A program made the position numbers and the translations under genes. Below the pieces are notes generated by a model, which saw nothing but the letters and a program-made list of their open reading frames with translations, was not told the DNA's origin and did not search any database. From NCBI RefSeq assembly GCF_024734385.1, contig NZ_JANHAP010000014.1, positions 1 to 64,000 of the forward strand: 64,000 nt of DNA, given 5' to 3'. Every line of letters starts with the position of its first letter. Position 1 is the stretch's first letter. This DNA is from Dasania sp. GY-MA-18. GTDB taxonomy: Bacteria > Pseudomonadota > Gammaproteobacteria > Pseudomonadales > Dasaniaceae. Positions 1 to 64,000 of the stretch are shown here, piece by piece.

Positions 1-2
1 AA

Positions 3-101
3 CGCTTGGTGCAGTCCTACATTAATGACTTTTATAACACGTGGCGAGTACATGGCACCTTGAATCAGGTGCCAATGCTCTGCTATAAAGCTGCAATCTA
101 A
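3..101 (+). pseudogene. C-terminal end of an integrase/transposase-like ORF (cut by window edge)
   Basis: Frame 3 is open from the window edge to a TAA at 99-101, giving 32 residues. They include YINDFYNTWRVHGTLNQ, which resembles the end of DDE integrase cores (FYN..R.H..L). The stop is followed by TGTCCGTTTTATGTGGGTCA, which could be the end of an IS3-type element. Only the tail is visible, so I cannot say whether the gene is intact to the left; the family is inferred from this short motif alone. Confidence 0.4.
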
Positions 102-127
102 GTGTCCGTTTTATGTGGGTCACATCA

Positions 128-190
128 ACAAGCTACAAGCTACAAGCTACAAGCTACAAGCTACAAGCTACAAGCTACAAGCTACAAGCT
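128..190 (+). repeat. Heptamer tandem repeat (ACAAGCT)x9
   Basis: Nine perfect consecutive copies of ACAAGCT (equally GCTACAA) run from 128 to 190. They lie between the IS-like remnant and the mutase gene. The array is the first part of a longer element, continuing to about 249, that recurs in inverted orientation at 1661-1785. An open frame through it (QATSYKLQATSYKL) is a by-product of the repeat and not a protein. Confidence 0.95.
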
Positions 191-283
191 TAAAAATTAT
201 TAGAGCAGGTTTTTCGAAGTCAATCTTTTTCTTAAAGCTTGCTGCTTACCTCTTAAAGCTGCCCGCAGGGCAAAGGTTTTCCA

Positions 284-1648
284 ATGTCTCAGTCTCTTAG
301 TTGTTTTAAAGCCTACGATGTGCGCGGTCGTATCCCCGACCAGCTCAATCCCGAAATTGCTTACCGTATAGGTCGTGCCTATGCCGAGGTGATTAAGCCT
401 CAGCGTGTGGCGGTGGGCTATGACATACGCTTAACCAGTCAAGAATTAAAAGCCGCTTTAGCGCAGGGCTTGCTAGACTCGGGGGTGGATGTTTATGACA
501 TAGGCCAGTGCGGCACCGAGGAAATTTATTTTGCTGCGTTTGCGGGCGAGGTCGATGGCCACAAGATGGATGGCGGCATAGTGGTTACCGCCAGTCACAA
601 CCCCAAAGACTATAACGGCATGAAGTTTGTGCGTGAGGGCGCTAAGCCTATTAGTGGTGACACGGGATTGTTCGATATACAGCGCTTAGCTGAGCAGGGT
701 AGCTTTAGCGACGCAACGCAAAAAGGTCAGTTGCATAGCTTGGATACGGCAGATGCCTATATAGCGCATTTGCTCAGCTATGTAGACGTGGCGCAATTAA
801 AGCCCATGAAAATAGTGGTGAACGCTGGCAACGGCGGCGCGGGAGATGTGATCGATAGGATTGAGTCCCACCTGCCTTTTGAATTTATCAAAGTCCATCA
901 TCAAGCTGATGGCAACTTCCCCAATGGTGTGCCCAACCCATTATTGGTGGAAAACCGTCAGCCTACTATAGATGCCGTGCAGGCGCATAAGGCGGATATG
1001 GGGATAGCCTGGGATGGCGACTTTGATCGCTGTTTTTTCTTTGACGAAAACGGTGAGTTTTTGGAGGGTTACTACGTAGTCGGGTTATTGGCGGAGGCGT
1101 TTTTGGCCAAGTCAGGCGCGGCCAACATAGTCCACGACCCGCGCTTAACCTGGAATACCATTGCCCTAGTCGAGGCCGCTGGCGGCACCGCAGTACAAAG
1201 CAAAACCGGCCACGCTTTTATTAAAGAGCGTATGCGTAAAGAAAATGCCGTCTATGGCGGCGAGATGAGCGCTCACCATTATTTTCGCGATTTTGCCTAC
1301 TGCGATAGCGGCATGATTCCCTGGCTGTTGGTGGCACAATTAATACAGCAAAAAGGTCTGAGCTTATCGCAGCTAGTGGCCGAGCGCGTAGCGGCTTACC
1401 CCTGCAGCGGTGAAATCAATCGCAAGGTCGATGATGCCGCAGCCGTTTTGCAAAAAGTTGAACAGACCTATTGCGGCGATGCTTTAGATGTAGACCGCAC
1501 CGATGGCTTAAGCGTTAGCTTTACCGATTGGCGATTTAGTTTACGCATGTCCAATACCGAGCCGGTGATACGCTTAAACGTGGAGTCGCGTGGAGATGTG
1601 GCGTTGATGCAGCGTAAAACCGAGGAATTACTAAATCTAATCGCGTAG
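284..1648 (+). CDS. Phosphomannomutase/phosphoglucomutase
   Basis: This cytoplasmic alpha-D-phosphohexomutase interconverts hexose 6- and 1-phosphates (Man or Glc) to feed GDP-mannose and UDP-glucose synthesis. The 454 aa are full length for the AlgC/ManB family. Visible motifs are the phosphoserine loop TASHNP (Ser104), the metal loop DGDFDR near residue 245, the sugar-specificity loop GGEMSAHH near 325, and the phosphate-binding RMSNTEP near the C-terminus. The start is the ATG before [14 protein letters not shown], the usual family N-terminus. It is the first gene of the polysaccharide locus, flanked by inverted heptamer-repeat elements and convergent with the epimerase gene. An AT-rich inverted repeat (1629-1663) spans the stop codon. 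Which sugar it prefers cannot be read from sequence. Confidence 0.93.
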
Positions 1649-1663
1649 CTATTAGATTTAGTA
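1629..1663 (+). terminator. AT-rich hairpin over the stop codon of the mutase gene
   Basis: A perfect 13-bp inverted repeat (TACTAAATCTAAT / ATTAGATTTAGTA) has a 9-nt loop that contains the TAG stop. There is no clear T-run afterwards, so termination is only possible; it may instead stabilise the mRNA 3' end. Confidence 0.4.
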
Positions 1664-1785
1664 AGCGGCAAGCTATAAGTTTTAAGAGCTAAGAAAAAGA
1701 CTTGATTTAGTGATGAGCAAGTTCAAAATTTCTAGCCTCTAGCCTCTAGCCTCTAGCCTCTAGCCTCTAGCCTCTAGCCTCTAGC
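1661..1785 (-). repeat. Heptamer-repeat element, inverted copy
   Basis: Seven full TCTAGCC units (1731-1779) plus a partial one; on the - strand this reads GCTAGAG, one class with GCTACAA of the first array. Beyond the array, in the same relative order as at 190-249, come CTTTTTCTTA (1690-1699 on the - strand; 225-234 on +) and AGCTTGCCGCTTAC (1661-1674; AGCTTGCTGCTTAC at 236-249). The TAG stop of the epimerase gene lies inside the last repeat unit. Confidence 0.85.
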
Positions 1786-2785
1786 TGTAATATCCCTTAT
1801 ACCAAGCTATAAACGACTTGATGCCAGTTTCTATGCTGGTGTCGGGGTGATAGCCTACTTCATTAATTAATTCTGATACGTCAGCATAAGTGTCGGGCAC
1901 GTCACCTTGTTGCATGGGGAGCAGGTTTTTCTGTGCTTCTATGCCCAGCTCCTGTTCTATTAATTCTATAAAGCGCATAAGCTCTACTGGTTTGTTGCAG
2001 CCTATATTGTAGATGCGATAAGGGGCGGTAGAGCTGGAAGGATCGGGGCTGTCGCTATTCCATAGCGGATTGGCTTGAGCCAATTTGTCACAGCTGCGTA
2101 TTACGCCCTCCACAATATCATCTATGTAGGTAAAATCGCGGCGGTGATTGCCGTAGTTAAATACGTCTATAGGTTCGCCGGCAGAAATTTTTCTAGCAAA
2201 AATCATAGGTGCCATATCAGGCCTGCCCCAGGGGCCGTAAACGGTAAAAAAACGCAAGCCAGTGGTGGGGATGTTGTATAAGTGGCTGTAACTGTGAGCC
2301 ATTAACTCATTGGATTTTTTAGTGGCGGCATACAGGCTTACCGGGTGGTTAACGCCGTGATGGGTGGAAAAAGGTTGCGCGGTATTGGCACCGTAAACCG
2401 AACTGCTGGAGGCATATACCAAATGTTCGGTTTGGTGTTGGCGGCAGCACTCTAAAATATTTAAAAAACCACTGAGGTTTGACACTGCATAGGCTTGCGG
2501 GTTGCTAATGGAATAGCGTACCCCGGCTTGAGCCGCCAAGTGGATGACGCGCTGTGGTGCGTGCTGTTTAAAAACGGCGTTAAGCTGGTCGTAATCTGAA
2601 ATGCAAAATTCATAATGGTGGTAGTTACTATGGCCAGCAAGTCGTTGTAAGCGATCACGCTTTAAGCTAGTGCTGTAATAGTCGTTAACATTATCCACGC
2701 CTATTACCGTGTCGCCTCTGGCGAGTAATTGTAAGGCCGTTTCGCAGCCTATAAAACCGGCGCTGCCGGTGACTAAAATAATCAT
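1781..2785 (-). CDS. NAD-dependent epimerase, UDP-glucuronate 4-epimerase-like
   Basis: This is a 334-aa extended short-chain dehydrogenase/reductase. The Rossmann motif VTGSAGFIG is at the N-terminus, followed by the catalytic SSSSVYG and YAATKKSNE (Tyr-x3-Lys) and by GLRFFTVYGPWGRPDMA. The last pattern, with NDYY after the cofactor loop, is typical of UDP-glucuronate 4-epimerases (LpsL/CapI type). The neighbouring dehydrogenase would supply UDP-uronic acid. A TTG 27 bases upstream would extend it into the preceding gene. I choose the ATG at 2785 because Rossmann proteins begin just before VTG and a short GGA lies upstream; the gap to the upstream gene is then 10 bp. The stop codon sits inside a heptamer repeat. 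Confidence 0.88.
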   Translation of the reverse strand: MIILVTGSAGFIGCETALQLLARGDTVIGVDNVNDYYSTSLKRDRLQRLAGHSNYHHYEFCISDYDQLNAVFKQHAPQRVIHLAAQAGVRYSISNPQAYAVSNLSGFLNILECCRQHQTEHLVYASSSSVYGANTAQPFSTHHGVNHPVSLYAATKKSNELMAHSYSHLYNIPTTGLRFFTVYGPWGRPDMAPMIFARKISAGEPIDVFNYGNHRRDFTYIDDIVEGVIRSCDKLAQANPLWNSDSPDPSSSTAPYRIYNIGCNKPVELMRFIELIEQELGIEAQKNLLPMQQGDVPDTYADVSELINEVGYHPDTSIETGIKSFIAWYKGYYS

Positions 2786-2795
2786 AGTTAATCCG

Positions 2796-4082
2796 TTATA
2801 AGCGTCCGTCAACTTGTTTGGCGCTGAGTAAATATTTTATATCAAAAATAACGTGTTTATCTTTGCACAGTTGTTTGAGTTTATTGCCATCTAGCTTTTT
2901 AAATTGTTCATGGGCAACGGCAATAATAACGGTGTCGTAATATTGTTGCTTGAGTTTGCTGGTCACGCTGATATTGAGTGCTTGCTGTGCTTCCTCAGGG
3001 TTAACCCAGGGGTCGTGTACGTCTACTTGGGCATTACAGCTACGCAGTTCATTATAAATATCCGCTACGCCAGTGTTGCGCAAATCGGGGCAGTTTTCTT
3101 TAAAGGCTAGCCCTAAAATAAGAATATTGGCGTCGACTATATGTATGCGTTTTTGAGTCATTAGTCGCATGACATCCGTGGCCACGCGCTTGCCCATGCT
3201 GTCATTGAGGCGGCGGGTAGCAGAGATGATTTCAGGGTGGTAGCCGTTTTGTTCTGCCTTATGCACTAAATAGTAAGGGTCTACACCTATGCAGTGGCCG
3301 CCTACTAGGCCGGGCCTAAAGGGTAAAAAGTTCCATTTGGTTTCAGCGGCCTTGAGTACCTCTTCAGTGTCTATATTCATGTCTTTGAAAATGATTGAGA
3401 GTTCGTTGACTAAACCTATATTGACGTCGCGCTGGGTGTTCTCAATTACTTTCGCGGCCTCGGCAACTTTGATGCTGCTGGCCAAGTGGGTGCCGGCCAG
3501 CACGATACGGCGGTAGAGTGCGTCTATGTAGCTGGCTGCCTCAGGGCTGGAGCCTGAGGTGATTTTAATCGTATTGGTAATGCGGTGTTCTTGATCGCCG
3601 GGGTTAATGCGCTCGGGGCTGTAACCTACTGAGAAGTCGCGGTTGAGTTTAAGTTGGCTCAGCTGTTCTAGTAGTGGCACGCATTGTTCTTCGGTGCAGC
3701 CAGGGTAAACAGTAGATTCATAAATCACCACATCCCCAGCACTTAGCACGGAGGCGATAAGCCTGGATGCTTCGAGCAGCGGGGTGAGGTTGGGCTGTTT
3801 ATTGTTGTCTATGGGGGTGGGTACGGCAACAATGTAAACATTGCAGGCTGTTAGGTCTTTGAGTTGATGGCTTAGTCGTGGTTGCGAGCTAGCCGCCAAT
3901 TCAGCAGGGTCTATCTCTAGGGTCTCATCCAACCCCGATTGCAGTGCCGCAATACGCTCAGGGTTGATATTAAAGCCTACACAGGGCAGCTGTTTGCCAA
4001 ACTCTATGGCTAACGGCAGGCCTACGTAACCTAATCCTATGATGGCGATATGGGGTGAGGTAGGCAGTGCTATATGGCTCAT
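2796..4082 (-). CDS. Nucleotide-sugar dehydrogenase (UDP-glucose / UDP-HexNAc 6-dehydrogenase)
   Basis: This 428-aa enzyme oxidises C6 of a UDP-sugar to the uronic acid with two NAD+. Motifs are the Rossmann GLGYVGLP at the N-terminus, ESTVYPGCTEE, the central KVAEAAKVIENTQRDVN, and FRPGLVGGHCIGVDPYYL with the catalytic Cys. The latter two resemble the TviB/WbpO group (UDP-GlcNAc/GalNAc dehydrogenases) more than plain UDP-glucose dehydrogenase, but substrate is not settled. The ATG at 4082 overlaps the stop of pgi as ATGA, so the two are probably translationally coupled. The open frame continues 46 codons upstream inside pgi, but that part is not family-like. Confidence 0.92.
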   Translation of the reverse strand: MSHIALPTSPHIAIIGLGYVGLPLAIEFGKQLPCVGFNINPERIAALQSGLDETLEIDPAELAASSQPRLSHQLKDLTACNVYIVAVPTPIDNNKQPNLTPLLEASRLIASVLSAGDVVIYESTVYPGCTEEQCVPLLEQLSQLKLNRDFSVGYSPERINPGDQEHRITNTIKITSGSSPEAASYIDALYRRIVLAGTHLASSIKVAEAAKVIENTQRDVNIGLVNELSIIFKDMNIDTEEVLKAAETKWNFLPFRPGLVGGHCIGVDPYYLVHKAEQNGYHPEIISATRRLNDSMGKRVATDVMRLMTQKRIHIVDANILILGLAFKENCPDLRNTGVADIYNELRSCNAQVDVHDPWVNPEEAQQALNISVTSKLKQQYYDTVIIAVAHEQFKKLDGNKLKQLCKDKHVIFDIKYLLSAKQVDGRL

Positions 4083-5740
4083 GGCGTGGGGGGCTTGATG
4101 TTGGGGGGGGTAAGCGCCTGGCAGGCGGCCTGAGTGGCTGGGTTTTCTAGCCCAGCGCAGGCGTTTTGCAAGGCTGTATATATAGTAGTTGAGGCGGTTT
4201 TGCCTAGCTCTACGCCCCATTGGTCAAAGGCGTTAATGTTCCAAATAATGCTGGCGGCGTAGGTTTTGTGCTCGTATAGGGCAACTAGTGCACCCAGTGT
4301 TTCGGGGGTGAGCTTGTCTACGCTAATAATGCTGGAGGGGCGATTGGCTGGCATGGCTTTGTGCTGAGCCAGTAGGGCTGCGTCGTGCTCGCTATAGCCA
4401 GCCTCAAGGAGCTGTTTTTTGACTTGCTCACTGCTTTGGCCGTCCATTAAGGTTTGGGCCTGAGCTAGGCAGTTGGCTACCATATGCTGGTGTTGGGCTT
4501 GATTACTGCTGTGGCTATTTAGCGGCACTATAAAATCTACTGGGATAAGCTGGGTGCCTTGGTGCAATAATTGGTGAAAGGAGTGTTGGCCTATGGTGCC
4601 AGCACTGCCCCAGAGCACCGGTGCGCTGGCATAGTTAAGGGGGCGGCCCTGGCGGTCCACGCTTTTACCGTTACTTTCCATGGTGAGCTGCTGCAGGTGG
4701 TTGGGTAGCAGTCTTAGAGTGTGGTCGTAGGGTAGTACGGCAACATTGCTGCAGCCCCAAAAATTGACATACCAGATTTCCAGTAGCGCAAGTATCACTG
4801 GTAGATTGTGACGGTGCGGGGTGTTGAAAAAGTGCTGGTCCATATCGTGAGCGCCTGCTAGCAGGGCTTCAAAGGTAGCGTAGCTAGTGGCTAAGGCTAT
4901 TGGTAGACCGGCGGCTGACCATAGCGAGAAGCGTCCGCCCACCCAGTCCCACATGGGCAGGATATTATCCTCGTCTATACCAAAGTCTTCGCATAAGTCA
5001 GTGCGGGCTGATATAGCAATGAAGTGTTTGCTGATATCGCTTTGTTGAGAGCGGTCGGTTAGCCAGCGCTTGGCGGCCTTGGCATTGGTTAAGGTTTCCA
5101 GTGTGCCCCATGATTTAGAAATCACTATAAACAGCGTGTTGTCGGGCTTTAATGGGGCTAGGGTGTGCTCTAGGTCGCAGGGGTCAATATTGGTAACAAA
5201 GTGCACTCTGACCTTGCTGTTGTGGTAGGGGGTGAGGGCTTCGGCCGCCATGCGTGGGCCCAGGTCCGAGCCGCCTATGCCTATGCTGACAATATCGGTT
5301 ATGGGCTGGCCGCTAAAGCCTGTCCACTGTTGTGAATGCAGTTGTTGGCAGATGCGTTGCATTTTTGAGCGGCAGTCTGCAGCTAGCTGCTCTTCCTTGG
5401 TCTGAGTGCTGCTTGTGCGTAGCTGGCAGTGCAGTGCTGGGCGGTGTTCGGTAAAATTGACCGGCAGGCCTTGCTCTAAACTATTAATAGCGGCTGCTAG
5501 CTCGCAGTCTTCGGCTAGTGCCAGTAAATCAGCCAGTATGCTCTCGTTGATAAAATGCCTGGAGAGGTTGGCTTGCACATGGCTAGTGCTGAAATTAAAG
5601 TTCTGGTAGCGCTGCTCATCATGGCTGAAATAATCGGCTATGCTTAGCTGTTGTGCGCGAGCAGCTTGATCTATCAGCCTATTCCAAGCTGCTGTATGAG
5701 TAGGGTTGATATGGGATATAGGGTCAATTAACGCAGGCAT
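4079..5740 (-). CDS. pgi: Glucose-6-phosphate isomerase
   Basis: This cytoplasmic enzyme interconverts glucose 6-phosphate and fructose 6-phosphate, linking central metabolism to nucleotide-sugar supply. The 553 aa match the bacterial length. Signatures are IVSIGIGGSDLGPRM, VISKSWGTLETLTNA, WDWVGGRFSLWSA, MESNGKSVDRQG and a C-terminal QWGVELGK region. It is the first gene of a - strand operon with the dehydrogenase and epimerase and is divergent from the eps operon. The last base of a PGI-type signature is conserved, so the enzyme should be active. Confidence 0.95.
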   Translation of the reverse strand: MPALIDPISHINPTHTAAWNRLIDQAARAQQLSIADYFSHDEQRYQNFNFSTSHVQANLSRHFINESILADLLALAEDCELAAAINSLEQGLPVNFTEHRPALHCQLRTSSTQTKEEQLAADCRSKMQRICQQLHSQQWTGFSGQPITDIVSIGIGGSDLGPRMAAEALTPYHNSKVRVHFVTNIDPCDLEHTLAPLKPDNTLFIVISKSWGTLETLTNAKAAKRWLTDRSQQSDISKHFIAISARTDLCEDFGIDEDNILPMWDWVGGRFSLWSAAGLPIALATSYATFEALLAGAHDMDQHFFNTPHRHNLPVILALLEIWYVNFWGCSNVAVLPYDHTLRLLPNHLQQLTMESNGKSVDRQGRPLNYASAPVLWGSAGTIGQHSFHQLLHQGTQLIPVDFIVPLNSHSSNQAQHQHMVANCLAQAQTLMDGQSSEQVKKQLLEAGYSEHDAALLAQHKAMPANRPSSIISVDKLTPETLGALVALYEHKTYAASIIWNINAFDQWGVELGKTASTTIYTALQNACAGLENPATQAACQALTPPNIKPPTP

Positions 5741-5796
5741 AGGAGTAGAGGCTGATTATCATTTTATTGTTAAGGTCTTTACGCTGATAGTTTGAT

Positions 5797-5812
5797 ATTA
5801 TGCGGGCATAAT
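5797..5812. promoter_or_regulatory. Inverted repeat in pgi/eps divergent promoter region
   Basis: ATTATGC-GG-GCATAAT is a perfect 7-bp inverted repeat with a 2-bp spacer, about 57 bp upstream of pgi. It has the geometry of a dimeric regulator site; no factor is identified. Confidence 0.35.
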
Positions 5813-5837
5813 AAACGAGGCTATAAACAGACGCTAT

Positions 5838-5867
5838 CATAACGTATGCAAGCATAACGTATACAAG
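5838..5867 (+). repeat. Tandem 15-bp direct repeat upstream of eps operon
   Basis: CATAACGTATGCAAG (5838-5852) is followed directly by CATAACGTATACAAG (5853-5867), with one mismatch. A 15-bp period puts two half-sites about 1.5 helical turns apart, so this may be an activator or repressor site for the divergent pgi/eps genes. Confidence 0.6.
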
Positions 5868-5927
5868 ATATCTTGGCTGTATTAGTTTAATTAGAATAAT
5901 TCACATTAGGCATGGTTGCTATTAGGG

Positions 5928-5945
5928 GTGTTTAGCGCTAAACAC
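5928..5945. promoter_or_regulatory. 18-bp perfect palindrome just before the eps operon
   Basis: GTGTTTAGCGCTAAACAC is self-complementary over 18 bases. It ends 8 bp before the ATG at 5954 and 41 bp before the alternative GTG at 5987. Its position suits an operator or an mRNA hairpin affecting translation of the first eps gene. Confidence 0.55.
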
Positions 5946-5953
5946 TCGCGGTA

Positions 5954-7390
5954 ATGCCTTGGGGTAAAACTGGGACGTCGTTATCAGTGGCACATATTCG
6001 AATTTTTAATCATTACGTACAATCCCCTTTTATATTTCTGGCCGCCGCCGAATTTACGCTATTGGCTGTGTGCGCCTATTTGGGGGTAACGCAGTGGGGC
6101 TGGGGCGATGAGGCCTTGCGTTACGGTGAGACCGGCATGCGTTATGCGCTGGTTTATGCCTTGGTAATGTTGCTGTCTACTTTGGCCTTAGGTTCTTATG
6201 CTGCCGGCGTGCGTGAAAGCTTTGCCGGTATGGCGGTGCGCTGCGTGGTGAGCTACTGCTTGTTAGGCAGTGCGGCTATGGTGATTTTGTTTTATCTGGT
6301 GCCGGATTTGTATATAGGCCGGCGCGCGCTGTTTGGCTCTGTTATTTTATCGCTGGTCATCATTTTGCTGGCCAGAAAATTGTTTTATCTGCTGGTGGAT
6401 ATCTCTCAGCTGCGCCGTCATGTATTGGTGTTGGGGGCGGGAGCCAAAGCAGCAGCTATAGATAAGGTGAGGGATGAGCAGGCCATAGGTTTTGATATAG
6501 TGGGCTTTATACCCGCAGCGCCAGAGCAAACGGTGCTGCCGCAGGAAAAGCTGCTGGATGCCTTTGGTGGTTTGCAGCGCTTAGTCGACAAGCATAAAGT
6601 TGATGAAATCGTCATTGCGGTCGATGAGCGTCGCCGTAGCCATGGTGGCTATTTTCCCTTGGAGGAATTGCTGGAATGCAAGCTCAAAGGGGTGCGTATT
6701 ACCGAGGCGGTACAGTTTCATGAGCGTGAGTTGGGTCAAATAGAGCTGTCGGAGCTGCATCCAGGTTGGATGGTGTTTGGCGATGGCTTCCATTACAGCC
6801 AGCTGCGTGATGTTACTAAAAGGCTGTTTGATATTGGGATTAGCTTGTTATTACTGCTGTTGGCCTGGCCGCTAATGCTGTTTGCAGTAGTGGCGACTTT
6901 TTTAGAAACGGGCCGGCCCATACTCTACAAGCAAGTGCGCACGGGCTTAAATGGTAAGCCTTTCAGTATTTATAAATTTCGTAGCATGACACAGGATGCA
7001 GAGAAGGGCGGCAAGGCCGTGTGGGCTGCGGCCAATGATGCCCGCGTTACTCGTGTGGGTGCTTTTATGCGTAACACGCGTATAGACGAGTTGCCGCAAA
7101 TTTTTAACATACTGCGCGGCGATATGAGCTTTATAGGGCCTAGGCCAGAGCGGCCTGAATTTGTCGCTGAGTTAAACCAAACCTTGTCGTATTATGATTT
7201 TCGTCACAGGGTAAAACCGGGTTTGATGGGGTGGGCGCAGTTAAATTATCCCTATGGCGCCTCTATAGACGATGCAGAAAGAAAGTTAGTATACGATTTG
7301 TACTATGTGAAGAATCATAGTTTGCTGCTGGATTTATTGATCTTAGTGCAAACCGTAGAGGTGATCCTATTGGGTAAAGGGGTGCGTTAA
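5954..7390 (+). CDS. Undecaprenyl-phosphate sugar phosphotransferase, XrtA/PEP-CTERM type
   Basis: This integral membrane enzyme starts the repeat unit by moving a sugar phosphate from a UDP-sugar to undecaprenyl phosphate. It has N-terminal membrane segments to about residue 145, a central nucleotide-binding-like domain (HVLVLGAGAKAAAI near 155), and a C-terminal bacterial sugar transferase domain from about 285 (KRLFDIGISLLLLL, KFRSMTQDAE, NTRIDELPQIFNILRGDMS, GPRPERPEF). The N-terminal HIRIFNHY matches the family tied to exosortase A loci (TIGR03013). Family members begin near that motif, so a GTG at 5987 is as credible as the ATG at 5954; neither has a strong ribosome site. It is the first gene of the + strand eps operon. 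Confidence 0.9.
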   Translation: MPWGKTGTSLSVAHIRIFNHYVQSPFIFLAAAEFTLLAVCAYLGVTQWGWGDEALRYGETGMRYALVYALVMLLSTLALGSYAAGVRESFAGMAVRCVVSYCLLGSAAMVILFYLVPDLYIGRRALFGSVILSLVIILLARKLFYLLVDISQLRRHVLVLGAGAKAAAIDKVRDEQAIGFDIVGFIPAAPEQTVLPQEKLLDAFGGLQRLVDKHKVDEIVIAVDERRRSHGGYFPLEELLECKLKGVRITEAVQFHERELGQIELSELHPGWMVFGDGFHYSQLRDVTKRLFDIGISLLLLLLAWPLMLFAVVATFLETGRPILYKQVRTGLNGKPFSIYKFRSMTQDAEKGGKAVWAAANDARVTRVGAFMRNTRIDELPQIFNILRGDMSFIGPRPERPEFVAELNQTLSYYDFRHRVKPGLMGWAQLNYPYGASIDDAERKLVYDLYYVKNHSLLLDLLILVQTVEVILLGKGVR

Positions 7391-7458
7391 CCTGTAGGTT
7401 GGCGTGATTGATTATTGCCTGCATGTTGCAGGTATTAGCTTGAGTTGAGGGTAGAACG

Positions 7459-8070
7459 ATGTTTAAAAAAATAATGGTATCGTGGCTGGGGCTTTTTTTA
7501 GTGGCCTGCTCTTCGGTAGAGGTTTCTAAAGAGGCGCCGGAGCTGTCAGCCGGTATGCTGATGAAAGAGTATAAAATCGGTGTGGGTGATTTATTGCAAG
7601 TCAGTGTATGGCGCAACCCCGATCTATCTATATCAGTACCGGTAAGGCCGGACGGTAAAATATCCGTGCCGTTAGTGGGGGATGTGGTTGCCGCAGGCAG
7701 AACCTCTCCCGAGCTTAGCCAAGAGTTAGCCAAAGGTATCGGCAGTTTTGTGCGCAACCCCGAAGTTACGGTAATTGTTACCGACCCACGCAGCGCTAAT
7801 TACTTGCAGCGGGTGCGAGTGACAGGTTCGGTAAAACAACCACAATCACTAGGTTATCAGCAGGGCATGACAGTCATGGATGTGGTTTTGCAGGCTGGTG
7901 GTGTTACCCCCTTTGGTGTGGCTAACGGTGCTTTGCTATATAGGCAAACTGAGCACGGCTTAAAAGTTTACCCTGTTTATTTAGAGGATATTCTTGAAGA
8001 GGGTAAATTGGAAACCAACTACGAATTAGCACCGTCTGATATTTTAACTGTGCCTGAGCGAGTATTTTAA
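7459..8070 (+). CDS. Polysaccharide export lipoprotein (Wza/EpsE-like)
   Basis: This 203-aa periplasmic/outer-membrane lipoprotein would form the export channel. A lipoprotein signal ends at LFLVAC (Cys about 17). The Poly_export motif YKIGVGDLLQVSVWRNPDLS follows, then PVRPDGKISVPLVGDV and a SLBB domain (VRVTGSVKQPQSLGYQQGMTVMDVV, split around 120-140). Length and content match the exosortase-A-associated export protein (TIGR03027), which is shorter than E. coli Wza and lacks its C-terminal transmembrane helix. It is followed 6 bp later by the chain-length gene, in operon order. Confidence 0.92.
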   Translation: MFKKIMVSWLGLFLVACSSVEVSKEAPELSAGMLMKEYKIGVGDLLQVSVWRNPDLSISVPVRPDGKISVPLVGDVVAAGRTSPELSQELAKGIGSFVRNPEVTVIVTDPRSANYLQRVRVTGSVKQPQSLGYQQGMTVMDVVLQAGGVTPFGVANGALLYRQTEHGLKVYPVYLEDILEEGKLETNYELAPSDILTVPERVF

Positions 8071-8076
8071 AGGATT

Positions 8077-9612
8077 ATGAACTTTTCACTGGTATTTATG
8101 TATGCGCCGGTCATATTTAGGGAGCTTTGGGCTCATAAATTTGCCGCCTTTTTTTGTTTTGCCATCGTCGCTATAACTGTGTTGGCCGCCGGTATTTTTT
8201 GGCCGGTGTCGTATAAAACGGCCACTACAATTTATGCGGATAATCAAAATATTCTCAAGCCTTTATTGGCCGAGCAGGCGGCGGTTACCAAAGTGCAAGA
8301 TCAGGCGCGGGTGGTACAGGATGTTATCCACTCGCCGCGTATTCTTCGCGATGTAGTTGAGAATACACATGACATAGATTCTTTTGAGTCGGCAGCAGAT
8401 ATGGAGCGAGCAGTGGTTGAATTGCGCAACCGCCTAAAAATTACTCGCTTGGGTTCTAATTATATTAAGGTCAGCTATTCCGATAATACTGATGATGCTG
8501 CCTATAATACTTTAAATGCGGTAGTTGACCGCTTTATTAAAGATAGCTCCGATAATCGCCGCATAGAAAGTAAGGAAGCTTTTGTGTTTATAGATAGGCA
8601 GGTAAAGCAATATAAAGAGCAATTGTTGGCTGCTGAGGAGCGCCTGAAAGAGTTTAATTCCGACAATTTTGATGGTAGAGATTCCGACGTAGATTCGCGT
8701 ATATCCACTTTGCGCTCATCCATAGAGGAAATGAAAATCAATATTGATGAGGAGGCCTCTAGGGTCATGGCTCTGGAACAGCAGCTTAAGGAAGAGAATC
8801 GCTATAATGCCAAGCGTTATAAGGTAGATGAATACAGGGAGAGGCTCAAATCCATACAGGAGCATATAAATGTGCTGTTGTTAACTTATAAAGAAAACTA
8901 CCCCGATGTGGTGAGCCTAAGAGCGCAGGCGGAAGAAGTAAGAAAAAATATACGAGACGCCGAGCAAGAAAAGGTCTCGGGTGAAAGCGCGTCATCCGCA
9001 CCTCAGCGTCAAGGCGACTTAACAGTAAACCCGCTGTATGAGGAGTTACGCGGTAAGTTGGCTGAGTCTAAGGTGAGCTTAAATACTAAGGTTCGCCGGC
9101 TGGAGGCCACCAAAAAACTCTTGACCCAAGAATACGAGCGCCGTAAGCGCATAGCGTCCAGACAGGCAGAGCTGGCTGAGCTAACGCGAGATTATAATGT
9201 CACCAAAAAAATCTATGACGATATGTTAGAGCGTAAAGAAAAAGCGCGCCTATCGATGACTTTAAATGTTGAGGGGCAGGGCGTGAGTTATAAAATACAA
9301 GAGCCTGCAGAGTTTCCACTTAAGCCTAGCGGCTTACGGTTTTTACACTTTGTGCTATTAGGGCCAATACTCGGCTTCTTAGCTCCTGTAGCTATTGCTA
9401 TAGCTTATGTGTTGATGGATCAGCGTTTACGTTTTGCCAGTTTGGTCGAGGCATCAGTCAATGCACCTTTGTTGGCAGTAGTGCCGCATATCAAAACCCC
9501 TTTATACCAACGCCTGGCCCGCGCGGATATGGTGCTGTTATGTTTTATGGCTGCAGGGTTTATGGCGGCTTATGTGGGCTTAGCTTTTGCTCATAGGGCG
9601 GGGATGATTTAA
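8077..9612 (+). CDS. Polysaccharide chain-length determinant (Wzz/EpsF-like)
   Basis: This 511-aa inner-membrane polysaccharide co-polymerase has a transmembrane segment near residues 20-40, a long periplasmic coiled-coil region (about 150-390, rich in E/K/R heptads) and closing membrane helices near 425-445 and 485-505. PLKPSGLRFLHFVLLGPILG precedes the second membrane segment and is the proline-rich motif of Wzz proteins. It matches the XrtA-linked subfamily (TIGR03007). The stop overlaps the ATG of the next gene by one base, so the two are coupled, as Wzz and its partner ATPase usually are. Confidence 0.92.
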   Translation: MNFSLVFMYAPVIFRELWAHKFAAFFCFAIVAITVLAAGIFWPVSYKTATTIYADNQNILKPLLAEQAAVTKVQDQARVVQDVIHSPRILRDVVENTHDIDSFESAADMERAVVELRNRLKITRLGSNYIKVSYSDNTDDAAYNTLNAVVDRFIKDSSDNRRIESKEAFVFIDRQVKQYKEQLLAAEERLKEFNSDNFDGRDSDVDSRISTLRSSIEEMKINIDEEASRVMALEQQLKEENRYNAKRYKVDEYRERLKSIQEHINVLLLTYKENYPDVVSLRAQAEEVRKNIRDAEQEKVSGESASSAPQRQGDLTVNPLYEELRGKLAESKVSLNTKVRRLEATKKLLTQEYERRKRIASRQAELAELTRDYNVTKKIYDDMLERKEKARLSMTLNVEGQGVSYKIQEPAEFPLKPSGLRFLHFVLLGPILGFLAPVAIAIAYVLMDQRLRFASLVEASVNAPLLAVVPHIKTPLYQRLARADMVLLCFMAAGFMAAYVGLAFAHRAGMI

Positions 9613-10391
9613 TGACTGATGTAAAAAATGAGTTAAACAATGAGGCAGAAATTAAACAACGCCTGCACGAGCTGGCCTTGGCTAAAAAAACTGCTGCCGC
9701 TAAATCTAGCCGTGTGCAAATTAAGGCTATGGCTGAGGTGCATGAACTGTCAACTGACGAGTTAGATAGCTTAAAAATATTGCATGCCGGCATGCAAAAT
9801 CGGCAGGTGCTTAATGCTTTTAGAGAGCTGCGAGTTAAGTTGTTGCAAAAATCTAAAGGTGAAAACTTCATCTGTTTGGTGAGTTCGCTGTGTGAACGTG
9901 GTGGGGGGGGCTCTTATGTGGCGACTAATTTAGCTGCGGCGTTTGCACTAGATAAAACCAAAACCTCAGTGTTGGTGGACTGTGATTTATACGCCCCCAG
10001 TATAGACACTATGCTCAACATTGATGCCAGCCACGGTATTACCGATTACTTGGATGACGATGAGTTGGATGTGCAAGACATAATCTACGCATCAGGGGTG
10101 CCGCGCATGCGTGTGGTGCCTATAGGCAGTAATAGGGAGCGTGGCGCCGAACATTTTTCATCTGAGCGCATGAGTGAGTTTATTGCGGCAATGAAAGCTC
10201 GTTATTCCGATCGCTTTATAGTCATAGACGCTCCTCCCATACTTAATAGCGCGGAAACCAGAATACTGGCAGATTTGTGTGACATGGCGGTGTTAGTACT
10301 GCCCTATGGTAAAACCACTATGGAGCAAGTGCAGGCGGGCGTGGATGTGGTTGATAAATCTAAGTTAGCGGGCATTGTTTTTAATAATTAA
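9612..10391 (+). CDS. BY-kinase-like ATPase with degenerate Walker A (EpsG/CapB-like)
   Basis: The 259-aa cytoplasmic partner of the Wzz protein resembles the exosortase-A tyrosine autokinases (TIGR03018). Walker A' (VLVDCDLYAPS near 120) and Walker B (RFIVIDAPP near 195) are intact. The P-loop is CERGGGGS where GEGKT or GSGKS is expected, so the catalytic lysine is absent. The C-terminus stops at GIVFNN with no tyrosine cluster to phosphorylate. It is probably a non-catalytic scaffold or regulator of the co-polymerase; a replacement lysine elsewhere cannot be excluded. Confidence 0.82.
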   Translation: MTDVKNELNNEAEIKQRLHELALAKKTAAAKSSRVQIKAMAEVHELSTDELDSLKILHAGMQNRQVLNAFRELRVKLLQKSKGENFICLVSSLCERGGGGSYVATNLAAAFALDKTKTSVLVDCDLYAPSIDTMLNIDASHGITDYLDDDELDVQDIIYASGVPRMRVVPIGSNRERGAEHFSSERMSEFIAAMKARYSDRFIVIDAPPILNSAETRILADLCDMAVLVLPYGKTTMEQVQAGVDVVDKSKLAGIVFNN

Positions 10392-10408
10392 AAAATAATA
10401 AGGCTAGA

Positions 10409-11815
10409 GTGTGTCTCATCATGTGCAATAAAAAATATTTGGCGGCATGGCTGATCGGTGTAAATTCAGTGATGGTGTGCGCGCAGAGCCAGGAAACTTC
10501 CTCGTTGCTGGATGGGTTGTCGCAAGAGGCGAAAGACGGCGGCTCGATCAGTTTGTTTGCCGATGCACGTTACACAGATAACGTTGCCAAAAAAGATACG
10601 GATAAACAGACGGACCTTATACAAACTTATGGGGTAGATTTAAGTTACCTAAAAAACACCCGTGCGGTAAACGCCAAGGCAAATTATCGCTTAAAAAATA
10701 CCGGCTATAGAGACAGCAGCTTTAGTGATGAGGTCTGGCTGTCAGGGGCGTCGCAATTAATTATCTCAACGACGCCTGAGCGTTATTCTTGGTTTGCCCG
10801 GCATCAACAATCAGCTAGGCAAGTAAATTTTTTGCAAGCCGATACCCCTGATAATAGAGATGAACGTTCCACCTTTATCACCGGCCCAGATGTTAATTTG
10901 CAGATTAGCCCAGTGGATACCTTGTCGTTGCAGGCGCGTAGCATTAGTACGCGTTTTGATAAGTCCACGGATAATGACTCCGACCGTAATACTGGCTCTA
11001 TACGTTTAAGTCACAGCCTTAATTCGCAGCATAAAATTGCCTTAGTGGGCAGTTATAGTGATGTGGATTTTGAGTTGGCGCAAAATGATTATAGAAACAA
11101 GACCATTGGCATAGAACTGTCGGGGGTATACCGCAGCAGCTTTTACCAATTGAGCGCGGGTAACTCTAGTTTAGAGCGCCGCAATGGTCTAGAAACCGAT
11201 GATGGCTATTTACGCGCATTGCTCAGCCTTAATCAAGATAACGGTCAATGGTTGCTTTCTTATAGTCGTGAAATTACTGACTCTAGTATAGGGCTTAGCC
11301 TAAGCACCTTAGGTGACGCTAATCCATTTAATAACACGCAAGGTGTTACAGGGGAAGATTTAGACGGCGACTTAGATTTGGATGGCGGCGCAGGCGATGG
11401 CGATTTTCGTATTTCAGATGTTATTTACAGAACCCGTATGCAAGCCTCCTATACGCGCAAGGTGCCCAATAGCCGTGTAGGCATGTCGCTGAGGGTGCTA
11501 CAAAATGAAAACGATTATGAGCAGTTATTAGCCGACACCCGCTCGCTAAGTGGCGTGATGAACTTACACTACGACATGGCAGAAAACTTGAGGTGGTTTT
11601 TAAATCTTGAATACCGCCGCACCGATTTTATTGATACCCCGGGTATAGGTGAAGATGAGATCGAGCAAACAAAACTAGGCTTTCATTATGATGTGGGGGA
11701 GGCACTGCGAATATCCTTCGATATAAATTATGAGACTAGGGATAATCAATATATTAGCAGTCGCGAGTATGATGCCTTTGGCTCAACGCTATATCTGAAT
11801 TATCGTTGGCGATAG
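10409..11815 (+). CDS. Outer-membrane beta-barrel protein of XrtA/PEP-CTERM system
   Basis: This 468-aa protein has an N-terminal signal sequence ending near VMVCAQS, then alternating beta-strand segments to an aromatic C-terminus (LYLNYRWR), as in outer-membrane barrels. Its content (DARYTDNVAKK, repeated S/Y/R-rich strands) matches the family named TIGR03016, found in exosortase A loci between the kinase and exosortase genes. It probably forms the outer-membrane conduit for the polysaccharide. A GTG at 10409 has AAGG five bases upstream; an ATG at 10421 is the alternative and gives a more ordinary signal peptide start. Confidence 0.85.
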   Translation: MCLIMCNKKYLAAWLIGVNSVMVCAQSQETSSLLDGLSQEAKDGGSISLFADARYTDNVAKKDTDKQTDLIQTYGVDLSYLKNTRAVNAKANYRLKNTGYRDSSFSDEVWLSGASQLIISTTPERYSWFARHQQSARQVNFLQADTPDNRDERSTFITGPDVNLQISPVDTLSLQARSISTRFDKSTDNDSDRNTGSIRLSHSLNSQHKIALVGSYSDVDFELAQNDYRNKTIGIELSGVYRSSFYQLSAGNSSLERRNGLETDDGYLRALLSLNQDNGQWLLSYSREITDSSIGLSLSTLGDANPFNNTQGVTGEDLDGDLDLDGGAGDGDFRISDVIYRTRMQASYTRKVPNSRVGMSLRVLQNENDYEQLLADTRSLSGVMNLHYDMAENLRWFLNLEYRRTDFIDTPGIGEDEIEQTKLGFHYDVGEALRISFDINYETRDNQYISSREYDAFGSTLYLNYRWR

Positions 11816-11863
11816 CCTGAGTGACAATATTTGTATATTTAATGATTAAATAATGAGATAAAA

Positions 11864-13444
11864 ATGGATCGTTTCTTAGTTGGGCCTAACAAAATCATTA
11901 CTAAAATTGGGCCTGCTGGTTTATTAGTAGGTGTTATTTTCCTATGGTTATCGGCGTTTTACCTAGATATATATTCTGCGATAAACGTATGGTCAATAAA
12001 TCAGACGTATAACCATTGTTTTTTTGTTTTGCCAGGTGCTTTGTATCTGATTTGGCGGCAGAGATCTGAGTGGGTTAAATTGCCTGTCACCCCTGCTTAT
12101 AATGTTTTGTTTTTGTTGGCTCCCGTTTTGATGCTGGGGTTGCTAGGTAAGGCCGGAGAAGTTCAATTATTTTCACATATCGCGGCATTTTCTAGCTTTT
12201 CTTTGCTGCTTATTCTTTTTTTAGGCTGGCGTATATCTGCAGTTATTCGCTTTCCTCTAGTGTTTATATTGTTTGCTGTGCCAGTTGGAGCAGAGTTAGT
12301 GCCTTTGTTTCAGGAAATGACAGCAGATATTGCTTTATGGTGTTTGGGGTTTACTAATGTTCCGGTTTATCGTGAGGGCTTGTATATAAATATTCCGGCA
12401 GGGCGTTTTGTAGTGGCGGAGGCGTGTTCGGGAGTTCAATTCTTTATAGCCTGCCTAGCGTTTAGCGCTATTTATGCCCACTTTAGCTTCACTTTAGTTA
12501 GGCTTAAAGTATTTTTTATGTTGTTAGCTATTGTCCTGCCAATCCTAGCCAATGGGGTGAGAGTATTTTTGACAGTGCTTGTGGGTCAGTATTTTGGCAT
12601 GGAGTATGCGGACGGTGTTGATCATTTGGTATTTGGTTGGGTCTTCTTTTCTTTTATCTTGCTGTTGTTAATACTGTGTGGTGAGTGTGTGCAGTTGGCC
12701 GATATTAAGTCTAATCAAGAGCCAGCTAAAGTGACTCGCGCTGATCTTATGTCATGGTGGCAGCAAGGACGATGGGGCGGGGCATTTGTTGTCATATTAC
12801 TCCTGATGGTGGCCTATATAGGATTGAAGGAGCTACAAGCGAGTAATAAGCCGCTGCCTGCTAAAATTAATGTGGAACTACTGCCAGCTCATAGTGACAC
12901 TAGCCATTATAAAGGAGGCTGGAGGCCATATTTTTCGAAGTCATCGGACTCTAAATTAATCAGGCTTATTGACAGACCTTTGGCGGGTGGGTCAGTAGAG
13001 TTGTTTATCGCCTGGTATAAGGATAATCAGTCTGGTGCTGAGTTGGTGTCTAACTCCCATCGTATTTTTGATCTTGATAAGTGGAGTGTTATCAGTCAAG
13101 GATATTCGAGTATAGTTATCGATGATCAGGCTACAAGTGTTAACAAAGTGTTGATTACAAATCCTGAGGGAGAAAAGCGAATCGTTTTATATTGGTATGA
13201 ATTGGAGAATACTCGATCTGCTCATCGACTATTTGTCAAATTGCATCAAGCGTTAAATAGGATGGTTGGAGTTACTGATGCCGGAGCAGTTATAGCGTAC
13301 TCATCAGTTTTCAACGGTAAGCCAGATGGGGTTGCGGCAGAATTGGGCCAATACATACCAGAACAATTCTCTAATGTAAGGTCTGCACTGCCTTTTGAAG
13401 TATCAGTTGATAATGAAAAAGGTAGATTTAAAAATGACCATTAA
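11864..13444 (+). CDS. xrtA: Exosortase A fused to EpsI domain
   Basis: This multi-pass inner-membrane cysteine transpeptidase cleaves and transfers PEP-CTERM proteins. The exosortase domain (about 1-285, eight or so membrane segments) holds the catalytic triad: Cys188 in AEACSG, Arg233 in ANGVRV and His254 in DGVDHLVFGW. After a membrane segment near 305-320 comes a periplasmic EpsI domain (about 330-520) with GGSVELFIAWYKDNQ. This fusion is the usual arrangement for XrtA. It lies between the outer-membrane protein and the deacetylase, the standard order. The only likely substrate gene visible is at 38431-39198, about 25 kb away on the other strand. Confidence 0.95.
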   Translation: MDRFLVGPNKIITKIGPAGLLVGVIFLWLSAFYLDIYSAINVWSINQTYNHCFFVLPGALYLIWRQRSEWVKLPVTPAYNVLFLLAPVLMLGLLGKAGEVQLFSHIAAFSSFSLLLILFLGWRISAVIRFPLVFILFAVPVGAELVPLFQEMTADIALWCLGFTNVPVYREGLYINIPAGRFVVAEACSGVQFFIACLAFSAIYAHFSFTLVRLKVFFMLLAIVLPILANGVRVFLTVLVGQYFGMEYADGVDHLVFGWVFFSFILLLLILCGECVQLADIKSNQEPAKVTRADLMSWWQQGRWGGAFVVILLLMVAYIGLKELQASNKPLPAKINVELLPAHSDTSHYKGGWRPYFSKSSDSKLIRLIDRPLAGGSVELFIAWYKDNQSGAELVSNSHRIFDLDKWSVISQGYSSIVIDDQATSVNKVLITNPEGEKRIVLYWYELENTRSAHRLFVKLHQALNRMVGVTDAGAVIAYSSVFNGKPDGVAAELGQYIPEQFSNVRSALPFEVSVDNEKGRFKNDH

Positions 13445-14261
13445 AAACGCATTCACCGTCGATGTGGAAGACTACTTTCAAGTCTCCGCCTTTGCCGACA
13501 CTGTTGCTGTAAGCGATTGGGAAAAAAAAGAGATGCGCGTAGAAGCCAGTATGAATAGGCTGCTGGCTTTATTGGATAAGCACCATGTTAAAGCAACGTT
13601 TTTTACGTTGGGGTGGGTGGCCGAACGCTATCCTCAGTTGATAAAAAACTTGGCCCAGCAAGGTCATGAAATTGCCAGTCACGGTTATTGGCATCAGCGG
13701 GCTACTGGGCAAACCACTGCCCAGTTTAAAGAAGATGTAGGCTCTGCTAGAAAACTGTTGCAGGATCTTACCGGTTGCGATGTTCACGGCTACAGGGCAC
13801 CCAGCTTTTCCATTGATAGAACTAATGAGTGGGCTTACGATGTGCTTTTGGAAGAAGGCTATCAGTATAGCTCTAGTATTTACCCGGTTAGCCATGATCA
13901 CTATGGTGTGCCAGATGCGCCACGGTTTAAATATAAAACCGAACAAGGTTTGTGGGAAGTGCCATTAAGCACCTTGGTTATGAATAATAAAAACATACCC
14001 ATCTCTGGTGGTGGCTATTTTAGGTTATACCCTTACCGAGTAACATCTTGGGCGATAAAGCGTTTCCATGATAAAGATGCGCAGCCTTATATTTTTTATA
14101 TGCATCCTTGGGAGATCGATCCCGGGCAGCCTAGGCAGCAAGGCTTATCGTTTAAATCCAAGTTTAGGCATTATTTAAACTTGGGGCGAGTAGAATCGCG
14201 TTTAGATAAAATGCTACAAGAATTCAAATGGTCCACAATGGCCGACAGCTTGGATTTATAA
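13434..14261 (+). CDS. XrtA-system polysaccharide deacetylase
   Basis: This 275-aa enzyme (NodB/CE4 fold) would N-deacetylate amino sugars in the nascent polymer. It shows TVDVEDYFQVSAF (first Asp motif), ATFFTLGWVAERYP, the metal motif EIASHGYWHQ (HxxxH), GYRAPSFSI and a C-terminal YMHPWEIDPGQPR typical of the exosortase-A-associated group with a DUF3473 tail (TIGR03006). The open frame reaches further upstream, but MTIKNAFTVDVEDYF is the family start, with AAAGG about 10 bases before it. It overlaps the exosortase stop by 11 bp. Confidence 0.93.
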   Translation: MTIKNAFTVDVEDYFQVSAFADTVAVSDWEKKEMRVEASMNRLLALLDKHHVKATFFTLGWVAERYPQLIKNLAQQGHEIASHGYWHQRATGQTTAQFKEDVGSARKLLQDLTGCDVHGYRAPSFSIDRTNEWAYDVLLEEGYQYSSSIYPVSHDHYGVPDAPRFKYKTEQGLWEVPLSTLVMNNKNIPISGGGYFRLYPYRVTSWAIKRFHDKDAQPYIFYMHPWEIDPGQPRQQGLSFKSKFRHYLNLGRVESRLDKMLQEFKWSTMADSLDL

Positions 14262-14297
14262 AGCTGTAACTAGGCCATTGATGCAGAGATCATTCCT

Positions 14298-15314
14298 ATG
14301 GATAAGAATAAGAGCCTCGCTATGTTTTCAGTTAATCAGCCTATCGCATTGCCTGCTGAACAGCCGCCGCAGTTGATTGTAGTGATTGATACCGAAGAGG
14401 AGTTTGACTGGGGGGCAGGCCCCGACCGTAGTAAAACATCAGTATCAGCTATGCAGCATATAGATAGAGTGCAAAATATTTTTGATCAATATGGCATAGT
14501 GCCCTGCTATGTGGTGGATTATCCCGTAGTTAGTCAAGCACAAGGTGTGGCATTGTTACGGCAGTACCATAGTGAAGGGCGCTGTGAAATTGGTGCGCAC
14601 TTACACCCATGGGTTACGCCTCCTTATGATGAGGAGGTCTCCGCTTTTAACTCCTATGCCGGTAATTTACCCGCAGAGCTGGAGCGGAAAAAATTGCAAG
14701 CTATGGTCGATAAAATTACCGAAGTTTTTGCTAAGCGCCCCACAATCTACAAGGCAGGCCGCTATGGTCTGGGCTCAAATTCAAGCGCTATTATGGAGCA
14801 GCTGGGTTTTGAAGTAGATGTGTCGGTGTGTCCACCTGTTGATTATCGCGCCGATGGTGGGCCGGATTATAGTCGCGCTCATGCTCAACCATTTTGGTTT
14901 GGTAGTGATAATGGCTTGTTGGAGTTGCCGGTTACTGGCGCGTTTGTTGGTTGGGCTGGTGCTTTGCAGCGCCCGCTATATAACATGGCGGGTAAACTGC
15001 AAAAATTTAAAGCTAAAGGCATATTGTCACGTTTATCTGCTGTGGATAGGCTGATGTTGTCTCCTGAAGGGTTTAGCAGTCAAGAGCACATAAAATTAAC
15101 CGAATACTTACTAAAGCGTGGGGTGCGTACTTTTACTTGGAGTTTTCACAGCACCAGTGTTAAACCAGGCATGGCACCTTATGTAAAAACAGAGCAAGAT
15201 TTAGCAGAATTTTTAGATTCATTTAGACGTTATTTTGATTATTTTTTTACACAATTAAAAGGCGAGGCAACGACGCCTAGCTTATTAAAACAAAAATTGG
15301 AGAGTTACAGATGA
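14298..15314 (+). CDS. Second polysaccharide-deacetylase-fold protein (WalW-like)
   Basis: This 338-aa protein begins its domain with LIVVIDTEEEFDWGAG near residue 28. GRCEIGAHLHPWVTPP (putative metal His motif HLH) follows near 98, then KAGRYGLGSNSSAIMEQLGFEVDVSV. This is the WalW-like branch of the NodB superfamily seen in LPS and EPS clusters, distinct from the preceding deacetylase. Substrate is unknown. There is no signal peptide, so it probably acts on the cytoplasmic face. Its stop overlaps the next start as ATGA (15311-15314). Confidence 0.82.
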   Translation: MDKNKSLAMFSVNQPIALPAEQPPQLIVVIDTEEEFDWGAGPDRSKTSVSAMQHIDRVQNIFDQYGIVPCYVVDYPVVSQAQGVALLRQYHSEGRCEIGAHLHPWVTPPYDEEVSAFNSYAGNLPAELERKKLQAMVDKITEVFAKRPTIYKAGRYGLGSNSSAIMEQLGFEVDVSVCPPVDYRADGGPDYSRAHAQPFWFGSDNGLLELPVTGAFVGWAGALQRPLYNMAGKLQKFKAKGILSRLSAVDRLMLSPEGFSSQEHIKLTEYLLKRGVRTFTWSFHSTSVKPGMAPYVKTEQDLAEFLDSFRRYFDYFFTQLKGEATTPSLLKQKLESYR

Positions 15315-17140
15315 AGGTTTTGGGGCTATCACCATTAGATAAAGACGCTACCGTATCCATCGTTGAGGACGGCGTTATTATCTATGCCGCTGGGGAAGAG
15401 CGTTTTTCTCGCGTAAAACAGCAAGATGGCTTCCCCTACGAAGCTATTCAAAAAGCTCTAGATTATACCGGCACCAAAATTGAAGATATTGATGTGGTGT
15501 CCTACCCCTTTATGCCTTGGGAAAAAGAGCAGGAGCTGTTTACAGCCAATATGCAGGTAGAGCAAGACTTTATAGCTAACTTTAAAGGTAATGGTTTAGC
15601 GACACAGGTTAAAGCAGCGAAAAAAAATATACCCCAGCGCACCGAGGGTGTGCATGGTTTGAAAGATCCTAATGAGAAAATGGACAAGGGTTTATTAAAG
15701 CGCGCTTATTTTCGCTTGGCAGGAGCCACTCCAGCTTTTTCTAAACTGGCGGCTAAAAAAGCTTCTCAGCGGTGGTCTGATAATGCATTAGCGTCATTTA
15801 AACAGTGGCAGCAAGAGTTAGATAAGGGGCTAAAAAGCTTAGGGCTTGAGGGGAAGCTAAAACGCATAGATCACCACCTTAGTCATGCGGCTAATAGTTT
15901 TTATGCGAGTGGTTATGAAAAAGCATTGTGCATTACCTTAGATGGTTATGGTACTGGCCTTGCAGGATCGATAAGCATAGGTAGCGAAGGAAAAATAAAG
16001 CGTATCCACGGCGTTAAGTTTCCTTACTCATTAGGGAGCTTCTATGAGCAGGTTACCTCCTGTCTAGGTTTTAAGCCTAGCCGCCACGAAGGCAAAATTG
16101 TAGGGCTGGCTTCTTATGGCGACCCCGAAATCTTGTCTGATATTTTATTAAGCCGTTTTATACAACAAGACGGTGATATTAAAATGTACGAAGCGAATAA
16201 TGTTTACTTTTCGCGTTATCTCGCTGCCCATTTCCCAAAAATCGATGTGGCCGCCGCCTACCAAAAAGTATTAGAAGTAGTAGCAACTAACTTTGTACAG
16301 CATTGGGTAGAAGAAACAGGTATCGATACCGTGGTGCTTTCGGGCGGGGTTACAGCCAATGTAAAATTAAATCAGCGTATCTTTGAAATTGAGGGGGTTA
16401 AACAAATGTTTGTTTACCCCAATATGGGGGATGGTGGCTGCGGCACCGGGGCAGCCCTGTATCACTCTTGGCCGGGTGGTGTTAAGCCCAGTATTAGCAA
16501 TGCTTATTTTGGCCCTGACTTTACTGAACAAGAAATTATAGCCGAGCTGGAAAAAGCGAACTTAAGCTATACGCGCCCCGATAACTTAGCAGCAGAAGTG
16601 GCAGCCCATATCCACGGTGGCGCGGTAGTGGCGCGCTTTGATGGTCGTATGGAATACGGCCCTAGGGCCTTAGGTAACCGTACGATTATGTATCACGCTC
16701 GCGAGCCAGAGGTAAATCAGTGGTTAAATAAGCGTTTAGGCAGAACAGAGTTTATGCCTTTTGCACCGGTCACCTTGTATGAGGCCAGAAAGCGTTACTA
16801 TCACAATATAAAAGGTGCAGAACATACTGCTGAGTTTATGACAGTCACCTTTGATTGTACTGATGAGATGAAACGTGATTGCCCAGCCGCTGTGCATGTA
16901 GATGGCACCGCTAGGCCGCAGTTAATTAAGCGCGAGGTAAACCCTGGCTACTACGATATTATTAAAGAGTATGAAAAGCTAAGCGGTATCTCTAGTTTGA
17001 TTAATACCAGTTTTAATATGCATGAAGAGCCCATAGTCTGCAGCCCCTATGATGCAGTAAGAGCCTTTTTGTTGGGTAATTTAGATTGGCTGGCTATAGG
17101 GCCGTTTTTGGTAAAGCATCCTGAGTCTAAAGCTGTTTAA
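15311..17140 (+). CDS. O-carbamoyltransferase (NodU/CmcH family)
   Basis: This 609-aa enzyme moves a carbamoyl group from carbamoyl phosphate, via carbamoyl-AMP, to a sugar hydroxyl. The N-terminal kinase-like domain shows MKVLGLSPLDKDATVSIVED, HHLSHAANSFYASG (metal His cluster near 193) and LDGYGTG; HEGKIVGLASYG is near 260 and VVLSGGVTANVKLN near 345. The C-terminal YrdC-like domain has RMEYGPRALGNRTI near 447 and INTSFNMHEEPIV. Length and motifs agree with TobZ/NodU proteins. It should decorate the exopolysaccharide, coupled by ATGA overlap to the preceding deacetylase-like gene. Confidence 0.93.
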   Translation: MKVLGLSPLDKDATVSIVEDGVIIYAAGEERFSRVKQQDGFPYEAIQKALDYTGTKIEDIDVVSYPFMPWEKEQELFTANMQVEQDFIANFKGNGLATQVKAAKKNIPQRTEGVHGLKDPNEKMDKGLLKRAYFRLAGATPAFSKLAAKKASQRWSDNALASFKQWQQELDKGLKSLGLEGKLKRIDHHLSHAANSFYASGYEKALCITLDGYGTGLAGSISIGSEGKIKRIHGVKFPYSLGSFYEQVTSCLGFKPSRHEGKIVGLASYGDPEILSDILLSRFIQQDGDIKMYEANNVYFSRYLAAHFPKIDVAAAYQKVLEVVATNFVQHWVEETGIDTVVLSGGVTANVKLNQRIFEIEGVKQMFVYPNMGDGGCGTGAALYHSWPGGVKPSISNAYFGPDFTEQEIIAELEKANLSYTRPDNLAAEVAAHIHGGAVVARFDGRMEYGPRALGNRTIMYHAREPEVNQWLNKRLGRTEFMPFAPVTLYEARKRYYHNIKGAEHTAEFMTVTFDCTDEMKRDCPAAVHVDGTARPQLIKREVNPGYYDIIKEYEKLSGISSLINTSFNMHEEPIVCSPYDAVRAFLLGNLDWLAIGPFLVKHPESKAV

Positions 17141-17170
17141 ATTTTTTAATATTTAACTGTGGCAAGTAAA

Positions 17171-17752
17171 ATGCTTAAAAGAATAATCAATCTAATGTTT
17201 TTTTTGGTGGTAATTCCTTTGCTTGCCTTATTCGTTTTATTGGGCTTAGTTTTTAATAAAAAAAGCTTGTTTATAGGGTTTTCTCAGTTTTTAAGCTTAA
17301 TACCTGGTAAGTTTGGGAGCTATCTTAGAAAGGCTTTTTATAGAGTTGTAATAAAAAGCTGCGGTGAAAGCTGTGTTATTGGTTTTGCTACTCTGCTTTC
17401 AGATGCTGATATTGTAATAGAAGAGGGCGTTTATATTGGTCCACAGTGCAATATAGGTAAAAGTCACATTGCGAAAAATTGCCTGCTAGGTAGCGGTGTC
17501 CACATATTAAGTGGTAAATCTCAGCATGATTTCTCTAGATTGGATGTCCCTATACAGCAGCAGGGTGGCAGCTATCAAAAGGTTTTCATCGGTGAAGATA
17601 GTTGGATAGGAAATGGCGCCATTGTCATGGCTAATATAGGTAGGCAATGTGTCGTTGCTGCAGGAGCGGTTGTTGTTAATGATGTTGCAGACTTTTCAGT
17701 TGTTGCTGGGAACCCAGCAAAGCTTATTAAGCTGCGTACCGAGAACTGCTAG
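17171..17752 (+). CDS. Hexapeptide-repeat O-acetyltransferase
   Basis: This 193-aa left-handed beta-helix acyltransferase has a hydrophobic N-terminal segment (about 6-28) that may anchor it. Hexapeptide turns (DIVIEEGVYIGPQCNIG, AKNCLLGSGVHIL) follow, then FIGEDSWIGNGAIVMANIG and a closing GNPAKLIK. This is the WcaF/CysE-type layout of sugar O-acetyltransferases using acetyl-CoA. An in-frame GTG lies 12 bases earlier (17159); I take the ATG though neither has a clear ribosome site. AT content rises from here on. Confidence 0.83.
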   Translation: MLKRIINLMFFLVVIPLLALFVLLGLVFNKKSLFIGFSQFLSLIPGKFGSYLRKAFYRVVIKSCGESCVIGFATLLSDADIVIEEGVYIGPQCNIGKSHIAKNCLLGSGVHILSGKSQHDFSRLDVPIQQQGGSYQKVFIGEDSWIGNGAIVMANIGRQCVVAAGAVVVNDVADFSVVAGNPAKLIKLRTENC

Positions 17753-17797
17753 TAAAAATATCATTCTATAGTTTTCAGGTATTGGTGGCCAAAGATA

Positions 17798-19153
17798 ATG
17801 CGTTCTATAGTCGTTTTAATATTTACAGCCTATTTTATGATAATGGCTATGAAAAGCAGCTTTGTAGCCATGTTGCTTTATTGGTGGTTTGCAATATTTA
17901 GGCCGCAAGACTGGATTTGGTGGGATGTTTCAATTCTTCGTCTGCCATTAATAGCAGCACTAATATTTTTCATACCGGCACTTTTTAGGGGCTATGTGCC
18001 AAGAATTAAAGATAAGTTGTCATTATGTTTTTTACTATGGATTGTAATAGCTTTAATTGCCAACTTTACAAATGGTTGCACAGTGGCGTCTGGCATAAAA
18101 GCAGCAATTGTTGCAATGCCAGTGTTGATATATACAGTTCTGTTAACAGAGCGGGTAATTGAGACCAAGGCCCATGTTGTAGCTCTCATGCTGACTATTG
18201 CGTTGTCTTTAGGTTTTCATAGCGGGAAGTCAGGTGTTAATTCATTATTGCAGGGTGGGGTTAGTAACTATGGAGCCGAAAATTTAACCGGCTTATTTTC
18301 TGGCAGTAATGCATATGCATTAGGTACGGGAATGCTTGTTTTTTTTATGATTTTTATATATCAACAAGCAAAAAGCAACCCATCGATAATGCCAGTTATT
18401 TTCTCTAAAAACAATAGACTCAAATATTTCAAAATAATTATGCTGATTATTATTGCAGGGTCAATTTATAACATTGTGTCACTGTCATCGCGCGGGGCTT
18501 CTTTGGCTACCTTTGCGGGCTTTGTCGGTTTCTTTATGATGAAGCCTAATGGCGTTAAACATGTATTAATGATACTGCCATTTTTAGTAGTCTCGTTTTT
18601 CATAATACCTCTCCCAGAAGGATATAAAGAAAGGATAGAAAGTGTTTTTGTTGAGGAAGAAGAGCTTGATCACTCTGCCAAGTCAAGGGGGCATTTCTGG
18701 GAAACAGCTAAAAGAATGGCCGATCACAATCCTGTAGGGATAGGTGCAGGGTGCTATTCTAGTTATTATGATTTATATGATTACTCAAATGGGTTTTATG
18801 GTAGTAAAAGATCTGTTCATAGTAGTCATTTTCAGATATTAGCTGAGACAGGTTATATTGGGTTTATCATATGGGTAGTTCTATTTGTAGTATCTTATAT
18901 AAAGCTATTTAAATTAAGGATGATGGCATATCGATTTCATGATTCTTTAGATCCCAATGGTTTTTATAAGCAAATTTCCGAGACATTAATTTGTGCTCAA
19001 ACGGTGTTTCTACTAGGCGGGTCTTTTTATGAGCTCGCCTATTCTGATTTAATCTGGCTAATCTGGGCCGTTGTAATATGCCTGATAAGGCTTATGAATT
19101 TCGATATTGAAAATCTTAATGTGAAAAATGATGGAAAAATATCACGCTTGTGA
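17798..19153 (+). CDS. O-antigen ligase/polymerase-like membrane protein (Wzy_C family)
   Basis: This 451-aa protein has about ten membrane segments. The N-terminal YWWFAIFRPQDWIWWD resembles the putative O-glycosylation ligase family of exosortase A loci (TIGR03097). A loop with SLSSRGA near 230 and a periplasmic segment DHSAKSRGHFWETAKRM near 290 are as in Wzy_C proteins. It should either polymerise repeat units on the periplasmic face or transfer glycan to protein; context allows both, and no other Wzy candidate is visible in the window. Its stop touches the possible GTG start of the next gene. Confidence 0.85.
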   Translation: MRSIVVLIFTAYFMIMAMKSSFVAMLLYWWFAIFRPQDWIWWDVSILRLPLIAALIFFIPALFRGYVPRIKDKLSLCFLLWIVIALIANFTNGCTVASGIKAAIVAMPVLIYTVLLTERVIETKAHVVALMLTIALSLGFHSGKSGVNSLLQGGVSNYGAENLTGLFSGSNAYALGTGMLVFFMIFIYQQAKSNPSIMPVIFSKNNRLKYFKIIMLIIIAGSIYNIVSLSSRGASLATFAGFVGFFMMKPNGVKHVLMILPFLVVSFFIIPLPEGYKERIESVFVEEEELDHSAKSRGHFWETAKRMADHNPVGIGAGCYSSYYDLYDYSNGFYGSKRSVHSSHFQILAETGYIGFIIWVVLFVVSYIKLFKLRMMAYRFHDSLDPNGFYKQISETLICAQTVFLLGGSFYELAYSDLIWLIWAVVICLIRLMNFDIENLNVKNDGKISRL

Positions 19154-19182
19154 TTTTACTGCTTTTAATTTGGGTCGTGTTT

Positions 19183-20775
19183 ATGATTATTGATGGTTTA
19201 AAAATTGGAGAAGAGGTCAAGACTGAGTGTGAGCTTTGTATTGTGGGTGGGGGTGTTGCAGGCATTGTGTTGGCTAATGAGCTTAGTAGTGCTTTCTCTA
19301 GTATCGTAGTCATAGAGTCAGGAAGTCAAGATTATAACGCGCAGGCACAAGAGTTATATGAGGCTGAAAGCCAGCATGAACAAATCCCTAATCCGCTATA
19401 CTCTAGGCTGCGCATGCTTGGTGGATCTAGTAATCACTGGGAAAATAACACCTCACCTTTTAGTCCTTTAGATTTTGAAAAAAGGGATTGGATAAAAAAC
19501 AGTGGCTGGCCTTTGGGGTTTGAGGAGTTAAGTGATTATTACAAGAAGGCGGGATGGTATTGTGGTGTTGGTGATGACGGATATGATCAAAATTATTGGT
19601 CTAAAAAGCTAGAAAAAAATGATCTTGCTGCTGGTTCTCAGGTTTTAAAAACTCAAATATCTAAATATGCTGTGCCGCCGGTTAGGTTTTTTCAGCAGCA
19701 TGGGGATGTTTTGATAAATAGTAATAATATTACTGTTTATACAGGCTTGAATCTTGTTGATATTATATATAACAAAAATAATAAAGATGTTGAGCTTGCG
19801 AAGGCTATAAACACTGGCGGTAATGAGCTGAGTGTAAGTGCAAAAATATTTATCTTTTGTCTTGGGGGTATTGAAAATGCTCGTATGATGTTGGTGTTTA
19901 ATGACAAATATGATAATCAATTAGGGAATCAAGGTGATTCCGTTGGACGTTATTTTATGGAGCATCCAACGCCTAGAGCTGCACAGTTATTGGCGGACTC
20001 CCCCGAAAGGTATAGTTTTTATCTGGGTGAGGAGACGGGGGATAAATTGGTGGCAGGATATTTCTCATTAGAGGAAAGTGTAGTTCGTTCCGAACAAACC
20101 ACAAATTTAAGAATGCCATTACACCCATCTACAGAGTATATGCTCTCCGATGGAATATCATCATATCATATTTTATCTGATGCAATTGCTAAGGGTGATG
20201 TGCCAGAAAATTTTGGCCAACACCTTCTTAACCTTACAGCGGATATTGATTTAGTAGCTGAGGCGGTGTCTAGGAAAAAATTTCAAAAAAGCTTGTTTGA
20301 TTATTCTAAAAACTTCGCTGGATTTCAAATGCCGATGATGATGGAGCAGACACCGCATAGAGATAATCGCATAAGGCTCGGCTCTAAAAAAGACAAAATG
20401 GGTATATCGAAATTAAAAATTGACTGGGAGCTTAAAGAAAGTGATAAAGCTATGGTCTGGAAAACGCTAGAGTTAGCTGCTAACGAAATTGGCGCGCTTG
20501 ATATTGGGCGTATGCGCTTGCTGTATGAGAGGGCGAGCAGAATATGGGGAGATCAGTTAGGTTTTAGTCAGCATCATATGGGCACAACAAGGATGGCTGA
20601 AAACCCTGACAATGGTGTTGTTGATAAATATCACCGAGTATTTGGTACCAATAATTTATTTATGGGGGGATCTTCGGTTTTTTCAACTGGCGGGCATGTC
20701 GCGCCAACTCTTACTATCGTTGCCATGACTATTCGATTGGCGGATTACATCAAGAGGGAATATGCTCATGATTGA
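19183..20775 (+). CDS. GMC-family flavoprotein oxidoreductase
   Basis: This 530-aa FAD-dependent alcohol/sugar oxidoreductase has the FAD-binding CELCIVGGGVAGIVLANELS near residue 16, VVIESGS, and LGGSSNHWENNT near 80. The C-terminal catalytic region shows QHHMGTTRMAENPDNGVVD and STGGHVAPTLTIVAMTIRLA (active-site His). A GTG at 19150 would couple it to the ligase gene but adds a purely hydrophobic head; I choose the ATG at 19183. It has no signal peptide, and the small gene that follows carries a Tat-like one, as in two-subunit periplasmic sugar dehydrogenases. A role in oxidising a sugar of the polymer is inference from context. Confidence 0.85.
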   Translation: MIIDGLKIGEEVKTECELCIVGGGVAGIVLANELSSAFSSIVVIESGSQDYNAQAQELYEAESQHEQIPNPLYSRLRMLGGSSNHWENNTSPFSPLDFEKRDWIKNSGWPLGFEELSDYYKKAGWYCGVGDDGYDQNYWSKKLEKNDLAAGSQVLKTQISKYAVPPVRFFQQHGDVLINSNNITVYTGLNLVDIIYNKNNKDVELAKAINTGGNELSVSAKIFIFCLGGIENARMMLVFNDKYDNQLGNQGDSVGRYFMEHPTPRAAQLLADSPERYSFYLGEETGDKLVAGYFSLEESVVRSEQTTNLRMPLHPSTEYMLSDGISSYHILSDAIAKGDVPENFGQHLLNLTADIDLVAEAVSRKKFQKSLFDYSKNFAGFQMPMMMEQTPHRDNRIRLGSKKDKMGISKLKIDWELKESDKAMVWKTLELAANEIGALDIGRMRLLYERASRIWGDQLGFSQHHMGTTRMAENPDNGVVDKYHRVFGTNNLFMGGSSVFSTGGHVAPTLTIVAMTIRLADYIKREYAHD

Positions 20776-21094
20776 TTTGAAAAAAAGGCAGTTGATAAAA
20801 ATGGCTGCAGCTTTACCACTTTTTAATGCGGCTTTAGTGAGTAGAGCACACACAGAAAAAAGTGATTTTTCGGTATCTGAAATTAATAAGGTGTTAGATG
20901 CGTGGCTAAAAACTATGAGTTTGACTCCACAAGATTATCTGGCAAATAGAAGTGTATTGCCGGGCAGTGCTGATAAAATTCGAGAAATGTCTGTAGAAGA
21001 TTTCAGGAGTGGTAAGACGTTGCACGTTAATGGTGTGGTTCTAAGCTGCACAGAAGCTGCGCTAATAGCTGAATTAGCGAGTGCTTTAAGTTGA
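20762..21094 (+). CDS. Small Tat-like exported partner of the GMC oxidoreductase
   Basis: This 110-aa protein opens with LKKRQLIKMAAALPLFNAAL, a twin-arginine-type signal in which the first Arg is Lys (KR). The mature part ends with DFRSGKTLHVNGVVLSCTEA, a pattern I associate with small proteins encoded beside GMC oxidoreductases. By analogy with subunit 3 of gluconate 2-dehydrogenase it may carry the folded flavoprotein across the membrane. AGAGGGA lies about 5 bases before this ATG, which overlaps the GMC gene by 14 bp. Function is inferred from signal and neighbour. Confidence 0.7.
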   Translation: MLMIDLKKRQLIKMAAALPLFNAALVSRAHTEKSDFSVSEINKVLDAWLKTMSLTPQDYLANRSVLPGSADKIREMSVEDFRSGKTLHVNGVVLSCTEAALIAELASALS

Positions 21095-21141
21095 AATTTG
21101 TCAGCTTTTGTCGGCATCGGCTTTTCTGTGGTGTGCTAGAT

Positions 21142-22815
21142 ATGCTAATGAGTAGGCGCTTCGTGGTTAAGGGGGTATTAATTTGCGTTGCATTGTTATC
21201 TAACGGCCCTTATTTACTAGAGCGTATTTCCGAAATTAATAGCGCTCCATTAATTGCTTTATTTATACTCTTGTACACTTTTTTTCTTATCTCTGTATTG
21301 ATTACATCGGTAATAACTAACGCAATTACCCGTTGGTTGTGCGCTGCTATATATCTCGTGTTTTTTCTTTTTTCCGATGCTTATTGGCGGGTGACAGGTG
21401 GATTCATATCTTATTCGTCATTTATATCGATGGTCAATGCTCATGGCTTCGTTGGTGATGCCATGGAGCAGTATGGTAATTTGTTTTTAATAAGTGGTTT
21501 TTTGGGGGCTTTGCTCTTTGTCGGTTTAGTTATACCTGTAAAAAAATCACCATCAAACTTATTTGTGCTTTTTATTCCGTTAACGTCAATTTTTATATTG
21601 GTGTCAATGCTGTTTATTCGTGGTGGCGATGGTGGAAAGGGTTTGTCTCTGATTTATACTCCAATGGCATACTCAATTTTATTTTTATATGAAAAAGCCG
21701 CTGAAGATAACGGCCCCAGGCTTCCTGTTACTATTGAAACAGCAGGGGTTGAGCAAGGTAAGGATATTGTTTTTGTTATTGATGAGAGTGTAAGAGGCGA
21801 TTTTTTAGATATTAATGCTAATAATGGCGTTTATACGGGGTTAGCTGACGGTGATGTTAATTGGAAATTGTATAACTATGGTTTGGCTGTTGCTGTAGCT
21901 ACATGTAGTGCGGAAGTTAATGTTACCCTCCGATATGGTGGAACAAGAGAGCAATATAAAGCAATTATAGCGAGGCACCCTTCAATTTGGCAGTATGCAA
22001 AAAAAGCTGACATGAAAACTGTTTATATTGATACACAGCGCACTGCAGGCAAGCTTCAAAATTATATGGATTCTGAAGAGTTGTTAAGTATTGATGAGTT
22101 TGTCCAGTTTGATGGTGTAGATATATTGTATAGAGATGTTCTTGCCGCTGAAAAGATTGCAAAATATTCACAGAATGATACGGCTGAGTTTATTTTGGTT
22201 AATAAAATGGGGGCGCATTTTCCAGTTCATGATAAATACCCTGATAACTTTACTTATTATAAACCTGTACTGCGAAGAGGTGGTTTTGTTGGTATTAGTG
22301 ACACTGGTAATAGGGATGGCTTTGATGGTGCTGATGAGTGGCGGCTCTACGTTAACTCTTATAAAAACACGCTTTTATGGAGTGTGGGTGAGTTTTTTAA
22401 AACAATTAAACTGCAGGCCAAGTTGTCTAATTTAATCATGGTGTATACGTCTGATCACGGTCAGGATTTACACCTTGATGGTAGGTCTGGTGTGACAACT
22501 CATTGTAGTGGCGAGCGCGCCAGATCGAATGAGGCTGTTGTGCCATTGGTAGTACTTGAGGGAGGGAAAGCAAAGTTTGATTGGAGTGAGAATTTAAACC
22601 ATAACTATAATGCTGTTAGCCACTTTAATATATTTCCCACATTACTGAAGTTGATGAACTATGATGCCGAAGAGGTGAGTAAAATCTACGGTTACTCATT
22701 AGATCAAAAGGTTGAAGATCCCTATACCTATAATGTTAGATTTAATGCAAGGCTTGGGATGAAGCCGATATGGAAAAAAATGGATCGTGAGGATCCAATT
22801 AACTCCAAAAATTGA
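21142..22815 (+). CDS. Sulfatase-fold membrane transferase (phosphoethanolamine-transferase-like)
   Basis: This 557-aa protein has about five membrane segments in its first 190 residues and then a periplasmic alkaline-phosphatase-fold domain. Metal and active-site motifs are FVIDESVRGDF near 235, a segment VATCSAEVNVTLRYGG where EptA-type enzymes carry their nucleophile, MGAHFPVHDKYP, and YTSDHGQDLHLDG near 450. It probably adds a phospho-substituent such as phosphoethanolamine to glycan or lipid; the substrate is open. The track start is a TTG; the ATG at 21142 precedes MSRRFVVKG and is more likely. It is the last gene of the + strand series. Confidence 0.82.
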   Translation: MLMSRRFVVKGVLICVALLSNGPYLLERISEINSAPLIALFILLYTFFLISVLITSVITNAITRWLCAAIYLVFFLFSDAYWRVTGGFISYSSFISMVNAHGFVGDAMEQYGNLFLISGFLGALLFVGLVIPVKKSPSNLFVLFIPLTSIFILVSMLFIRGGDGGKGLSLIYTPMAYSILFLYEKAAEDNGPRLPVTIETAGVEQGKDIVFVIDESVRGDFLDINANNGVYTGLADGDVNWKLYNYGLAVAVATCSAEVNVTLRYGGTREQYKAIIARHPSIWQYAKKADMKTVYIDTQRTAGKLQNYMDSEELLSIDEFVQFDGVDILYRDVLAAEKIAKYSQNDTAEFILVNKMGAHFPVHDKYPDNFTYYKPVLRRGGFVGISDTGNRDGFDGADEWRLYVNSYKNTLLWSVGEFFKTIKLQAKLSNLIMVYTSDHGQDLHLDGRSGVTTHCSGERARSNEAVVPLVVLEGGKAKFDWSENLNHNYNAVSHFNIFPTLLKLMNYDAEEVSKIYGYSLDQKVEDPYTYNVRFNARLGMKPIWKKMDREDPINSKN

Positions 22816-22832
22816 CAGCTATATTTGTTGTG

Positions 22833-22875
22833 GTGCACCCCTTAAATTCATTATTAATAAAAATAAGGGGTGTAC
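22833..22875. terminator. Hairpin between convergent genes
   Basis: GTGCACCCCTTA (22833-22844) pairs with TAAGGGGTGTAC (22864-22875) with one mismatch around an AT-rich 19-nt loop. It lies just after the stop of the sulfatase-like gene and before that of the convergent lyase-like gene, so it can serve both. Confidence 0.6.
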
Positions 22876-22879
22876 ATAA

Positions 22880-23953
22880 TTATTTGTTAACTTTAGGTGG
22901 CGGGAGAGTTATTGTGGCAGGGCCTATATTTGCGCCTACGCGATAGTCGGGGCCTATATAAGAATCGCTAACAACTACATCATTAACGTAAATAAATCCA
23001 TCCACTCCACTTTGACCCCAGTCTTTATTCCAAGCGTACATGTTGTCAAAGAATACAAAAAAGTTAAACCCACTGCCATGCTTGGTAGTAGGTATGCCTG
23101 TGAGCTTTGGAGCACCACCATTTTCGATGATTCTAACCCAATCCCCTTGTTTTACACCGTCAAACCACATTTCCCACACGCCATCATTTGAGGTCGCGTT
23201 TGTAGCTAATTTAATATGATATTCAATAGTGTGCCATGTTTGAGATTGACTGGTTCCGTAAGTAATAAAGTGTCCTTTATTGTTGATCCAGTCTATTTCC
23301 CAGGCTCCATTGCCAATGCTTTGGAAAAAACCACTAGCTTTTGTGAAGTCCGTAATGCCATTGTAATAATCAATGTTGTAACGTTCTCCTCCGGCGCTTC
23401 CAAAAGCAAGATTGCTGCCGGTGTTGGCACTTACTACAACATTGGTGTCAATGCCATAAGTTGGGCTGCCAGCGAAATTCCAAACCACATAGAAAGAGTC
23501 TTCGCGGTTCTCCGTCCATGTTGCATCTAGTGTTGGGGAAGTGTTTTGCCATAAGCGTCCCCACTTCCAGTATGGAACCGAAGAGGTGCCATCTCCAGCC
23601 TTAAAACTGTCAGGGAAGCGAACGTGGTAGCGAATATAAAGCTCATCATAACCTGTGTTTTTATTGCCAGTTAGGTGTTTCATCAGGCGGATAGTTGGTT
23701 GAGATGAGTTGGGGTCCCAAGTCAGTTTAAGTGCATTTTTGCCATTTAATCCTTCACCGCTTTTTACTTCAATGCTCGAATTTTCAGAAGCCTTGACTGC
23801 ATCCCAGCCTGTGGGAACATTACTCGTCTCAAATAAATTAATGCTGTTAATGGTATAGCCGGTGTCGGCAGAAAAGTCAGATTCAAAAATGACGCCCCCT
23901 AGAGAGCTGTTTATCAATACGCAGCTAAGTAGAGCAGGGGTTAGTGTTTTCAT
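22880..23953 (-). CDS. Secreted lyase/lectin-like protein (concanavalin-fold, polysaccharide lyase-like)
   Basis: The 357-aa protein has a signal peptide (MKTLTPALLSCVLINSSLGG). A beta-rich domain follows with YDELYIRYHVRFPDSF, WHTIEYHIKLATNA, GVWEMWFDGVKQGDW and NFFVFFDNMYAWN. Such strands occur in jelly-roll polysaccharide lyases (heparin lyase I/PL14/PL20 like) and LamG proteins. A lyase acting on the locus's own polymer is plausible but unproven. I choose the ATG at 23953, 41 codons inside the open frame, because it starts the signal peptide and GAGG stands about 10 bases upstream. Confidence 0.7.
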   Translation of the reverse strand: MKTLTPALLSCVLINSSLGGVIFESDFSADTGYTINSINLFETSNVPTGWDAVKASENSSIEVKSGEGLNGKNALKLTWDPNSSQPTIRLMKHLTGNKNTGYDELYIRYHVRFPDSFKAGDGTSSVPYWKWGRLWQNTSPTLDATWTENREDSFYVVWNFAGSPTYGIDTNVVVSANTGSNLAFGSAGGERYNIDYYNGITDFTKASGFFQSIGNGAWEIDWINNKGHFITYGTSQSQTWHTIEYHIKLATNATSNDGVWEMWFDGVKQGDWVRIIENGGAPKLTGIPTTKHGSGFNFFVFFDNMYAWNKDWGQSGVDGFIYVNDVVVSDSYIGPDYRVGANIGPATITLPPPKVNK

Positions 23954-24059
23954 AGTGAAAGCCTCGTTGAACGTATGGCGCAAGTGTCGTAGATCTTTGG
24001 TAGGTATTAAGTGTAGCTGTACGTGAAAAAAGTTAAATAGTGTAATGCGCTTTATGAGA

Positions 24060-24077
24060 TGTGGCTCACTAGCCACA
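24060..24077. other. Short inverted repeat upstream of the lyase-like gene
   Basis: TGTGGCT-CACT-AGCCACA is a perfect 7-bp inverted repeat about 110 bp upstream of the lyase-like gene, in the 238-bp gap after the flippase gene. It may be an operator or part of a terminator; nothing else stands out in this gap. Confidence 0.3.
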
Positions 24078-24191
24078 GTGTATATTTTTGTTTATTTGGG
24101 AATATGTAGTTGGCATAAGAGTATTATAGCTCCAATTATAACTATTGGTTATTTAAAATTATTAAATAGTGGTTGCAGGGCATATATGGTT

Positions 24192-25658
24192 CTAGCTGAA
24201 TTTTCCCTGTAGTTTGTTTAGAGCATTGGCCCTTAGAAAATTCCATTCGGAAAAGGGTATGAGAAAAAAGCATGCAGTGTAAATAGTCGCGCCAATGGTA
24301 ATTGAAAGAATAAAGCTAAACCAATCCCCGCTTGTGTTGTAGAACTGCAAATAGGCAGTTATCCCCAAATACATCACAGTTACAGAAAGTGTCGGAGGTA
24401 GAAGTAGTTTTATTGATGTTGAAGGGGCTAGGTTTATTACGGTTTGTAAAATAATAAAAGAGGATATTAAGGAGGCAAAGTTAAAGTAAAGGATTATATA
24501 TGATAAGGTGAGTGTGCCTTGGTCGGCAAAATAAATTAGGTTCGTAATAAGCACAATTAATAAGATAATTCGAGAAATAGTTTGAATTTTTAATTTTCCA
24601 GCAGCTCTATTCAGAGCAGATATAGGCTCGTTAATAGCCATTATTAAAAATGAGAGTGAGAATATTTTAAATACAGGAATCATGGGAGTCCATTTTTCCC
24701 CAAGGATGAGAAGTGTGAAGTCCTCTGCGACTAAAAATAATCCTATGTAGAGGGGAGTGTTAAGAAACGCACATATAGAAAAGGCTTTTGAAAAGTGCTT
24801 TTTAAGCTCCGATATTTCATGGCGGCAGCGTGAAAATGTAGAAAATGAAACCATAGCAACGCGTTTGGCGATTTGATCATTAGGCATCTGCGCAATGCTC
24901 GCTGCTTTGTCATAATAGCCAAGTTGTTCAGAACCCAAATATTTTCCAATTATAAGCTTGTCTATATGATCCCCAATAATTTTGGATTGTCCCCAGATGA
25001 AATCCCATACACCAAAGCTCATTAAGTCCTTTAGATATTGGTGTTTAATTGAAATATGTGGTCGAATTTTTGCTTTTATTATCATTAATAGCATTGCGAC
25101 GAAATTACTAGCTATTGTTGCAATTATAATTGACCAATATCCAAATCCGTTTAGAGCTAGTACAAGGGAAATGATAATCGAAAGAAAAACATTCACTGCT
25201 TCAATTAGAGCTAAGAATTTGTAATCTAATTCTCTTTGCAGTATTGCTTGGGGGATATCGCTTAGGGCTGTAATTAGAAACATAGTAGCAAAAACTTGTG
25301 TTGCTGTTTCAAGCTCATAAATATTGAAATAAGAAGCGATGCTGGGTGATAGGAAATAAAATAATAAAAAAAGGATTGTTGAAATACCTATGTTAAAACA
25401 AAAAAAAGCATCGATATGATGGCTTGCAAGTTTGGTGCGCTGTATGACTGCGTTGGTTAGGCCAAAATTAGATATGTTGTTACTATAATGGATCATTACA
25501 GTGATGATCCCCATGATTCCAAAGTCATGAGGACTAAGTATTCGTGCTAATATTATTGAGCTGATAAAACGAAAAATATGAAGGATGGGTGGGAGAACGG
25601 TAAACCATATTATACTTTCCGAAGATTTTTTTTCAAAGTTGTCAGCTGTATTGGTCAT
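24192..25658 (-). CDS. Polysaccharide flippase (Wzx, MOP superfamily)
   Basis: This 488-aa inner-membrane protein has twelve to fourteen hydrophobic segments. Early motifs are ILARILSPHDFGIMGIITVM and IQRTKLASHHIDAFF, and mid-protein GYYDKAASIAQMPNDQIAKR, all typical of Wzx/MurJ-like exporters of the RfbX class. It would flip undecaprenyl-linked repeat units for polymerisation and export. The ATG at 25658 precedes TNTADNFEKKSSESIIWF; the frame extends 31 codons further into the preceding gene. With it, the locus looks Wzx/Wzy dependent. Confidence 0.9.
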   Translation of the reverse strand: MTNTADNFEKKSSESIIWFTVLPPILHIFRFISSIILARILSPHDFGIMGIITVMIHYSNNISNFGLTNAVIQRTKLASHHIDAFFCFNIGISTILFLLFYFLSPSIASYFNIYELETATQVFATMFLITALSDIPQAILQRELDYKFLALIEAVNVFLSIIISLVLALNGFGYWSIIIATIASNFVAMLLMIIKAKIRPHISIKHQYLKDLMSFGVWDFIWGQSKIIGDHIDKLIIGKYLGSEQLGYYDKAASIAQMPNDQIAKRVAMVSFSTFSRCRHEISELKKHFSKAFSICAFLNTPLYIGLFLVAEDFTLLILGEKWTPMIPVFKIFSLSFLIMAINEPISALNRAAGKLKIQTISRIILLIVLITNLIYFADQGTLTLSYIILYFNFASLISSFIILQTVINLAPSTSIKLLLPPTLSVTVMYLGITAYLQFYNTSGDWFSFILSITIGATIYTACFFLIPFSEWNFLRANALNKLQGKFS

Positions 25659-25680
25659 TGTAAGAGGCTTGAGTAGTGTG

Positions 25681-27075
25681 TTAAAACTGAAAATAGATAA
25701 ATGTTGGGGTGCCAATGGAGGCCCCGACAAATAAGAGCAATAAGCCCGCATAGACTGAAGACTTAAATAATGTAGGTAGGGCTATGAAGTCTTTGGTTGT
25801 AATGCGCTCAATAAAATTTCTTGGTATTACATGGGCTATTATGGCTGTTGATAATACTAAATAAAATAGAGGGCTTAGGGACGATGTTAATGATAGTTCA
25901 GATAAGCCGCCTATATACTCATTAAATGTATTTATGTCGCTGACTCTAAATAACAGCCAGCTGAAAGCGATGAGGTGAAAGTTAATTATTATTTTTCCAA
26001 TCATTTTTAAGTTAAACGATTGTTCAATAATTGCGTTCCTAGTAAGTATAAGAATAAGTCCATGAAATGCTCCCCAGAGCAGAAAGTTAAAGGCGGCTCC
26101 ATGCCAAAGACCACCAAGGAGCATAGTAATCATGAGATTTCGATAAGTAAAGAATCTTGATCCCTTATTTCCTCCTAGGGATATATATAAATAATCCCTA
26201 AGCCATCCAGATAGTGATATATGCCACCTTTTCCAAAAGTCTGAAGGTGATTGAGCAAGATATGGGCGATTAAAATTGATTGGGAGTTTGAGGCCTAATA
26301 AAAGAGCAATGCCAATTGCTATGTCTGAATACCCAGAAAAATCACAATAAATTTGAAATGAGTAGGCGTAAATTCCCATCAGTAAATCAAAAGATGAAAA
26401 TGTAGAGGGGTTGTCAAAAACAGCATCCACTGCTAAATAAGCCAATAAATCAGCAATTATGATTTTTTTAAATAAACCTAAAAAAATCATCTGGAAGCCT
26501 AGCTCCCAATCTTTAGAGTTGATGGTAATGGGGCTGTTGATTTGAGGTAAGAAGTCTTTCGCTCGTACAATTGGCCCCGCAACCAATTGAGGGAAAAAAG
26601 ATACAAAAACTGCGAATTTTGTAAAGCTAGGTTCGTGAGATATTTTTTTTCGATAAATATCGATGGTGTAACTTAGTGTTTGGAATGTGTAAAAAGAAAT
26701 GCCAACTGGCAGCAAGAGTTGGTGATATAGATCTGGAATAAAAATGCCGAATAAGCCAAGGGCTAATTGGCTGCTTTCGTAAAAGAAGTTGTAGTATTTA
26801 AAAGTAGCTAATATGCCGAGATTTACAGTTAGGCTTGTAATTAGCAATGCTAAGCGGTTTTGTTGTTTTTCACTATCTAGTCTTTTTCCGATATGGAAGT
26901 CAACAATAGTTGAAAGGGCTATCAGGGCTGCATATTGCCAGTACCAAAACATATAAAAAATATAACTGCCAATTAGTAGTATAATGTCCCTTAATCTCTC
27001 CTGTTTATAAGTGCTATAAAATAAAATAAGAAATATAGGGAGAAATAGGGCGAAGTTAATGGAGTTAAATGTCAT
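25681..27075 (-). CDS. MBOAT-family O-acyltransferase (AlgI-like)
   Basis: This 464-aa multi-pass membrane enzyme moves acyl groups (usually acetyl) toward periplasmic polysaccharide. Motifs are FFPQLVAGPIVRAKDFLPQ, FQIYCDFSGYSDIAIG, NRPYLAQSPSDFWKRWHISLS and the catalytic His in GGLWHGAAFNFLLWGAFHG near 320. These match AlgI/PatA-type acyltransferases at the usual length. Its start overlaps the SGNH gene by 11 bp, so the pair is probably made together. Whether acetyl is the group is inferred from AlgI. Confidence 0.93.
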   Translation of the reverse strand: MTFNSINFALFLPIFLILFYSTYKQERLRDIILLIGSYIFYMFWYWQYAALIALSTIVDFHIGKRLDSEKQQNRLALLITSLTVNLGILATFKYYNFFYESSQLALGLFGIFIPDLYHQLLLPVGISFYTFQTLSYTIDIYRKKISHEPSFTKFAVFVSFFPQLVAGPIVRAKDFLPQINSPITINSKDWELGFQMIFLGLFKKIIIADLLAYLAVDAVFDNPSTFSSFDLLMGIYAYSFQIYCDFSGYSDIAIGIALLLGLKLPINFNRPYLAQSPSDFWKRWHISLSGWLRDYLYISLGGNKGSRFFTYRNLMITMLLGGLWHGAAFNFLLWGAFHGLILILTRNAIIEQSFNLKMIGKIIINFHLIAFSWLLFRVSDINTFNEYIGGLSELSLTSSLSPLFYLVLSTAIIAHVIPRNFIERITTKDFIALPTLFKSSVYAGLLLLFVGASIGTPTFIYFQF

Positions 27076-28102
27076 CTTGGGTGTGCTCTGTTTCTAAGGT
27101 GGCATTTATATGCGAGCTAATAATTTGTGCTAAAGCAGCATGCCCGCGTTTGTTGAAGTGGATAAAGTCGCTAAAGTATTCTGGTTTTCCATTCATTACA
27201 GTTCTAGAGTCTATCAGTTCAATTTCGTGCTTTTTAGCAATATCCAGCAGTAATGAGTTATATTGGTCAAGTGTTTTTACCCAGCCTGTAGGGGATAAGT
27301 AGCTGTTGTATTTAACAAAGTTAGTTCGCTCGGAGTAATGCATATTGGCTAAATTACTCAAATCATGAGAAACAGAAAAATTCGTTAAGATGGGTGTGAT
27401 GTTCAATTCCCTGCAGGTGTTAATAAATGAAATAATTCGATTTTCGAAGTCTGTAGCCATTGATGGTGGGAGTTCTTCTTTTAGCAATCCTGATAGCTTA
27501 ATATTGCCGCCAATGTAATCTGATAGGTGAGTGTATAGTGAGGTTTGTTGCAGCCATTTAGTAAGATAATCGGTATTTATAATTGCATGATTTTTAGGTG
27601 GAGGCACTCTTGAGCTTGTTAGCAATTTTTGTTGATTAGATATTTCAAGACTCATTTGATACAGGATTGCATAGTCGGGCTGGTATGTTTTTGCGTATTT
27701 TCTGAGTAGCTGAATATTTTCATTGATTAACATTCCTGGGCCACTACCATTTATTGTTTCACAGTTACCCGTTGTGCTTATTGCTTTACAAATAAGATTA
27801 GGAAATATGTCTTTGGCTGGGGTTCGACCACCTACTGCATGGGATGACGATGCAATCCATAGCCGCAGCTGGGTTGTTTTTTTGGGGAGGATTATTCTAC
27901 TCTTAAATGGAAAGGCCTCTGTCGGGCCAAACTTTGGGCTAAGTTGAGGGGAGGAATATTCTTTTTCTTGAGGTGCTTTGGTGCCGAGTATAGGGGTTGT
28001 ATACCCTAGGTTATAGTGTCGATATTCAAGCAGTAACTCAGCACAGATAATGAGCGCAGCAATTGTAAAAATGTATGCATAAAATAATTTAATAGCATTC
28101 AT
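27065..28102 (-). CDS. SGNH-fold protein, partner of the MBOAT acyltransferase
   Basis: This 345-aa protein has one N-terminal membrane segment (about 7-25) and then a periplasmic SGNH/GDSL-like domain. The block LRLWIASSSHAVGG near 80 should carry the nucleophilic Ser, GSGP near 120 the oxyanion Gly, and DFIHFNKRGHAALAQ near 310 the Asp-His pair. Like AlgJ/AlgX or PatB it could take the acetyl group from the MBOAT protein and put it on the polymer. The start overlaps the upstream glycosyltransferase stop by 14 bp. Confidence 0.78.
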   Translation of the reverse strand: MNAIKLFYAYIFTIAALIICAELLLEYRHYNLGYTTPILGTKAPQEKEYSSPQLSPKFGPTEAFPFKSRIILPKKTTQLRLWIASSSHAVGGRTPAKDIFPNLICKAISTTGNCETINGSGPGMLINENIQLLRKYAKTYQPDYAILYQMSLEISNQQKLLTSSRVPPPKNHAIINTDYLTKWLQQTSLYTHLSDYIGGNIKLSGLLKEELPPSMATDFENRIISFINTCRELNITPILTNFSVSHDLSNLANMHYSERTNFVKYNSYLSPTGWVKTLDQYNSLLLDIAKKHEIELIDSRTVMNGKPEYFSDFIHFNKRGHAALAQIISSHINATLETEHTQDDI

Positions 28103-29198
28103 GATAGAGGCTTGTATAGAGTTCAGTCATTTTTTCGACGGTAAATTTATTTTGAAAGCTGGTTCTCGCAGCTTCTCCCATCGCAACCCTTTTTCCTGGT
28201 AAATTAGTGATATTTATTACAGCTTTATAAAAAGCATCAGAGTTCCTGTTGGGTGTTATGTAGCCATTGAATTCATTAGTGATGATTTCAGGGTTTCCTC
28301 CAACATCAGTCACTATACAAGGTTTAGCACAAGCCATAGCTTCCAGCAGTGTCATTGAGGTTCCCTCGCTAAGAGAAGATAGTAAAAATATATCTATCAG
28401 CTGGAAGTAGCTCTTAGGGTTAACGATAAAGCCTGTAAATAACACTTTATCTTTAACGCCTTCATTTATTGCATGTTGCTCTAGTTCAGCCCGTATGGGG
28501 CCATCACCAACAATGATCAGTTTTAGATTTGAGTTTTCTTTGGCTGCTTTGGCAAAGGCTGAAATCATCATGTGCTGGTTCTTAATGGGATCCAGCCTGG
28601 CGACGGTGCCCAGCAGAATGTCACTGGGCGATAGCTCTAATTCTTTCCGGAGCGCGGTGGTGTCGTCATTGGCGCTAGGGGAGCTGGCTAGCCCATTATA
28701 GATAACCTGCACTTTGTTTTTAGGGAAATTCTCATATTTTATCAAGGCTTGTTTGGTGGCCTCTGAGATCGCGACTATGGCTTTGGTGCGCAAGGTGAGC
28801 AGAGGGTTAATGATAAAACGCTTCCATTTATAACTGTCAGGATAAAAGCGGCCGTGCTCAGTAAAGATAACTTCAACCTTTGTGCCTAAGGCTGCGAATA
28901 CGCCATAAATATAAGGGGTGTATTGGTGGCAGTGCAGTATGTCAAAACCTCCGGTGTCTATCAGTTTTTTTAATGCTGCAATTAGACGGTAGTCAAAGCC
29001 GGGCTTGCGGTTTAAAACATAGACTTTATGGCCTTGCTGTTGCAGCTTTAAGCCTAGCTCCCCAATCTTGTTGTCTATACAGGCAATGGCGGTTTCATAG
29101 TTGTTGGGGTTGGTGTTTTCAACCAGCTGACATATTACCTGCTCGGTGCCGCCTATAGCCATATCAAAGGTGACGTGTAGGATTTTTTTCTTAGCCAT
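28089..29198 (-). CDS. GT4-family glycosyltransferase
   Basis: This 369-aa retaining glycosyltransferase has a GT-B fold. The N-terminal acceptor domain has FDMAIGGTEQVICQL and the HCHQYTPYIYG motif. The C-terminal donor domain has LLGTVARLDPIKNQHMMISAF, LIIVGDGPIRAELE and the E-x7-E signature LSSLSEGTSMTLLEAMACAKP. It resembles the sugar transferases tied to exosortase loci (TIGR03088). Cytoplasmic, it adds one sugar to the lipid-linked repeat unit. It overlaps both neighbours (8 and 14 bp). Confidence 0.9.
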   Translation of the reverse strand: MAKKKILHVTFDMAIGGTEQVICQLVENTNPNNYETAIACIDNKIGELGLKLQQQGHKVYVLNRKPGFDYRLIAALKKLIDTGGFDILHCHQYTPYIYGVFAALGTKVEVIFTEHGRFYPDSYKWKRFIINPLLTLRTKAIVAISEATKQALIKYENFPKNKVQVIYNGLASSPSANDDTTALRKELELSPSDILLGTVARLDPIKNQHMMISAFAKAAKENSNLKLIIVGDGPIRAELEQHAINEGVKDKVLFTGFIVNPKSYFQLIDIFLLSSLSEGTSMTLLEAMACAKPCIVTDVGGNPEIITNEFNGYITPNRNSDAFYKAVINITNLPGKRVAMGEAARTSFQNKFTVEKMTELYTSLYHECY

Positions 29199-31089
29199 TT
29201 GTGTGCTCGTTATTCATGTAACGTTGCCACCATAGCTCAAACATTAGCATAGACCAAAGCTCGCTGGAGTAGTCCCGTTGTTTGTTTTGATGTTGTTGCC
29301 ACAGGCTGTTGATGGCTTCTACTTTGAAAAACTGCGATAACCCTGAGTCTTTGTTTAATAGTTTTTGCTCGGCAATATCTTTTATTTCGTCTCTTAGCCA
29401 TTCAGCTAAGGGTACGGAAAATCCCATTTTTTTTCGGTACAAAATTTCTTTTGGTAGTAGTTTGGCAAAGGTTTTTTTAAGAGCGTATTTTTTTTCACCA
29501 TTATTGTATTTTAGTTGAGCTGGCATTTGGGCAGCAAGTTCTATCACTTTGTGGTCAAGTATGGGGGCTCGTACTTCTAGCGAGTTAGCCATGCTCATGC
29601 GGTCAACTTTTACCAGTATATCGCCTGTTAGGTAAGTCTTAATATCGGTATATAGGATTTTAGCCAGATGATTGTTGCCATCAGACTTATGGTAGTAGCT
29701 CTCGGTAATAGAAGATGGGTGATAGCCAGCGAGAGTAGCTTTAGTTTGCTCATTGACTAGTTGATTCCAAGTGTCATCGGACATAAAGGCATTAGTCATG
29801 TAAAAGCCATGGGCTGCATCTTTGCTAAGGGTGTTGAGCAAGGTGCTGGCTTTTTTGAATAGCCGATGATTAATTTTTGCGGATGCCTTTGCCAGAGGCG
29901 GAAAAATTGTATGGCGAATAAAACCGGGGAAAAGGTTGCGTAGCCGATTCTCTATGTTATCGATATGATACTTGTTGTAGCCAGCAAAGCTCTCGTCGCC
30001 ACCATCGCCAGCTAAGGCTACAGTGACTTGTTGCCTGGCTAATTCTGAAACAAAGTAAGTGGGGACTAAAGAGGGGTCGGCAAAAGGCTCATCAAAAAAG
30101 CTAGCTATGTGCTCTAGCCGTTCGCGGACGTTGCTTTTAACGGTAAACTCATGGTGATCAGTATTGAACAGTTCAGCAACTTGCTTGGCGTATTTAACTT
30201 CATCGAATTTTTCGGAGTCAAAACCTATAGAGCAAGTAGTGACGGGTTTATCGCTATTTTTAGCCATCAGTCCAACAATGCCGCTGGAATCCACGCCGCC
30301 GCTTAAAAATGCACCTAAGGGTACATCGCTAACCATACGTTGCTGGGTGCAGTGGTTAAGCTGCTGGTAGAGTTGCTCAAAGTTCTCCTCTTCGCTGAGG
30401 CTGTTTTCATGGGCAAATGAAACATCCCAGTACTCTTCGATATGCTGACCATTTTGGTCTACTGTCATCATGTGGCCAGGTTTTAATTTGTAAATATCCT
30501 GGAATATGGTTTTAGGGTCGGGCACATATTGATAGCTGAAGTAGTCATACACAGCCTGTTGATTGATGACTTTGGGAATGTTGTTAACTTCAAGTATGGC
30601 TTTGATTTCTGAGCCAAAAACAAAGCGATCGTCTTTTTGAAAGTAATACAGCGGTTTTTTACCTAGCCGGTCCCTAGCAAGCAGTAGGGTTTGCTGTTGT
30701 TTATCCCATAATGCAATGGCAAACATGCCATTGAGTTGCTTGATACAGTTTTTACCATCGCGTAAATACAGGGCAATAATAACTTCTGTATCTGTATGCG
30801 TTTTAAACTGGTAGCCCTCTGCCTGTAGCTCTTCGCGCAGCTCTTGGAAATTATAAATTTCGCCATTAAAAACCAGCACAATATTATTATCGCTAGAGTA
30901 CATGGGCTGATTGCCCGCCGCCGATAAGTCAATAATACTTAGCCGCCTGTGGCAGAGACCTATACGTTCATCCAGGTATTCGCCATGAGCATCGGGCCCT
31001 CTGTGGGCAATGGCATTGCCCATGGCGACTAAGGTATTGCTGTCGCCAGTGGGGCTATGAAAACGTGTAAAACCTGCTATTCCGCACAT
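29191..31089 (-). CDS. Asparagine-synthase-type amidotransferase, XrtA-associated
   Basis: This 632-aa glutamine-dependent amidotransferase has the N-terminal class II glutaminase with catalytic Cys2 (MCGIAGF), HRRLSIIDLSAAGNQPM and NGEIYNFQELR. The synthetase domain from about 235 has the PP-loop GAFLSGGVDSSGIVGL and VALAGDGGDESFAGYNKY. It matches the AsnB-like family found in exosortase A loci (TIGR03108). There it may amidate a uronic acid carboxyl of the polymer instead of aspartate, which fits the dehydrogenase at 2796-4082. Free asparagine synthesis is the alternative. Confidence 0.92.
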   Translation of the reverse strand: MCGIAGFTRFHSPTGDSNTLVAMGNAIAHRGPDAHGEYLDERIGLCHRRLSIIDLSAAGNQPMYSSDNNIVLVFNGEIYNFQELREELQAEGYQFKTHTDTEVIIALYLRDGKNCIKQLNGMFAIALWDKQQQTLLLARDRLGKKPLYYFQKDDRFVFGSEIKAILEVNNIPKVINQQAVYDYFSYQYVPDPKTIFQDIYKLKPGHMMTVDQNGQHIEEYWDVSFAHENSLSEEENFEQLYQQLNHCTQQRMVSDVPLGAFLSGGVDSSGIVGLMAKNSDKPVTTCSIGFDSEKFDEVKYAKQVAELFNTDHHEFTVKSNVRERLEHIASFFDEPFADPSLVPTYFVSELARQQVTVALAGDGGDESFAGYNKYHIDNIENRLRNLFPGFIRHTIFPPLAKASAKINHRLFKKASTLLNTLSKDAAHGFYMTNAFMSDDTWNQLVNEQTKATLAGYHPSSITESYYHKSDGNNHLAKILYTDIKTYLTGDILVKVDRMSMANSLEVRAPILDHKVIELAAQMPAQLKYNNGEKKYALKKTFAKLLPKEILYRKKMGFSVPLAEWLRDEIKDIAEQKLLNKDSGLSQFFKVEAINSLWQQHQNKQRDYSSELWSMLMFELWWQRYMNNEHTNG

Positions 31090-31091
31090 GG

Positions 31092-32201
31092 TTATTGCTT
31101 TTGCTGCAGCAGTTGGGTGAATAAATCATAGTACTCTCTGGCCATTCGGGCGGCAGAGAAGTTATCTAACACATATTGTCGCCCAGCTTTGGCAAGTTGC
31201 TGGGCTTTGGCTTGGTCAAATAATAAAGTTTCCCAATACTGCTGTAAGGTTTCTTTGTCGCCATAGTCGGCGAGCAAGCCTGTTTGTTCGTGGGCCATTA
31301 ACTGGTCTATGCCGGGGATGTTATAGGCCGCTACAGGTATCTCCATGGCTAGTGCCTCCATAAGGCAGCGTGGAATGCCTTCGGAGGATGAAGTCATTAC
31401 AAACAAATCAAAGTCCCGTAATTGTTCAAGGCGATCTTGGCGAAACCCTAAGAATTTGATTGTATGACTGCAAGGCAGTTGCGCTGCACTGGCTTCTAGC
31501 TCGGCGCGGCTGTCGCCATCGCCTAAAAAGAGTAGCTGTAAATTGTCGTGCTGCGTTGATAGATTGGCGAAGATCTCTAGTATGTGATCTATTTTCTTGC
31601 GCGGTATCATTTGCCCGATAAAACCTATGGTTTTAATCTCGCTAGGCTTTGTTTGCTTGCTTTGTAAATAATGATCTACTTCTTTTAGGTCTACCCCATT
31701 TTGTATATAGCGCAACTTGTTGCGTGGCACGCCGTAACCTAGGCATTCATCAAAGAGTTGCTGGGATAGTGGAGCTACGGCATCAAAAAAGCGCAATAAA
31801 AAGGCCCCGGTGCGTATATAAGCTTTGAGCTTGAAGTCTTTGGCTTCGCCAAAACCGTGCGGAGTGCTAACGCATTTAATGCCAGCCTTTTTGGCAGCTA
31901 ATAACCCTAAAATATCTGATTTATAGCCGTGGGTATGGATAACGTCGATTTCACGCTCTTTGATCAAGTTGCATAGCTTGTTAACAGCGGAAAAGTCAAA
32001 ACGGCCATTGGTAGGGATTTCAAATGCCTTGCCCGTGCAATCTGGATATTGTTTAACAATTTCCAGGGTGCCCTGATGGGGCTCCACTGTCACCGCCATA
32101 TCACAGCGTACATCGGCTTGATCTAAATTGTTGGCTATGGCCAGTACCCAGCGCTCTGCGCCATAAAAACCAGTAGGGCAAATAAATTGCAGTATATTCA
32201 T
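31092..32201 (-). CDS. GT4-family glycosyltransferase
   Basis: This 369-aa GT-B glycosyltransferase shows an N-terminal FICPTGFYGAERWVLAIA and HTHGYKSDILGLLAA, then KTIGFIGQMIPRKKIDHILE, LLFLGDGDSRAELEA and the donor-site motif MTSSSEGIPRCLMEALAMEIP. It is a cytoplasmic enzyme that extends the lipid-linked unit. It sits 2 bp from asnB-like and 20 bp from the GT2 gene, in one operon. The sugar added cannot be told. Confidence 0.9.
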   Translation of the reverse strand: MNILQFICPTGFYGAERWVLAIANNLDQADVRCDMAVTVEPHQGTLEIVKQYPDCTGKAFEIPTNGRFDFSAVNKLCNLIKEREIDVIHTHGYKSDILGLLAAKKAGIKCVSTPHGFGEAKDFKLKAYIRTGAFLLRFFDAVAPLSQQLFDECLGYGVPRNKLRYIQNGVDLKEVDHYLQSKQTKPSEIKTIGFIGQMIPRKKIDHILEIFANLSTQHDNLQLLFLGDGDSRAELEASAAQLPCSHTIKFLGFRQDRLEQLRDFDLFVMTSSSEGIPRCLMEALAMEIPVAAYNIPGIDQLMAHEQTGLLADYGDKETLQQYWETLLFDQAKAQQLAKAGRQYVLDNFSAARMAREYYDLFTQLLQQKQ

Positions 32202-32221
32202 AAGGGGGTGCTTTTATTAGT

Positions 32222-33490
32222 TTATGCGTTCAATAAGCCGGCAAGTGAATCAAGTAGTAGCAGTAGTGTTACTACAAACAGTGCGCTGTTGATAAGAATG
32301 ATTTTAACACCTGCATATTGCTGATTCTGTTCGGCTTGCCTAGGTGAGGTCCAAGTAATTTGAATATTGCCCCTTAAGGCTTGAATAACCCCCATTAGCG
32401 AATAAAAATTAACCATTAAAAAATAGTAGGGGTAAAAAAACAGAGCAGGTATATCATCATTGTGTTTGATTGCGTTACCTATCATCGCCAGCCAGAAAAA
32501 GGCGACTTCTAAGACTACTAGCAATTGAAATACGGTGTAGTCGTGTAGTGATAAATACACCGAGCCTAATGCTGTGCCGCATAGGAATACCGGTATTAAC
32601 CAGCGTAGCAATTTGTGGGAAATAATCTCTAGGCTATAAATCCCCGTTTTAAAAGGGTTCATGACTGATTTAACTTTCATCAGACCGTTAAAGCTGCGGT
32701 TAACTATGCGCTCTTTACGTTTGGCTTCTTTGGCGAAGCTGGCAGCGGCCTCTTCATGGCAGATGGCCTCTTGGTCAAATATACCCCTATAGCCCATAGC
32801 AATAATTTGTAGCGGGTTAACAAAGTCGTTGATGTCGTCGGCAGCTAATGGGGTGTATAAAGATTTTCTAATGGCGTAGATTGCGCCATCCCCACCCACC
32901 ACTGAATGCAAGCGGCTCTCGATGTTCTTCATAAATATTTCATAGCGCCAATAGCTGTTTTCGCTTTCAGCGGCGGCGTTATCGTCGGCATTGCTATAAA
33001 GTGCTGCGCCCACTACATAGCCTACGCTGGGGTCATTAAAGCTGCGGACGATTTTTTGAATGGCGTCGGTCTGGTACATGGCGTTAGCATCTGAGAATAC
33101 CACTATATCGCCGTTGGCCTCGGGTATGGCTAAGTTAATGGCCGAGGTTTTGCCTAGGCGCCCCTCTTGCCGTATTAGCTTTACCCCCTGTTCGGCATAT
33201 TCTTTAATGGCTTCGTCGGTACCATCATCGGAGCCATCGGAGATAAAAATAAACTCGATTAGCTCCTTAGGGTAATCAATGGCCAGGCAATTGTTAATTT
33301 TGCTCTGTATGACTTCAACTTCGTTATAGCAGCTCACCAGCAGGCTGACCTTGGGGGTGATATCTTGAGCATCTATTGGCTGGGCGCGGCAGTATTTATC
33401 CAAAATAAGCAATAGCAGAGGGTAGCCCACATAGACATAGATGGGGATTATTAGGCTAATGATAGTGATTAACAGAATAGCGGTAGTCAT
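32222..33490 (-). CDS. Membrane GT2 glycosyltransferase
   Basis: This 422-aa processive-type family 2 glycosyltransferase has an N-terminal membrane helix, the GT-A domain from about 45 (VSLLVSCYNEVEVIQSK, FISDGSDDGTDEAI, VVFSDANAMY as the DxD motif) and three or four C-terminal membrane helices from about 290. A QxxRW-like motif is not present (HKLLRWLIPVFL is close). The ATG at 33490 is used because the longer frame begins with TTG. It is the first gene of the - strand series and divergent from another GT2 gene. Confidence 0.88.
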   Translation of the reverse strand: MTTAILLITIISLIIPIYVYVGYPLLLLILDKYCRAQPIDAQDITPKVSLLVSCYNEVEVIQSKINNCLAIDYPKELIEFIFISDGSDDGTDEAIKEYAEQGVKLIRQEGRLGKTSAINLAIPEANGDIVVFSDANAMYQTDAIQKIVRSFNDPSVGYVVGAALYSNADDNAAAESENSYWRYEIFMKNIESRLHSVVGGDGAIYAIRKSLYTPLAADDINDFVNPLQIIAMGYRGIFDQEAICHEEAAASFAKEAKRKERIVNRSFNGLMKVKSVMNPFKTGIYSLEIISHKLLRWLIPVFLCGTALGSVYLSLHDYTVFQLLVVLEVAFFWLAMIGNAIKHNDDIPALFFYPYYFLMVNFYSLMGVIQALRGNIQITWTSPRQAEQNQQYAGVKIILINSALFVVTLLLLLDSLAGLLNA

Positions 33491-33701
33491 TATTATAGTT
33501 GCCCACAATAGCAGGGTTTAGGTCACGTTAACTTAGGGTGTAGAATACTCGATTCCTTGTCATCTTTGCAGTGCTAATACTGTGCATATTGCCATTGTGC
33601 GACTAAAAAACTGTGTGTAGGCTGTTTTCGGTTTATTATTGCGGCTAATTATATCTATACCAATAATATTGCTCTGCTTGCTAAGCATTAGGTCAAAAAA
33701 G

Positions 33702-34634
33702 ATGTGTGTAATCTCAATTATTATCCCCGCTTATAATGAAGAAAAGTATATAGCGGGCACTCTAGCTGCCATCGAAGCTAATCCGCCTTTGTTACCCTAC
33801 GAGGTGATAGTGGTGGATAACGGGTCTAGCGATAAGACGCGGGAGTTGGTGAGGCGAGCTGGGGTTGTATTGGTGGACTGCCCAGTAGGATCAGTGGCCG
33901 CGGTACGCAATAAAGGGGTAGCGCAAGCTGCTGGCAGTGTGCTGGTGTTTATCGATGCCGATGTTGTGGTGGCAGCTGATTGGGGGCAGCGGCTGCAAGC
34001 TGTGGCCGAACGCTTAGCCCAGCAGCCTATGTTGGTAACGGGGTCGCGCTGTTTGCCAGTAGACAATAGTCATTGGTTAAATCGCTATTGGTTTGCCTAT
34101 TTAAATGAATACGAGGCTGCCTATATTAATTCTGGTCATTTAATTACGTCTAAGGCGTTGTTTGAGGCTATAGGGGGCTTTAATGCTGAGTTGGAAACAG
34201 CTGAGGATTATGATTTTTGTATGCGGGCCGTGCAGGCTGGTGCTGTATTGGAAAATAACAAGGCGCTAAAAGTGACCCATTATGGTTACCCCACCACAGT
34301 ATTGGCTTTTATGCGGCGCGAGCGTTGGCATGGTTCTGAGGATGTACAGTCGTGGGCTGCTTTTGCGGCTTCTAAAATGGCTTGGCTGGCCAGCTTGCAG
34401 TTGGCCGGGGTATTGCTGCTGCTGCTAGTGTTAATGGCTGGCGTTGGTGAGCTGGTCGTGCTGTATTTAATGCTGGCTTACGGCTTTTGTTTGGCGCTGA
34501 GTTTGATCAAGTTTCCCCTTAAAAAGCCCATGGCCTGGCTGGTGACCCCTTGGGTATTTTATTTTTATTTGTTGGGCCGCAGTTGGGCCGTGGTGGACCG
34601 GCTGTTACAGCTAGGCAAAAGCCGCTTAGCTTAA
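33702..34634 (+). CDS. GT2-family glycosyltransferase
   Basis: This 310-aa GT-A enzyme opens with VISIIIPAYNEEKYIAGTL and VIVVDNGSSDKTREL, has the DxD motif FIDADVVVAADW near 93, and FNAELETAEDYDFCMRA, the ED motif, near 178. Two C-terminal hydrophobic segments probably anchor it. AGG about 10 bases before the ATG at 33702 supports this start; the longer frame starts at a TTG. It stands alone on the + strand in the middle of a - strand region and converges with the next gene, sharing a hairpin with it. Confidence 0.88.
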   Translation: MCVISIIIPAYNEEKYIAGTLAAIEANPPLLPYEVIVVDNGSSDKTRELVRRAGVVLVDCPVGSVAAVRNKGVAQAAGSVLVFIDADVVVAADWGQRLQAVAERLAQQPMLVTGSRCLPVDNSHWLNRYWFAYLNEYEAAYINSGHLITSKALFEAIGGFNAELETAEDYDFCMRAVQAGAVLENNKALKVTHYGYPTTVLAFMRRERWHGSEDVQSWAAFAASKMAWLASLQLAGVLLLLLVLMAGVGELVVLYLMLAYGFCLALSLIKFPLKKPMAWLVTPWVFYFYLLGRSWAVVDRLLQLGKSRLA

Positions 34635-34641
34635 GCGGCTT
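34619..34641. terminator. Hairpin containing both stop codons of convergent genes
   Basis: AAGCCGCTTA-GCT-TAAGCGGCTT is a perfect 10-bp stem with a 3-nt loop. The TAA stops of the GT2 gene (34632-34634) and of the opposite gene (34626-34628) are the mirror parts of the stem, so the genes overlap tail to tail by 9 bp. T-runs on both sides are short. Confidence 0.65.
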
Positions 34642-37196
34642 GTTAACCATTTCTTTTCACGCTGGTAGGAAAATCTCAGCGTTGCTTTAACTAGGTCTTT
34701 AATAATATTGGTAATTATGCCGCTGCGTTTGAGTTTAGGGGCTGGGCCGTAAGTGCCTACAGCTAGGGTAGCCTGCTCTGTGTGCTCAATTAGTGGCGTG
34801 ATGTGTTCATAATCGTGTTGATTTTGCATCAATATGGCCAGTATGCGGGTAAAGCTGCGGGTGGGTTCTTGCTGTAATGTGTCGGTGACGTAGTGTAAAA
34901 AACGCTCTGCCTTTTGGCGGTAGTCAGGCGCGGGCTGAGGAGAAAAATAATAAGCTTCAAATAGAATATGTGCTTTACGCAAGTCTTGTGCTGCCCAAGT
35001 GTGGTTGGGGTATTCTAGCGCGTCGATTTGCTCTAGGTAGGGTCGCTCATGATGTTGCATCCACTGGGCGTAGTGCAGTAGACAGTCTCTGGCATATGTA
35101 TATTGTTTGTCAAAGCTGTTTTCACTAACTTTGTAATGCAGGTATTTAGTGAGTGCCTGTAGAAAAATAGTGTAAGACCAGGTTTGTTCTATATTTTCAA
35201 AATGGCGTTCGGAAATAATATCGCTTGGGTGTATCGTGTTGCGGATAATAAATTCTATCTGCTCTATATGGCTGTACTTACCATCAAGGTAATAGCTGTC
35301 TAAAAGGGTGCTGATATAGTTACCTGTGCCCCGGGTTAGCGGATAGCGGTAAGGGCTGATAGCCAAGCCTTTATTGAGCCGTTTCAATAAAGGGATATCT
35401 TTGGTTTTTATTGCGAGTAGGCGTTCTAGTATGGCACCAGTACCTTCTTGGGCGTATTGCATCCAACTATTGAGCTTTAATACCGCCTCTTTCGCCCGTA
35501 AATTACCGGTGAAATAATAGTAGTAGCGTAAACCAGTAGTGTAACAGTGCTCGGTACCGGGGCCGCCGCCAGATTGGGCAGTGTGCTCTACGTTTAAGTG
35601 CTGCTTGGAAAAGGTTCTATGGCTGCAGGTGCCGGCATCTAGGTAATGGTCGGTATGCCAAAATAAGCCGTGATTGTATTCATCTCGGTCCAGGTCAGTA
35701 TCGTATAGATCTATGTCTAGTATGTGGCGGCTGAGGTCGTCAAAAAGCTCTAGCCATTGTGGCTTGGCGCTGGCCATGTATTGCTTGGCAAAGCCTAGGG
35801 CAGGGTCATACTGGTTGTTGTAATGTGAGCACAATGGTACTTCGTTAGCTGATTGATATAGAGTTTCATGGTCAGCATATAAATCGCCAAAGTGTCGCCA
35901 GCCATATTCATCAATTTTTTCACGTTTGCTAAAAAAATTATTATCGCCCTCTACGCCCAGATTAATTAATTGTTGCAGTGCGTTGCTTTCAGCGCTGCTG
36001 GCAAAATGGGGTAGTGTATTTGCTTTGGCATAGATCTCTCTATCGAGCACCAGCTGGCTTGGGGTTCTGGCCCATAGCAGGCTTTCCCTGTTGTTATTGA
36101 TATCTAAAAGTAGGCGATGTGTTTTCTTTTCGCCGCCCTGTAGCTCATAGGGCTCTCCCGCTTGGCTAGGAAATAGCTGTAGCGATAGCGTATTGTGATC
36201 GAGGCTTACAGCTTTGGGGAAGTTTTGCCAAAATTTTTCTATGTAGGCGTTAATGCCAGTGTGGCTATTGCTGCAGTGCGCTATAGGGTCCGCTCTTAGT
36301 CCGCAAACTTCTTGCTGCTGTTGTGTAAGTTTATAGCCTTTTAAGCTTAGCGGTATGTTGCCTTGATGATTGACATGATTGGCACTCTGCCAGTGTTCGC
36401 CGCCGCTAGAAGCTTGTAATAATTGTAGGCTGTTATCGCAGAACCATTCGCTGTCAGTTTGTGCTTGTAGCTGACAGCAATTTGTTTGGTGGAGTTGGCT
36501 GTCAAAGCTTAGGGCATTAAAAAATAGAGAATGCTCATCGCCCAAATCCCAAAAGCCGCCTTTGTGCTTGGCTGCTGCGGGGTTGTGCACAGTTAATTGC
36601 CATTCAATTAACGAGCTGTTGCTGTAGAAGCTAAGCTGGGCGGACAGGTTTAAGCGCTTTGTGTTATTTAGCAGGTAATGCCCAGCTAGTTCTATCGTGC
36701 AAAAATGAGTGGGGTGCTGGGTATTGACCTTAAGGTCATCAAGTATCAGCGCGGCTGCTTGGTCATTGGTCGTGAGCAGTTTAATGTTCTGATTGAGCTG
36801 GGCTTGGGTGCTTAAATCGGTGACAGCGATTAAAGGGGGTTGTTTACCTATGGTGCAGGTTATAGAGCCAGTATTGACTGTGATTCCGCTAGGGCTTTGG
36901 TCTAGGGTGATCGCGGGGGAGCAAGATGGCGCGGAACTAGGGGCCAAGGTCAGTAGGTCGCCATGCTTTATATCGCTACTGAGCAGCGTTTTTATTAGTA
37001 GCCAGCGCACGCTTCCGTCATTCCAGTAGGCTGTTATTTCAGTATTTAGGGGTAGTTGGGCCTGTTGGCACGTTAATGCGAGCGGCTGGTCTGCTTTGAG
37101 CTGGCCGCGGGCGTAGGGTATCCCTAAGGTAGCGGGTTCAGAGCTGGGGGCGGGTGTTGTTTGGCGTTTAGCGGTAATCGATACGGTGTTATTCAT
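34626..37196 (-). CDS. RIFT-barrel exo-rhamnogalacturonan-lyase-like protein
   Basis: The 856-aa protein begins with VSITAKRQTTPAPSSEPATLGIPYARGQLK and an AYWNDGSVRWLLIKTLL strand pattern. I associate this with the N-terminal RIFT barrel of PcRGLX/YetA-like proteins (polysaccharide lyase family 26 relatives). The later part (about 400-856) is helix-rich, with GLFWHTDHYLDAGTCSHRTF and GGGPGTEHCYTTGLRYYYY resembling an alpha/alpha toroid active region. It has no signal peptide, which is odd for a polymer-degrading enzyme. A role in trimming or quality control of the polymer is speculation. Confidence 0.68.
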   Translation of the reverse strand: MNNTVSITAKRQTTPAPSSEPATLGIPYARGQLKADQPLALTCQQAQLPLNTEITAYWNDGSVRWLLIKTLLSSDIKHGDLLTLAPSSAPSCSPAITLDQSPSGITVNTGSITCTIGKQPPLIAVTDLSTQAQLNQNIKLLTTNDQAAALILDDLKVNTQHPTHFCTIELAGHYLLNNTKRLNLSAQLSFYSNSSLIEWQLTVHNPAAAKHKGGFWDLGDEHSLFFNALSFDSQLHQTNCCQLQAQTDSEWFCDNSLQLLQASSGGEHWQSANHVNHQGNIPLSLKGYKLTQQQQEVCGLRADPIAHCSNSHTGINAYIEKFWQNFPKAVSLDHNTLSLQLFPSQAGEPYELQGGEKKTHRLLLDINNNRESLLWARTPSQLVLDREIYAKANTLPHFASSAESNALQQLINLGVEGDNNFFSKREKIDEYGWRHFGDLYADHETLYQSANEVPLCSHYNNQYDPALGFAKQYMASAKPQWLELFDDLSRHILDIDLYDTDLDRDEYNHGLFWHTDHYLDAGTCSHRTFSKQHLNVEHTAQSGGGPGTEHCYTTGLRYYYYFTGNLRAKEAVLKLNSWMQYAQEGTGAILERLLAIKTKDIPLLKRLNKGLAISPYRYPLTRGTGNYISTLLDSYYLDGKYSHIEQIEFIIRNTIHPSDIISERHFENIEQTWSYTIFLQALTKYLHYKVSENSFDKQYTYARDCLLHYAQWMQHHERPYLEQIDALEYPNHTWAAQDLRKAHILFEAYYFSPQPAPDYRQKAERFLHYVTDTLQQEPTRSFTRILAILMQNQHDYEHITPLIEHTEQATLAVGTYGPAPKLKRSGIITNIIKDLVKATLRFSYQREKKWLTSRLS

Positions 37197-37205
37197 AAAA
37201 GGGCT

Positions 37206-38243
37206 TTATAGGGTAATGTACTTGCGCACCATAGGGCCAAAAAAATTGGCGCTGGCGAGAGGTTGTTTTTGCCATAGTTGCTCAATGATATTTCTGGCTT
37301 TGCCATTGCTTTGCGGGGCCTCGCTAAGCTCGCCATTGCTGTCGTATTGCTGCCACTCTAGCGCCTGTGGTTGTGCCCCCCATTGGGCTTTAAATTTGTA
37401 GGTACCGCAGTTATAGCTGGAGCGGCCAAAGTCAAAATGTTTACAGCCGCTGTCGGCCAGTTGTTCTAGCAGGCTCCAATATAGCAGCATGTTAGGTGAC
37501 AGTCGGTTGTATTCGAATAAGGTTGAGGCCCAGGGGATGCAGGCGCGATTGCCTGCGCGTAACACTATGCCGGCGCCTACGGCGGTATTATCTAAGCTAA
37601 CAACCGCCAACAGTAGTTGCTCGCCATACGCTTGGTTGAGTGCGTGAAATAATTGCCGGCTGTGTACGGGGGACCCCAGGCGCTTCATGTTATTGGCGAA
37701 GATGTTGTAGAAGGCGTTGATGTTTTGTGGCGTTTTTTCGAAGCTCACGGTAAGGCCATTTTTTTTGGCTTTATTTATTTGGCTGCGTAACTTGGATTTA
37801 AATTGTGCTAAGAGCTCGGCCGATGAATCTGGTAATGGTAGTAGCATGCTGACTTTTTGCTCTTCACTTAGCGTGCTCCCGTTGTTCATGCTGCGGCTTC
37901 TGAGTTCCAGCTTTCCGGCTTTAAGCTCTTTGCATAGCGTCGCTGCTTTGTTCATTAACGCTGACACTACCGTTTGATCGCTGGCAATAATGCCGCCTAA
38001 GTCGCAAAAAGGCAGTGAGCATAGGGTAGCGCTGGCCAGCGGTGGTTGTACCAGTATTAGCGGCAAGATGCCGCATATGGCCTGCTCCGCTTCGGCGATA
38101 AGATAGTAGCCTTTATGTTTATAGGTTTGCTCTATCGCTGTTTTCCAGGCAAACAGGTGATAGGGGCTGGCGTTGCTTTGTTGGTGGACGAAATTGTCCC
38201 ATGCGGCTTGATCATGCTGATTTGCAATTCTTATTGTGGTCAC
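37206..38243 (-). CDS. FemAB-like GNAT protein of the PEP-CTERM system
   Basis: This 345-aa protein of the FemAB/GNAT fold has AAWDNFVHQQSNASPYHLFAWKTAIEQTYKH split at the N-terminus, the central VSMLLPLPDSSAELLAQFKSKLRSQINKAKK region, NNMKRLGSPVHSRQLF, and a C-terminal HFDFGRSSYNCGTYKFKAQWGA. This fits the exosortase-associated FemAB family (TIGR03019), thought to add an aminoacyl or acyl group. The frame opens at TTG 38291 without a ribosome site, while GTG 38243 has AAGGGC seven bases upstream and matches the family start (TTIRIANQHDQAAW), so I prefer GTG. Confidence 0.85.
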   Translation of the reverse strand: MTTIRIANQHDQAAWDNFVHQQSNASPYHLFAWKTAIEQTYKHKGYYLIAEAEQAICGILPLILVQPPLASATLCSLPFCDLGGIIASDQTVVSALMNKAATLCKELKAGKLELRSRSMNNGSTLSEEQKVSMLLPLPDSSAELLAQFKSKLRSQINKAKKNGLTVSFEKTPQNINAFYNIFANNMKRLGSPVHSRQLFHALNQAYGEQLLLAVVSLDNTAVGAGIVLRAGNRACIPWASTLFEYNRLSPNMLLYWSLLEQLADSGCKHFDFGRSSYNCGTYKFKAQWGAQPQALEWQQYDSNGELSEAPQSNGKARNIIEQLWQKQPLASANFFGPMVRKYITL

Positions 38244-38381
38244 AAGTTGCCCTTGTTCATCGAGGGGAGCAATAAAGTTATTAGGGGTCAAAGTTTAAGG
38301 TAAGTAAGGGTTATAAGTAAGCGCTAGCGCGTGCTTTTATTGGGGGGTGTTTGTAAAAATTGCCGACAGCGAGGCAATAAA

Positions 38382-38411
38382 AAAGCCCCTCAAGTAAACT
38401 TGAGGGGCTTT
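38382..38411 (-). terminator. Rho-independent terminator of the PEP-CTERM gene
   Basis: A perfect 13-bp stem (AAAGCCCCTCAAG / CTTGAGGGGCTTT) with a 4-nt loop lies 20 bp past the PEP-CTERM stop. On the - strand it runs into a T-run (TTTTTTATT). It isolates this gene from the FemAB-like gene downstream. Confidence 0.9.
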
Positions 38412-38430
38412 AAGAAGTGGTCGCTAGATA

Positions 38431-39198
38431 TTAACGCTTGGCAGATTTTCTGCGTATGGCGCCTAAGCCAATTAAGCCTAGTGATAATAGTGCTAGTGAG
38501 CCTGGCTCTGAAACGGGAGCTTCAAAGACGTCGTTACCGCAGAACATAGTCCAGTGTATGGCTAGGTCTGGGTCATCAAAGTAGCTTTGCCCTAAAAACG
38601 AGAGGTCAATAGTGTACTTAAGTACGTTAGAGCCTTGCAGGCCTTGTACTGAGCCTTCTTCCGAAAAAGAGCTTTGGTTGTTGGCAATAGCAGTGCCACC
38701 ACTGTTAACGCGGACTTCTTGTCCTTGTTTGGTGGTGCCTAGGTCTAATATTTCTGATCCGTCTAAGCTCAATAGCTGCATGGCGGAGGTGTCAAATGCT
38801 AACTCCCATATTTCGCCAGGAGCACCAGCCTGAGAACCCTGTATAGAGTTTGGGCCAGAAGCGATAGCACCAAAGTCATTGCTAGAATTGGCTACGGGGT
38901 TGTAACCATTGGTGCTGATGAATAGGTCGCCAAAGTATTCATAGGGGTCGTTGGCGTAGAAATTTGTGTCTATTAAAACTTCTAAGATAGAGCCGGTTAA
39001 GCCTACTTGGGCGCCGTAAACTTCATACCTAGAGCTGCCGATTTTATCTGTGTTGGAATAATCGGTAGATTTATCACCGTAGCCGTAATTAGTATCTTTA
39101 CCCAAATACGTATCAGGTATGTAGGCCGCGTTTGCCGTGCCGGCTGTGAAGGCACCGATTAGGGCGGCAGCAGACATGATATTTTTTAAAAATGCCAT
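38431..39198 (-). CDS. PEP-CTERM sorting-signal protein
   Basis: This 255-aa exported protein is the likely exosortase A substrate. A signal peptide ends at AGTANA (about residue 24). The mature part is rich in Ser, Gly, Asn, Asp and Tyr without a known domain. The C-terminus has the tripartite sorting signal: SEPGS near 231, a hydrophobic helix LALLSLGLIGLGAI and the basic tail RRKSAKR. The usual P of the PEP motif is Ser. GGAGA sits eight bases before the ATG. It has its own sigma-54 promoter (39309-39322), an upstream element (39387-39410) and a terminator. Function is unknown; secreted surface or matrix protein. Confidence 0.92.
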   Translation of the reverse strand: MAFLKNIMSAAALIGAFTAGTANAAYIPDTYLGKDTNYGYGDKSTDYSNTDKIGSSRYEVYGAQVGLTGSILEVLIDTNFYANDPYEYFGDLFISTNGYNPVANSSNDFGAIASGPNSIQGSQAGAPGEIWELAFDTSAMQLLSLDGSEILDLGTTKQGQEVRVNSGGTAIANNQSSFSEEGSVQGLQGSNVLKYTIDLSFLGQSYFDDPDLAIHWTMFCGNDVFEAPVSEPGSLALLSLGLIGLGAIRRKSAKR

Positions 39199-39306
39199 TT
39201 TCGTTTCTCCAAAGTCCTTGAATGTTAAATATTAGGTTTTACTGCAATGTTAGTTTTTGTGAATCGTCCACTGAATCACAAGGTAATTCACTATACGGAT
39301 GATAGT

Positions 39307-39326
39307 AAGCACTTATTGGGCCAAAT
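39307..39326 (-). promoter_or_regulatory. Sigma-54 promoter of the PEP-CTERM gene
   Basis: On the - strand TTTGGCCCAATAAGTGCTTA has the -24 GG (39321-39322) and -12 GC (39309-39310) with exactly 10 bases between, and matches TGGCAC-N5-TTGCW at 9 of 12 positions. A start near 39297 would leave a leader of about 100 nt. This agrees with control by PrsR, a sigma-54 activator encoded about 3 kb upstream. Confidence 0.75.
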
Positions 39327-39386
39327 ATTTTTTTTCTTTTAATTTCAGCGGGTTAGCTGTCTGCGCTGAGTAAGGAAGGTTTTCTT

Positions 39387-39410
39387 TGTAAAGTTATTCG
39401 ACGAATGTTA
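39387..39410 (-). promoter_or_regulatory. Putative PrsR upstream activating site, copy 1
   Basis: This 24-bp element has - strand core ATTCGTCGAATAACTTTACA. The first 11 bases (ATTCG-T-CGAAT) are a perfect palindrome. It shares 20 of 24 positions with 48137-48160. It lies 64 bp upstream of the -24 GG, where a sigma-54 enhancer site is expected. Confidence 0.6.
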
Positions 39411-39434
39411 GAGGGGGCGATGAGTAGGGGGAGG

Positions 39435-39464
39435 AGGCCCATAGCGGTTGCCCGCTATGGGCCT
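39435..39464 (-). terminator. Hairpin after prsT
   Basis: A perfect 13-bp GC-rich stem (AGGCCCATAGCGG / CCGCTATGGGCCT) with loop TTGC begins 10 bp past the prsT stop. No T-run follows on the - strand (a pyrimidine tract CTCCTCCCCCT does), so it may act as a terminator with help or as a 3' stabiliser. Confidence 0.55.
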
Positions 39465-39474
39465 AGTGGCAGGT

Positions 39475-42126
39475 TTAGCGCAGGGCCTTGGCCTCTGCTA
39501 GGTGTTGTTGGATCTCAGTGTTATTAGGGGCGATACCTAGCGCTTTTTCTAGCATGGCTATGCCTTCATCTATGCGCTGGCTCTTAACCAGTATCCAGCC
39601 ATAGGTGTCGATGATAGCGGCATTGTCTTGGGCCGCATCAAAGGCGGCTTTGCCTTTGGCTTGAGCTTGTTCTAGGTTGCCCGCCTGCAGATAGGCCCAG
39701 GCTAGGTTGTTTAACAGCGCGGGGGATTTGTTGGTTTGTCGGCTCAGGGCTTTTTCTAGGTCGCGAATGGCGCTGTTATAGCGACCGGCATTAATTTCAA
39801 CATTGCTGCTGGTGGTGAGGGCCGCTAGGCTTTGCGGAAAGGTGGACAGCCATTCTGATAAAAAGGATTGGCTGGCAGCGTCATCTGCTGTTAGTTGTAG
39901 CTGTTGGTATAGCTTTCCTGCAATAAGATCATTGGGTGAGGTGTCCCAAGCTAGTCGGTACTGCTGGATCGCTGTTTGAGTATCGCCCTGGGCTTCTGCC
40001 AGGTTGGCCTTTAGCAGGGTGGCTAGCTGGGCGTTATCGACCTCAACCTGTTTAATCAGCTTGCTAGCTTCGCGATAGTTTTTGGCTTGAATTTCTATGC
40101 TGGTAAGCAGCGAGAGCAGCCTTTGGTCGTTAGGTGAGTCGGTCAGGCCGCGCATGGCGATATTACGCGCGTCTTTGGTGTTTTGTTGTTGCAGATTTTT
40201 AGCCGCTTCGGCCATGGCTAGGGTGGCTGCCAGCTTGCGTACTTCGCCGTTATCTGGCTCTAGGCTTTTGGCGCTGTTGATGTAACGGTTGGCCTCGGGG
40301 AAGTTGTCGGTGCGGCCGTAGTACTCTGCCAGTATGGCGGCGGGGGTGGCGTTATCGCTTTTTGTCACCATGGCGTCAACGGCAGCCAGGCCTTTTTCGA
40401 CTTGCCCTTGCAGTTCATAAACACTAATTAAGCCCTTATAGCCTATGGGGTGCTTGGGGCTTTTTTCTATTAGTGTTTCAAAGTTGGCTTGTGCAGCTTG
40501 GTATTGTTTGAGGGCGAGGTTGGCTCTACCTAGACCCTGCAGGCCGTTAACGCTGGCGGGGTTGATTGCTACCGCTTTGCTAAAACGTTGCTTGGCTTGC
40601 TCGGCCTGTTGGTTAACAAGGTTTAGGTTGCCGGCGATAATTTGGCTGCTCTCGGACTCTGGGTTGTTGCGGGCGATCTCTTGCGCCAGGCTGCTGGCTT
40701 TATCCCGTTGCTGTAAGCTCAGGTATTGCTGTACTAGGGCAGATTGTACAAAGGGGTCTTGTGGGCTTTGCTTATAAGCCTTTTCTAGTTCCTGCAGTGC
40801 CAGCTCTGGTCGCTGCGGAGCATTAACATTGTAGTGCTTGGCCAGTGCTAAGCGTATACGCGAGGCACTGGGGGTTAAGCTCAGTACTTTGTTGAGTACT
40901 TGTTCGCCTTCGGTATATTTACCGGCAGCAATCGCGGCCATGCCGTAAAGGCTGAGGGTTTGTGGGTTGTTGCTGCTTTCTATGCCGTCGCCTAATAGCT
41001 TTAATACCGCGTCGGGTTTATTGAGTTTGAGGTTGGTCATGGCAAAGATGGTTTTAGCTTGCTCGGGCGCAGTTTCTGGGTCGATATTGCCTGAGAAGTG
41101 TTGGTTGGCGCTTTCTATATCACCTTGGCTGTAATTGATAATGCCTAGCAATTGTGCGGCGGCTTCGTGGTAGGGAGCCTTGGCTAGCACTTTGTCTAGT
41201 AACTCTTCGGCTTGATCGACTTTGCCTTCTTTAAGAAGAGTGATGGCTTGTTCGTAGTCCTGCTGCAGTTCGTCCATGCCGGGCTGAGCTTCAGCTAAGA
41301 TTTTGCTATAGAGCAGTGCTTCAGCGCTGCGGCCTTGCTGGGTGAGTACTTCGGCAAGTGAGCGCAGGGTGTGTATGCGCTGTGGTGTCATGATGTCGGT
41401 GTTGGGTAACACTGCTAAGGCGTTAGAGAGTGAGTCTTCAGCGGCGGCCAGGTCACCTTGGAAGTGCTGCATACGAGCTTGTACGCTAAGCGCCTCAAAG
41501 TGGTTGGGGTCTAATGTGAAAATTTCGGCCAGCAGCTGCTTGGCTTGATCGGTGTTGTTGTTTTGTAGCGCCAGCTTGGTGAGTCCCAGCTTGGCGTCTA
41601 TGTTGTCGCTTTGCTCGCTGATTAGCTCTTCATACAATGCCTGGGCTTGCTCTAGTTGTAATAGCCCCAAGTGGGCGTTAGCGGTAAGCAGCTTTAAGCG
41701 TGTGGGGTCGGCCGTGGCAAGGCTGGCCTGATGTTGTTCTATTAAGCTAAGAGCTGATTTGGCTTTACGCAAATTCAGCAGGGTGTCGGCCTTGGTAAAG
41801 AGAAATTCGGGGTCGTTACTTTCTAGCTCGTTAAGAATGTTTAGTGCGCTTTTAGATTGCCCTAGGGAGTTTAAAATTTTTGCCATAAGGGTGACGGCTT
41901 CGGCATTTTTTGGGGCTTTTTGAATGGCATTTTTGGTTTCAATTAGGGCTGCTTTATATTGCCCTTGGCCCATATAGCTATCGCCACGTTTGATGTGGTT
42001 GCTAATATTAGCCTCAGAGTTGGAAGCGCTATCACAGGCACCTAGCACGAGCACTGCCGATAGCATGATAGATTTGGCTAGCGCTTTGCGGGCAAACTTT
42101 TTGCGGGTAGAGGTGTAGTTCTTCAT
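39475..42126 (-). CDS. prsT: PEP-CTERM system TPR-repeat lipoprotein
   Basis: This 883-aa lipoprotein has a signal that ends at LVLGAC (Cys about 30), and the rest is roughly 20 tetratricopeptide repeats from about 45 to the end (for example GQYKAALIETKNAIQKAPKN, SPALLNNLAWAYLQAGNLEQ). Length and layout match TIGR02917 (PrsT), a periplasmic protein that accompanies PrsK and PrsR, probably as scaffold for secretion or sorting. It is the last gene of the operon prsK-prsR-prsT, 47 bp after prsR. Confidence 0.93.
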   Translation of the reverse strand: MKNYTSTRKKFARKALAKSIMLSAVLVLGACDSASNSEANISNHIKRGDSYMGQGQYKAALIETKNAIQKAPKNAEAVTLMAKILNSLGQSKSALNILNELESNDPEFLFTKADTLLNLRKAKSALSLIEQHQASLATADPTRLKLLTANAHLGLLQLEQAQALYEELISEQSDNIDAKLGLTKLALQNNNTDQAKQLLAEIFTLDPNHFEALSVQARMQHFQGDLAAAEDSLSNALAVLPNTDIMTPQRIHTLRSLAEVLTQQGRSAEALLYSKILAEAQPGMDELQQDYEQAITLLKEGKVDQAEELLDKVLAKAPYHEAAAQLLGIINYSQGDIESANQHFSGNIDPETAPEQAKTIFAMTNLKLNKPDAVLKLLGDGIESSNNPQTLSLYGMAAIAAGKYTEGEQVLNKVLSLTPSASRIRLALAKHYNVNAPQRPELALQELEKAYKQSPQDPFVQSALVQQYLSLQQRDKASSLAQEIARNNPESESSQIIAGNLNLVNQQAEQAKQRFSKAVAINPASVNGLQGLGRANLALKQYQAAQANFETLIEKSPKHPIGYKGLISVYELQGQVEKGLAAVDAMVTKSDNATPAAILAEYYGRTDNFPEANRYINSAKSLEPDNGEVRKLAATLAMAEAAKNLQQQNTKDARNIAMRGLTDSPNDQRLLSLLTSIEIQAKNYREASKLIKQVEVDNAQLATLLKANLAEAQGDTQTAIQQYRLAWDTSPNDLIAGKLYQQLQLTADDAASQSFLSEWLSTFPQSLAALTTSSNVEINAGRYNSAIRDLEKALSRQTNKSPALLNNLAWAYLQAGNLEQAQAKGKAAFDAAQDNAAIIDTYGWILVKSQRIDEGIAMLEKALGIAPNNTEIQQHLAEAKALR

Positions 42127-42173
42127 ATCTACAGTCCTTGTTATTTCTATTATTAAGTGTATTAAGTAATGAG

Positions 42174-43541
42174 TTAGCTACTCTCGTGGTCGGGTGACCG
42201 AATTTCATATTTTTTGACTAAGTCATACAGCGTAGGGCGTGTTACCCCCAGCAGTTTTGCGGCTGCTGAGTAGTTGCCATCCGTCATGGAGATGGCCAGT
42301 TTGATGGCATTTTTTTCCGCGTTATGGCGTACCTGTCGCAGGTTGATGGAGAAATTTTCCTGCGAGGTGATGCCTAAGTCTTCGGCGGAAACATGCTTGT
42401 TTTCGCACATGATTGCAGCGCGTTTAATTTTGTTTTCTAGCTCGCGTATGTTGCCTGGCCAGTTGTAGGCCTCTATGGCTTGGGCGGCATCGGGGGTAAA
42501 GCCGGTGATGTTGCGGTGTTGTTCGTTGGCGACGCGGCCCAGTATATGCCTGGCGAGCAGGATTTTATCGCCGCTGCGATCGCGTAGGGGGGGCAGGTCT
42601 ATCACCATTTCGCAGATACGGTAAAACAAATCTTCGCGGAAGCTGCCTTCGGCGACCATTTCCTCTAGGTTTTTATTGGTGGCGCAGATAACGCGCACAT
42701 CAACATCGATTTCTTCGCGGCCGCCTACGCGCTCAATAACGCGCTCTTGTAAAAAACGCAGTAGTTTGGCTTGCAGGGCCAGAGGCATATCGCCTATTTC
42801 ATCTAAGAATAGGGTGCCGCCATTGGCAGTTTCTACCTTGCCCAGAGTTTTTTTGGCGGCGCCGGTAAAGGCGCCTTTTTCATAGCCAAACAGTTCGCTT
42901 TCCATGAGGTTTTCGGGCACTGCCGCGCAGTTGATGGCGACAAAGCGAAATTCTTTGCGCGGGCTGGCGTTGTGTATGGCGCGGGAGAAGACTTCTTTGC
43001 CGGTGCCGCTTTCACCCAGTATGGTGCAGGTAACGGTAGTGGGGGCTATTTTCTCTATGGTTTTGCAGAGTTTTAGCATTTGTGTGTCGGCGGTAATAAT
43101 GCCGGCCAGCGGAGTGCTTTGTGACTCTTGTAGGCGCGCATTTTCATGTTCTAGGTCGAAGATGTTGTAGGCGCGCTGTACGATTAAATCCAGGGTTTTG
43201 GTGTCTATGGGTTTTTGATAGAAATCATAGGCGCCTAGTGCCACCGCTCGCACGGCGTTTTCATAGTCGTGATTACCGGTGACGACGATGATTTTGGTGC
43301 TGGGGGCTAGCTTGGTGATCTCTTGTACGCATTTAAAGCCTTCTTCTACGCCTTCGTCATCGGGGGGCAGGCCTAAGTCTTGAATAACTACGGCGGGCTC
43401 GTATTGGCGTACCGCAGCAATGGCTTCTTGACGGTCGCCGGCGATGACCACATGAAACTGATCGAAGTGCCAGCGCAGTTGGCTTTGTATGCCGGTGTCG
43501 TCTTCGACAATTAATAAGGTTTTGGGTATGTCTTTGCTCAT
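42174..43541 (-). CDS. prsR: PEP-CTERM-box response regulator, sigma-54 activator
   Basis: This 455-aa NtrC-family regulator has a receiver domain (about 7-125) with phospho-acceptor Asp55 in VVIQDLGLPP. The AAA+ sigma-54 domain has Walker A GESGTGKEVF near 180, the GAFTGA loop that contacts sigma-54, and GGTLFLDEIGDM as Walker B. A Fis-type helix-turn-helix (NYSAAAKLLGVTRPTLYDLVKKY) closes the protein. It matches TIGR02915. PrsK next door should phosphorylate it. Candidate target sites are reported at 39387-39410 and 48137-48160. Confidence 0.95.
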   Translation of the reverse strand: MSKDIPKTLLIVEDDTGIQSQLRWHFDQFHVVIAGDRQEAIAAVRQYEPAVVIQDLGLPPDDEGVEEGFKCVQEITKLAPSTKIIVVTGNHDYENAVRAVALGAYDFYQKPIDTKTLDLIVQRAYNIFDLEHENARLQESQSTPLAGIITADTQMLKLCKTIEKIAPTTVTCTILGESGTGKEVFSRAIHNASPRKEFRFVAINCAAVPENLMESELFGYEKGAFTGAAKKTLGKVETANGGTLFLDEIGDMPLALQAKLLRFLQERVIERVGGREEIDVDVRVICATNKNLEEMVAEGSFREDLFYRICEMVIDLPPLRDRSGDKILLARHILGRVANEQHRNITGFTPDAAQAIEAYNWPGNIRELENKIKRAAIMCENKHVSAEDLGITSQENFSINLRQVRHNAEKNAIKLAISMTDGNYSAAAKLLGVTRPTLYDLVKKYEIRSPDHESS

Positions 43542-43600
43542 ATTACTTAGTCAGTTACTGAGGCAGTTATTGTTTCTATTGGTTTATGTGCTAATTATTA

Positions 43601-45646
43601 TTAGGCTTTTATGGTGGGGATGCGCACGGTGAAGTGTGTGCCTGTCCCCTCGGTGCTTTCAACCGCTACCGTGCCGCCTATGGATTCTATGTAGGTTTTG
43701 GTTTGGTAGACGCCTATGCCCATGCCTTTGCCGGACTTGGTGGTGGCAAAGGGTTTAAAGAAATAGTTGTCCATAAAGTCCTGGCTCATGCCGCAGCCAT
43801 TGTCTTCGACACTGATAATAGCAAAGTTTTCTTCTGAGCCTAAGGTTACATCAATAAAACCATTATGGCTTGTGGCATCTTGGGCATTTTTGACGATATG
43901 AACCAAAGTCATTAATAAGCTGTCGGGGTCGGCGTTAACTTTGAGGCCACTACACTCCCTGTGTATGGAGGGCAGTGGTTTTTGTTGCTGACATTTTTTG
44001 ATGACCTCTATCAATAGGCTATCTAGGTCTATGGTGCGTATTTCGGTGGGCTCATCTTGCTGCAATTTGCGCAATAGGGTGTTCATGCGTGCGACGGAGT
44101 TGTCGATGGTGTTGATGGCATCTTCCACAAAGGCGGGGTTGTCTTTGTGTTTGGCGGCGTTCTCGACTACTAGGGCCTGTTGGGCAATCAGGTTTTTAAG
44201 GTCGTGCATAACAAAGGCTGAAAGCTTGTTAAAAGCGTCAAACTGCCGCGACTCTGCCAGTAGTTCCGCGGCTTGATGGCGATCCAGATAGCTGGCAACT
44301 TGTCTGCCTACAGTTTTGAGTAGGTCTAAATCTTCCCAAGTAATATCGGCATCTAGTTCTGGCTCGGTCAAAATAATAAAGCCTAATAAATCGTTTTCTG
44401 TCAGCAGGGGCACCACTAGCCACAGATCGGGGATATTGGCTATCCACTCGGGTAGTAGGGCATTGAGCTCGCATAGCTTACCTTCGTCAGGGGAAAGTGG
44501 TGAAAAAACCCATTCATGCTCTTTTAAGGCGCGGCAAAAAGCGCTGTTTATGGCTTCGGTGGGGGCTGGGTTGGGTAGCTCCAGTTGGTGGCTGGCGGCC
44601 AATTTAAACACTTTATCGTGTTTGCGCCACAGGCCACCCCTAGGGCTTTTAAAGATGGAGGCCAGGGTTTTGACGGCGATAAGCTGAAAGTCTTGGTTGT
44701 CAGAGGGGCGCGATAGGGCGTTAATCAGCTTTAGCCACTCGACCCGGTAATCGTATTTGTGCCTGAAGAAATGTTTGTTAATCCAGACATTGAGCCTGGA
44801 CCTTAGCGTTTGAGAAATAAATAAGGTGATGATGCAGGTTAGCGCCAGAAAGATGATCACTGTGCGCAGAACATTGCTCCAGGAGCCACCGTATAGTTGT
44901 AGGTAATAGCCGCCGGTGGCCATGATCGCGAGAAAGGCCCCCGACACCGTCATGCTGGTAGTGTAAAAGGCGGCTGGCCTAGAGATGGCTATGCGGGTTG
45001 TGGCGCTGGGGGTGCTAAGGGTGATTGCTCCTATGGTCATCAGCAGGGCGGAGCAGCCGTTAATTGCACCGCGTGCCTGCCATAGCTGTATATCTATCAC
45101 ATTAAAAATAAGGCTATAGGAAAATAAAAATATGTCGTAAGCAAACAGGCCGCCTAGCACTAAGCTGTAGAGTTTGAGAATGCGCAGTGAATTGGCATTT
45201 TTATACAGCTGCTCAACGCAGATTAGGCTGACTATAGCTAGTAATAGGTTGGCCCAGATAAAAATATCGCTGTTATCCAATAGGCTGGGGGCAGTGCTTT
45301 TAAGTAATCCTATAATGACTAAGGCGCTTAGCCATAGGCTATGTATGCCGTAGAAAAACTTTTTGGGTAGCTCTTGGCCGGTGGCAAACTTGAGTGCTGC
45401 CAGAATGGCGGTAATCCAGGCGGCGTAGCGGCAGGTCTCTATAACCAGCATATCGCCTAGCGATAAAGTGCTGTGGTCGTAATGGGTGGCGACGAGTAAC
45501 AGCCAGGCAGTGGAAACCAGCGCTGCTGTTACTAGCGTGAAATGGGTTGCTTTGCGGTGCCATAGCCAAATGAGTGTGAGTGTGAGTATGGCAAATAGTA
45601 TGCCGCCGCCTATGTAGCTAAAATAGGTTATTTGATTGGCATCCAT
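43601..45646 (-). CDS. prsK: PEP-CTERM system sensor histidine kinase
   Basis: This 681-aa membrane kinase has about eight N-terminal membrane segments (to residue 285) and a GAF-like domain (about 310-460). The H-box has the phosphorylated His in FVMHDLKNLIAQQ near 480; the ATPase domain has HIVKNAQDAT (N box), VEDNGCGMS (G1) and GKGMGIGVYQTK (G2). It matches TIGR02916. The signal sensed is unknown. It is the first gene of the prs operon; a hairpin at 45678-45707 separates it from the DUF1631 gene upstream. Confidence 0.94.
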   Translation of the reverse strand: MDANQITYFSYIGGGILFAILTLTLIWLWHRKATHFTLVTAALVSTAWLLLVATHYDHSTLSLGDMLVIETCRYAAWITAILAALKFATGQELPKKFFYGIHSLWLSALVIIGLLKSTAPSLLDNSDIFIWANLLLAIVSLICVEQLYKNANSLRILKLYSLVLGGLFAYDIFLFSYSLIFNVIDIQLWQARGAINGCSALLMTIGAITLSTPSATTRIAISRPAAFYTTSMTVSGAFLAIMATGGYYLQLYGGSWSNVLRTVIIFLALTCIITLFISQTLRSRLNVWINKHFFRHKYDYRVEWLKLINALSRPSDNQDFQLIAVKTLASIFKSPRGGLWRKHDKVFKLAASHQLELPNPAPTEAINSAFCRALKEHEWVFSPLSPDEGKLCELNALLPEWIANIPDLWLVVPLLTENDLLGFIILTEPELDADITWEDLDLLKTVGRQVASYLDRHQAAELLAESRQFDAFNKLSAFVMHDLKNLIAQQALVVENAAKHKDNPAFVEDAINTIDNSVARMNTLLRKLQQDEPTEIRTIDLDSLLIEVIKKCQQQKPLPSIHRECSGLKVNADPDSLLMTLVHIVKNAQDATSHNGFIDVTLGSEENFAIISVEDNGCGMSQDFMDNYFFKPFATTKSGKGMGIGVYQTKTYIESIGGTVAVESTEGTGTHFTVRIPTIKA

Positions 45647-45677
45647 GAACGACTAATGTCTCTTTTATTATTAAATA

Positions 45678-45707
45678 ATGGCTGTGGCCCTTAAGGCCCA
45701 CGGCCAT
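45678..45707 (-). terminator. Probable terminator of the DUF1631 gene
   Basis: Arms ATGGCTGTGGCCC and GGCCCACGGCCAT pair at 11 of 13 positions around TTAA. The hairpin is 34 bp past the DUF1631 stop, with an AT-rich tract (TATTTAATAATAAAA on the - strand) after it. Confidence 0.5.
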
Positions 45708-45740
45708 TTTAAACGATGCTGAGCGGGTGTGCTGCTGTTT

Positions 45741-47978
45741 TTATGAGGTGGGTTGTCGGTTTGGCTGCCCTAGCTGGCGTAAGTTATCGGTAATATTGCC
45801 AAAGGCACGGTCAAACAAGGGGGTGGACTCTAAGGCCTTGGCGCGCTTTTGCTGTAGGTCGTAGGCAAACTCTTTGCGAGTTTTTTCTAAAATATTAAAG
45901 CCAAAGCGGTTCACAAATATATAGCTATCGTTGGCCTCTATACGAGCGGATAACTTGCAGCGCACAGTTTTTTGTTCGCTGATTATCTGGTAATCAAACC
46001 AAGTGTTAGGGGCGATAGATTCCGCTTGTTTAATAAATTCGTAGGTCAGGGCTTGGTGCTGGGCTTTTTGCCGCTCTAGGGCGGTCATTTCTTTCCAGTT
46101 TTTATTGCCGCTGCCGGGGGTGTGGCCTAGCTCCTGCGCTTGCGCTGGGCTAATGGGGCGTATATTGAGCTCTGCCTTGTTGCTTTGTAATTGCTCGATG
46201 ATTTGATGAATTTGTTGGCATAGCTGTAGCCTGTCTTCATCATCGGTAATGATGTGCAGCAGGCCTTTTTCTATGCGTGCCATAAGCGCGGGTTTAATCT
46301 TTTCCAACCTGGCTATTGATTTGGCGTCTTGCTGGGTTTGGCAGGCCCACAGTAAATCGTGGATCAGCTGGGTGGCATCTAGCCACTCGGGGCTATCTTT
46401 ACCGAATTTAATAAACGTAGACACCATAAAGGCCTGCCAGTGATCAATAAGAAACTGGCTGATCTCTGGGGGCAGGGTGGCTTTTTTGAGCAAATCCAAA
46501 ATCGTTTTTTGGGTCAGGGCCTTGGCGGTATTGGTAATAGCTTTGCCTTGTGCGGCCTGCTTGGAGCGTTTTTCAATAAGCGCTTGGCGATGTTCATATT
46601 GCTTAACGGCTTCGTTGAGCTCGGTTAGCTTATTGCTGAATATGCTCTCGTCCTGACCATAGTTTTCAATGATATCTTGAATGATTTGAGCGACCAGCAG
46701 GTAAAACTTATCTTTTTCTGGTAGCTCTGCCTCCCAGCCTATTGCCGTTGAGGCTATGGTGTTAATCAGTTTTCTGGCAGGGTGGCCGCTATTTTGGAAA
46801 AAGCCGCGGTCTTTTAATGCAACTTTTAGCACTGGGATTTGCAGGCGGCTGATCAGGGCCTGGAAGGGCGCTGGCAGGTTTTGGTCGTCCAGTATAAAGT
46901 CAAAAAACATGGCGACTAAGTTGATGGTGTCTTCGTCTGCTTGCTGTACCGATTGTGGGGCGTTGGGATTGGATTTGGATAGTATTAAATCCACAAACAT
47001 GTGCAGGCTGTTGGCGGCGTTCTCGGCGCTTAGGGCTTGCCGTGTTTGCTCCACTTGAATGTTAGATAGTGCTGTGAGCAATTCGTGATTGCTCATTTGT
47101 GGCCCGGGGTTGGCGGTGTATTGGTTGTAGTTGGGCACCTGTATGGCGCCTAGTTGCCGTATACCCGCCAATAGGGTGCTAAGTTCGTTAAATTGCGTGC
47201 CAGAGCTAGCGGGCTCTGCCGAGGCCTGAGGGGGGGCGGTATCATTGTTTGCCGTGCTGGTTTCGGGCTGGGCTGGGCTATCTGATTTGGCCACGCTGTG
47301 GCTGATCTTGGGGATCACCCCTTCGTTGATTAATAGATCGTTGGCGGTGCCGTAGACCTTGCCTAACTGGCTGATGACCAGGCGGTCAAACTGCTTGTAG
47401 ATAATAATTTTAGCTTTGATATGGATATCAAATAGCTCGCAAACATCGGCAAAATTATTGCACAGCTGCTGTGGGTCTAGCGGGTTGTTATCGCTGTCTA
47501 TGCTGCGATTGTTAGTGAGGTAGTCTAGGCGTACTTGCAGGTGGTATAGCGCCTCTTGGTTGCTGCCTCTAGCTTTGCTAACCATGCTGTTAATCGCGAC
47601 ATCACGCTCTATATCGTCATCTTGCACTAGGCTGAGGCTGTCGCCGCGTGGCTCTTTAGGTGGTGCTTTTGGGGCGGTATTGCCGGGCTGATTTAAAGCG
47701 TCAAAGTGCTCTTCTACTTTGCGGCTAAAACTGCTTAATGCACCGGCCTTTTTGATGCGCAGCTCGCGCATAGACTCAAAATAGAGGTTTTGCTCGGTGT
47801 TGCTGGTGGCGCGGCTGGAAAGATCGAAAAATAAGTCGTCACAGCTGTTGAACAGGTTTTCTAAACAGTGCATCAAAATAGACTTGGCGCTGTTTTTAAC
47901 CAAGGTTACGGGCGCAGGGATGCTAGCTTTGTTGCCATTGCTACCGGTAAGCCTGATGTGATCGTTCTTGTTTTTCAT
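45741..47978 (-). CDS. DUF1631 family protein
   Basis: This 745-aa cytoplasmic protein of unknown function has an N-terminal helical region with CLENLFNSCDDLFFDLSSRA and NTEQNLYFESMRELRIKK, as in DUF1631 proteins. A low-complexity Ala/Ser/Pro/Gln linker (about 235-265) and a long helical middle with LVAMFFDFILDDQNLPAPFQ follow. The C-terminal small domain (about 660-720: FDYQIISEQKTVRCKLSARI, YIFVNRFGFN) looks PilZ-like in layout, though the c-di-GMP RxxxR and DxSxxG motifs are not evident. A strong sigma-54 promoter and a putative PrsR site lie upstream, which ties it to the PEP-CTERM regulon. Confidence 0.82.
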   Translation of the reverse strand: MKNKNDHIRLTGSNGNKASIPAPVTLVKNSAKSILMHCLENLFNSCDDLFFDLSSRATSNTEQNLYFESMRELRIKKAGALSSFSRKVEEHFDALNQPGNTAPKAPPKEPRGDSLSLVQDDDIERDVAINSMVSKARGSNQEALYHLQVRLDYLTNNRSIDSDNNPLDPQQLCNNFADVCELFDIHIKAKIIIYKQFDRLVISQLGKVYGTANDLLINEGVIPKISHSVAKSDSPAQPETSTANNDTAPPQASAEPASSGTQFNELSTLLAGIRQLGAIQVPNYNQYTANPGPQMSNHELLTALSNIQVEQTRQALSAENAANSLHMFVDLILSKSNPNAPQSVQQADEDTINLVAMFFDFILDDQNLPAPFQALISRLQIPVLKVALKDRGFFQNSGHPARKLINTIASTAIGWEAELPEKDKFYLLVAQIIQDIIENYGQDESIFSNKLTELNEAVKQYEHRQALIEKRSKQAAQGKAITNTAKALTQKTILDLLKKATLPPEISQFLIDHWQAFMVSTFIKFGKDSPEWLDATQLIHDLLWACQTQQDAKSIARLEKIKPALMARIEKGLLHIITDDEDRLQLCQQIHQIIEQLQSNKAELNIRPISPAQAQELGHTPGSGNKNWKEMTALERQKAQHQALTYEFIKQAESIAPNTWFDYQIISEQKTVRCKLSARIEANDSYIFVNRFGFNILEKTRKEFAYDLQQKRAKALESTPLFDRAFGNITDNLRQLGQPNRQPTS

Positions 47979-48025
47979 AAATACTTTTAATCTGAGCGGC
48001 GGTTATTTGAAGGTGTATATAAATC

Positions 48026-48043
48026 TTGCAAAAAACGTACCGA
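48026..48043 (-). promoter_or_regulatory. Sigma-54 promoter of the DUF1631 gene
   Basis: On the - strand TCGGTACGTTTTTTGCAAG has GG (48040-48041) and GC (48028-48029) 10 bases apart. The -12 half TTGCA is perfect, and CGGTACG matches TGGCACG at 5 of 7. The leader to the ATG at 47978 is about 40 nt. Confidence 0.75.
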
Positions 48044-48136
48044 ACACCCTAGGTGTTTTGGAAAGCGTTAACTGCCTGTATTTAAAGCTCTTTTATCCTA
48101 TCTTGGCGCCAGTGGCAAGTGTTGCTGTTGTCAAGC

Positions 48137-48160
48137 TGTAAACTTATTCGACGTATGCTT
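48137..48160 (-). promoter_or_regulatory. Putative PrsR upstream activating site, copy 2
   Basis: The - strand core is CGTCGAATAAGTTTACA, identical to copy 1 except for one G/C change in these 17 bases. It is 95 bp upstream of the -24 GG. The difference in distance from copy 1 is 31 bp, close to three helical turns, so both face the promoter from the same side. Confidence 0.6.
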
Positions 48161-48189
48161 GACGGCCTGGCTATTTATCAGCTGGCTGC

Positions 48190-48669
48190 TTAATCGATCT
48201 CCGCGGATACCGGTGTTGATAGGGGGCTGTATATCATCGAGGTGTCATAGGTAGAGATGGCGAAATAGTATTTGCCAGCAGGCAGCTCCGGAGTGGTGTA
48301 GGTGGTGGTGTTGCGGTCGCTAATATTAACCATTTGCCCTTCGTTTATAGGCGTGCCATCCAGGTAGTAGTAAATTTCATAGCCGCCGATTTCGGTTAGG
48401 GCTAGGGGGCTGTTGTCCGCGCGGGTGGTGGGGGCAGTCCAGCTTAAGGTGATGGTTCCGGTATTAGGGCTGGGGCTGGGTTCGGGCTCAGGGTCGCTGG
48501 GCTCCGGTGTTGAGGGTGCGGATTGTTCATTGTTTTCGGTGGCGCTGCTGGAGGAGTTGTCGCTGGAAGAGCTGCTGCTGGCTGCAGTATCATCACTGCC
48601 GCCACCCCCGCCGCCGCCACAGGCTGCTAATAGGGTGGAAAGTAGGCATAAAGTCAGTAGTTTGTGCAT
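48190..48669 (-). CDS. Small lipoprotein with Ser/Pro linker and Ig/FnIII-like domain
   Basis: The 159-aa protein has a lipoprotein signal (LLSTLLAAC, Cys about 17). It continues into a Gly7 stretch, an S/D/E/P low-complexity linker (about 25-70) and a single beta-sandwich-like domain with TITLSWTAPTTRADNSPLAL, GGYEIYYYLDG and YFAISTYDT, patterns of fibronectin type III domains. It is probably on the outer-membrane surface or in the periplasm. No function is recognised. Gly/Ser linkers of this kind are common in marine gammaproteobacterial lipoproteins. Confidence 0.8.
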   Translation of the reverse strand: MHKLLTLCLLSTLLAACGGGGGGGSDDTAASSSSSSDNSSSSATENNEQSAPSTPEPSDPEPEPSPSPNTGTITLSWTAPTTRADNSPLALTEIGGYEIYYYLDGTPINEGQMVNISDRNTTTYTTPELPAGKYYFAISTYDTSMIYSPLSTPVSAEID

Positions 48670-48825
48670 GGTTACAGCCTTGTTATGGTGAGTTGCGCAT
48701 AGTCAGTTGGCGATGATCAAAGTGTAGATAGGCGGGAGGGTTTTTGGCAACTATTAGCTGAGCTGCTCTGCTCAAGTTGTGAAGCCAGTCACCGTGAGTT
48801 TAGAGCGGGTGCGTATAAAAGGTTG

Positions 48826-49788
48826 TTAGCTATGCCTGTTCACCGAGAGTTCTGCTAGTCGTAATAGCGTATCTTTATATGCTGAGGGGGCAAAGTCGCT
48901 GATAGCTGCGGTGGCTAGTTGTTGATGCTTGATGGCGGCTAGCCTGGTGTAGTTGAGGGCGTCGCAGTCCTGTATGGCGGCGAAGATGGCGTTTAGCTCG
49001 CTGCTGTTTTTTTCTTTGATGGCATTACTTACTAGGGCTTGTTGTTCGCTGCTGCCCTGCTTCATAACGTGGATCAGAGGCAGGGTGGGCTTGCCTTCGG
49101 CCAAGTCGTCGCCTACGTTTTTGCCCATGGTTTCTGGGTCGCCCTCATAGTCTAAAACATCATCAATCAGTTGAAAGGCTATGCCTAGGTTTAGGCCGTA
49201 ATCGTAGAGTTTGCTGATGCTGGCTTGATCCAGCTCGGAGAGTTCGCCGCTGCCGGCGCAGGCCGCGGCAAACAGTACTGCGGTTTTGCTTTTGATAACA
49301 TCAAAATAATCCGCTTCGCTGGTGCTGGGGTCGCCGGCTTTAGTGAGCTGTAGCACTTCCCCTTCGGCAATAATGTTGGTGGTATTGGCCATCAGTTCCA
49401 TGACCTTTTGCTTGCCTAGGCTGACCAGTAGCTGAAAGGCACGGGTATAGAGAAAATCGCCCACTAATACGCTGGGGGCATTGCCCCACTCGGCGTTGGC
49501 TGTGGGGCGGCCACGGCGTAGGGATGAAATGTCGACTACATCGTCATGCAGCAAAGTGGCGGTATGTATAAACTCTATAGAGGCGGCGAAGGCGATATGC
49601 TGCTGCCCTATATTGCCGTTAATGCCGCCGCATAGCAGTGCCAATAAGGGGCGCAGGCGCTTGCCGCCAGCATCCACTATATAGTGGCCTATGCTGCCGA
49701 CTAGGGGGATGCGGGAGTGCAGGTGGTCGATAATAAGCTGGTTTACGGCTTCAAATTCGGTGGCGACGATGTCACGAGCTTGCTGCAT
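48826..49788 (-). CDS. ispB: Octaprenyl (polyprenyl) diphosphate synthase
   Basis: The 320-aa trans-prenyltransferase extends FPP with IPP to make the ubiquinone side chain. The two aspartate-rich motifs are LLHDDVVDISSLRRGRPT near 80 and FQLIDDVLDYEGDPETMGK near 206; GGKRLRPLLALLC stands before the first. Length and divergent position to rplU-rpmA match ispB in other gammaproteobacteria. The chain length (C40 or other) cannot be read from sequence. Confidence 0.95.
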   Translation of the reverse strand: MQQARDIVATEFEAVNQLIIDHLHSRIPLVGSIGHYIVDAGGKRLRPLLALLCGGINGNIGQQHIAFAASIEFIHTATLLHDDVVDISSLRRGRPTANAEWGNAPSVLVGDFLYTRAFQLLVSLGKQKVMELMANTTNIIAEGEVLQLTKAGDPSTSEADYFDVIKSKTAVLFAAACAGSGELSELDQASISKLYDYGLNLGIAFQLIDDVLDYEGDPETMGKNVGDDLAEGKPTLPLIHVMKQGSSEQQALVSNAIKEKNSSELNAIFAAIQDCDALNYTRLAAIKHQQLATAAISDFAPSAYKDTLLRLAELSVNRHS

Positions 49789-49956
49789 GTTGTTGTTCTG
49801 TATGTCGGGGTGCGGGCTGTGGATGTTTCTAGCTAGAACGCGGCATGCTATGGGGGGTAGGGGGTTCTGTCAAGCTGCTGGCGTAGCCTGTACGGCAATG
49901 CTGCAGCGAAAAGCCAGTTCGCTGTGAGTAAAAGGTGGTTTTGGGCTTTAAAATGC

Positions 49957-49985
49957 TTGTTCTTACTGGCTAACTGCCGTAGAAT
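49957..49985 (+). promoter_or_regulatory. Sigma-70 promoter of rplU-rpmA
   Basis: TTGTTC (49957-49962), a 17-bp spacer and TAGAAT (49980-49985) lie in the 338-bp gap between ispB and rplU. The leader would be about 135 nt and contains GC-rich inverted segments (50060-50110) that could fold. Nothing else stands out in the gap. Confidence 0.65.
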
Positions 49986-50126
49986 CCGCCCTCCGAAAAA
50001 CCGAACCGGCTTTTGCTTTTCTCTTGGTTAATAAGTGAGGGTGAATGGCTGAGGTGCCTGGACTTGTCCCAGCTGATGCTGGCAGTAAGACCCTATTTGC
50101 AAGCAGGCTACACACTGGAGTAAAAC

Positions 50127-50438
50127 ATGTACGCAGTTATTGAGAGCGGCGGTAAGCAACATCGCGTCGTTGAGGGTGAAACCCTTAAATTAGAAAAAAT
50201 TGAAGTCGCTACTGGTGAAACTATCACTTTTGATAATGTTTTGATGGTAGGCGAAGGTGAGGGCGTTAAAATTGGCGCTCCTTACGTTGCCGGCAGCAAA
50301 GTAACTGCAGAGGTTATTGAGCAAGGTCGTCACAAGAAAGTAAAAATCATGAAGTTTCGTCGTCGTAAGCATTCGATGAAGCAGGCCGGCCACCGTCAGT
50401 GGTACACCGAAGTTAAAATCACTGGTATCAGTGCTTAA
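50127..50438 (+). CDS. rplU: Ribosomal protein bL21
   Basis: The 103-aa 50S protein [14 protein letters not shown]...[14 protein letters not shown] is complete and typical of bL21, which binds 23S rRNA and contacts bL20. GGAGTAAAAC precedes the start. It is followed 19 bp later by rpmA, the standard pair. Confidence 0.98.
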
Positions 50439-50457
50439 CAGATTTAGGAGATAAGTA

Positions 50458-50715
50458 ATGGCTCATAAGAAAGCAGGCGGTAGTACTAATAACGGTCGCG
50501 ACTCCCAGAGTAAGCGCTTAGGTGTTAAGCGTTTTGGCGGCCAAGAAGTATTAGCGGGCAACATCATTGTTCGTCAACGCGGCACTAAGTTTCACGCTGG
50601 CGTTAATGTAGGTTTAGGTACCGATCACACTTTGTTTGCTAAGGCAGATGGCGTGGTTAAGTTCGAAACTAAAGGTCCTAAAAACCGCAAGTTTGTTAGC
50701 ATTGTAACTGCATAA
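50458..50715 (+). CDS. rpmA: Ribosomal protein bL27
   Basis: The 85-aa 50S protein begins [20 protein letters not shown], whose N-terminal tail reaches the peptidyl-transferase centre. Full length; AGGAG lies before the ATG. No N-terminal cleavable extension, as expected for Proteobacteria. Confidence 0.98.
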
Positions 50716-50734
50716 GTTCACTGTGCTATAGCGA

Positions 50735-50760
50735 AAGCCTCGTCTACTATGACGGGGCTT
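50735..50760 (+). terminator. Terminator after rpmA
   Basis: AAGCCTCGTC / GACGGGGCTT form a 10-bp stem with one T-G wobble around TACTAT, followed by TTTTTTG. It separates the ribosomal pair from obg. Confidence 0.85.
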
Positions 50761-50826
50761 TTTTGTTTCTGGCTATTTTTAGCTATTTTATAGGTAAGAG
50801 ATTTAGCTTGCCTGGCAAGTGATTAA

Positions 50827-52035
<1,209 letters not shown>

Positions 52036-52068
52036 TGTCATCGTGGCAGCCTGATTTGATAAACAATA

Positions 52069-53208
52069 ATGACGAAAGATAATAACGTGGATAAACCAAG
52101 CTTATCGAAAACCCAGCGCTGGGTGGTGAAAATTGGCAGCGCCTTATTAACTGCTGGCGGCAAGGGCCTGGATGTAGAGGCGATTGCTAACTGGACGGCG
52201 CAAATGGCTGAGCTGCGTCAGCGGGGTATAGAGCTGGTGCTGGTGTCCTCTGGGGCTGTGGCTGAAGGCATGACCCGGTTGGGCTGGTCGCAGCGCCCCA
52301 GCTCCCTGCACGACCTACAGGCGGCAGCTGCCGTGGGCCAGATGGGCTTGGTGCAGGCCTACGAATCTTGTTTTAAGCAGTACGATATACATACGGCGCA
52401 GATATTATTAGGGCACGATGATATTTCTGCTCGTGACCGCTATCTCAATGCCCGCGGTACCATCGCGCGTTTATTGGAGTTGGGGGTGGTGCCAGTGGTC
52501 AATGAAAACGATACCGTGGTCACCGATGAGATACGCTTTGGTGATAACGATACTTTAGGGGCGCTGGTGGCCAACTTAATTGATGCCGATTTGCTGGTGA
52601 TCTTAACAGATCAGCAAGGCTTGTTTGCCAGTGATCCGCGCGCTAATCCCGATGCTGAGCTGATCAGCTTTGCTCATGCTAATGATGCTTCTTTAGATGC
52701 TATGGCCAGTGGTGGCTCTGGCGCCTTGGGGCGCGGAGGGATGTTAACCAAGGTGCGGGCGGCTAGGTTGGCGGCTAGGTCGGGCACCCATACCGTTATT
52801 GCGGGCGGGGCCCTAAAGAATGTGTTGGTAGACCTAGTTAGCGATAAGGTGCAGGGCACCTTGTTGGTGGCCGAGCAGGCGCCGCTGGCGGCACGCAAGC
52901 AATGGTTGGCGGGGCAGTCGCAAATGTGTGGCAGCTTGCAGCTGGATGACGGTGCGGTGGCTATGCTGCGTAGCTCTGGCAAAAGTCTGTTACCTGTGGG
53001 GGTTGCGGCAATAAGCGGTAATTTCGATAGGGGTGACTTTGTGGTGTGCGTGGACGCCAAGGGGGTTGCAGTGGCGAGAGGGATAGTTAACTACAGTGCC
53101 GCCGAAGCGCAAAAAATCATCGGCAAGGGCAGTGCGGCTATGCAGGGTGCTCTGGGTTATCAGGGTGATGTGGAGTTAATCCACAGGGATAATCTGGTTT
53201 TGGTGTAG
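52069..53208 (+). CDS. proB: Glutamate 5-kinase
   Basis: This 379-aa enzyme phosphorylates glutamate in the first step of proline synthesis. The amino-acid-kinase domain (about 15-265) shows [54 protein letters not shown] and [16 protein letters not shown]; a PUA domain (about 285-365) follows. It stands 33 bp after obg, as in Pseudomonas-type genomes. Feedback control by proline is known for the family, not visible here. Confidence 0.96.
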
Positions 53209-53230
53209 TTTTAGCGCTAGAAATAACAAG

Positions 53231-53264
53231 CATAAAAAAACCGGCCTAGGCCGGTTTTTTTATG
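53231..53264. terminator. Bidirectional terminator proB/rpsT
   Basis: A perfect 34-bp palindrome, with CCGGCCTAGGCCGG at its centre (53241-53254) flanked by seven A on one side and seven T on the other. It ends transcription from both proB (+) and rpsT (-). Confidence 0.95.
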
Positions 53265-53276
53265 CTGAGTGCAAAA

Positions 53277-53543
53277 TTAAGCAGCAAGTGCTTTAACTTT
53301 AGCGTTCAGACGACTTTTATGACGTGCGGCCTTATTCTTGTGAATAATGCCTTTGTCAGCCATGCGATCAATAACAGGTACCGCAGCTGCGTAAGCTGTT
53401 TGCGCTTCTTCGGCGTTGCCACCATCAATAGCAGCGATCACTTTTTTGATAGATGTGCGTACCATGGAGCGCAGGCTGGCATTGTGTTGACGACGCTTTT
53501 CGGCCTGACGAGCGCGTTTTTTTGCTTGTGGAGAATTTGCCAC
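53277..53543 (-). CDS. rpsT: Ribosomal protein bS20
   Basis: The 88-aa 30S protein [20 protein letters not shown] is complete. The start is GTG (53541-53543) with AGGAG nine bases upstream; a weak start codon is typical of rpsT, which is translationally autoregulated in E. coli. It has its own strong promoter at 53588-53616. Confidence 0.97.
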
Positions 53544-53587
53544 CTTGTAACTCCTCGAAAATAGGGGGTCAAAAAATAAGAGGCGAG

Positions 53588-53616
53588 ATTATTCCTTGTT
53601 GCTGGGTGGATGTCAA
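53588..53616 (-). promoter_or_regulatory. Strong sigma-70 promoter of rpsT
   Basis: On the - strand TTGACA (53611-53616), a 17-bp spacer and AATAAT (53588-53593), one base from the consensus TATAAT, followed by a GC-rich discriminator. The leader is about 38 nt. Confidence 0.85.
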
Positions 53617-53817
53617 GCAGCGACCAGCCCTATTTGCAGTGAGCGCTAATCTAATGGCTGCGAGGGTTGGATAGCCTAGAAATAATTGGGCGGTCATTGA
53701 TTAGTTAGCGTTATTGGTTATTATAAATACAGTTTTACATAACTATCTGGATGTTTTTCGTAGCTATAATTGTTTAGCGGCTAGGCCCTAATAATAAAAT
53801 AACAACAAGGTAATGCT

Positions 53818-54141
53818 ATGCAACAGAGACTTATCCTATTGGTACTGGCCTCATTATTGGCTTTGCCCGCTTGGGCGGCTTGCAAAGAGGCAAAGATCCC
53901 CTATTTACCCAACCCTAATATGGCTGATATAGGCGAGATGCTAGAAGCGCAGGCGGCGGTCAAGAATTATATGCAGCGTCAGCAGTCGTTTTTAGCTTGC
54001 AGCCGTGATGGCGTGCGCCATAACCGGGCGGTGGATCGTATGCACGAGGTGGCTAAAGAATTTAATAAGATCACTAGGCGCTTTAAAGCTAAGCAGCAAT
54101 CTGAGGATATGTTTACTGAGCTGGCGTTAATTAGCTATTAG
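53818..54141 (+). CDS. Small exported protein of unknown function
   Basis: The 107-aa protein has a clear signal peptide (LILLVLASLLALPAWAA, cleavage near 21). The mature part is short and helical with two Cys (CKEAKIPYLPNPN..., FLACSRDG), which may form a disulfide in the periplasm. AAGG precedes the ATG by seven bases. I do not recognise a family. It overlaps the opposite small gene by 4 bp tail to tail. Confidence 0.7.
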   Translation: MQQRLILLVLASLLALPAWAACKEAKIPYLPNPNMADIGEMLEAQAAVKNYMQRQQSFLACSRDGVRHNRAVDRMHEVAKEFNKITRRFKAKQQSEDMFTELALISY

Positions 54142-54467
54142 CGCTGTTTGCGCTGTTTATCTGCGCTGCGAGCGAGTTTACTCTTTTGTAAGAAGGCTGT
54201 GGTTGGATTGAGGTTGCTTTGGCTGGCGGCGTAGGTGGGGGGTTCATGCTCTGTTGTGGGGCGCTGTTTGCTTTTGCGATTATGAAGCTCTAAGCCAAAG
54301 CTGTTTACACTGTCGTTGCGCGCTAGTTTTTGAGGCTTGAGTTTAACCTGCAGCAAGTGCGCTAGTGTTTTAATATTGGGGGCTGAGTTAAGCATGGGCT
54401 TGCCATCGTTAGCAGGGTTATTGCTCAAGCTTAGTCGTTTATTATTATTTTGCTGTGTGTTGCGCAT
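54138..54467 (-). CDS. Hypothetical basic protein
   Basis: The 109-aa frame is rich in Lys, Arg, Asn and Gln (ends SADKQRKQR), with no signal, membrane segment or known domain. Its ATG directly follows the T-run of the terminator at 54468-54504, and the only ribosome-site-like GAGG is within that hairpin. An inner ATG at residue 25 is an alternative. It may not be a gene. Confidence 0.35.
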   Translation of the reverse strand: MRNTQQNNNKRLSLSNNPANDGKPMLNSAPNIKTLAHLLQVKLKPQKLARNDSVNSFGLELHNRKSKQRPTTEHEPPTYAASQSNLNPTTAFLQKSKLARSADKQRKQR

Positions 54468-54504
54468 AAAAAAGGCCTCTAACTCAACATTAGAGGCCTT
54501 TTTT
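54468..54504 (-). terminator. Terminator after the 89-aa exported protein gene
   Basis: AAAAAAGGCCTCTA / TAGAGGCCTTTTTT is a perfect 14-bp stem with a 9-nt loop, including the A/T flanks. It lies 28 bp past the stop at 54533 and works in both directions by symmetry. Confidence 0.9.
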
Positions 54505-54532
54505 TATAGGGCTATCCCACCCAGAAATAAGC

Positions 54533-54802
54533 TTAGCGGCAGGCTTTTTTGGCTGCTTTGATTTGTTTGCGTTCGCAGTCCTCTGATTGGCCCTCGCCTA
54601 GGCACCACTTCTTGCGCTTGTCCCAGGCCGATAATTTCAGGCTTTTGTGGTTGGAGCAAACGACTACATAAACGGAGTACTCATCACCTTCGGCAGAGGT
54701 TTTGTCTGACTCAAAAGTTATGCTGGTAGGTTTGGCTGCTTGGGCCGTAAGGCTGAATAAACATATCAGGGCTGATAATGTAGCCGCGGTGCTAAATCTC
54801 AT
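54533..54802 (-). CDS. Small exported protein of unknown function
   Basis: The 89-aa protein has a signal peptide (MRFSTAATLSALICLFSLTAQA). The mature part has VYVVVCSNHKSLKLSAWDKR, WCLGEGQSEDCERKQ and a C-terminal KKACR, so four Cys that could form two disulfides. The frame runs 16 codons upstream, but the ATG at 54802 begins the signal peptide. No family recognised; periplasmic or secreted. Confidence 0.7.
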   Translation of the reverse strand: MRFSTAATLSALICLFSLTAQAAKPTSITFESDKTSAEGDEYSVYVVVCSNHKSLKLSAWDKRKKWCLGEGQSEDCERKQIKAAKKACR

Positions 54803-54896
54803 GTGGGTCTCGTTATTATGCGTTTGGTGCCGGGTGGCGGATACTATCATTTACTTGCTGGAAAGTCAGTAATGGCTAACTTTCATTGTGGGGGTT

Positions 54897-55112
54897 TTAT
54901 AGCCCCAAGCCTATAAGTACTAAGCCTATCAGGCCTAATATGACAGCGTCTCTGGCTACATCTAAGCGGCATAAGCTGTAGAGATAGGAAAGGGGGGGGA
55001 GAAAAAACGAGCACAAGCCCCAGGTAAAATCTTCTTTAGCGCTACTGACTAGCAGTGAAAACCAGCTTAAAGCAAGAACGATAGAGCCGCACAGGATTAA
55101 AAATATGTCCAT
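54897..55112 (-). CDS. Small membrane protein
   Basis: This 71-aa protein has two hydrophobic segments (about 3-22 and 52-70) around a short loop with WGLCSFFLPPLSYLYSL. AGGGAA stands about seven bases before the ATG, which supports expression. The pattern resembles small inner-membrane proteins of unknown role that recur in marine gammaproteobacteria. Confidence 0.58.
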   Translation of the reverse strand: MDIFLILCGSIVLALSWFSLLVSSAKEDFTWGLCSFFLPPLSYLYSLCRLDVARDAVILGLIGLVLIGLGL

Positions 55113-55247
55113 GGAGTTCCCTTATTATTTTAAGCGTTATTATATGGCCGGTGTGTTAATTGGCTGCTCACTAATTATGCGTGTGAAATGCCGCTTGAGC
55201 AATAAATTAGCGTGTGTGTATGGAATTAAAGTGTTTGTGTGGGGGTT

Positions 55248-55375
55248 GTGGCTGGATTGAGTTGAAACAGCTTGAGGCTGTTTTAACCCTGCGGGCGTCG
55301 GCGCGTGGCGCCTCGTAGCAAATTGCTGGCGCAATTTGTGAACCGGGGTCAGTTCTTCACGGGCCGCTTTGCGGC
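55248..55375 (+). repeat. Structured direct repeat, copy 1
   Basis: About 128 bp, repeated 183 bp downstream (55431-55558) with about six differences. It contains nested hairpins: AACAGC-TTGAG-GCTGTT, AAATTGC-TGGC-GCAATTT and GTGAA...TTCAC. This suggests a REP/MITE-like element and not a gene. Open frames across it have no protein-like character. Confidence 0.9.
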
Positions 55376-55430
55376 ACACAAAAAGGCATGCTTATGGTGT
55401 TGGTGGGTTTGGGTGTAATTAGGGGGTGGT

Positions 55431-55558
55431 GTGGCCGGATTGAATTGAAACAGCTTGAGGCTGTTTCAACCCTGCGGGCGTCGGCGCGTGGCGCCTCGTA
55501 GCAAATTGCTGGCGCAATTTGTGAACCGGGGTCGGTTCTTCACGGGCCGCTTCGCGAC
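55431..55558 (+). repeat. Structured direct repeat, copy 2
   Basis: The second copy of the repeat ends right before the tRNA-fMet terminator. The differences keep the hairpins (for example GCTGTTT to GCTGTTTC after the stem), which fits a folded, mobile or RNA-active element. The two copies and spacer fill most of the gap between the small membrane gene and the tRNA. Confidence 0.9.
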
Positions 55559-55560
55559 AA

Positions 55561-55596
55561 ATAAAAAAGGCCCGCCTATGGCGAGCCTTTTTTATT
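55561..55596 (-). terminator. Terminator of tRNA-fMet
   Basis: GGCCCGCC / GGCGAGCC with loop TAT (one T-G wobble) is flanked by A-run and T-run, so that it ends transcription leaving the tRNA on the - strand. It directly abuts the encoded CCA end. Confidence 0.85.
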
Positions 55597-55673
<77 letters not shown>

Positions 55674-56019
55674 CTTAACTTTGCTGATACTAGCTCAGCG
55701 TGAGAGTGGTTCTGGTTGAGCCGCTCTCCGTAATGAGCCGCGCATATTAGTGATCTACTCCGTGGTCGTCAAGGGGAATCTGGTGTTTAGTGTTATAAAT
55801 GCGATAAATATAAAAAGCTGGTGGTTTTGTGTGCAGTGTTGCGCTGGTTGCTGGCTTTTGTGTACGGTTTTTGTACCATTCTATCGGGGAGTTATACGGT
55901 GTTCGGGTGGGGGCTAGGTTGCTCGTGGCTGGCTGCATTTCGGATGACTAATTCCACTATTTCCGGTATGGTTCACCGCTAATTTAACCCATTCAAAATG
56001 AAGTGAGCACGGTATCTCT
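55674..56019. other. Spacer between tRNA-fMet and the acyltransferase gene
   Basis: 346 bp. It holds the divergent tRNA promoter at 55744-55772 and an AT-rich stretch (55785-55830). No ORF with protein-like features is seen; no further RNA gene recognised. Confidence 0.6.
55744..55772 (-). promoter_or_regulatory. Sigma-70 promoter of tRNA-fMet
   Basis: On the - strand TTGACG (55767-55772), 17-bp spacer, TAATAT (55744-55749), then a GC-rich discriminator (GCGCGGC) typical of stable-RNA promoters under stringent control. The start is about 65 bp before the tRNA. Confidence 0.8.
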
Positions 56020-57180
56020 ATGGGCCAGTTTGCCGAAATACGACCCTACAATGATGATGAAGTCTCTCCCGTACTTGAGCGTCTAGTAAACGATAAGGAA
56101 TTTATCGCTGCGGTGGCGAGTTTGCGCCTGGGGGGCTGGCATAAATGCTGTAAGCCTGTGGTTTACCCTATCGTAAAACACATATTGCGCAAACAGGTCA
56201 GCGGCATTAGTACGGTGCGCGAGGTGCAGGCGCTGGTGAAGTCGTATATGGACGGTATGGTGGATAAAACCACTAGCCAGTGCACAGTGTCGGGGCTGGA
56301 AAAGTTAGATCCCAAACAATCATATTTATTTATCAGTAATCACCGTGATATCGCACTAGACCCCGCCTTTGTTAATTATGCTGTTAGCCATAACGGTTTT
56401 GATATGGTGCGCATCGCCATAGGCGATAATTTATTAACCAAGCCCTATGTGTCTGACTTAATGCGGCTTAATAAAAGTTTTATTGTTAAGCGCTCTGCCA
56501 AAGGCCGGGCTATGTTGGCGGCTTATAAATTACTGTCGCGTTATATACGCCATTCCATAGAAGTAGACCACAATCCTATATGGATAGCCCAGCGCGAGGG
56601 CCGCGCCAAAGATGGCAACGATAAAACCGAACCGGCCATGATTAAAATGATAGCCATGAGCCAGCACAAACAGCAGGAAAGCTTTTCCGAATTTATTAAT
56701 AAAATGCGCATAGTGCCGGTAGCTATTTCCTATGAGCTGGATCCCTGCGATGGCGCTAAAGCAAAAGAGTTATATGAGAAGGCTACCCACGGTCATTATC
56801 AAAAGGGCGAGCATGAGGATGTGACCAGCATCGCTTTAGGTATCTCTGGCGATAAGGACCATGTGCATGTGTCCTTTGGTGAGCCGCTGCAGGGTGAGTT
56901 TGACAATGCCGACGATGTGGCTGCTGCCATAGATCAGCAAATTTTTGCTAACTATGTGTTACACCCCACCAATTTTATTGCCCATAAAATATTACATGGC
57001 AGTTACCCTGAGGGTGTTTATTCCGACCAGCGCAAGCCTTTTTCTATTACAGGTTTAGAGTCGGTAGAACAGGCTTTTCAAAAACGTATAGACGCTTTGC
57101 CTGCAGAGCACAGGCCTTACGCCCTGGGTATTTATGCCAACCCCATAGACCGCATACGCGAGCGGCAGGCACAGGGCTGA
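56020..57180 (+). CDS. PlsC-type glycerophospholipid acyltransferase
   Basis: The 386-aa protein contains a 1-acylglycerol-3-phosphate acyltransferase domain: FISNHRDIALDPAFVNYA near 105 (His-Asp catalytic motif in the NHRDI variant) and IWIAQREGRAKDGNDK near 190 as the glycerol-phosphate site. No membrane segment is obvious, so it is peripheral. Its TGA shares a base with the ATG of dinG, so they are coupled, an arrangement with no obvious biochemical link. The exact acyl acceptor is unknown. Confidence 0.85.
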   Translation: MGQFAEIRPYNDDEVSPVLERLVNDKEFIAAVASLRLGGWHKCCKPVVYPIVKHILRKQVSGISTVREVQALVKSYMDGMVDKTTSQCTVSGLEKLDPKQSYLFISNHRDIALDPAFVNYAVSHNGFDMVRIAIGDNLLTKPYVSDLMRLNKSFIVKRSAKGRAMLAAYKLLSRYIRHSIEVDHNPIWIAQREGRAKDGNDKTEPAMIKMIAMSQHKQQESFSEFINKMRIVPVAISYELDPCDGAKAKELYEKATHGHYQKGEHEDVTSIALGISGDKDHVHVSFGEPLQGEFDNADDVAAAIDQQIFANYVLHPTNFIAHKILHGSYPEGVYSDQRKPFSITGLESVEQAFQKRIDALPAEHRPYALGIYANPIDRIRERQAQG

Positions 57181-59309
57181 TGCTAACCGATGAGCTAAAA
57201 GCAGAAATACAAGGCGCTTATCGCCACCTACTAGACAGTAAAAGTTTAAAGCCACGCTTGGGTCAGCGCTTAATGATGGCTGAAGTGGCCAGAACCTTGG
57301 CCGGGGCCGATATGGATGCCAACGGCCATCGCGAGGGCAGTGCTAAAGTCTGCGTGGCTGAGGCTGGCACCGGCACCGGTAAAACTATCGCCTATACCTT
57401 ATCCGCTATTCCTATAGCCAAGGCCCTAGATAAAACGCTAATCATTTCTACCGCTACCGTCGCCTTGCAAGAGCAGGTAGTGCATAAAGACCTACCTGAT
57501 ATTTTGCAGCACAGCGGTTTACATTTTACCTTTGCTTTGGCCAAGGGGCGCGGCCGCTATTTGTGTTTAAGTAAACTGGATAGCTTATTACAGGGCACTA
57601 ATAGCAATCATCAAAGTCTGGCGCTGTACCCCGATGAGATGCAGCAGCAGGTGCAGGCGCAGGATCAAAAAGTTTACGATGCCATGCTCAATTCCCTGTC
57701 CACCGGTGATTGGGATGGCGACCGCGATAACTGGCCCGATGAGTTGGAAGTATCGCTGTGGTCGCGGGTGACTACCGATCACGCACAGTGTACTGGCAGG
57801 CGTTGCCCCAATATACGCCAGTGTTATTTTTATAAGGGTCGCGAAGCTTTAGATAAAGTGGATGTGATAGTCGCCAACCACGATTTAGTGTTGGCGGATT
57901 TATCGCTGGGCGGCGGTGCAATTTTGCCCGACCCGGAAGATTGCATATATATTTTTGACGAAGGCCACCATCTGCCAGAAAAAGCCATTAATCACTTTTC
58001 GCAATTTAGCCGGGTGCGCTCCACCGAGCGTTGGCTGGATCAGGGCGCCAAGGCCTTAGCCAAGGCGGCGCCAGAGTTGTCGACGACTACGGCGAACCAA
58101 TATATACAGCGCCTGCCCGCCATTATGGATAGCTTAAAGCAGCAGCTGGGCATGTTGTTCAATCATCTAGAGGCCAATGTTCAAACCCAGCCCGACCAGC
58201 GCGGGGCCATCCCCTACCACCGTTTTGCGCAGGGCATAGTGCCCGAGCCTTTGCGTTTGGCGGCACAGGAGCTGGCTGGTGGCTTTCGCGATATGCATGA
58301 CTTGCTAGACAAGGCCTGCAATATTCTGGAAGAAGCCATTAATACTCAGGAGCACGGCATTACCGGCCCCGAGGCCGAAGCCTGGTATAGCTCGTTCTCT
58401 ATGTTGCGCAGCCGGGCCGAGGGCAATCAACATTTATGGCAGGATTATAGCGGCGCAACAGCGGTGGAAGAGCCGCCGCAGGGGCGCTGGGTGGCGGTAG
58501 TAGAAGGGGCGGGTGGGCAGTTAGATTTTGAGGTGTCCAGCAGTCCGATTTTGGCGGCCAATACCCTGCAGCGCTATTTGTGGTCGCGTTGTTTTTCGGC
58601 GGTGGTGACCTCTGCCACGATTACGGCTTTGGGCAGTTTTGAGCGCTTTATGATGCGTGCTGGCACTCCAGCCGATGCCGCTTATATAGTTGTGCCCAGC
58701 CCCTTTAATCATGCCGAGGCTGGTGAGCTGGTGGTACCCGCCATGCGCAGTGAGCCCTCCAATGCTGATGCGCACACTGAAGAGTTAATCGAGTTATTGC
58801 CGCAAATACTCGCAGCCGATAGCGGCAGCCTGGTGTTGTTTTCTTCTAAGCGGCAATTGGAAAACGTCTATGATGGCCTGCCCCTAGTGTGGCGGCAAAA
58901 AATTCTGCGGCAAAGCGATTACTCTAAACAGGAGGTGTTGCGACGACATCGTGCAGCCATTGACGATAAGCAGCAATCTATTTTGTTTGGCTTAGCCAGC
59001 TTTGCCGAGGGAGTGGATTTGCCGGGAGATTATTGCAGCCATGTGGTGATTGCCAAAATCCCCTTTGCGGTGCCCGATCAACCCGTAGAGGCGGCATTGT
59101 CGGAGTGGATAGAGTTGCGCGGCGGCAACCCCTTTATGGATATCAGCGTGCCCGATGCTTCACTGCGCTTAATACAGGCCAGTGGCCGCTTGCTACGTAC
59201 CGAGAGCGATAGCGGTAAAGTGACCTTGTTGGATAGGCGGGTGGTGAGCAAGCGCTATGGCCGCGCCTTATTAGATGCGCTGCCGCCGTTTAGGCACAGT
59301 TTAGGTTAG
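57180..59309 (+). CDS. dinG: ATP-dependent DNA helicase DinG
   Basis: This 709-aa superfamily 2 iron-sulfur helicase (XPD-like) has Walker A AEAGTGTGKTIAYTL near 60. Four Cys around CTGRRCPNIRQCYFYKGREA near 200-220 ligand the [4Fe-4S] cluster (one Cys lies a little upstream). DEGHH near 260 is the DEAH box; C-terminal motifs SLVLFSSKRQL, FGLASFAEGVDLPGD and QASGRLLRTESD (motif VI) are present. It unwinds D-loops, R-loops and forked DNA. The next gene starts 6 bp later. Confidence 0.94.
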   Translation: MLTDELKAEIQGAYRHLLDSKSLKPRLGQRLMMAEVARTLAGADMDANGHREGSAKVCVAEAGTGTGKTIAYTLSAIPIAKALDKTLIISTATVALQEQVVHKDLPDILQHSGLHFTFALAKGRGRYLCLSKLDSLLQGTNSNHQSLALYPDEMQQQVQAQDQKVYDAMLNSLSTGDWDGDRDNWPDELEVSLWSRVTTDHAQCTGRRCPNIRQCYFYKGREALDKVDVIVANHDLVLADLSLGGGAILPDPEDCIYIFDEGHHLPEKAINHFSQFSRVRSTERWLDQGAKALAKAAPELSTTTANQYIQRLPAIMDSLKQQLGMLFNHLEANVQTQPDQRGAIPYHRFAQGIVPEPLRLAAQELAGGFRDMHDLLDKACNILEEAINTQEHGITGPEAEAWYSSFSMLRSRAEGNQHLWQDYSGATAVEEPPQGRWVAVVEGAGGQLDFEVSSSPILAANTLQRYLWSRCFSAVVTSATITALGSFERFMMRAGTPADAAYIVVPSPFNHAEAGELVVPAMRSEPSNADAHTEELIELLPQILAADSGSLVLFSSKRQLENVYDGLPLVWRQKILRQSDYSKQEVLRRHRAAIDDKQQSILFGLASFAEGVDLPGDYCSHVVIAKIPFAVPDQPVEAALSEWIELRGGNPFMDISVPDASLRLIQASGRLLRTESDSGKVTLLDRRVVSKRYGRALLDALPPFRHSLG

Positions 59310-59314
59310 CGGCG

Positions 59315-59638
59315 ATGACTAAAGCCATAACCTTGGCCTCGTTATTAATGGACTTGCAGCTATTGTTGCGGCAGTTGGGTCATTGGCAGGCTGAGCGACC
59401 CAGTGCGCAAGCGCTGGCTAGCCAGCAGCCCTTTTGCGTGGATACACTGAGTTTTCCCCAGTGGTTACAGTTTATATTTATAGAGCGCCTGCAATTATTG
59501 CTGGATCAACAGTTGGCGCTACCCACTAGCTGCCAGGTCTGCCCCATGGCCGAGCAATATTTTAATCAGGATTTAGTGCGGGTGCAGGAGCTACTCGCTT
59601 GCCTGCAGCAAATTGATAGGCTGCTGTCGGCAGCCTAG
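59315..59638 (+). CDS. YqcC-like protein
   Basis: This 107-aa protein has the DUF446 layout: an N-terminal leucine-rich helix (ASLLMDLQLLLRQLGHW), PFCVDTLSFPQWLQFIFIERLQLLLD and PMAEQYF near 82. Members are often next to truC and of unknown function; here it follows dinG by 5 bp. Helical, cytoplasmic, no catalytic motif seen. Confidence 0.85.
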   Translation: MTKAITLASLLMDLQLLLRQLGHWQAERPSAQALASQQPFCVDTLSFPQWLQFIFIERLQLLLDQQLALPTSCQVCPMAEQYFNQDLVRVQELLACLQQIDRLLSAA

Positions 59639-59645
59639 CCTTCAA

Positions 59646-60275
59646 CTATTCGTGGTTGTTAACCAGCTGCCCCTCTACCGCCATAAACATACGCACTAAA
59701 TGCGCCAGTGAGTTGGCGCTTAGTTTCTCCATGACTCTGGCTCGGTGTATTTCTACGGTGCGCTGGCTAATATCTAAATCTATGGCGATAACCTTATTGG
59801 CCTTGCCCTCTACCATTAGCTGCATAACATCTCTTTCGCGCGGGGTGAGCTCGTTCATGCGCTGCATAATGACTTGCCGTTGTTGCAGGCTGGCGCGGTT
59901 TTCCTCGTCCAGCGCCATGGCGGTGGCTATTTTGTCCAGCAGTTCTTGCTCGCGATAAGGCTTTTGCACAAAGTCTATAGCCCCTTGTTGCATGGCCTCT
60001 ACAGCCATGGGTACATCGCCGTGGCCGGTAACAAAAATAATTGGCAATATGGAATTTAATTCATTGAGTTTGCGCTGTAGCTCCATGCCGTTAATGCCGG
60101 GCATGCGTATGTCCAACACTATGCAGCCGGCCATCTCTTGGTTGTAGATGGATAAAAAGCTATCGGCATTGGCAAAGGCTTTGGTTTTTCGTCCTATAGA
60201 CTCAAGCATCATCTGCAAGGAATCACGTACTGCATCATCATCTTCAATAATATGAACGCAAGGTTGTAAATCCAT
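59646..60275 (-). CDS. FixJ-type response regulator (LuxR-family HTH)
   Basis: This 209-aa two-component regulator has an N-terminal receiver (HIIEDDDAVRDSL, phospho-acceptor in IVLDIRMPG near 55, PYREQELLDKI) and a C-terminal LuxR/GerE HTH (LTPRERDVMQLMVEGKANKVIAIDLDISQRTVEIHRARVMEKL, positions about 140-185). This is the FixJ/TodT/TtrR branch. It is divergent from the kinase at 60466 with a 190-bp gap that carries GGCAAGCTTGCC, a 12-bp palindrome at 60416-60427. Probably it works with that kinase. Confidence 0.92.
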   Translation of the reverse strand: MDLQPCVHIIEDDDAVRDSLQMMLESIGRKTKAFANADSFLSIYNQEMAGCIVLDIRMPGINGMELQRKLNELNSILPIIFVTGHGDVPMAVEAMQQGAIDFVQKPYREQELLDKIATAMALDEENRASLQQRQVIMQRMNELTPRERDVMQLMVEGKANKVIAIDLDISQRTVEIHRARVMEKLSANSLAHLVRMFMAVEGQLVNNHE

Positions 60276-60415
60276 AGCTGTGTTTCCTTGTTATCTTTTT
60301 GTGAGGCTAAACATGCGCCACTTTATAGCTAAGTGTGGGTATTTGTACCTATACCGGCTTATGAAATGCTGGCCTAGTATTAATACCTATTTATATTTAA
60401 CAATAATCGTTTATC

Positions 60416-60427
60416 GGCAAGCTTGCC
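60416..60427. promoter_or_regulatory. 12-bp palindrome between divergent regulator and kinase
   Basis: GGCAAGCTTGCC lies about 39 bp before the kinase start, in the divergent promoter region of a two-component pair. Possible operator; chance is not excluded for 12 bases. Confidence 0.3.
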
Positions 60428-60465
60428 AGAAAACTTGCGGTATTTAATGGATTGAAGGCCAAAAG

Positions 60466-63153
60466 ATGAAAAGAGCCAAACACAGTCTCATACATAGCTA
60501 TCTTGTCAGTATGTTACTGGTTGCCATCCTGCCGGTTACCTTAGTGGGCTATTTGTGGATAGCCGATGCTCGGCAAAGCTTTCAGCAATCCGCAGCGCTG
60601 TGGCAGCAAAGCCATATGCAAAAGTATAGGGCAGAGCTAAGCCAGCAAGTTGCCAGTGTGCTCAGTTATATAGAGTTTCGCCAGTCACAAATGCAGCAGC
60701 TGTTGCGTCAGGGTTTACGCTACCGTGTTGAAGAGGCTATGGTTATTGCCGACGCTCTATACCAGTCTGGTGCAGATCAGGCCTCTGTGCTTAGCGCCTT
60801 AAGGAAGCTACAGTTACAAGCGCAGCATGGTTATTACACGGTGCTTAGCCCTGAAGGCAGTATCTTATTAGGGCAGAAGCGGCCCCATCTAGAGCAGCGC
60901 TCGTTATTACAGCTCTACCAAGGCGAGGAACGCTTGGCTTTGCAAAATGCCTTGGCGGAGGTGGTTGCCAAGGGAGAGGTTTACCTCACCATACACGGGG
61001 TGTCGGAACAGCGCCCTAATACCGACCTGTTATTGGCCTTTGCGCAATATCATCCACAGCTCAATATAGTGATTGTTAATCACAATGCGCTTAGCGTTAT
61101 TGCGCAACAGGTGCGAGCAGAGGTTTTACAGCGTTTTGGTAATAACAACTCTATAGCTGATACCTCTATTTTTATACTGGATAAAGATGCTCAGCTATTA
61201 GTCAGGCCCGATAGTTTACAGGACTATGACCAGGTGACTGTTACTGAGGCGGGCCCCTCCCTGCCTCTGGTAGAACTTTGGCAGCAGTTGTTTGGCCTAG
61301 CGCAGCCTGATAGTGCGCAGCCGTCGCAACGTTTTTTAACTTATCAATTGCAGGGTGCGCAGTCAGCTGCAGTGGTGCCGGCGATGAGTTATGTGAGATC
61401 TCACCCCGAGTGGCAGTGGGTAGTGGGGGCGCAAATATTACTGGCGGACTATTACCAAGAGTTAGCTCTACAGCAGCAAAGCTTTGACAAGAAAATCCAG
61501 CGTTCCATTATTTTTATTGTTGCAGTGATAGCCTTGTTTCTAATGCTAGTCAGTGCCATTGCTTATAGTTTTTACCGTGTTAATGAACGGGGTTTTAAGC
61601 GTTTTATACAATTTTTTAACCGCAGTGGTGAGCAGGCCGAGGCTATAGCAGTAGAGGATTTACCGTACAAAGAGTTTGTAGAGTTAGCTCATCATGCCAA
61701 CCATATGTTGGCGCAACGTAAATCCTATGAGCAGGATTTAAGGCGTAGTAAACGTCGATTTCGTTTGGCTTTAAAAGCTTCTAATAGCTATTTGTGGGAG
61801 CTGGATGTTAGCAAGCAATGGCTTAAATTTACCGGCAAGTTTCTAACGAAGTTGGGTTATCAGCAGCTGCCCGGGCAAGAAAGTATAGGCGTTGAGCAGT
61901 TGCTGGATATTTGCCATCCCGATGATAAAGCCATCGTAGCCGACGGGCTAGTAACACATAACCCGCAATTGGCGGCGGCGGGTATAGAGTTTCGCATTAA
62001 ACATGCGCAAGGGGGTTATCACTGGTTTCATAGCCGCGGTGGTGTTATTGGTGAAAGGTTGGCGGGTGAAGCTGGCTTTTTGGCAGGTATAGTGACGGAT
62101 ATAGGCGATAGAAAATGTTTAGAGTCTGATTTGCAGCGCGCTCACGTTGAGGTGGAAGAGGCCTGCCATGTGCGTGAGCAGTTTTTAGCGAGTATGAGTC
62201 ACGAGTTACACACGCCCTTAAATAATATTTTAGGGCATCTGCAATTGTTGCAGCGTGATCCTGAAATGAATGATGAGCAGCGCCGACAATTGCAGTCTGC
62301 AGAGCAGGCGGGTAATTATTTATTGCGCTTGGTAAATGATATTTTAGAGTTATCAAAAATTGATAGCGGCTATATGCCCGTGCAAGTGGGTGAATATTGC
62401 TTGGTTGAGTTGGTGCAGGGGGTAGTGGATAAAATGACTAGCAAGGCCAGCGCCAAAGGCTTGGCGTTAGTGCTGGATGTCGATGCAAGTCTGCCCCAAA
62501 AAGTCGCGCTAGATGGCTTTAAACTCAAACAAATATTAATGAACTTATTGTCGAATGCGATTAAATATACTCAGTGTGGCCAAGTTCGCCTATCGGTGAC
62601 TTTAGCAGAGCCCTTGCCGCAGTGCTCAGGGCCTAGCTTGAGGTTTGCCATCAGTGATACCGGTATAGGTATTGATGAGTGTATGGCCCAAGAGATTTTC
62701 AAACCCTTCACTCAACTAGGGGGCGCCAATGCTAGGGGCACGGGCCTGGGTTTACCCATTTGTTGGCGGCTAAGCCAGGCATTGGGTGGCGAGCTTAGCG
62801 TTGCCAGCAGTCTAGGTCAGGGCAGCTGTTTTAGCCTAAGTTTACCCCTGCATGCGGTAGGTGCCGATGTAGTGGGTGAGTATGATAGCCAGCAGTTGGC
62901 TGCGCCATCGCTAGCACCGCCAGCGCTCACTGGCCTGGCTGCCGAGCAGTATGAGCAGCTGCGCTGGGCTGCCAACAGGGGCGATATAGAGCGGCTGCGT
63001 GAGCTGTTTCAACACTTAGCAGAAAGCGGTTTTGGTGATAGTGATTGGCTGTTATATTGCCGTCAGCAGTTATCTGATTTTGACTTGAAAGGACTGCTGG
63101 ATTTTTTAAATGGGCAGTTGAGCGAAAATAACAGGCAGGGAGCTCTTACATGA
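60466..63153 (+). CDS. Sensor histidine kinase with periplasmic Cache-like and PAS domains
   Basis: The 895-aa protein has an N-terminal membrane helix (about 12-28), a large periplasmic sensor region of the Cache type (about 35-340, with ILDKDAQLLVRPDS) and a second membrane helix near 345-368. A PAS domain follows (about 425-545; RLALKASNSYLWELD, YHWFHSRGGVIGE). The H-box is FLASMSHELHTPLNNILGHL near 572, and the ATPase domain has LMNLLSNAIKYTQ, DTGIGIDECM and GTGLGLPICWRLS. A C-terminal tail after the kinase lacks a receiver. It probably signals to the FixJ-type regulator or the receiver protein next door. Confidence 0.92.
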   Translation: MKRAKHSLIHSYLVSMLLVAILPVTLVGYLWIADARQSFQQSAALWQQSHMQKYRAELSQQVASVLSYIEFRQSQMQQLLRQGLRYRVEEAMVIADALYQSGADQASVLSALRKLQLQAQHGYYTVLSPEGSILLGQKRPHLEQRSLLQLYQGEERLALQNALAEVVAKGEVYLTIHGVSEQRPNTDLLLAFAQYHPQLNIVIVNHNALSVIAQQVRAEVLQRFGNNNSIADTSIFILDKDAQLLVRPDSLQDYDQVTVTEAGPSLPLVELWQQLFGLAQPDSAQPSQRFLTYQLQGAQSAAVVPAMSYVRSHPEWQWVVGAQILLADYYQELALQQQSFDKKIQRSIIFIVAVIALFLMLVSAIAYSFYRVNERGFKRFIQFFNRSGEQAEAIAVEDLPYKEFVELAHHANHMLAQRKSYEQDLRRSKRRFRLALKASNSYLWELDVSKQWLKFTGKFLTKLGYQQLPGQESIGVEQLLDICHPDDKAIVADGLVTHNPQLAAAGIEFRIKHAQGGYHWFHSRGGVIGERLAGEAGFLAGIVTDIGDRKCLESDLQRAHVEVEEACHVREQFLASMSHELHTPLNNILGHLQLLQRDPEMNDEQRRQLQSAEQAGNYLLRLVNDILELSKIDSGYMPVQVGEYCLVELVQGVVDKMTSKASAKGLALVLDVDASLPQKVALDGFKLKQILMNLLSNAIKYTQCGQVRLSVTLAEPLPQCSGPSLRFAISDTGIGIDECMAQEIFKPFTQLGGANARGTGLGLPICWRLSQALGGELSVASSLGQGSCFSLSLPLHAVGADVVGEYDSQQLAAPSLAPPALTGLAAEQYEQLRWAANRGDIERLRELFQHLAESGFGDSDWLLYCRQQLSDFDLKGLLDFLNGQLSENNRQGALT

Positions 63154-63169
63154 GTTTACATACTTAGCT

Positions 63170-64000
63170 ATGGATACTGACAAAAATAAAGCTGCGTCTC
63201 AGCAGGTGGCAATAGAATCCTTGCTGCTGGTTGATGATAACCCCATCAACCTGCAAATCCTGTATAAAACCTTGGAGCCTACTGGCCATAGATTGCATGT
63301 TGCCAAAGATGGCGAAACGGCGCTGGCTATTGCCAGAGAGGTAAAGCCCTTTTTGATTTTGCTGGATATTATGATGCCAGGCATGGATGGCTATGAGGTA
63401 TGCCAGGCATTAAAAAAAGATCCAGAAACCGCGCATATTGCGGTGATCTTTTTATCAGCGCTAGAGGATAGCGCCGCTAAGGTGAAGGGCTTTGCCGTCG
63501 GCGGGGTCGACTATATTTCCAAACCCTTTCAGGCTGACGAGGTGGTTGCCAGAGTCAGCAATCATATCAAAATACACCGTTTGGAGACCGAGCTGGCCAG
63601 GCGTAATAGCGAGCTGGAGTCAGAAAACTTACAAATATTAAATGCTGTTAGTGAGGGTATTATCGGCCTGGATAAAGATGGCCGGGTGCTGTTAATGAAT
63701 CCCGCGGCAACGGCGATTACTGGCTGGGCGGCGGCCGATTGTTTTGGCGAGTTGCTATCGACTATAGAGCTATTCAATTCTGATGATAGCTACCAAGTTA
63801 TGGAGTACCAAAGCTTACCTTACCGCAGCTATTACCAAGGCATAGCGGCTCATAGTGATATGGAGGTGATTCGCCGCCGCGATGGTACGCTCATACCGGT
63901 GGCGATTACCTGTAGCCCTAGACCCGAGGGTGGGGCAGTGGTGGTGTTGCGCGATATTAGTGAGTGGGTGGCCAGCGAAGAAGCCTTAAAAGTGGCTCGC
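63170..64000 (+). CDS. Response-regulator/PAS protein, cut by window end
   Basis: The frame is open from ATG 63170 to the window edge (277 codons seen). It has an N-terminal receiver (SLLLVDDNPINLQILYKTL, phospho-acceptor in LLDIMMPGMDGYEVC, VDYISKPFQADE), a short coiled coil (HRLETELARRNSELESEN) and a PAS domain (NAVSEGIIGLDKDGRVLLMN), ending in VVVLRDISEW and a further helix. Such proteins continue into a GGDEF, EAL or histidine kinase domain, so output is unknown here. It starts 16 bp after the kinase gene. Confidence 0.85.
   Translation, partial: MDTDKNKAASQQVAIESLLLVDDNPINLQILYKTLEPTGHRLHVAKDGETALAIAREVKPFLILLDIMMPGMDGYEVCQALKKDPETAHIAVIFLSALEDSAAKVKGFAVGGVDYISKPFQADEVVARVSNHIKIHRLETELARRNSELESENLQILNAVSEGIIGLDKDGRVLLMNPAATAITGWAAADCFGELLSTIELFNSDDSYQVMEYQSLPYRSYYQGIAAHSDMEVIRRRDGTLIPVAITCSPRPEGGAVVVLRDISEWVASEEALKVAR

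Follow-up and report, generated by a model that had tools for sequence, protein, structure and literature searches.

Why does a locus for exosortase-associated polysaccharide assembly carry a flavoprotein oxidoreductase together with a small protein bearing a putative export signal, and where and on what would such an enzyme act? This question is raised by a 64,000-nucleotide stretch of DNA from Dasania sp. GY-MA-18 (the window), which contains an XrtA locus: XrtA itself and the genes matched by TIGR03027, TIGR03007, TIGR03006 and TIGR03013, among them those for the export protein, the chain-length protein, the priming glycosyltransferase and the deacetylase, all score over the NCBIfam thresholds. 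The genes framing the oxidoreductase are the following:

11864..13444, + strand: exosortase A (XrtA) with an EpsI domain (TIGR03109, 280.7 bits, over the cut-off)
15311..17140, + strand: NodU-like carbamoyltransferase (PF16861, PF02543)
17159..17752, + strand: hexapeptide acetyltransferase-like protein (PF00132)
17798..19153, + strand: O-antigen ligase-like protein, XrtA-associated ligase/polymerase (PF04932, 5e-15; best NCBIfam match TIGR03097, 117 bits, below the 188-bit cut-off)
21091..22815, + strand: membrane sulfatase-fold protein, EptA-like, with phosphoethanolamine transferases as nearest relatives (PF00884, 6e-15; NF028537, 2.3e-11, under the cut-off)

The carbamoyltransferase and acetyltransferase genes both lie 5' of the O-ligase gene, and the oxidoreductase pair overlaps or nearly abuts the glycan-locus genes on either side. 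An earlier note on this DNA had placed the pair between a ligase/polymerase and a sulfatase-fold gene, and the PF04932 and PF00884 matches within an XrtA locus bear this placement out. The pair and the positions discussed below are:

19183..20775, + strand: GMC FAD oxidoreductase, 530 residues, no signal peptide (PF05199, E 3.7e-17; profile match to glucose dehydrogenase alpha, 6a2u, E 2.5e-53)
19435..19437, + strand: His85 codon, aligned by profile with His105, the covalent FAD site of Burkholderia cepacia FAD-dependent glucose dehydrogenase (BcGDH), in the GGSSNHW column
20572..20574, + strand: codon of His464, the conserved GMC catalytic histidine, aligned with BcGDH His476 and invariant in the GMC alignment (A3)
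20701..20703, + strand: Ala507 codon, at the site of the second catalytic Asn of most relatives (Asn in 26/35 paired and 33/43 unpaired rows)
20768..21094, + strand: small Tat partner, 108 residues, in no Pfam or NCBIfam family (ORF overlaps the GMC stop; alternative start at 20762)
20768..20848, + strand: Tat-like signal read from the sequence (KRQLIK motif, hydrophobic stretch, SRA cleavage-like site)
21017..21046, + strand: beta-hairpin motif TLHVNGVVLS (strands 84-87 and 90-93 of the AlphaFold model, pLDDT about 94-96), after which comes the C-terminal helix

The GMC protein combines the FAD-binding GxGxxG motif with the PF05199 domain. Its start at 19183 (MIID...) agrees with the N-termini of its relatives, which mostly read M(I/F/L)(I/V/F)D immediately ahead of the FAD-binding fold, and the GTG start at 19150 offered by the ORF listing is probably not used. 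The description of an FAD enzyme without a signal thus holds, since PF05199 identifies the ORF as real, no signal peptide precedes it, and its relatives likewise begin directly at the FAD fold. At the active site, where a His and an Asn or His form the usual catalytic pair, His464 is in place and the second residue is Ala507. Counterparts of Cys212, Cys213, Cys218 and Cys222, which parts of PMC6719666 give as the 3Fe-4S cysteines of BcGDH, are absent from the window GMC and from the other A3 rows.

The small protein begins with LKKRQLIKMAAALPLFNAALVSRA, in which the Tat motif takes a KR form, and its C-terminal segment DFRSGKTLHVNGVVLSCTEA is the window version of an xDFxxG...GWxLSxTE hairpin-helix motif; the motif Trp (Trp90) is missing and KR stands in place of RR. 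KR signals of this kind are known to function, as in TtrB. The overlap of the two ORFs and this N-terminal reading agree with the earlier view of a small protein directly behind the GMC gene with a KR-type signal. Its AlphaFold model (pLDDT 81, pTM 0.67) consists of helices and a beta-hairpin that is the conserved motif, followed by a helix. Foldseek returned no match to it at E 0.001 or better and VIA reached at best Z 3.0, neither of them a meaningful similarity. The BcGDH gamma subunit was not among the chains shown, an absence that carries no weight against a gamma-subunit fold.

Searched as a single sequence, the small protein was found only in its own genome among 145 order-level genomes, and a family profile was needed. 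In the order-level sample, the genes beside GMC relatives include some for small proteins that share this C-terminal pattern, and a profile of six such proteins matched 14 places in 12 of 369 class-level genomes. At 13 of these 14 places the adjacent ORF encodes a GMC protein, so the motif is not a chance resemblance; the exception (L058, 9102-9626) is a small-family protein with no GMC within the 19.5 kb fetched. A profile built from 34 members matched 11 places in 10 of 398 phylum-level genomes. All five full-length places adjoin a GMC gene, and the other six are weak matches (E 9e-5 or worse) inside larger unrelated proteins, none of them beside a GMC gene; across the order-, class- and phylum-level samples the same genome can occur more than once. 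The C-terminal pattern therefore recurs in small proteins adjoining GMC genes, as had been claimed when it was read as a GMC-linked motif. The twin arginine is conserved in 32 of 34 members, the exceptions being the window protein (KR) and L071 (RK), and a lipobox-like motif is present in 6 of 34. Members occur in at least five phyla, judging by record titles, and the smallest forms have about 60 residues; among ten genomes of the window organism's own family a full-length member is found in one, that of the window itself.

This family appears distinct from described Tat hitchhikers. Pfam and NCBIfam yielded only general Tat-signal models and isolated weak matches, neither PF12318 nor PF13618 matched any of 20 members at E up to 1, and hhalign of the family against 11 PF13618 proteins produced an alignment confined to the Tat motif (2.3%), which suggests no detectable relationship to the PF13618 hitchhiker. 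PF12318 matched in 0 of 143 genomes and in none of the controls, and hence provided no alignment for comparison. Members also vary in architecture. In L038, L096, L098 and L107 minimal partners of about 60 residues are encoded upstream of the GMC gene and comprise a Tat signal, a short hairpin and little else. The partners in L039, L056 and L108 carry a C-terminal extension of about 220 residues, with a repeated NWGP/SDWGP-type unit in L039.

We then related the presence of the partner to the sequence of the GMC enzyme. At least 50 loci came from a scan of named genomes with 15 GMC sequences, and a first count found 33 of 78 GMC ORFs paired (same strand, less than 150 bp) among the matches listed. 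The set used for the tree likewise held 78 GMC rows, 35 of them with a profile-detected partner on either strand; it leaves out ORFs shorter than 400 residues and L062 (a duplicate of L069) and includes the added L135, L136 and L138. In this set, among the matches listed, 32 of the 35 paired rows and 9 of the 43 unpaired ones had His in the column of window His85. Six of these nine unpaired rows (L036, L038, L092, L096, L098 and L107) proved to have a minimal partner of about 60-90 residues that the profile had missed, with an RR or KRR signal and a GW-type hairpin (RW in L098). Seven rows were reassigned as partnered: L036, L038, L092, L096 and L107 by a regular expression run over all unpaired rows, plus L098 and L041. 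Further matches at L103, L110 and L117 were judged implausible by eye and discarded. The L098 partner was found by inspecting His-bearing rows only, which favours the association, whereas L041 is partnered without the His and counts against it.

After reassignment, the 78 rows, among the matches listed, divide into 42 partnered GMCs, of which 38 carry the His, and 36 partner-less ones, of which 3 do. The association ranks first of all alignment columns (Fisher P = 4e-14, uncorrected for phylogeny; next best residue, 3e-8), and partner and His each change about five times on the tree, too few to give an independent-pairs test power. According to parts of PMC6719666, His105 of BcGDH is bonded to FAD, and pyranose oxidases carry covalent FAD at the same His position (parts of PMC6719666 and PMC6581175). 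Comparative sequence evidence thus points to the pairing, the Tat signal and the FAD histidine as likely features of the family, and a His that follows the partner fits co-export of the holoenzyme. Several partner-less GMCs from a single clade, mostly of Burkholderiales EPS loci (L032, L070, L072, L073, L074, L078, L101 and L110), have Cys at this position (GGSSNCW), where a cysteinyl-FAD link might form.

The closest relative of the window pair, L067, shares 49% identity in the GMC and 27-30% in the small protein. Its locus encodes an O-ligase, a carbamoyltransferase, a 338-residue protein, an amidotransferase, a glycosyltransferase and a flippase, in an order that differs from the window, with XrtA on the same contig. 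Its small protein has a full RR signal; the motif Trp and the second catalytic Asn are absent, as in the window, with Pro at the position of Ala507, and His505 (GGHVxPT) is common to both enzymes. These features bear on whether the window GMC is a working oxidoreductase at all. Ala507 where Asn is usual, the KR signal and the missing Trp90 could be read as signs of an enzyme that is decaying or has become a structural member of an assembly complex. We consider this improbable, as the frame is open, the FAD motif, His85 and His464 are all intact, and the lack of Asn and Trp extends to L067. Because L067 combines these traits with a full RR signal, the clade looks specialised rather than decayed.

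The presence of the same pair in other XrtA loci, which the earlier note had raised, is thus seen in L067; in L030 the pair is accompanied by genes for an XrtA-like exosortase, a sulfotransferase-like protein and a small cytochrome c, and L083 encodes XrtD. In L030 the small c-type cytochrome gene (4883-5338) lies directly upstream of the GMC gene and is a candidate electron acceptor. The idea that such pairs generally have a cytochrome c partner was rejected, since among the loci examined it is directly beside the pair only there. In a Shimia locus (L109, 3324-14326) the pair lies near an FAD_binding_4 protein, a UbiA/HAD fusion and ArnC-like glycosyltransferases, surroundings that to our mind recall DprE1-type lipid-linked sugar oxidation. 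In the literature that was searched, no paper describes such a GMC/Tat pair for polysaccharide or XrtA/PEP-CTERM loci.

An exclusive tie of the pair to polysaccharide loci was nevertheless rejected. Loci of at least 10 kb, which are of unequal length, were scanned with profiles derived solely from proteins of the window; at least two glycan-assembly families are present in 5 of 31 partnered loci versus 19 of 34 partner-less loci. Partner-less GMCs are the commoner form in glycan loci, and since few partnered loci show a glycan context, the pair would be a general export module that has entered such loci several times. The frequency of partner-less, presumably cytoplasmic relatives in polysaccharide loci would suit a cytoplasmic GMC with a nucleotide sugar or a lipid-linked sugar as the substrate it oxidises, the small neighbour being exported alone or acting as a membrane anchor. 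We regard this as very unlikely, because the covalent-FAD His, retained by the window enzyme, is missing from most of these relatives.

The same counts lend more weight to an enzyme that is co-exported as proposed but has a small alcohol or sugar of the periplasm as its substrate, the operon position being incidental or nutrient-linked. Of the 31 partnered loci that span 10 kb or more, 26 show fewer than two glycan families, Tat-partnered GMCs have been proposed for 2-propanol or acetol (in parts of PMC8630023), and BcGDH acts on glucose (in parts of PMC6719666). Tight packing against both glycan neighbours in the window, and the fact that L067 retains the pair among those glycan genes even though their order differs, speak against it, and we judge it possible but doubtful.

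A fold prediction of the complex, as suggested in the earlier note, was obtained for a relative, L114, in which the neighbouring small and GMC genes lie in one frame and were modelled as one chain. The best of five models reached pTM 0.84, with 100 of 644 residues at pLDDT <50, no PAE and 4 fused rows, and its hairpin-helix had pLDDT of about 90; the other four models had lower pLDDT (76.7-78.8). By our arithmetic, the pTM is probably above the value expected for an undocked small domain. Alignments mixing small-only and GMC-only rows (A6, A7 and A8) aligned the small proteins to the GMC part and were therefore discarded. The nearest solved folds to the GMC part of L114 are fructose dehydrogenase (Z 39.4), pyranose 2-oxidase (34.3) and BcGDH (33.5).

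The proposal of a co-exported periplasmic sugar oxidoreductase accordingly gains partial support. Its first component draws on comparative evidence, namely the GMC linkage, the conserved RR, the signal-less GMC, the FAD His and a TatC encoded in the window organism's genome, and co-export of the GMC and small proteins is very probable. Its second draws on the nearest solved structures, by analogy with which a sugar-type substrate is moderately likely. Analogy with known systems is likewise what suggests docking of the two proteins, and it also underlies the case for co-export. That the oxidation would target the polysaccharide of this particular locus seems to us evenly poised, the low share of partnered loci with glycan families and the Ala507 of the window enzyme speaking against it; a redox step that drives assembly is a further conceivable role.

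Our best overall explanation, held at about even confidence, is an exported heterodimer of the GMC and small proteins that oxidises the XrtA-locus polysaccharide or its lipid-linked units. The GMC protein would fold in the cytoplasm and bind FAD, probably covalently at His85; the 108-residue partner would dock onto it through the C-terminal hairpin-helix and provide the Tat signal, and the folded holoenzyme would therefore ride through TatABC into the periplasm as a hitchhiker. There it would most likely oxidise a sugar hydroxyl in the undecaprenyl-linked repeat or polymer, beside the other predicted decorations, carbamoylation, acetylation and phospho-type transfer. The KR signal, the lost motif Trp, Ala507 and the rarity of full-length members in the window organism's own family count against this explanation. 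Pfam, NCBIfam and a CxxCH scan of the loci revealed no electron acceptor or multihaem cytochrome c subunit among the neighbours of the window pair, and because no dedicated acceptor is encoded nearby, electrons would pass to a soluble cytochrome c or quinone.

More broadly, we tentatively suggest that this unnamed hitchhiker family marks Tat-exported, covalently flavinylated GMC sugar oxidoreductases, that partner and FAD His are gained and lost together, so that the partner gene reports the compartment, and that the XrtA-locus enzyme oxidises polysaccharide in the periplasm. A further small-subunit family would allow many GMC enzymes to be placed in the periplasm from a neighbouring gene, and, if the flavin link follows the partner, would offer an easy way to tell which flavoenzymes secure their cofactor ahead of export. 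Redox decoration in exosortase polysaccharide assembly, if true, would have no earlier case known to us.

The window locus compares with the XrtA/PEP-CTERM exopolysaccharide locus in matching its XrtA, export, chain-length, deacetylase and priming glycosyltransferase models, with the O-ligase model TIGR03097 under the cut-off. A few GMC dehydrogenases are known to be exported by hitchhiking, and their small subunits fall into two recognised families. Tat-partnered GMCs are already described, in the parts concerned of PMC6719666, PMC8630023 and PMC4650693. The gamma-alpha complex of BcGDH (6a2u, 8grj) resembles the window pair in its signal-less GMC, separate small Tat subunit and covalent-FAD His, and 6a2u is the nearest PDB sequence match of the window GMC (E 2.5e-53). 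In contrast to BcGDH, the window pair has no 3Fe-4S Cys cluster and no multihaem c subunit, and its small subunit is not matched by PF12318. The pair of a GMC and a PF13618 (Gluconate_2-dh3) protein on contig 4 of the same genome likewise has an RR small protein adjoining the GMC gene, but its GMC has the Cys cluster that the window GMC lacks. That pair (82630-84707; L123, L001) comprises a canonical PF13618 RR small subunit and a GMC with the cluster CMHCGFCSGHPC, beside a gene that we take to be aldehyde dehydrogenase-like. Gluconobacter fructose dehydrogenase (7w2j, 8jej), the nearest fold of the tethered relative L114, is a three-subunit membrane complex with a haem subunit, whereas no haem subunit is encoded at the window locus. 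Pyranose 2-oxidase and C-glycoside oxidase use oxygen as acceptor, and we know of no partner gene in the described enzymes; they have in common with the window family a GMC fold, at Z about 34, and the site of the covalent-FAD His.
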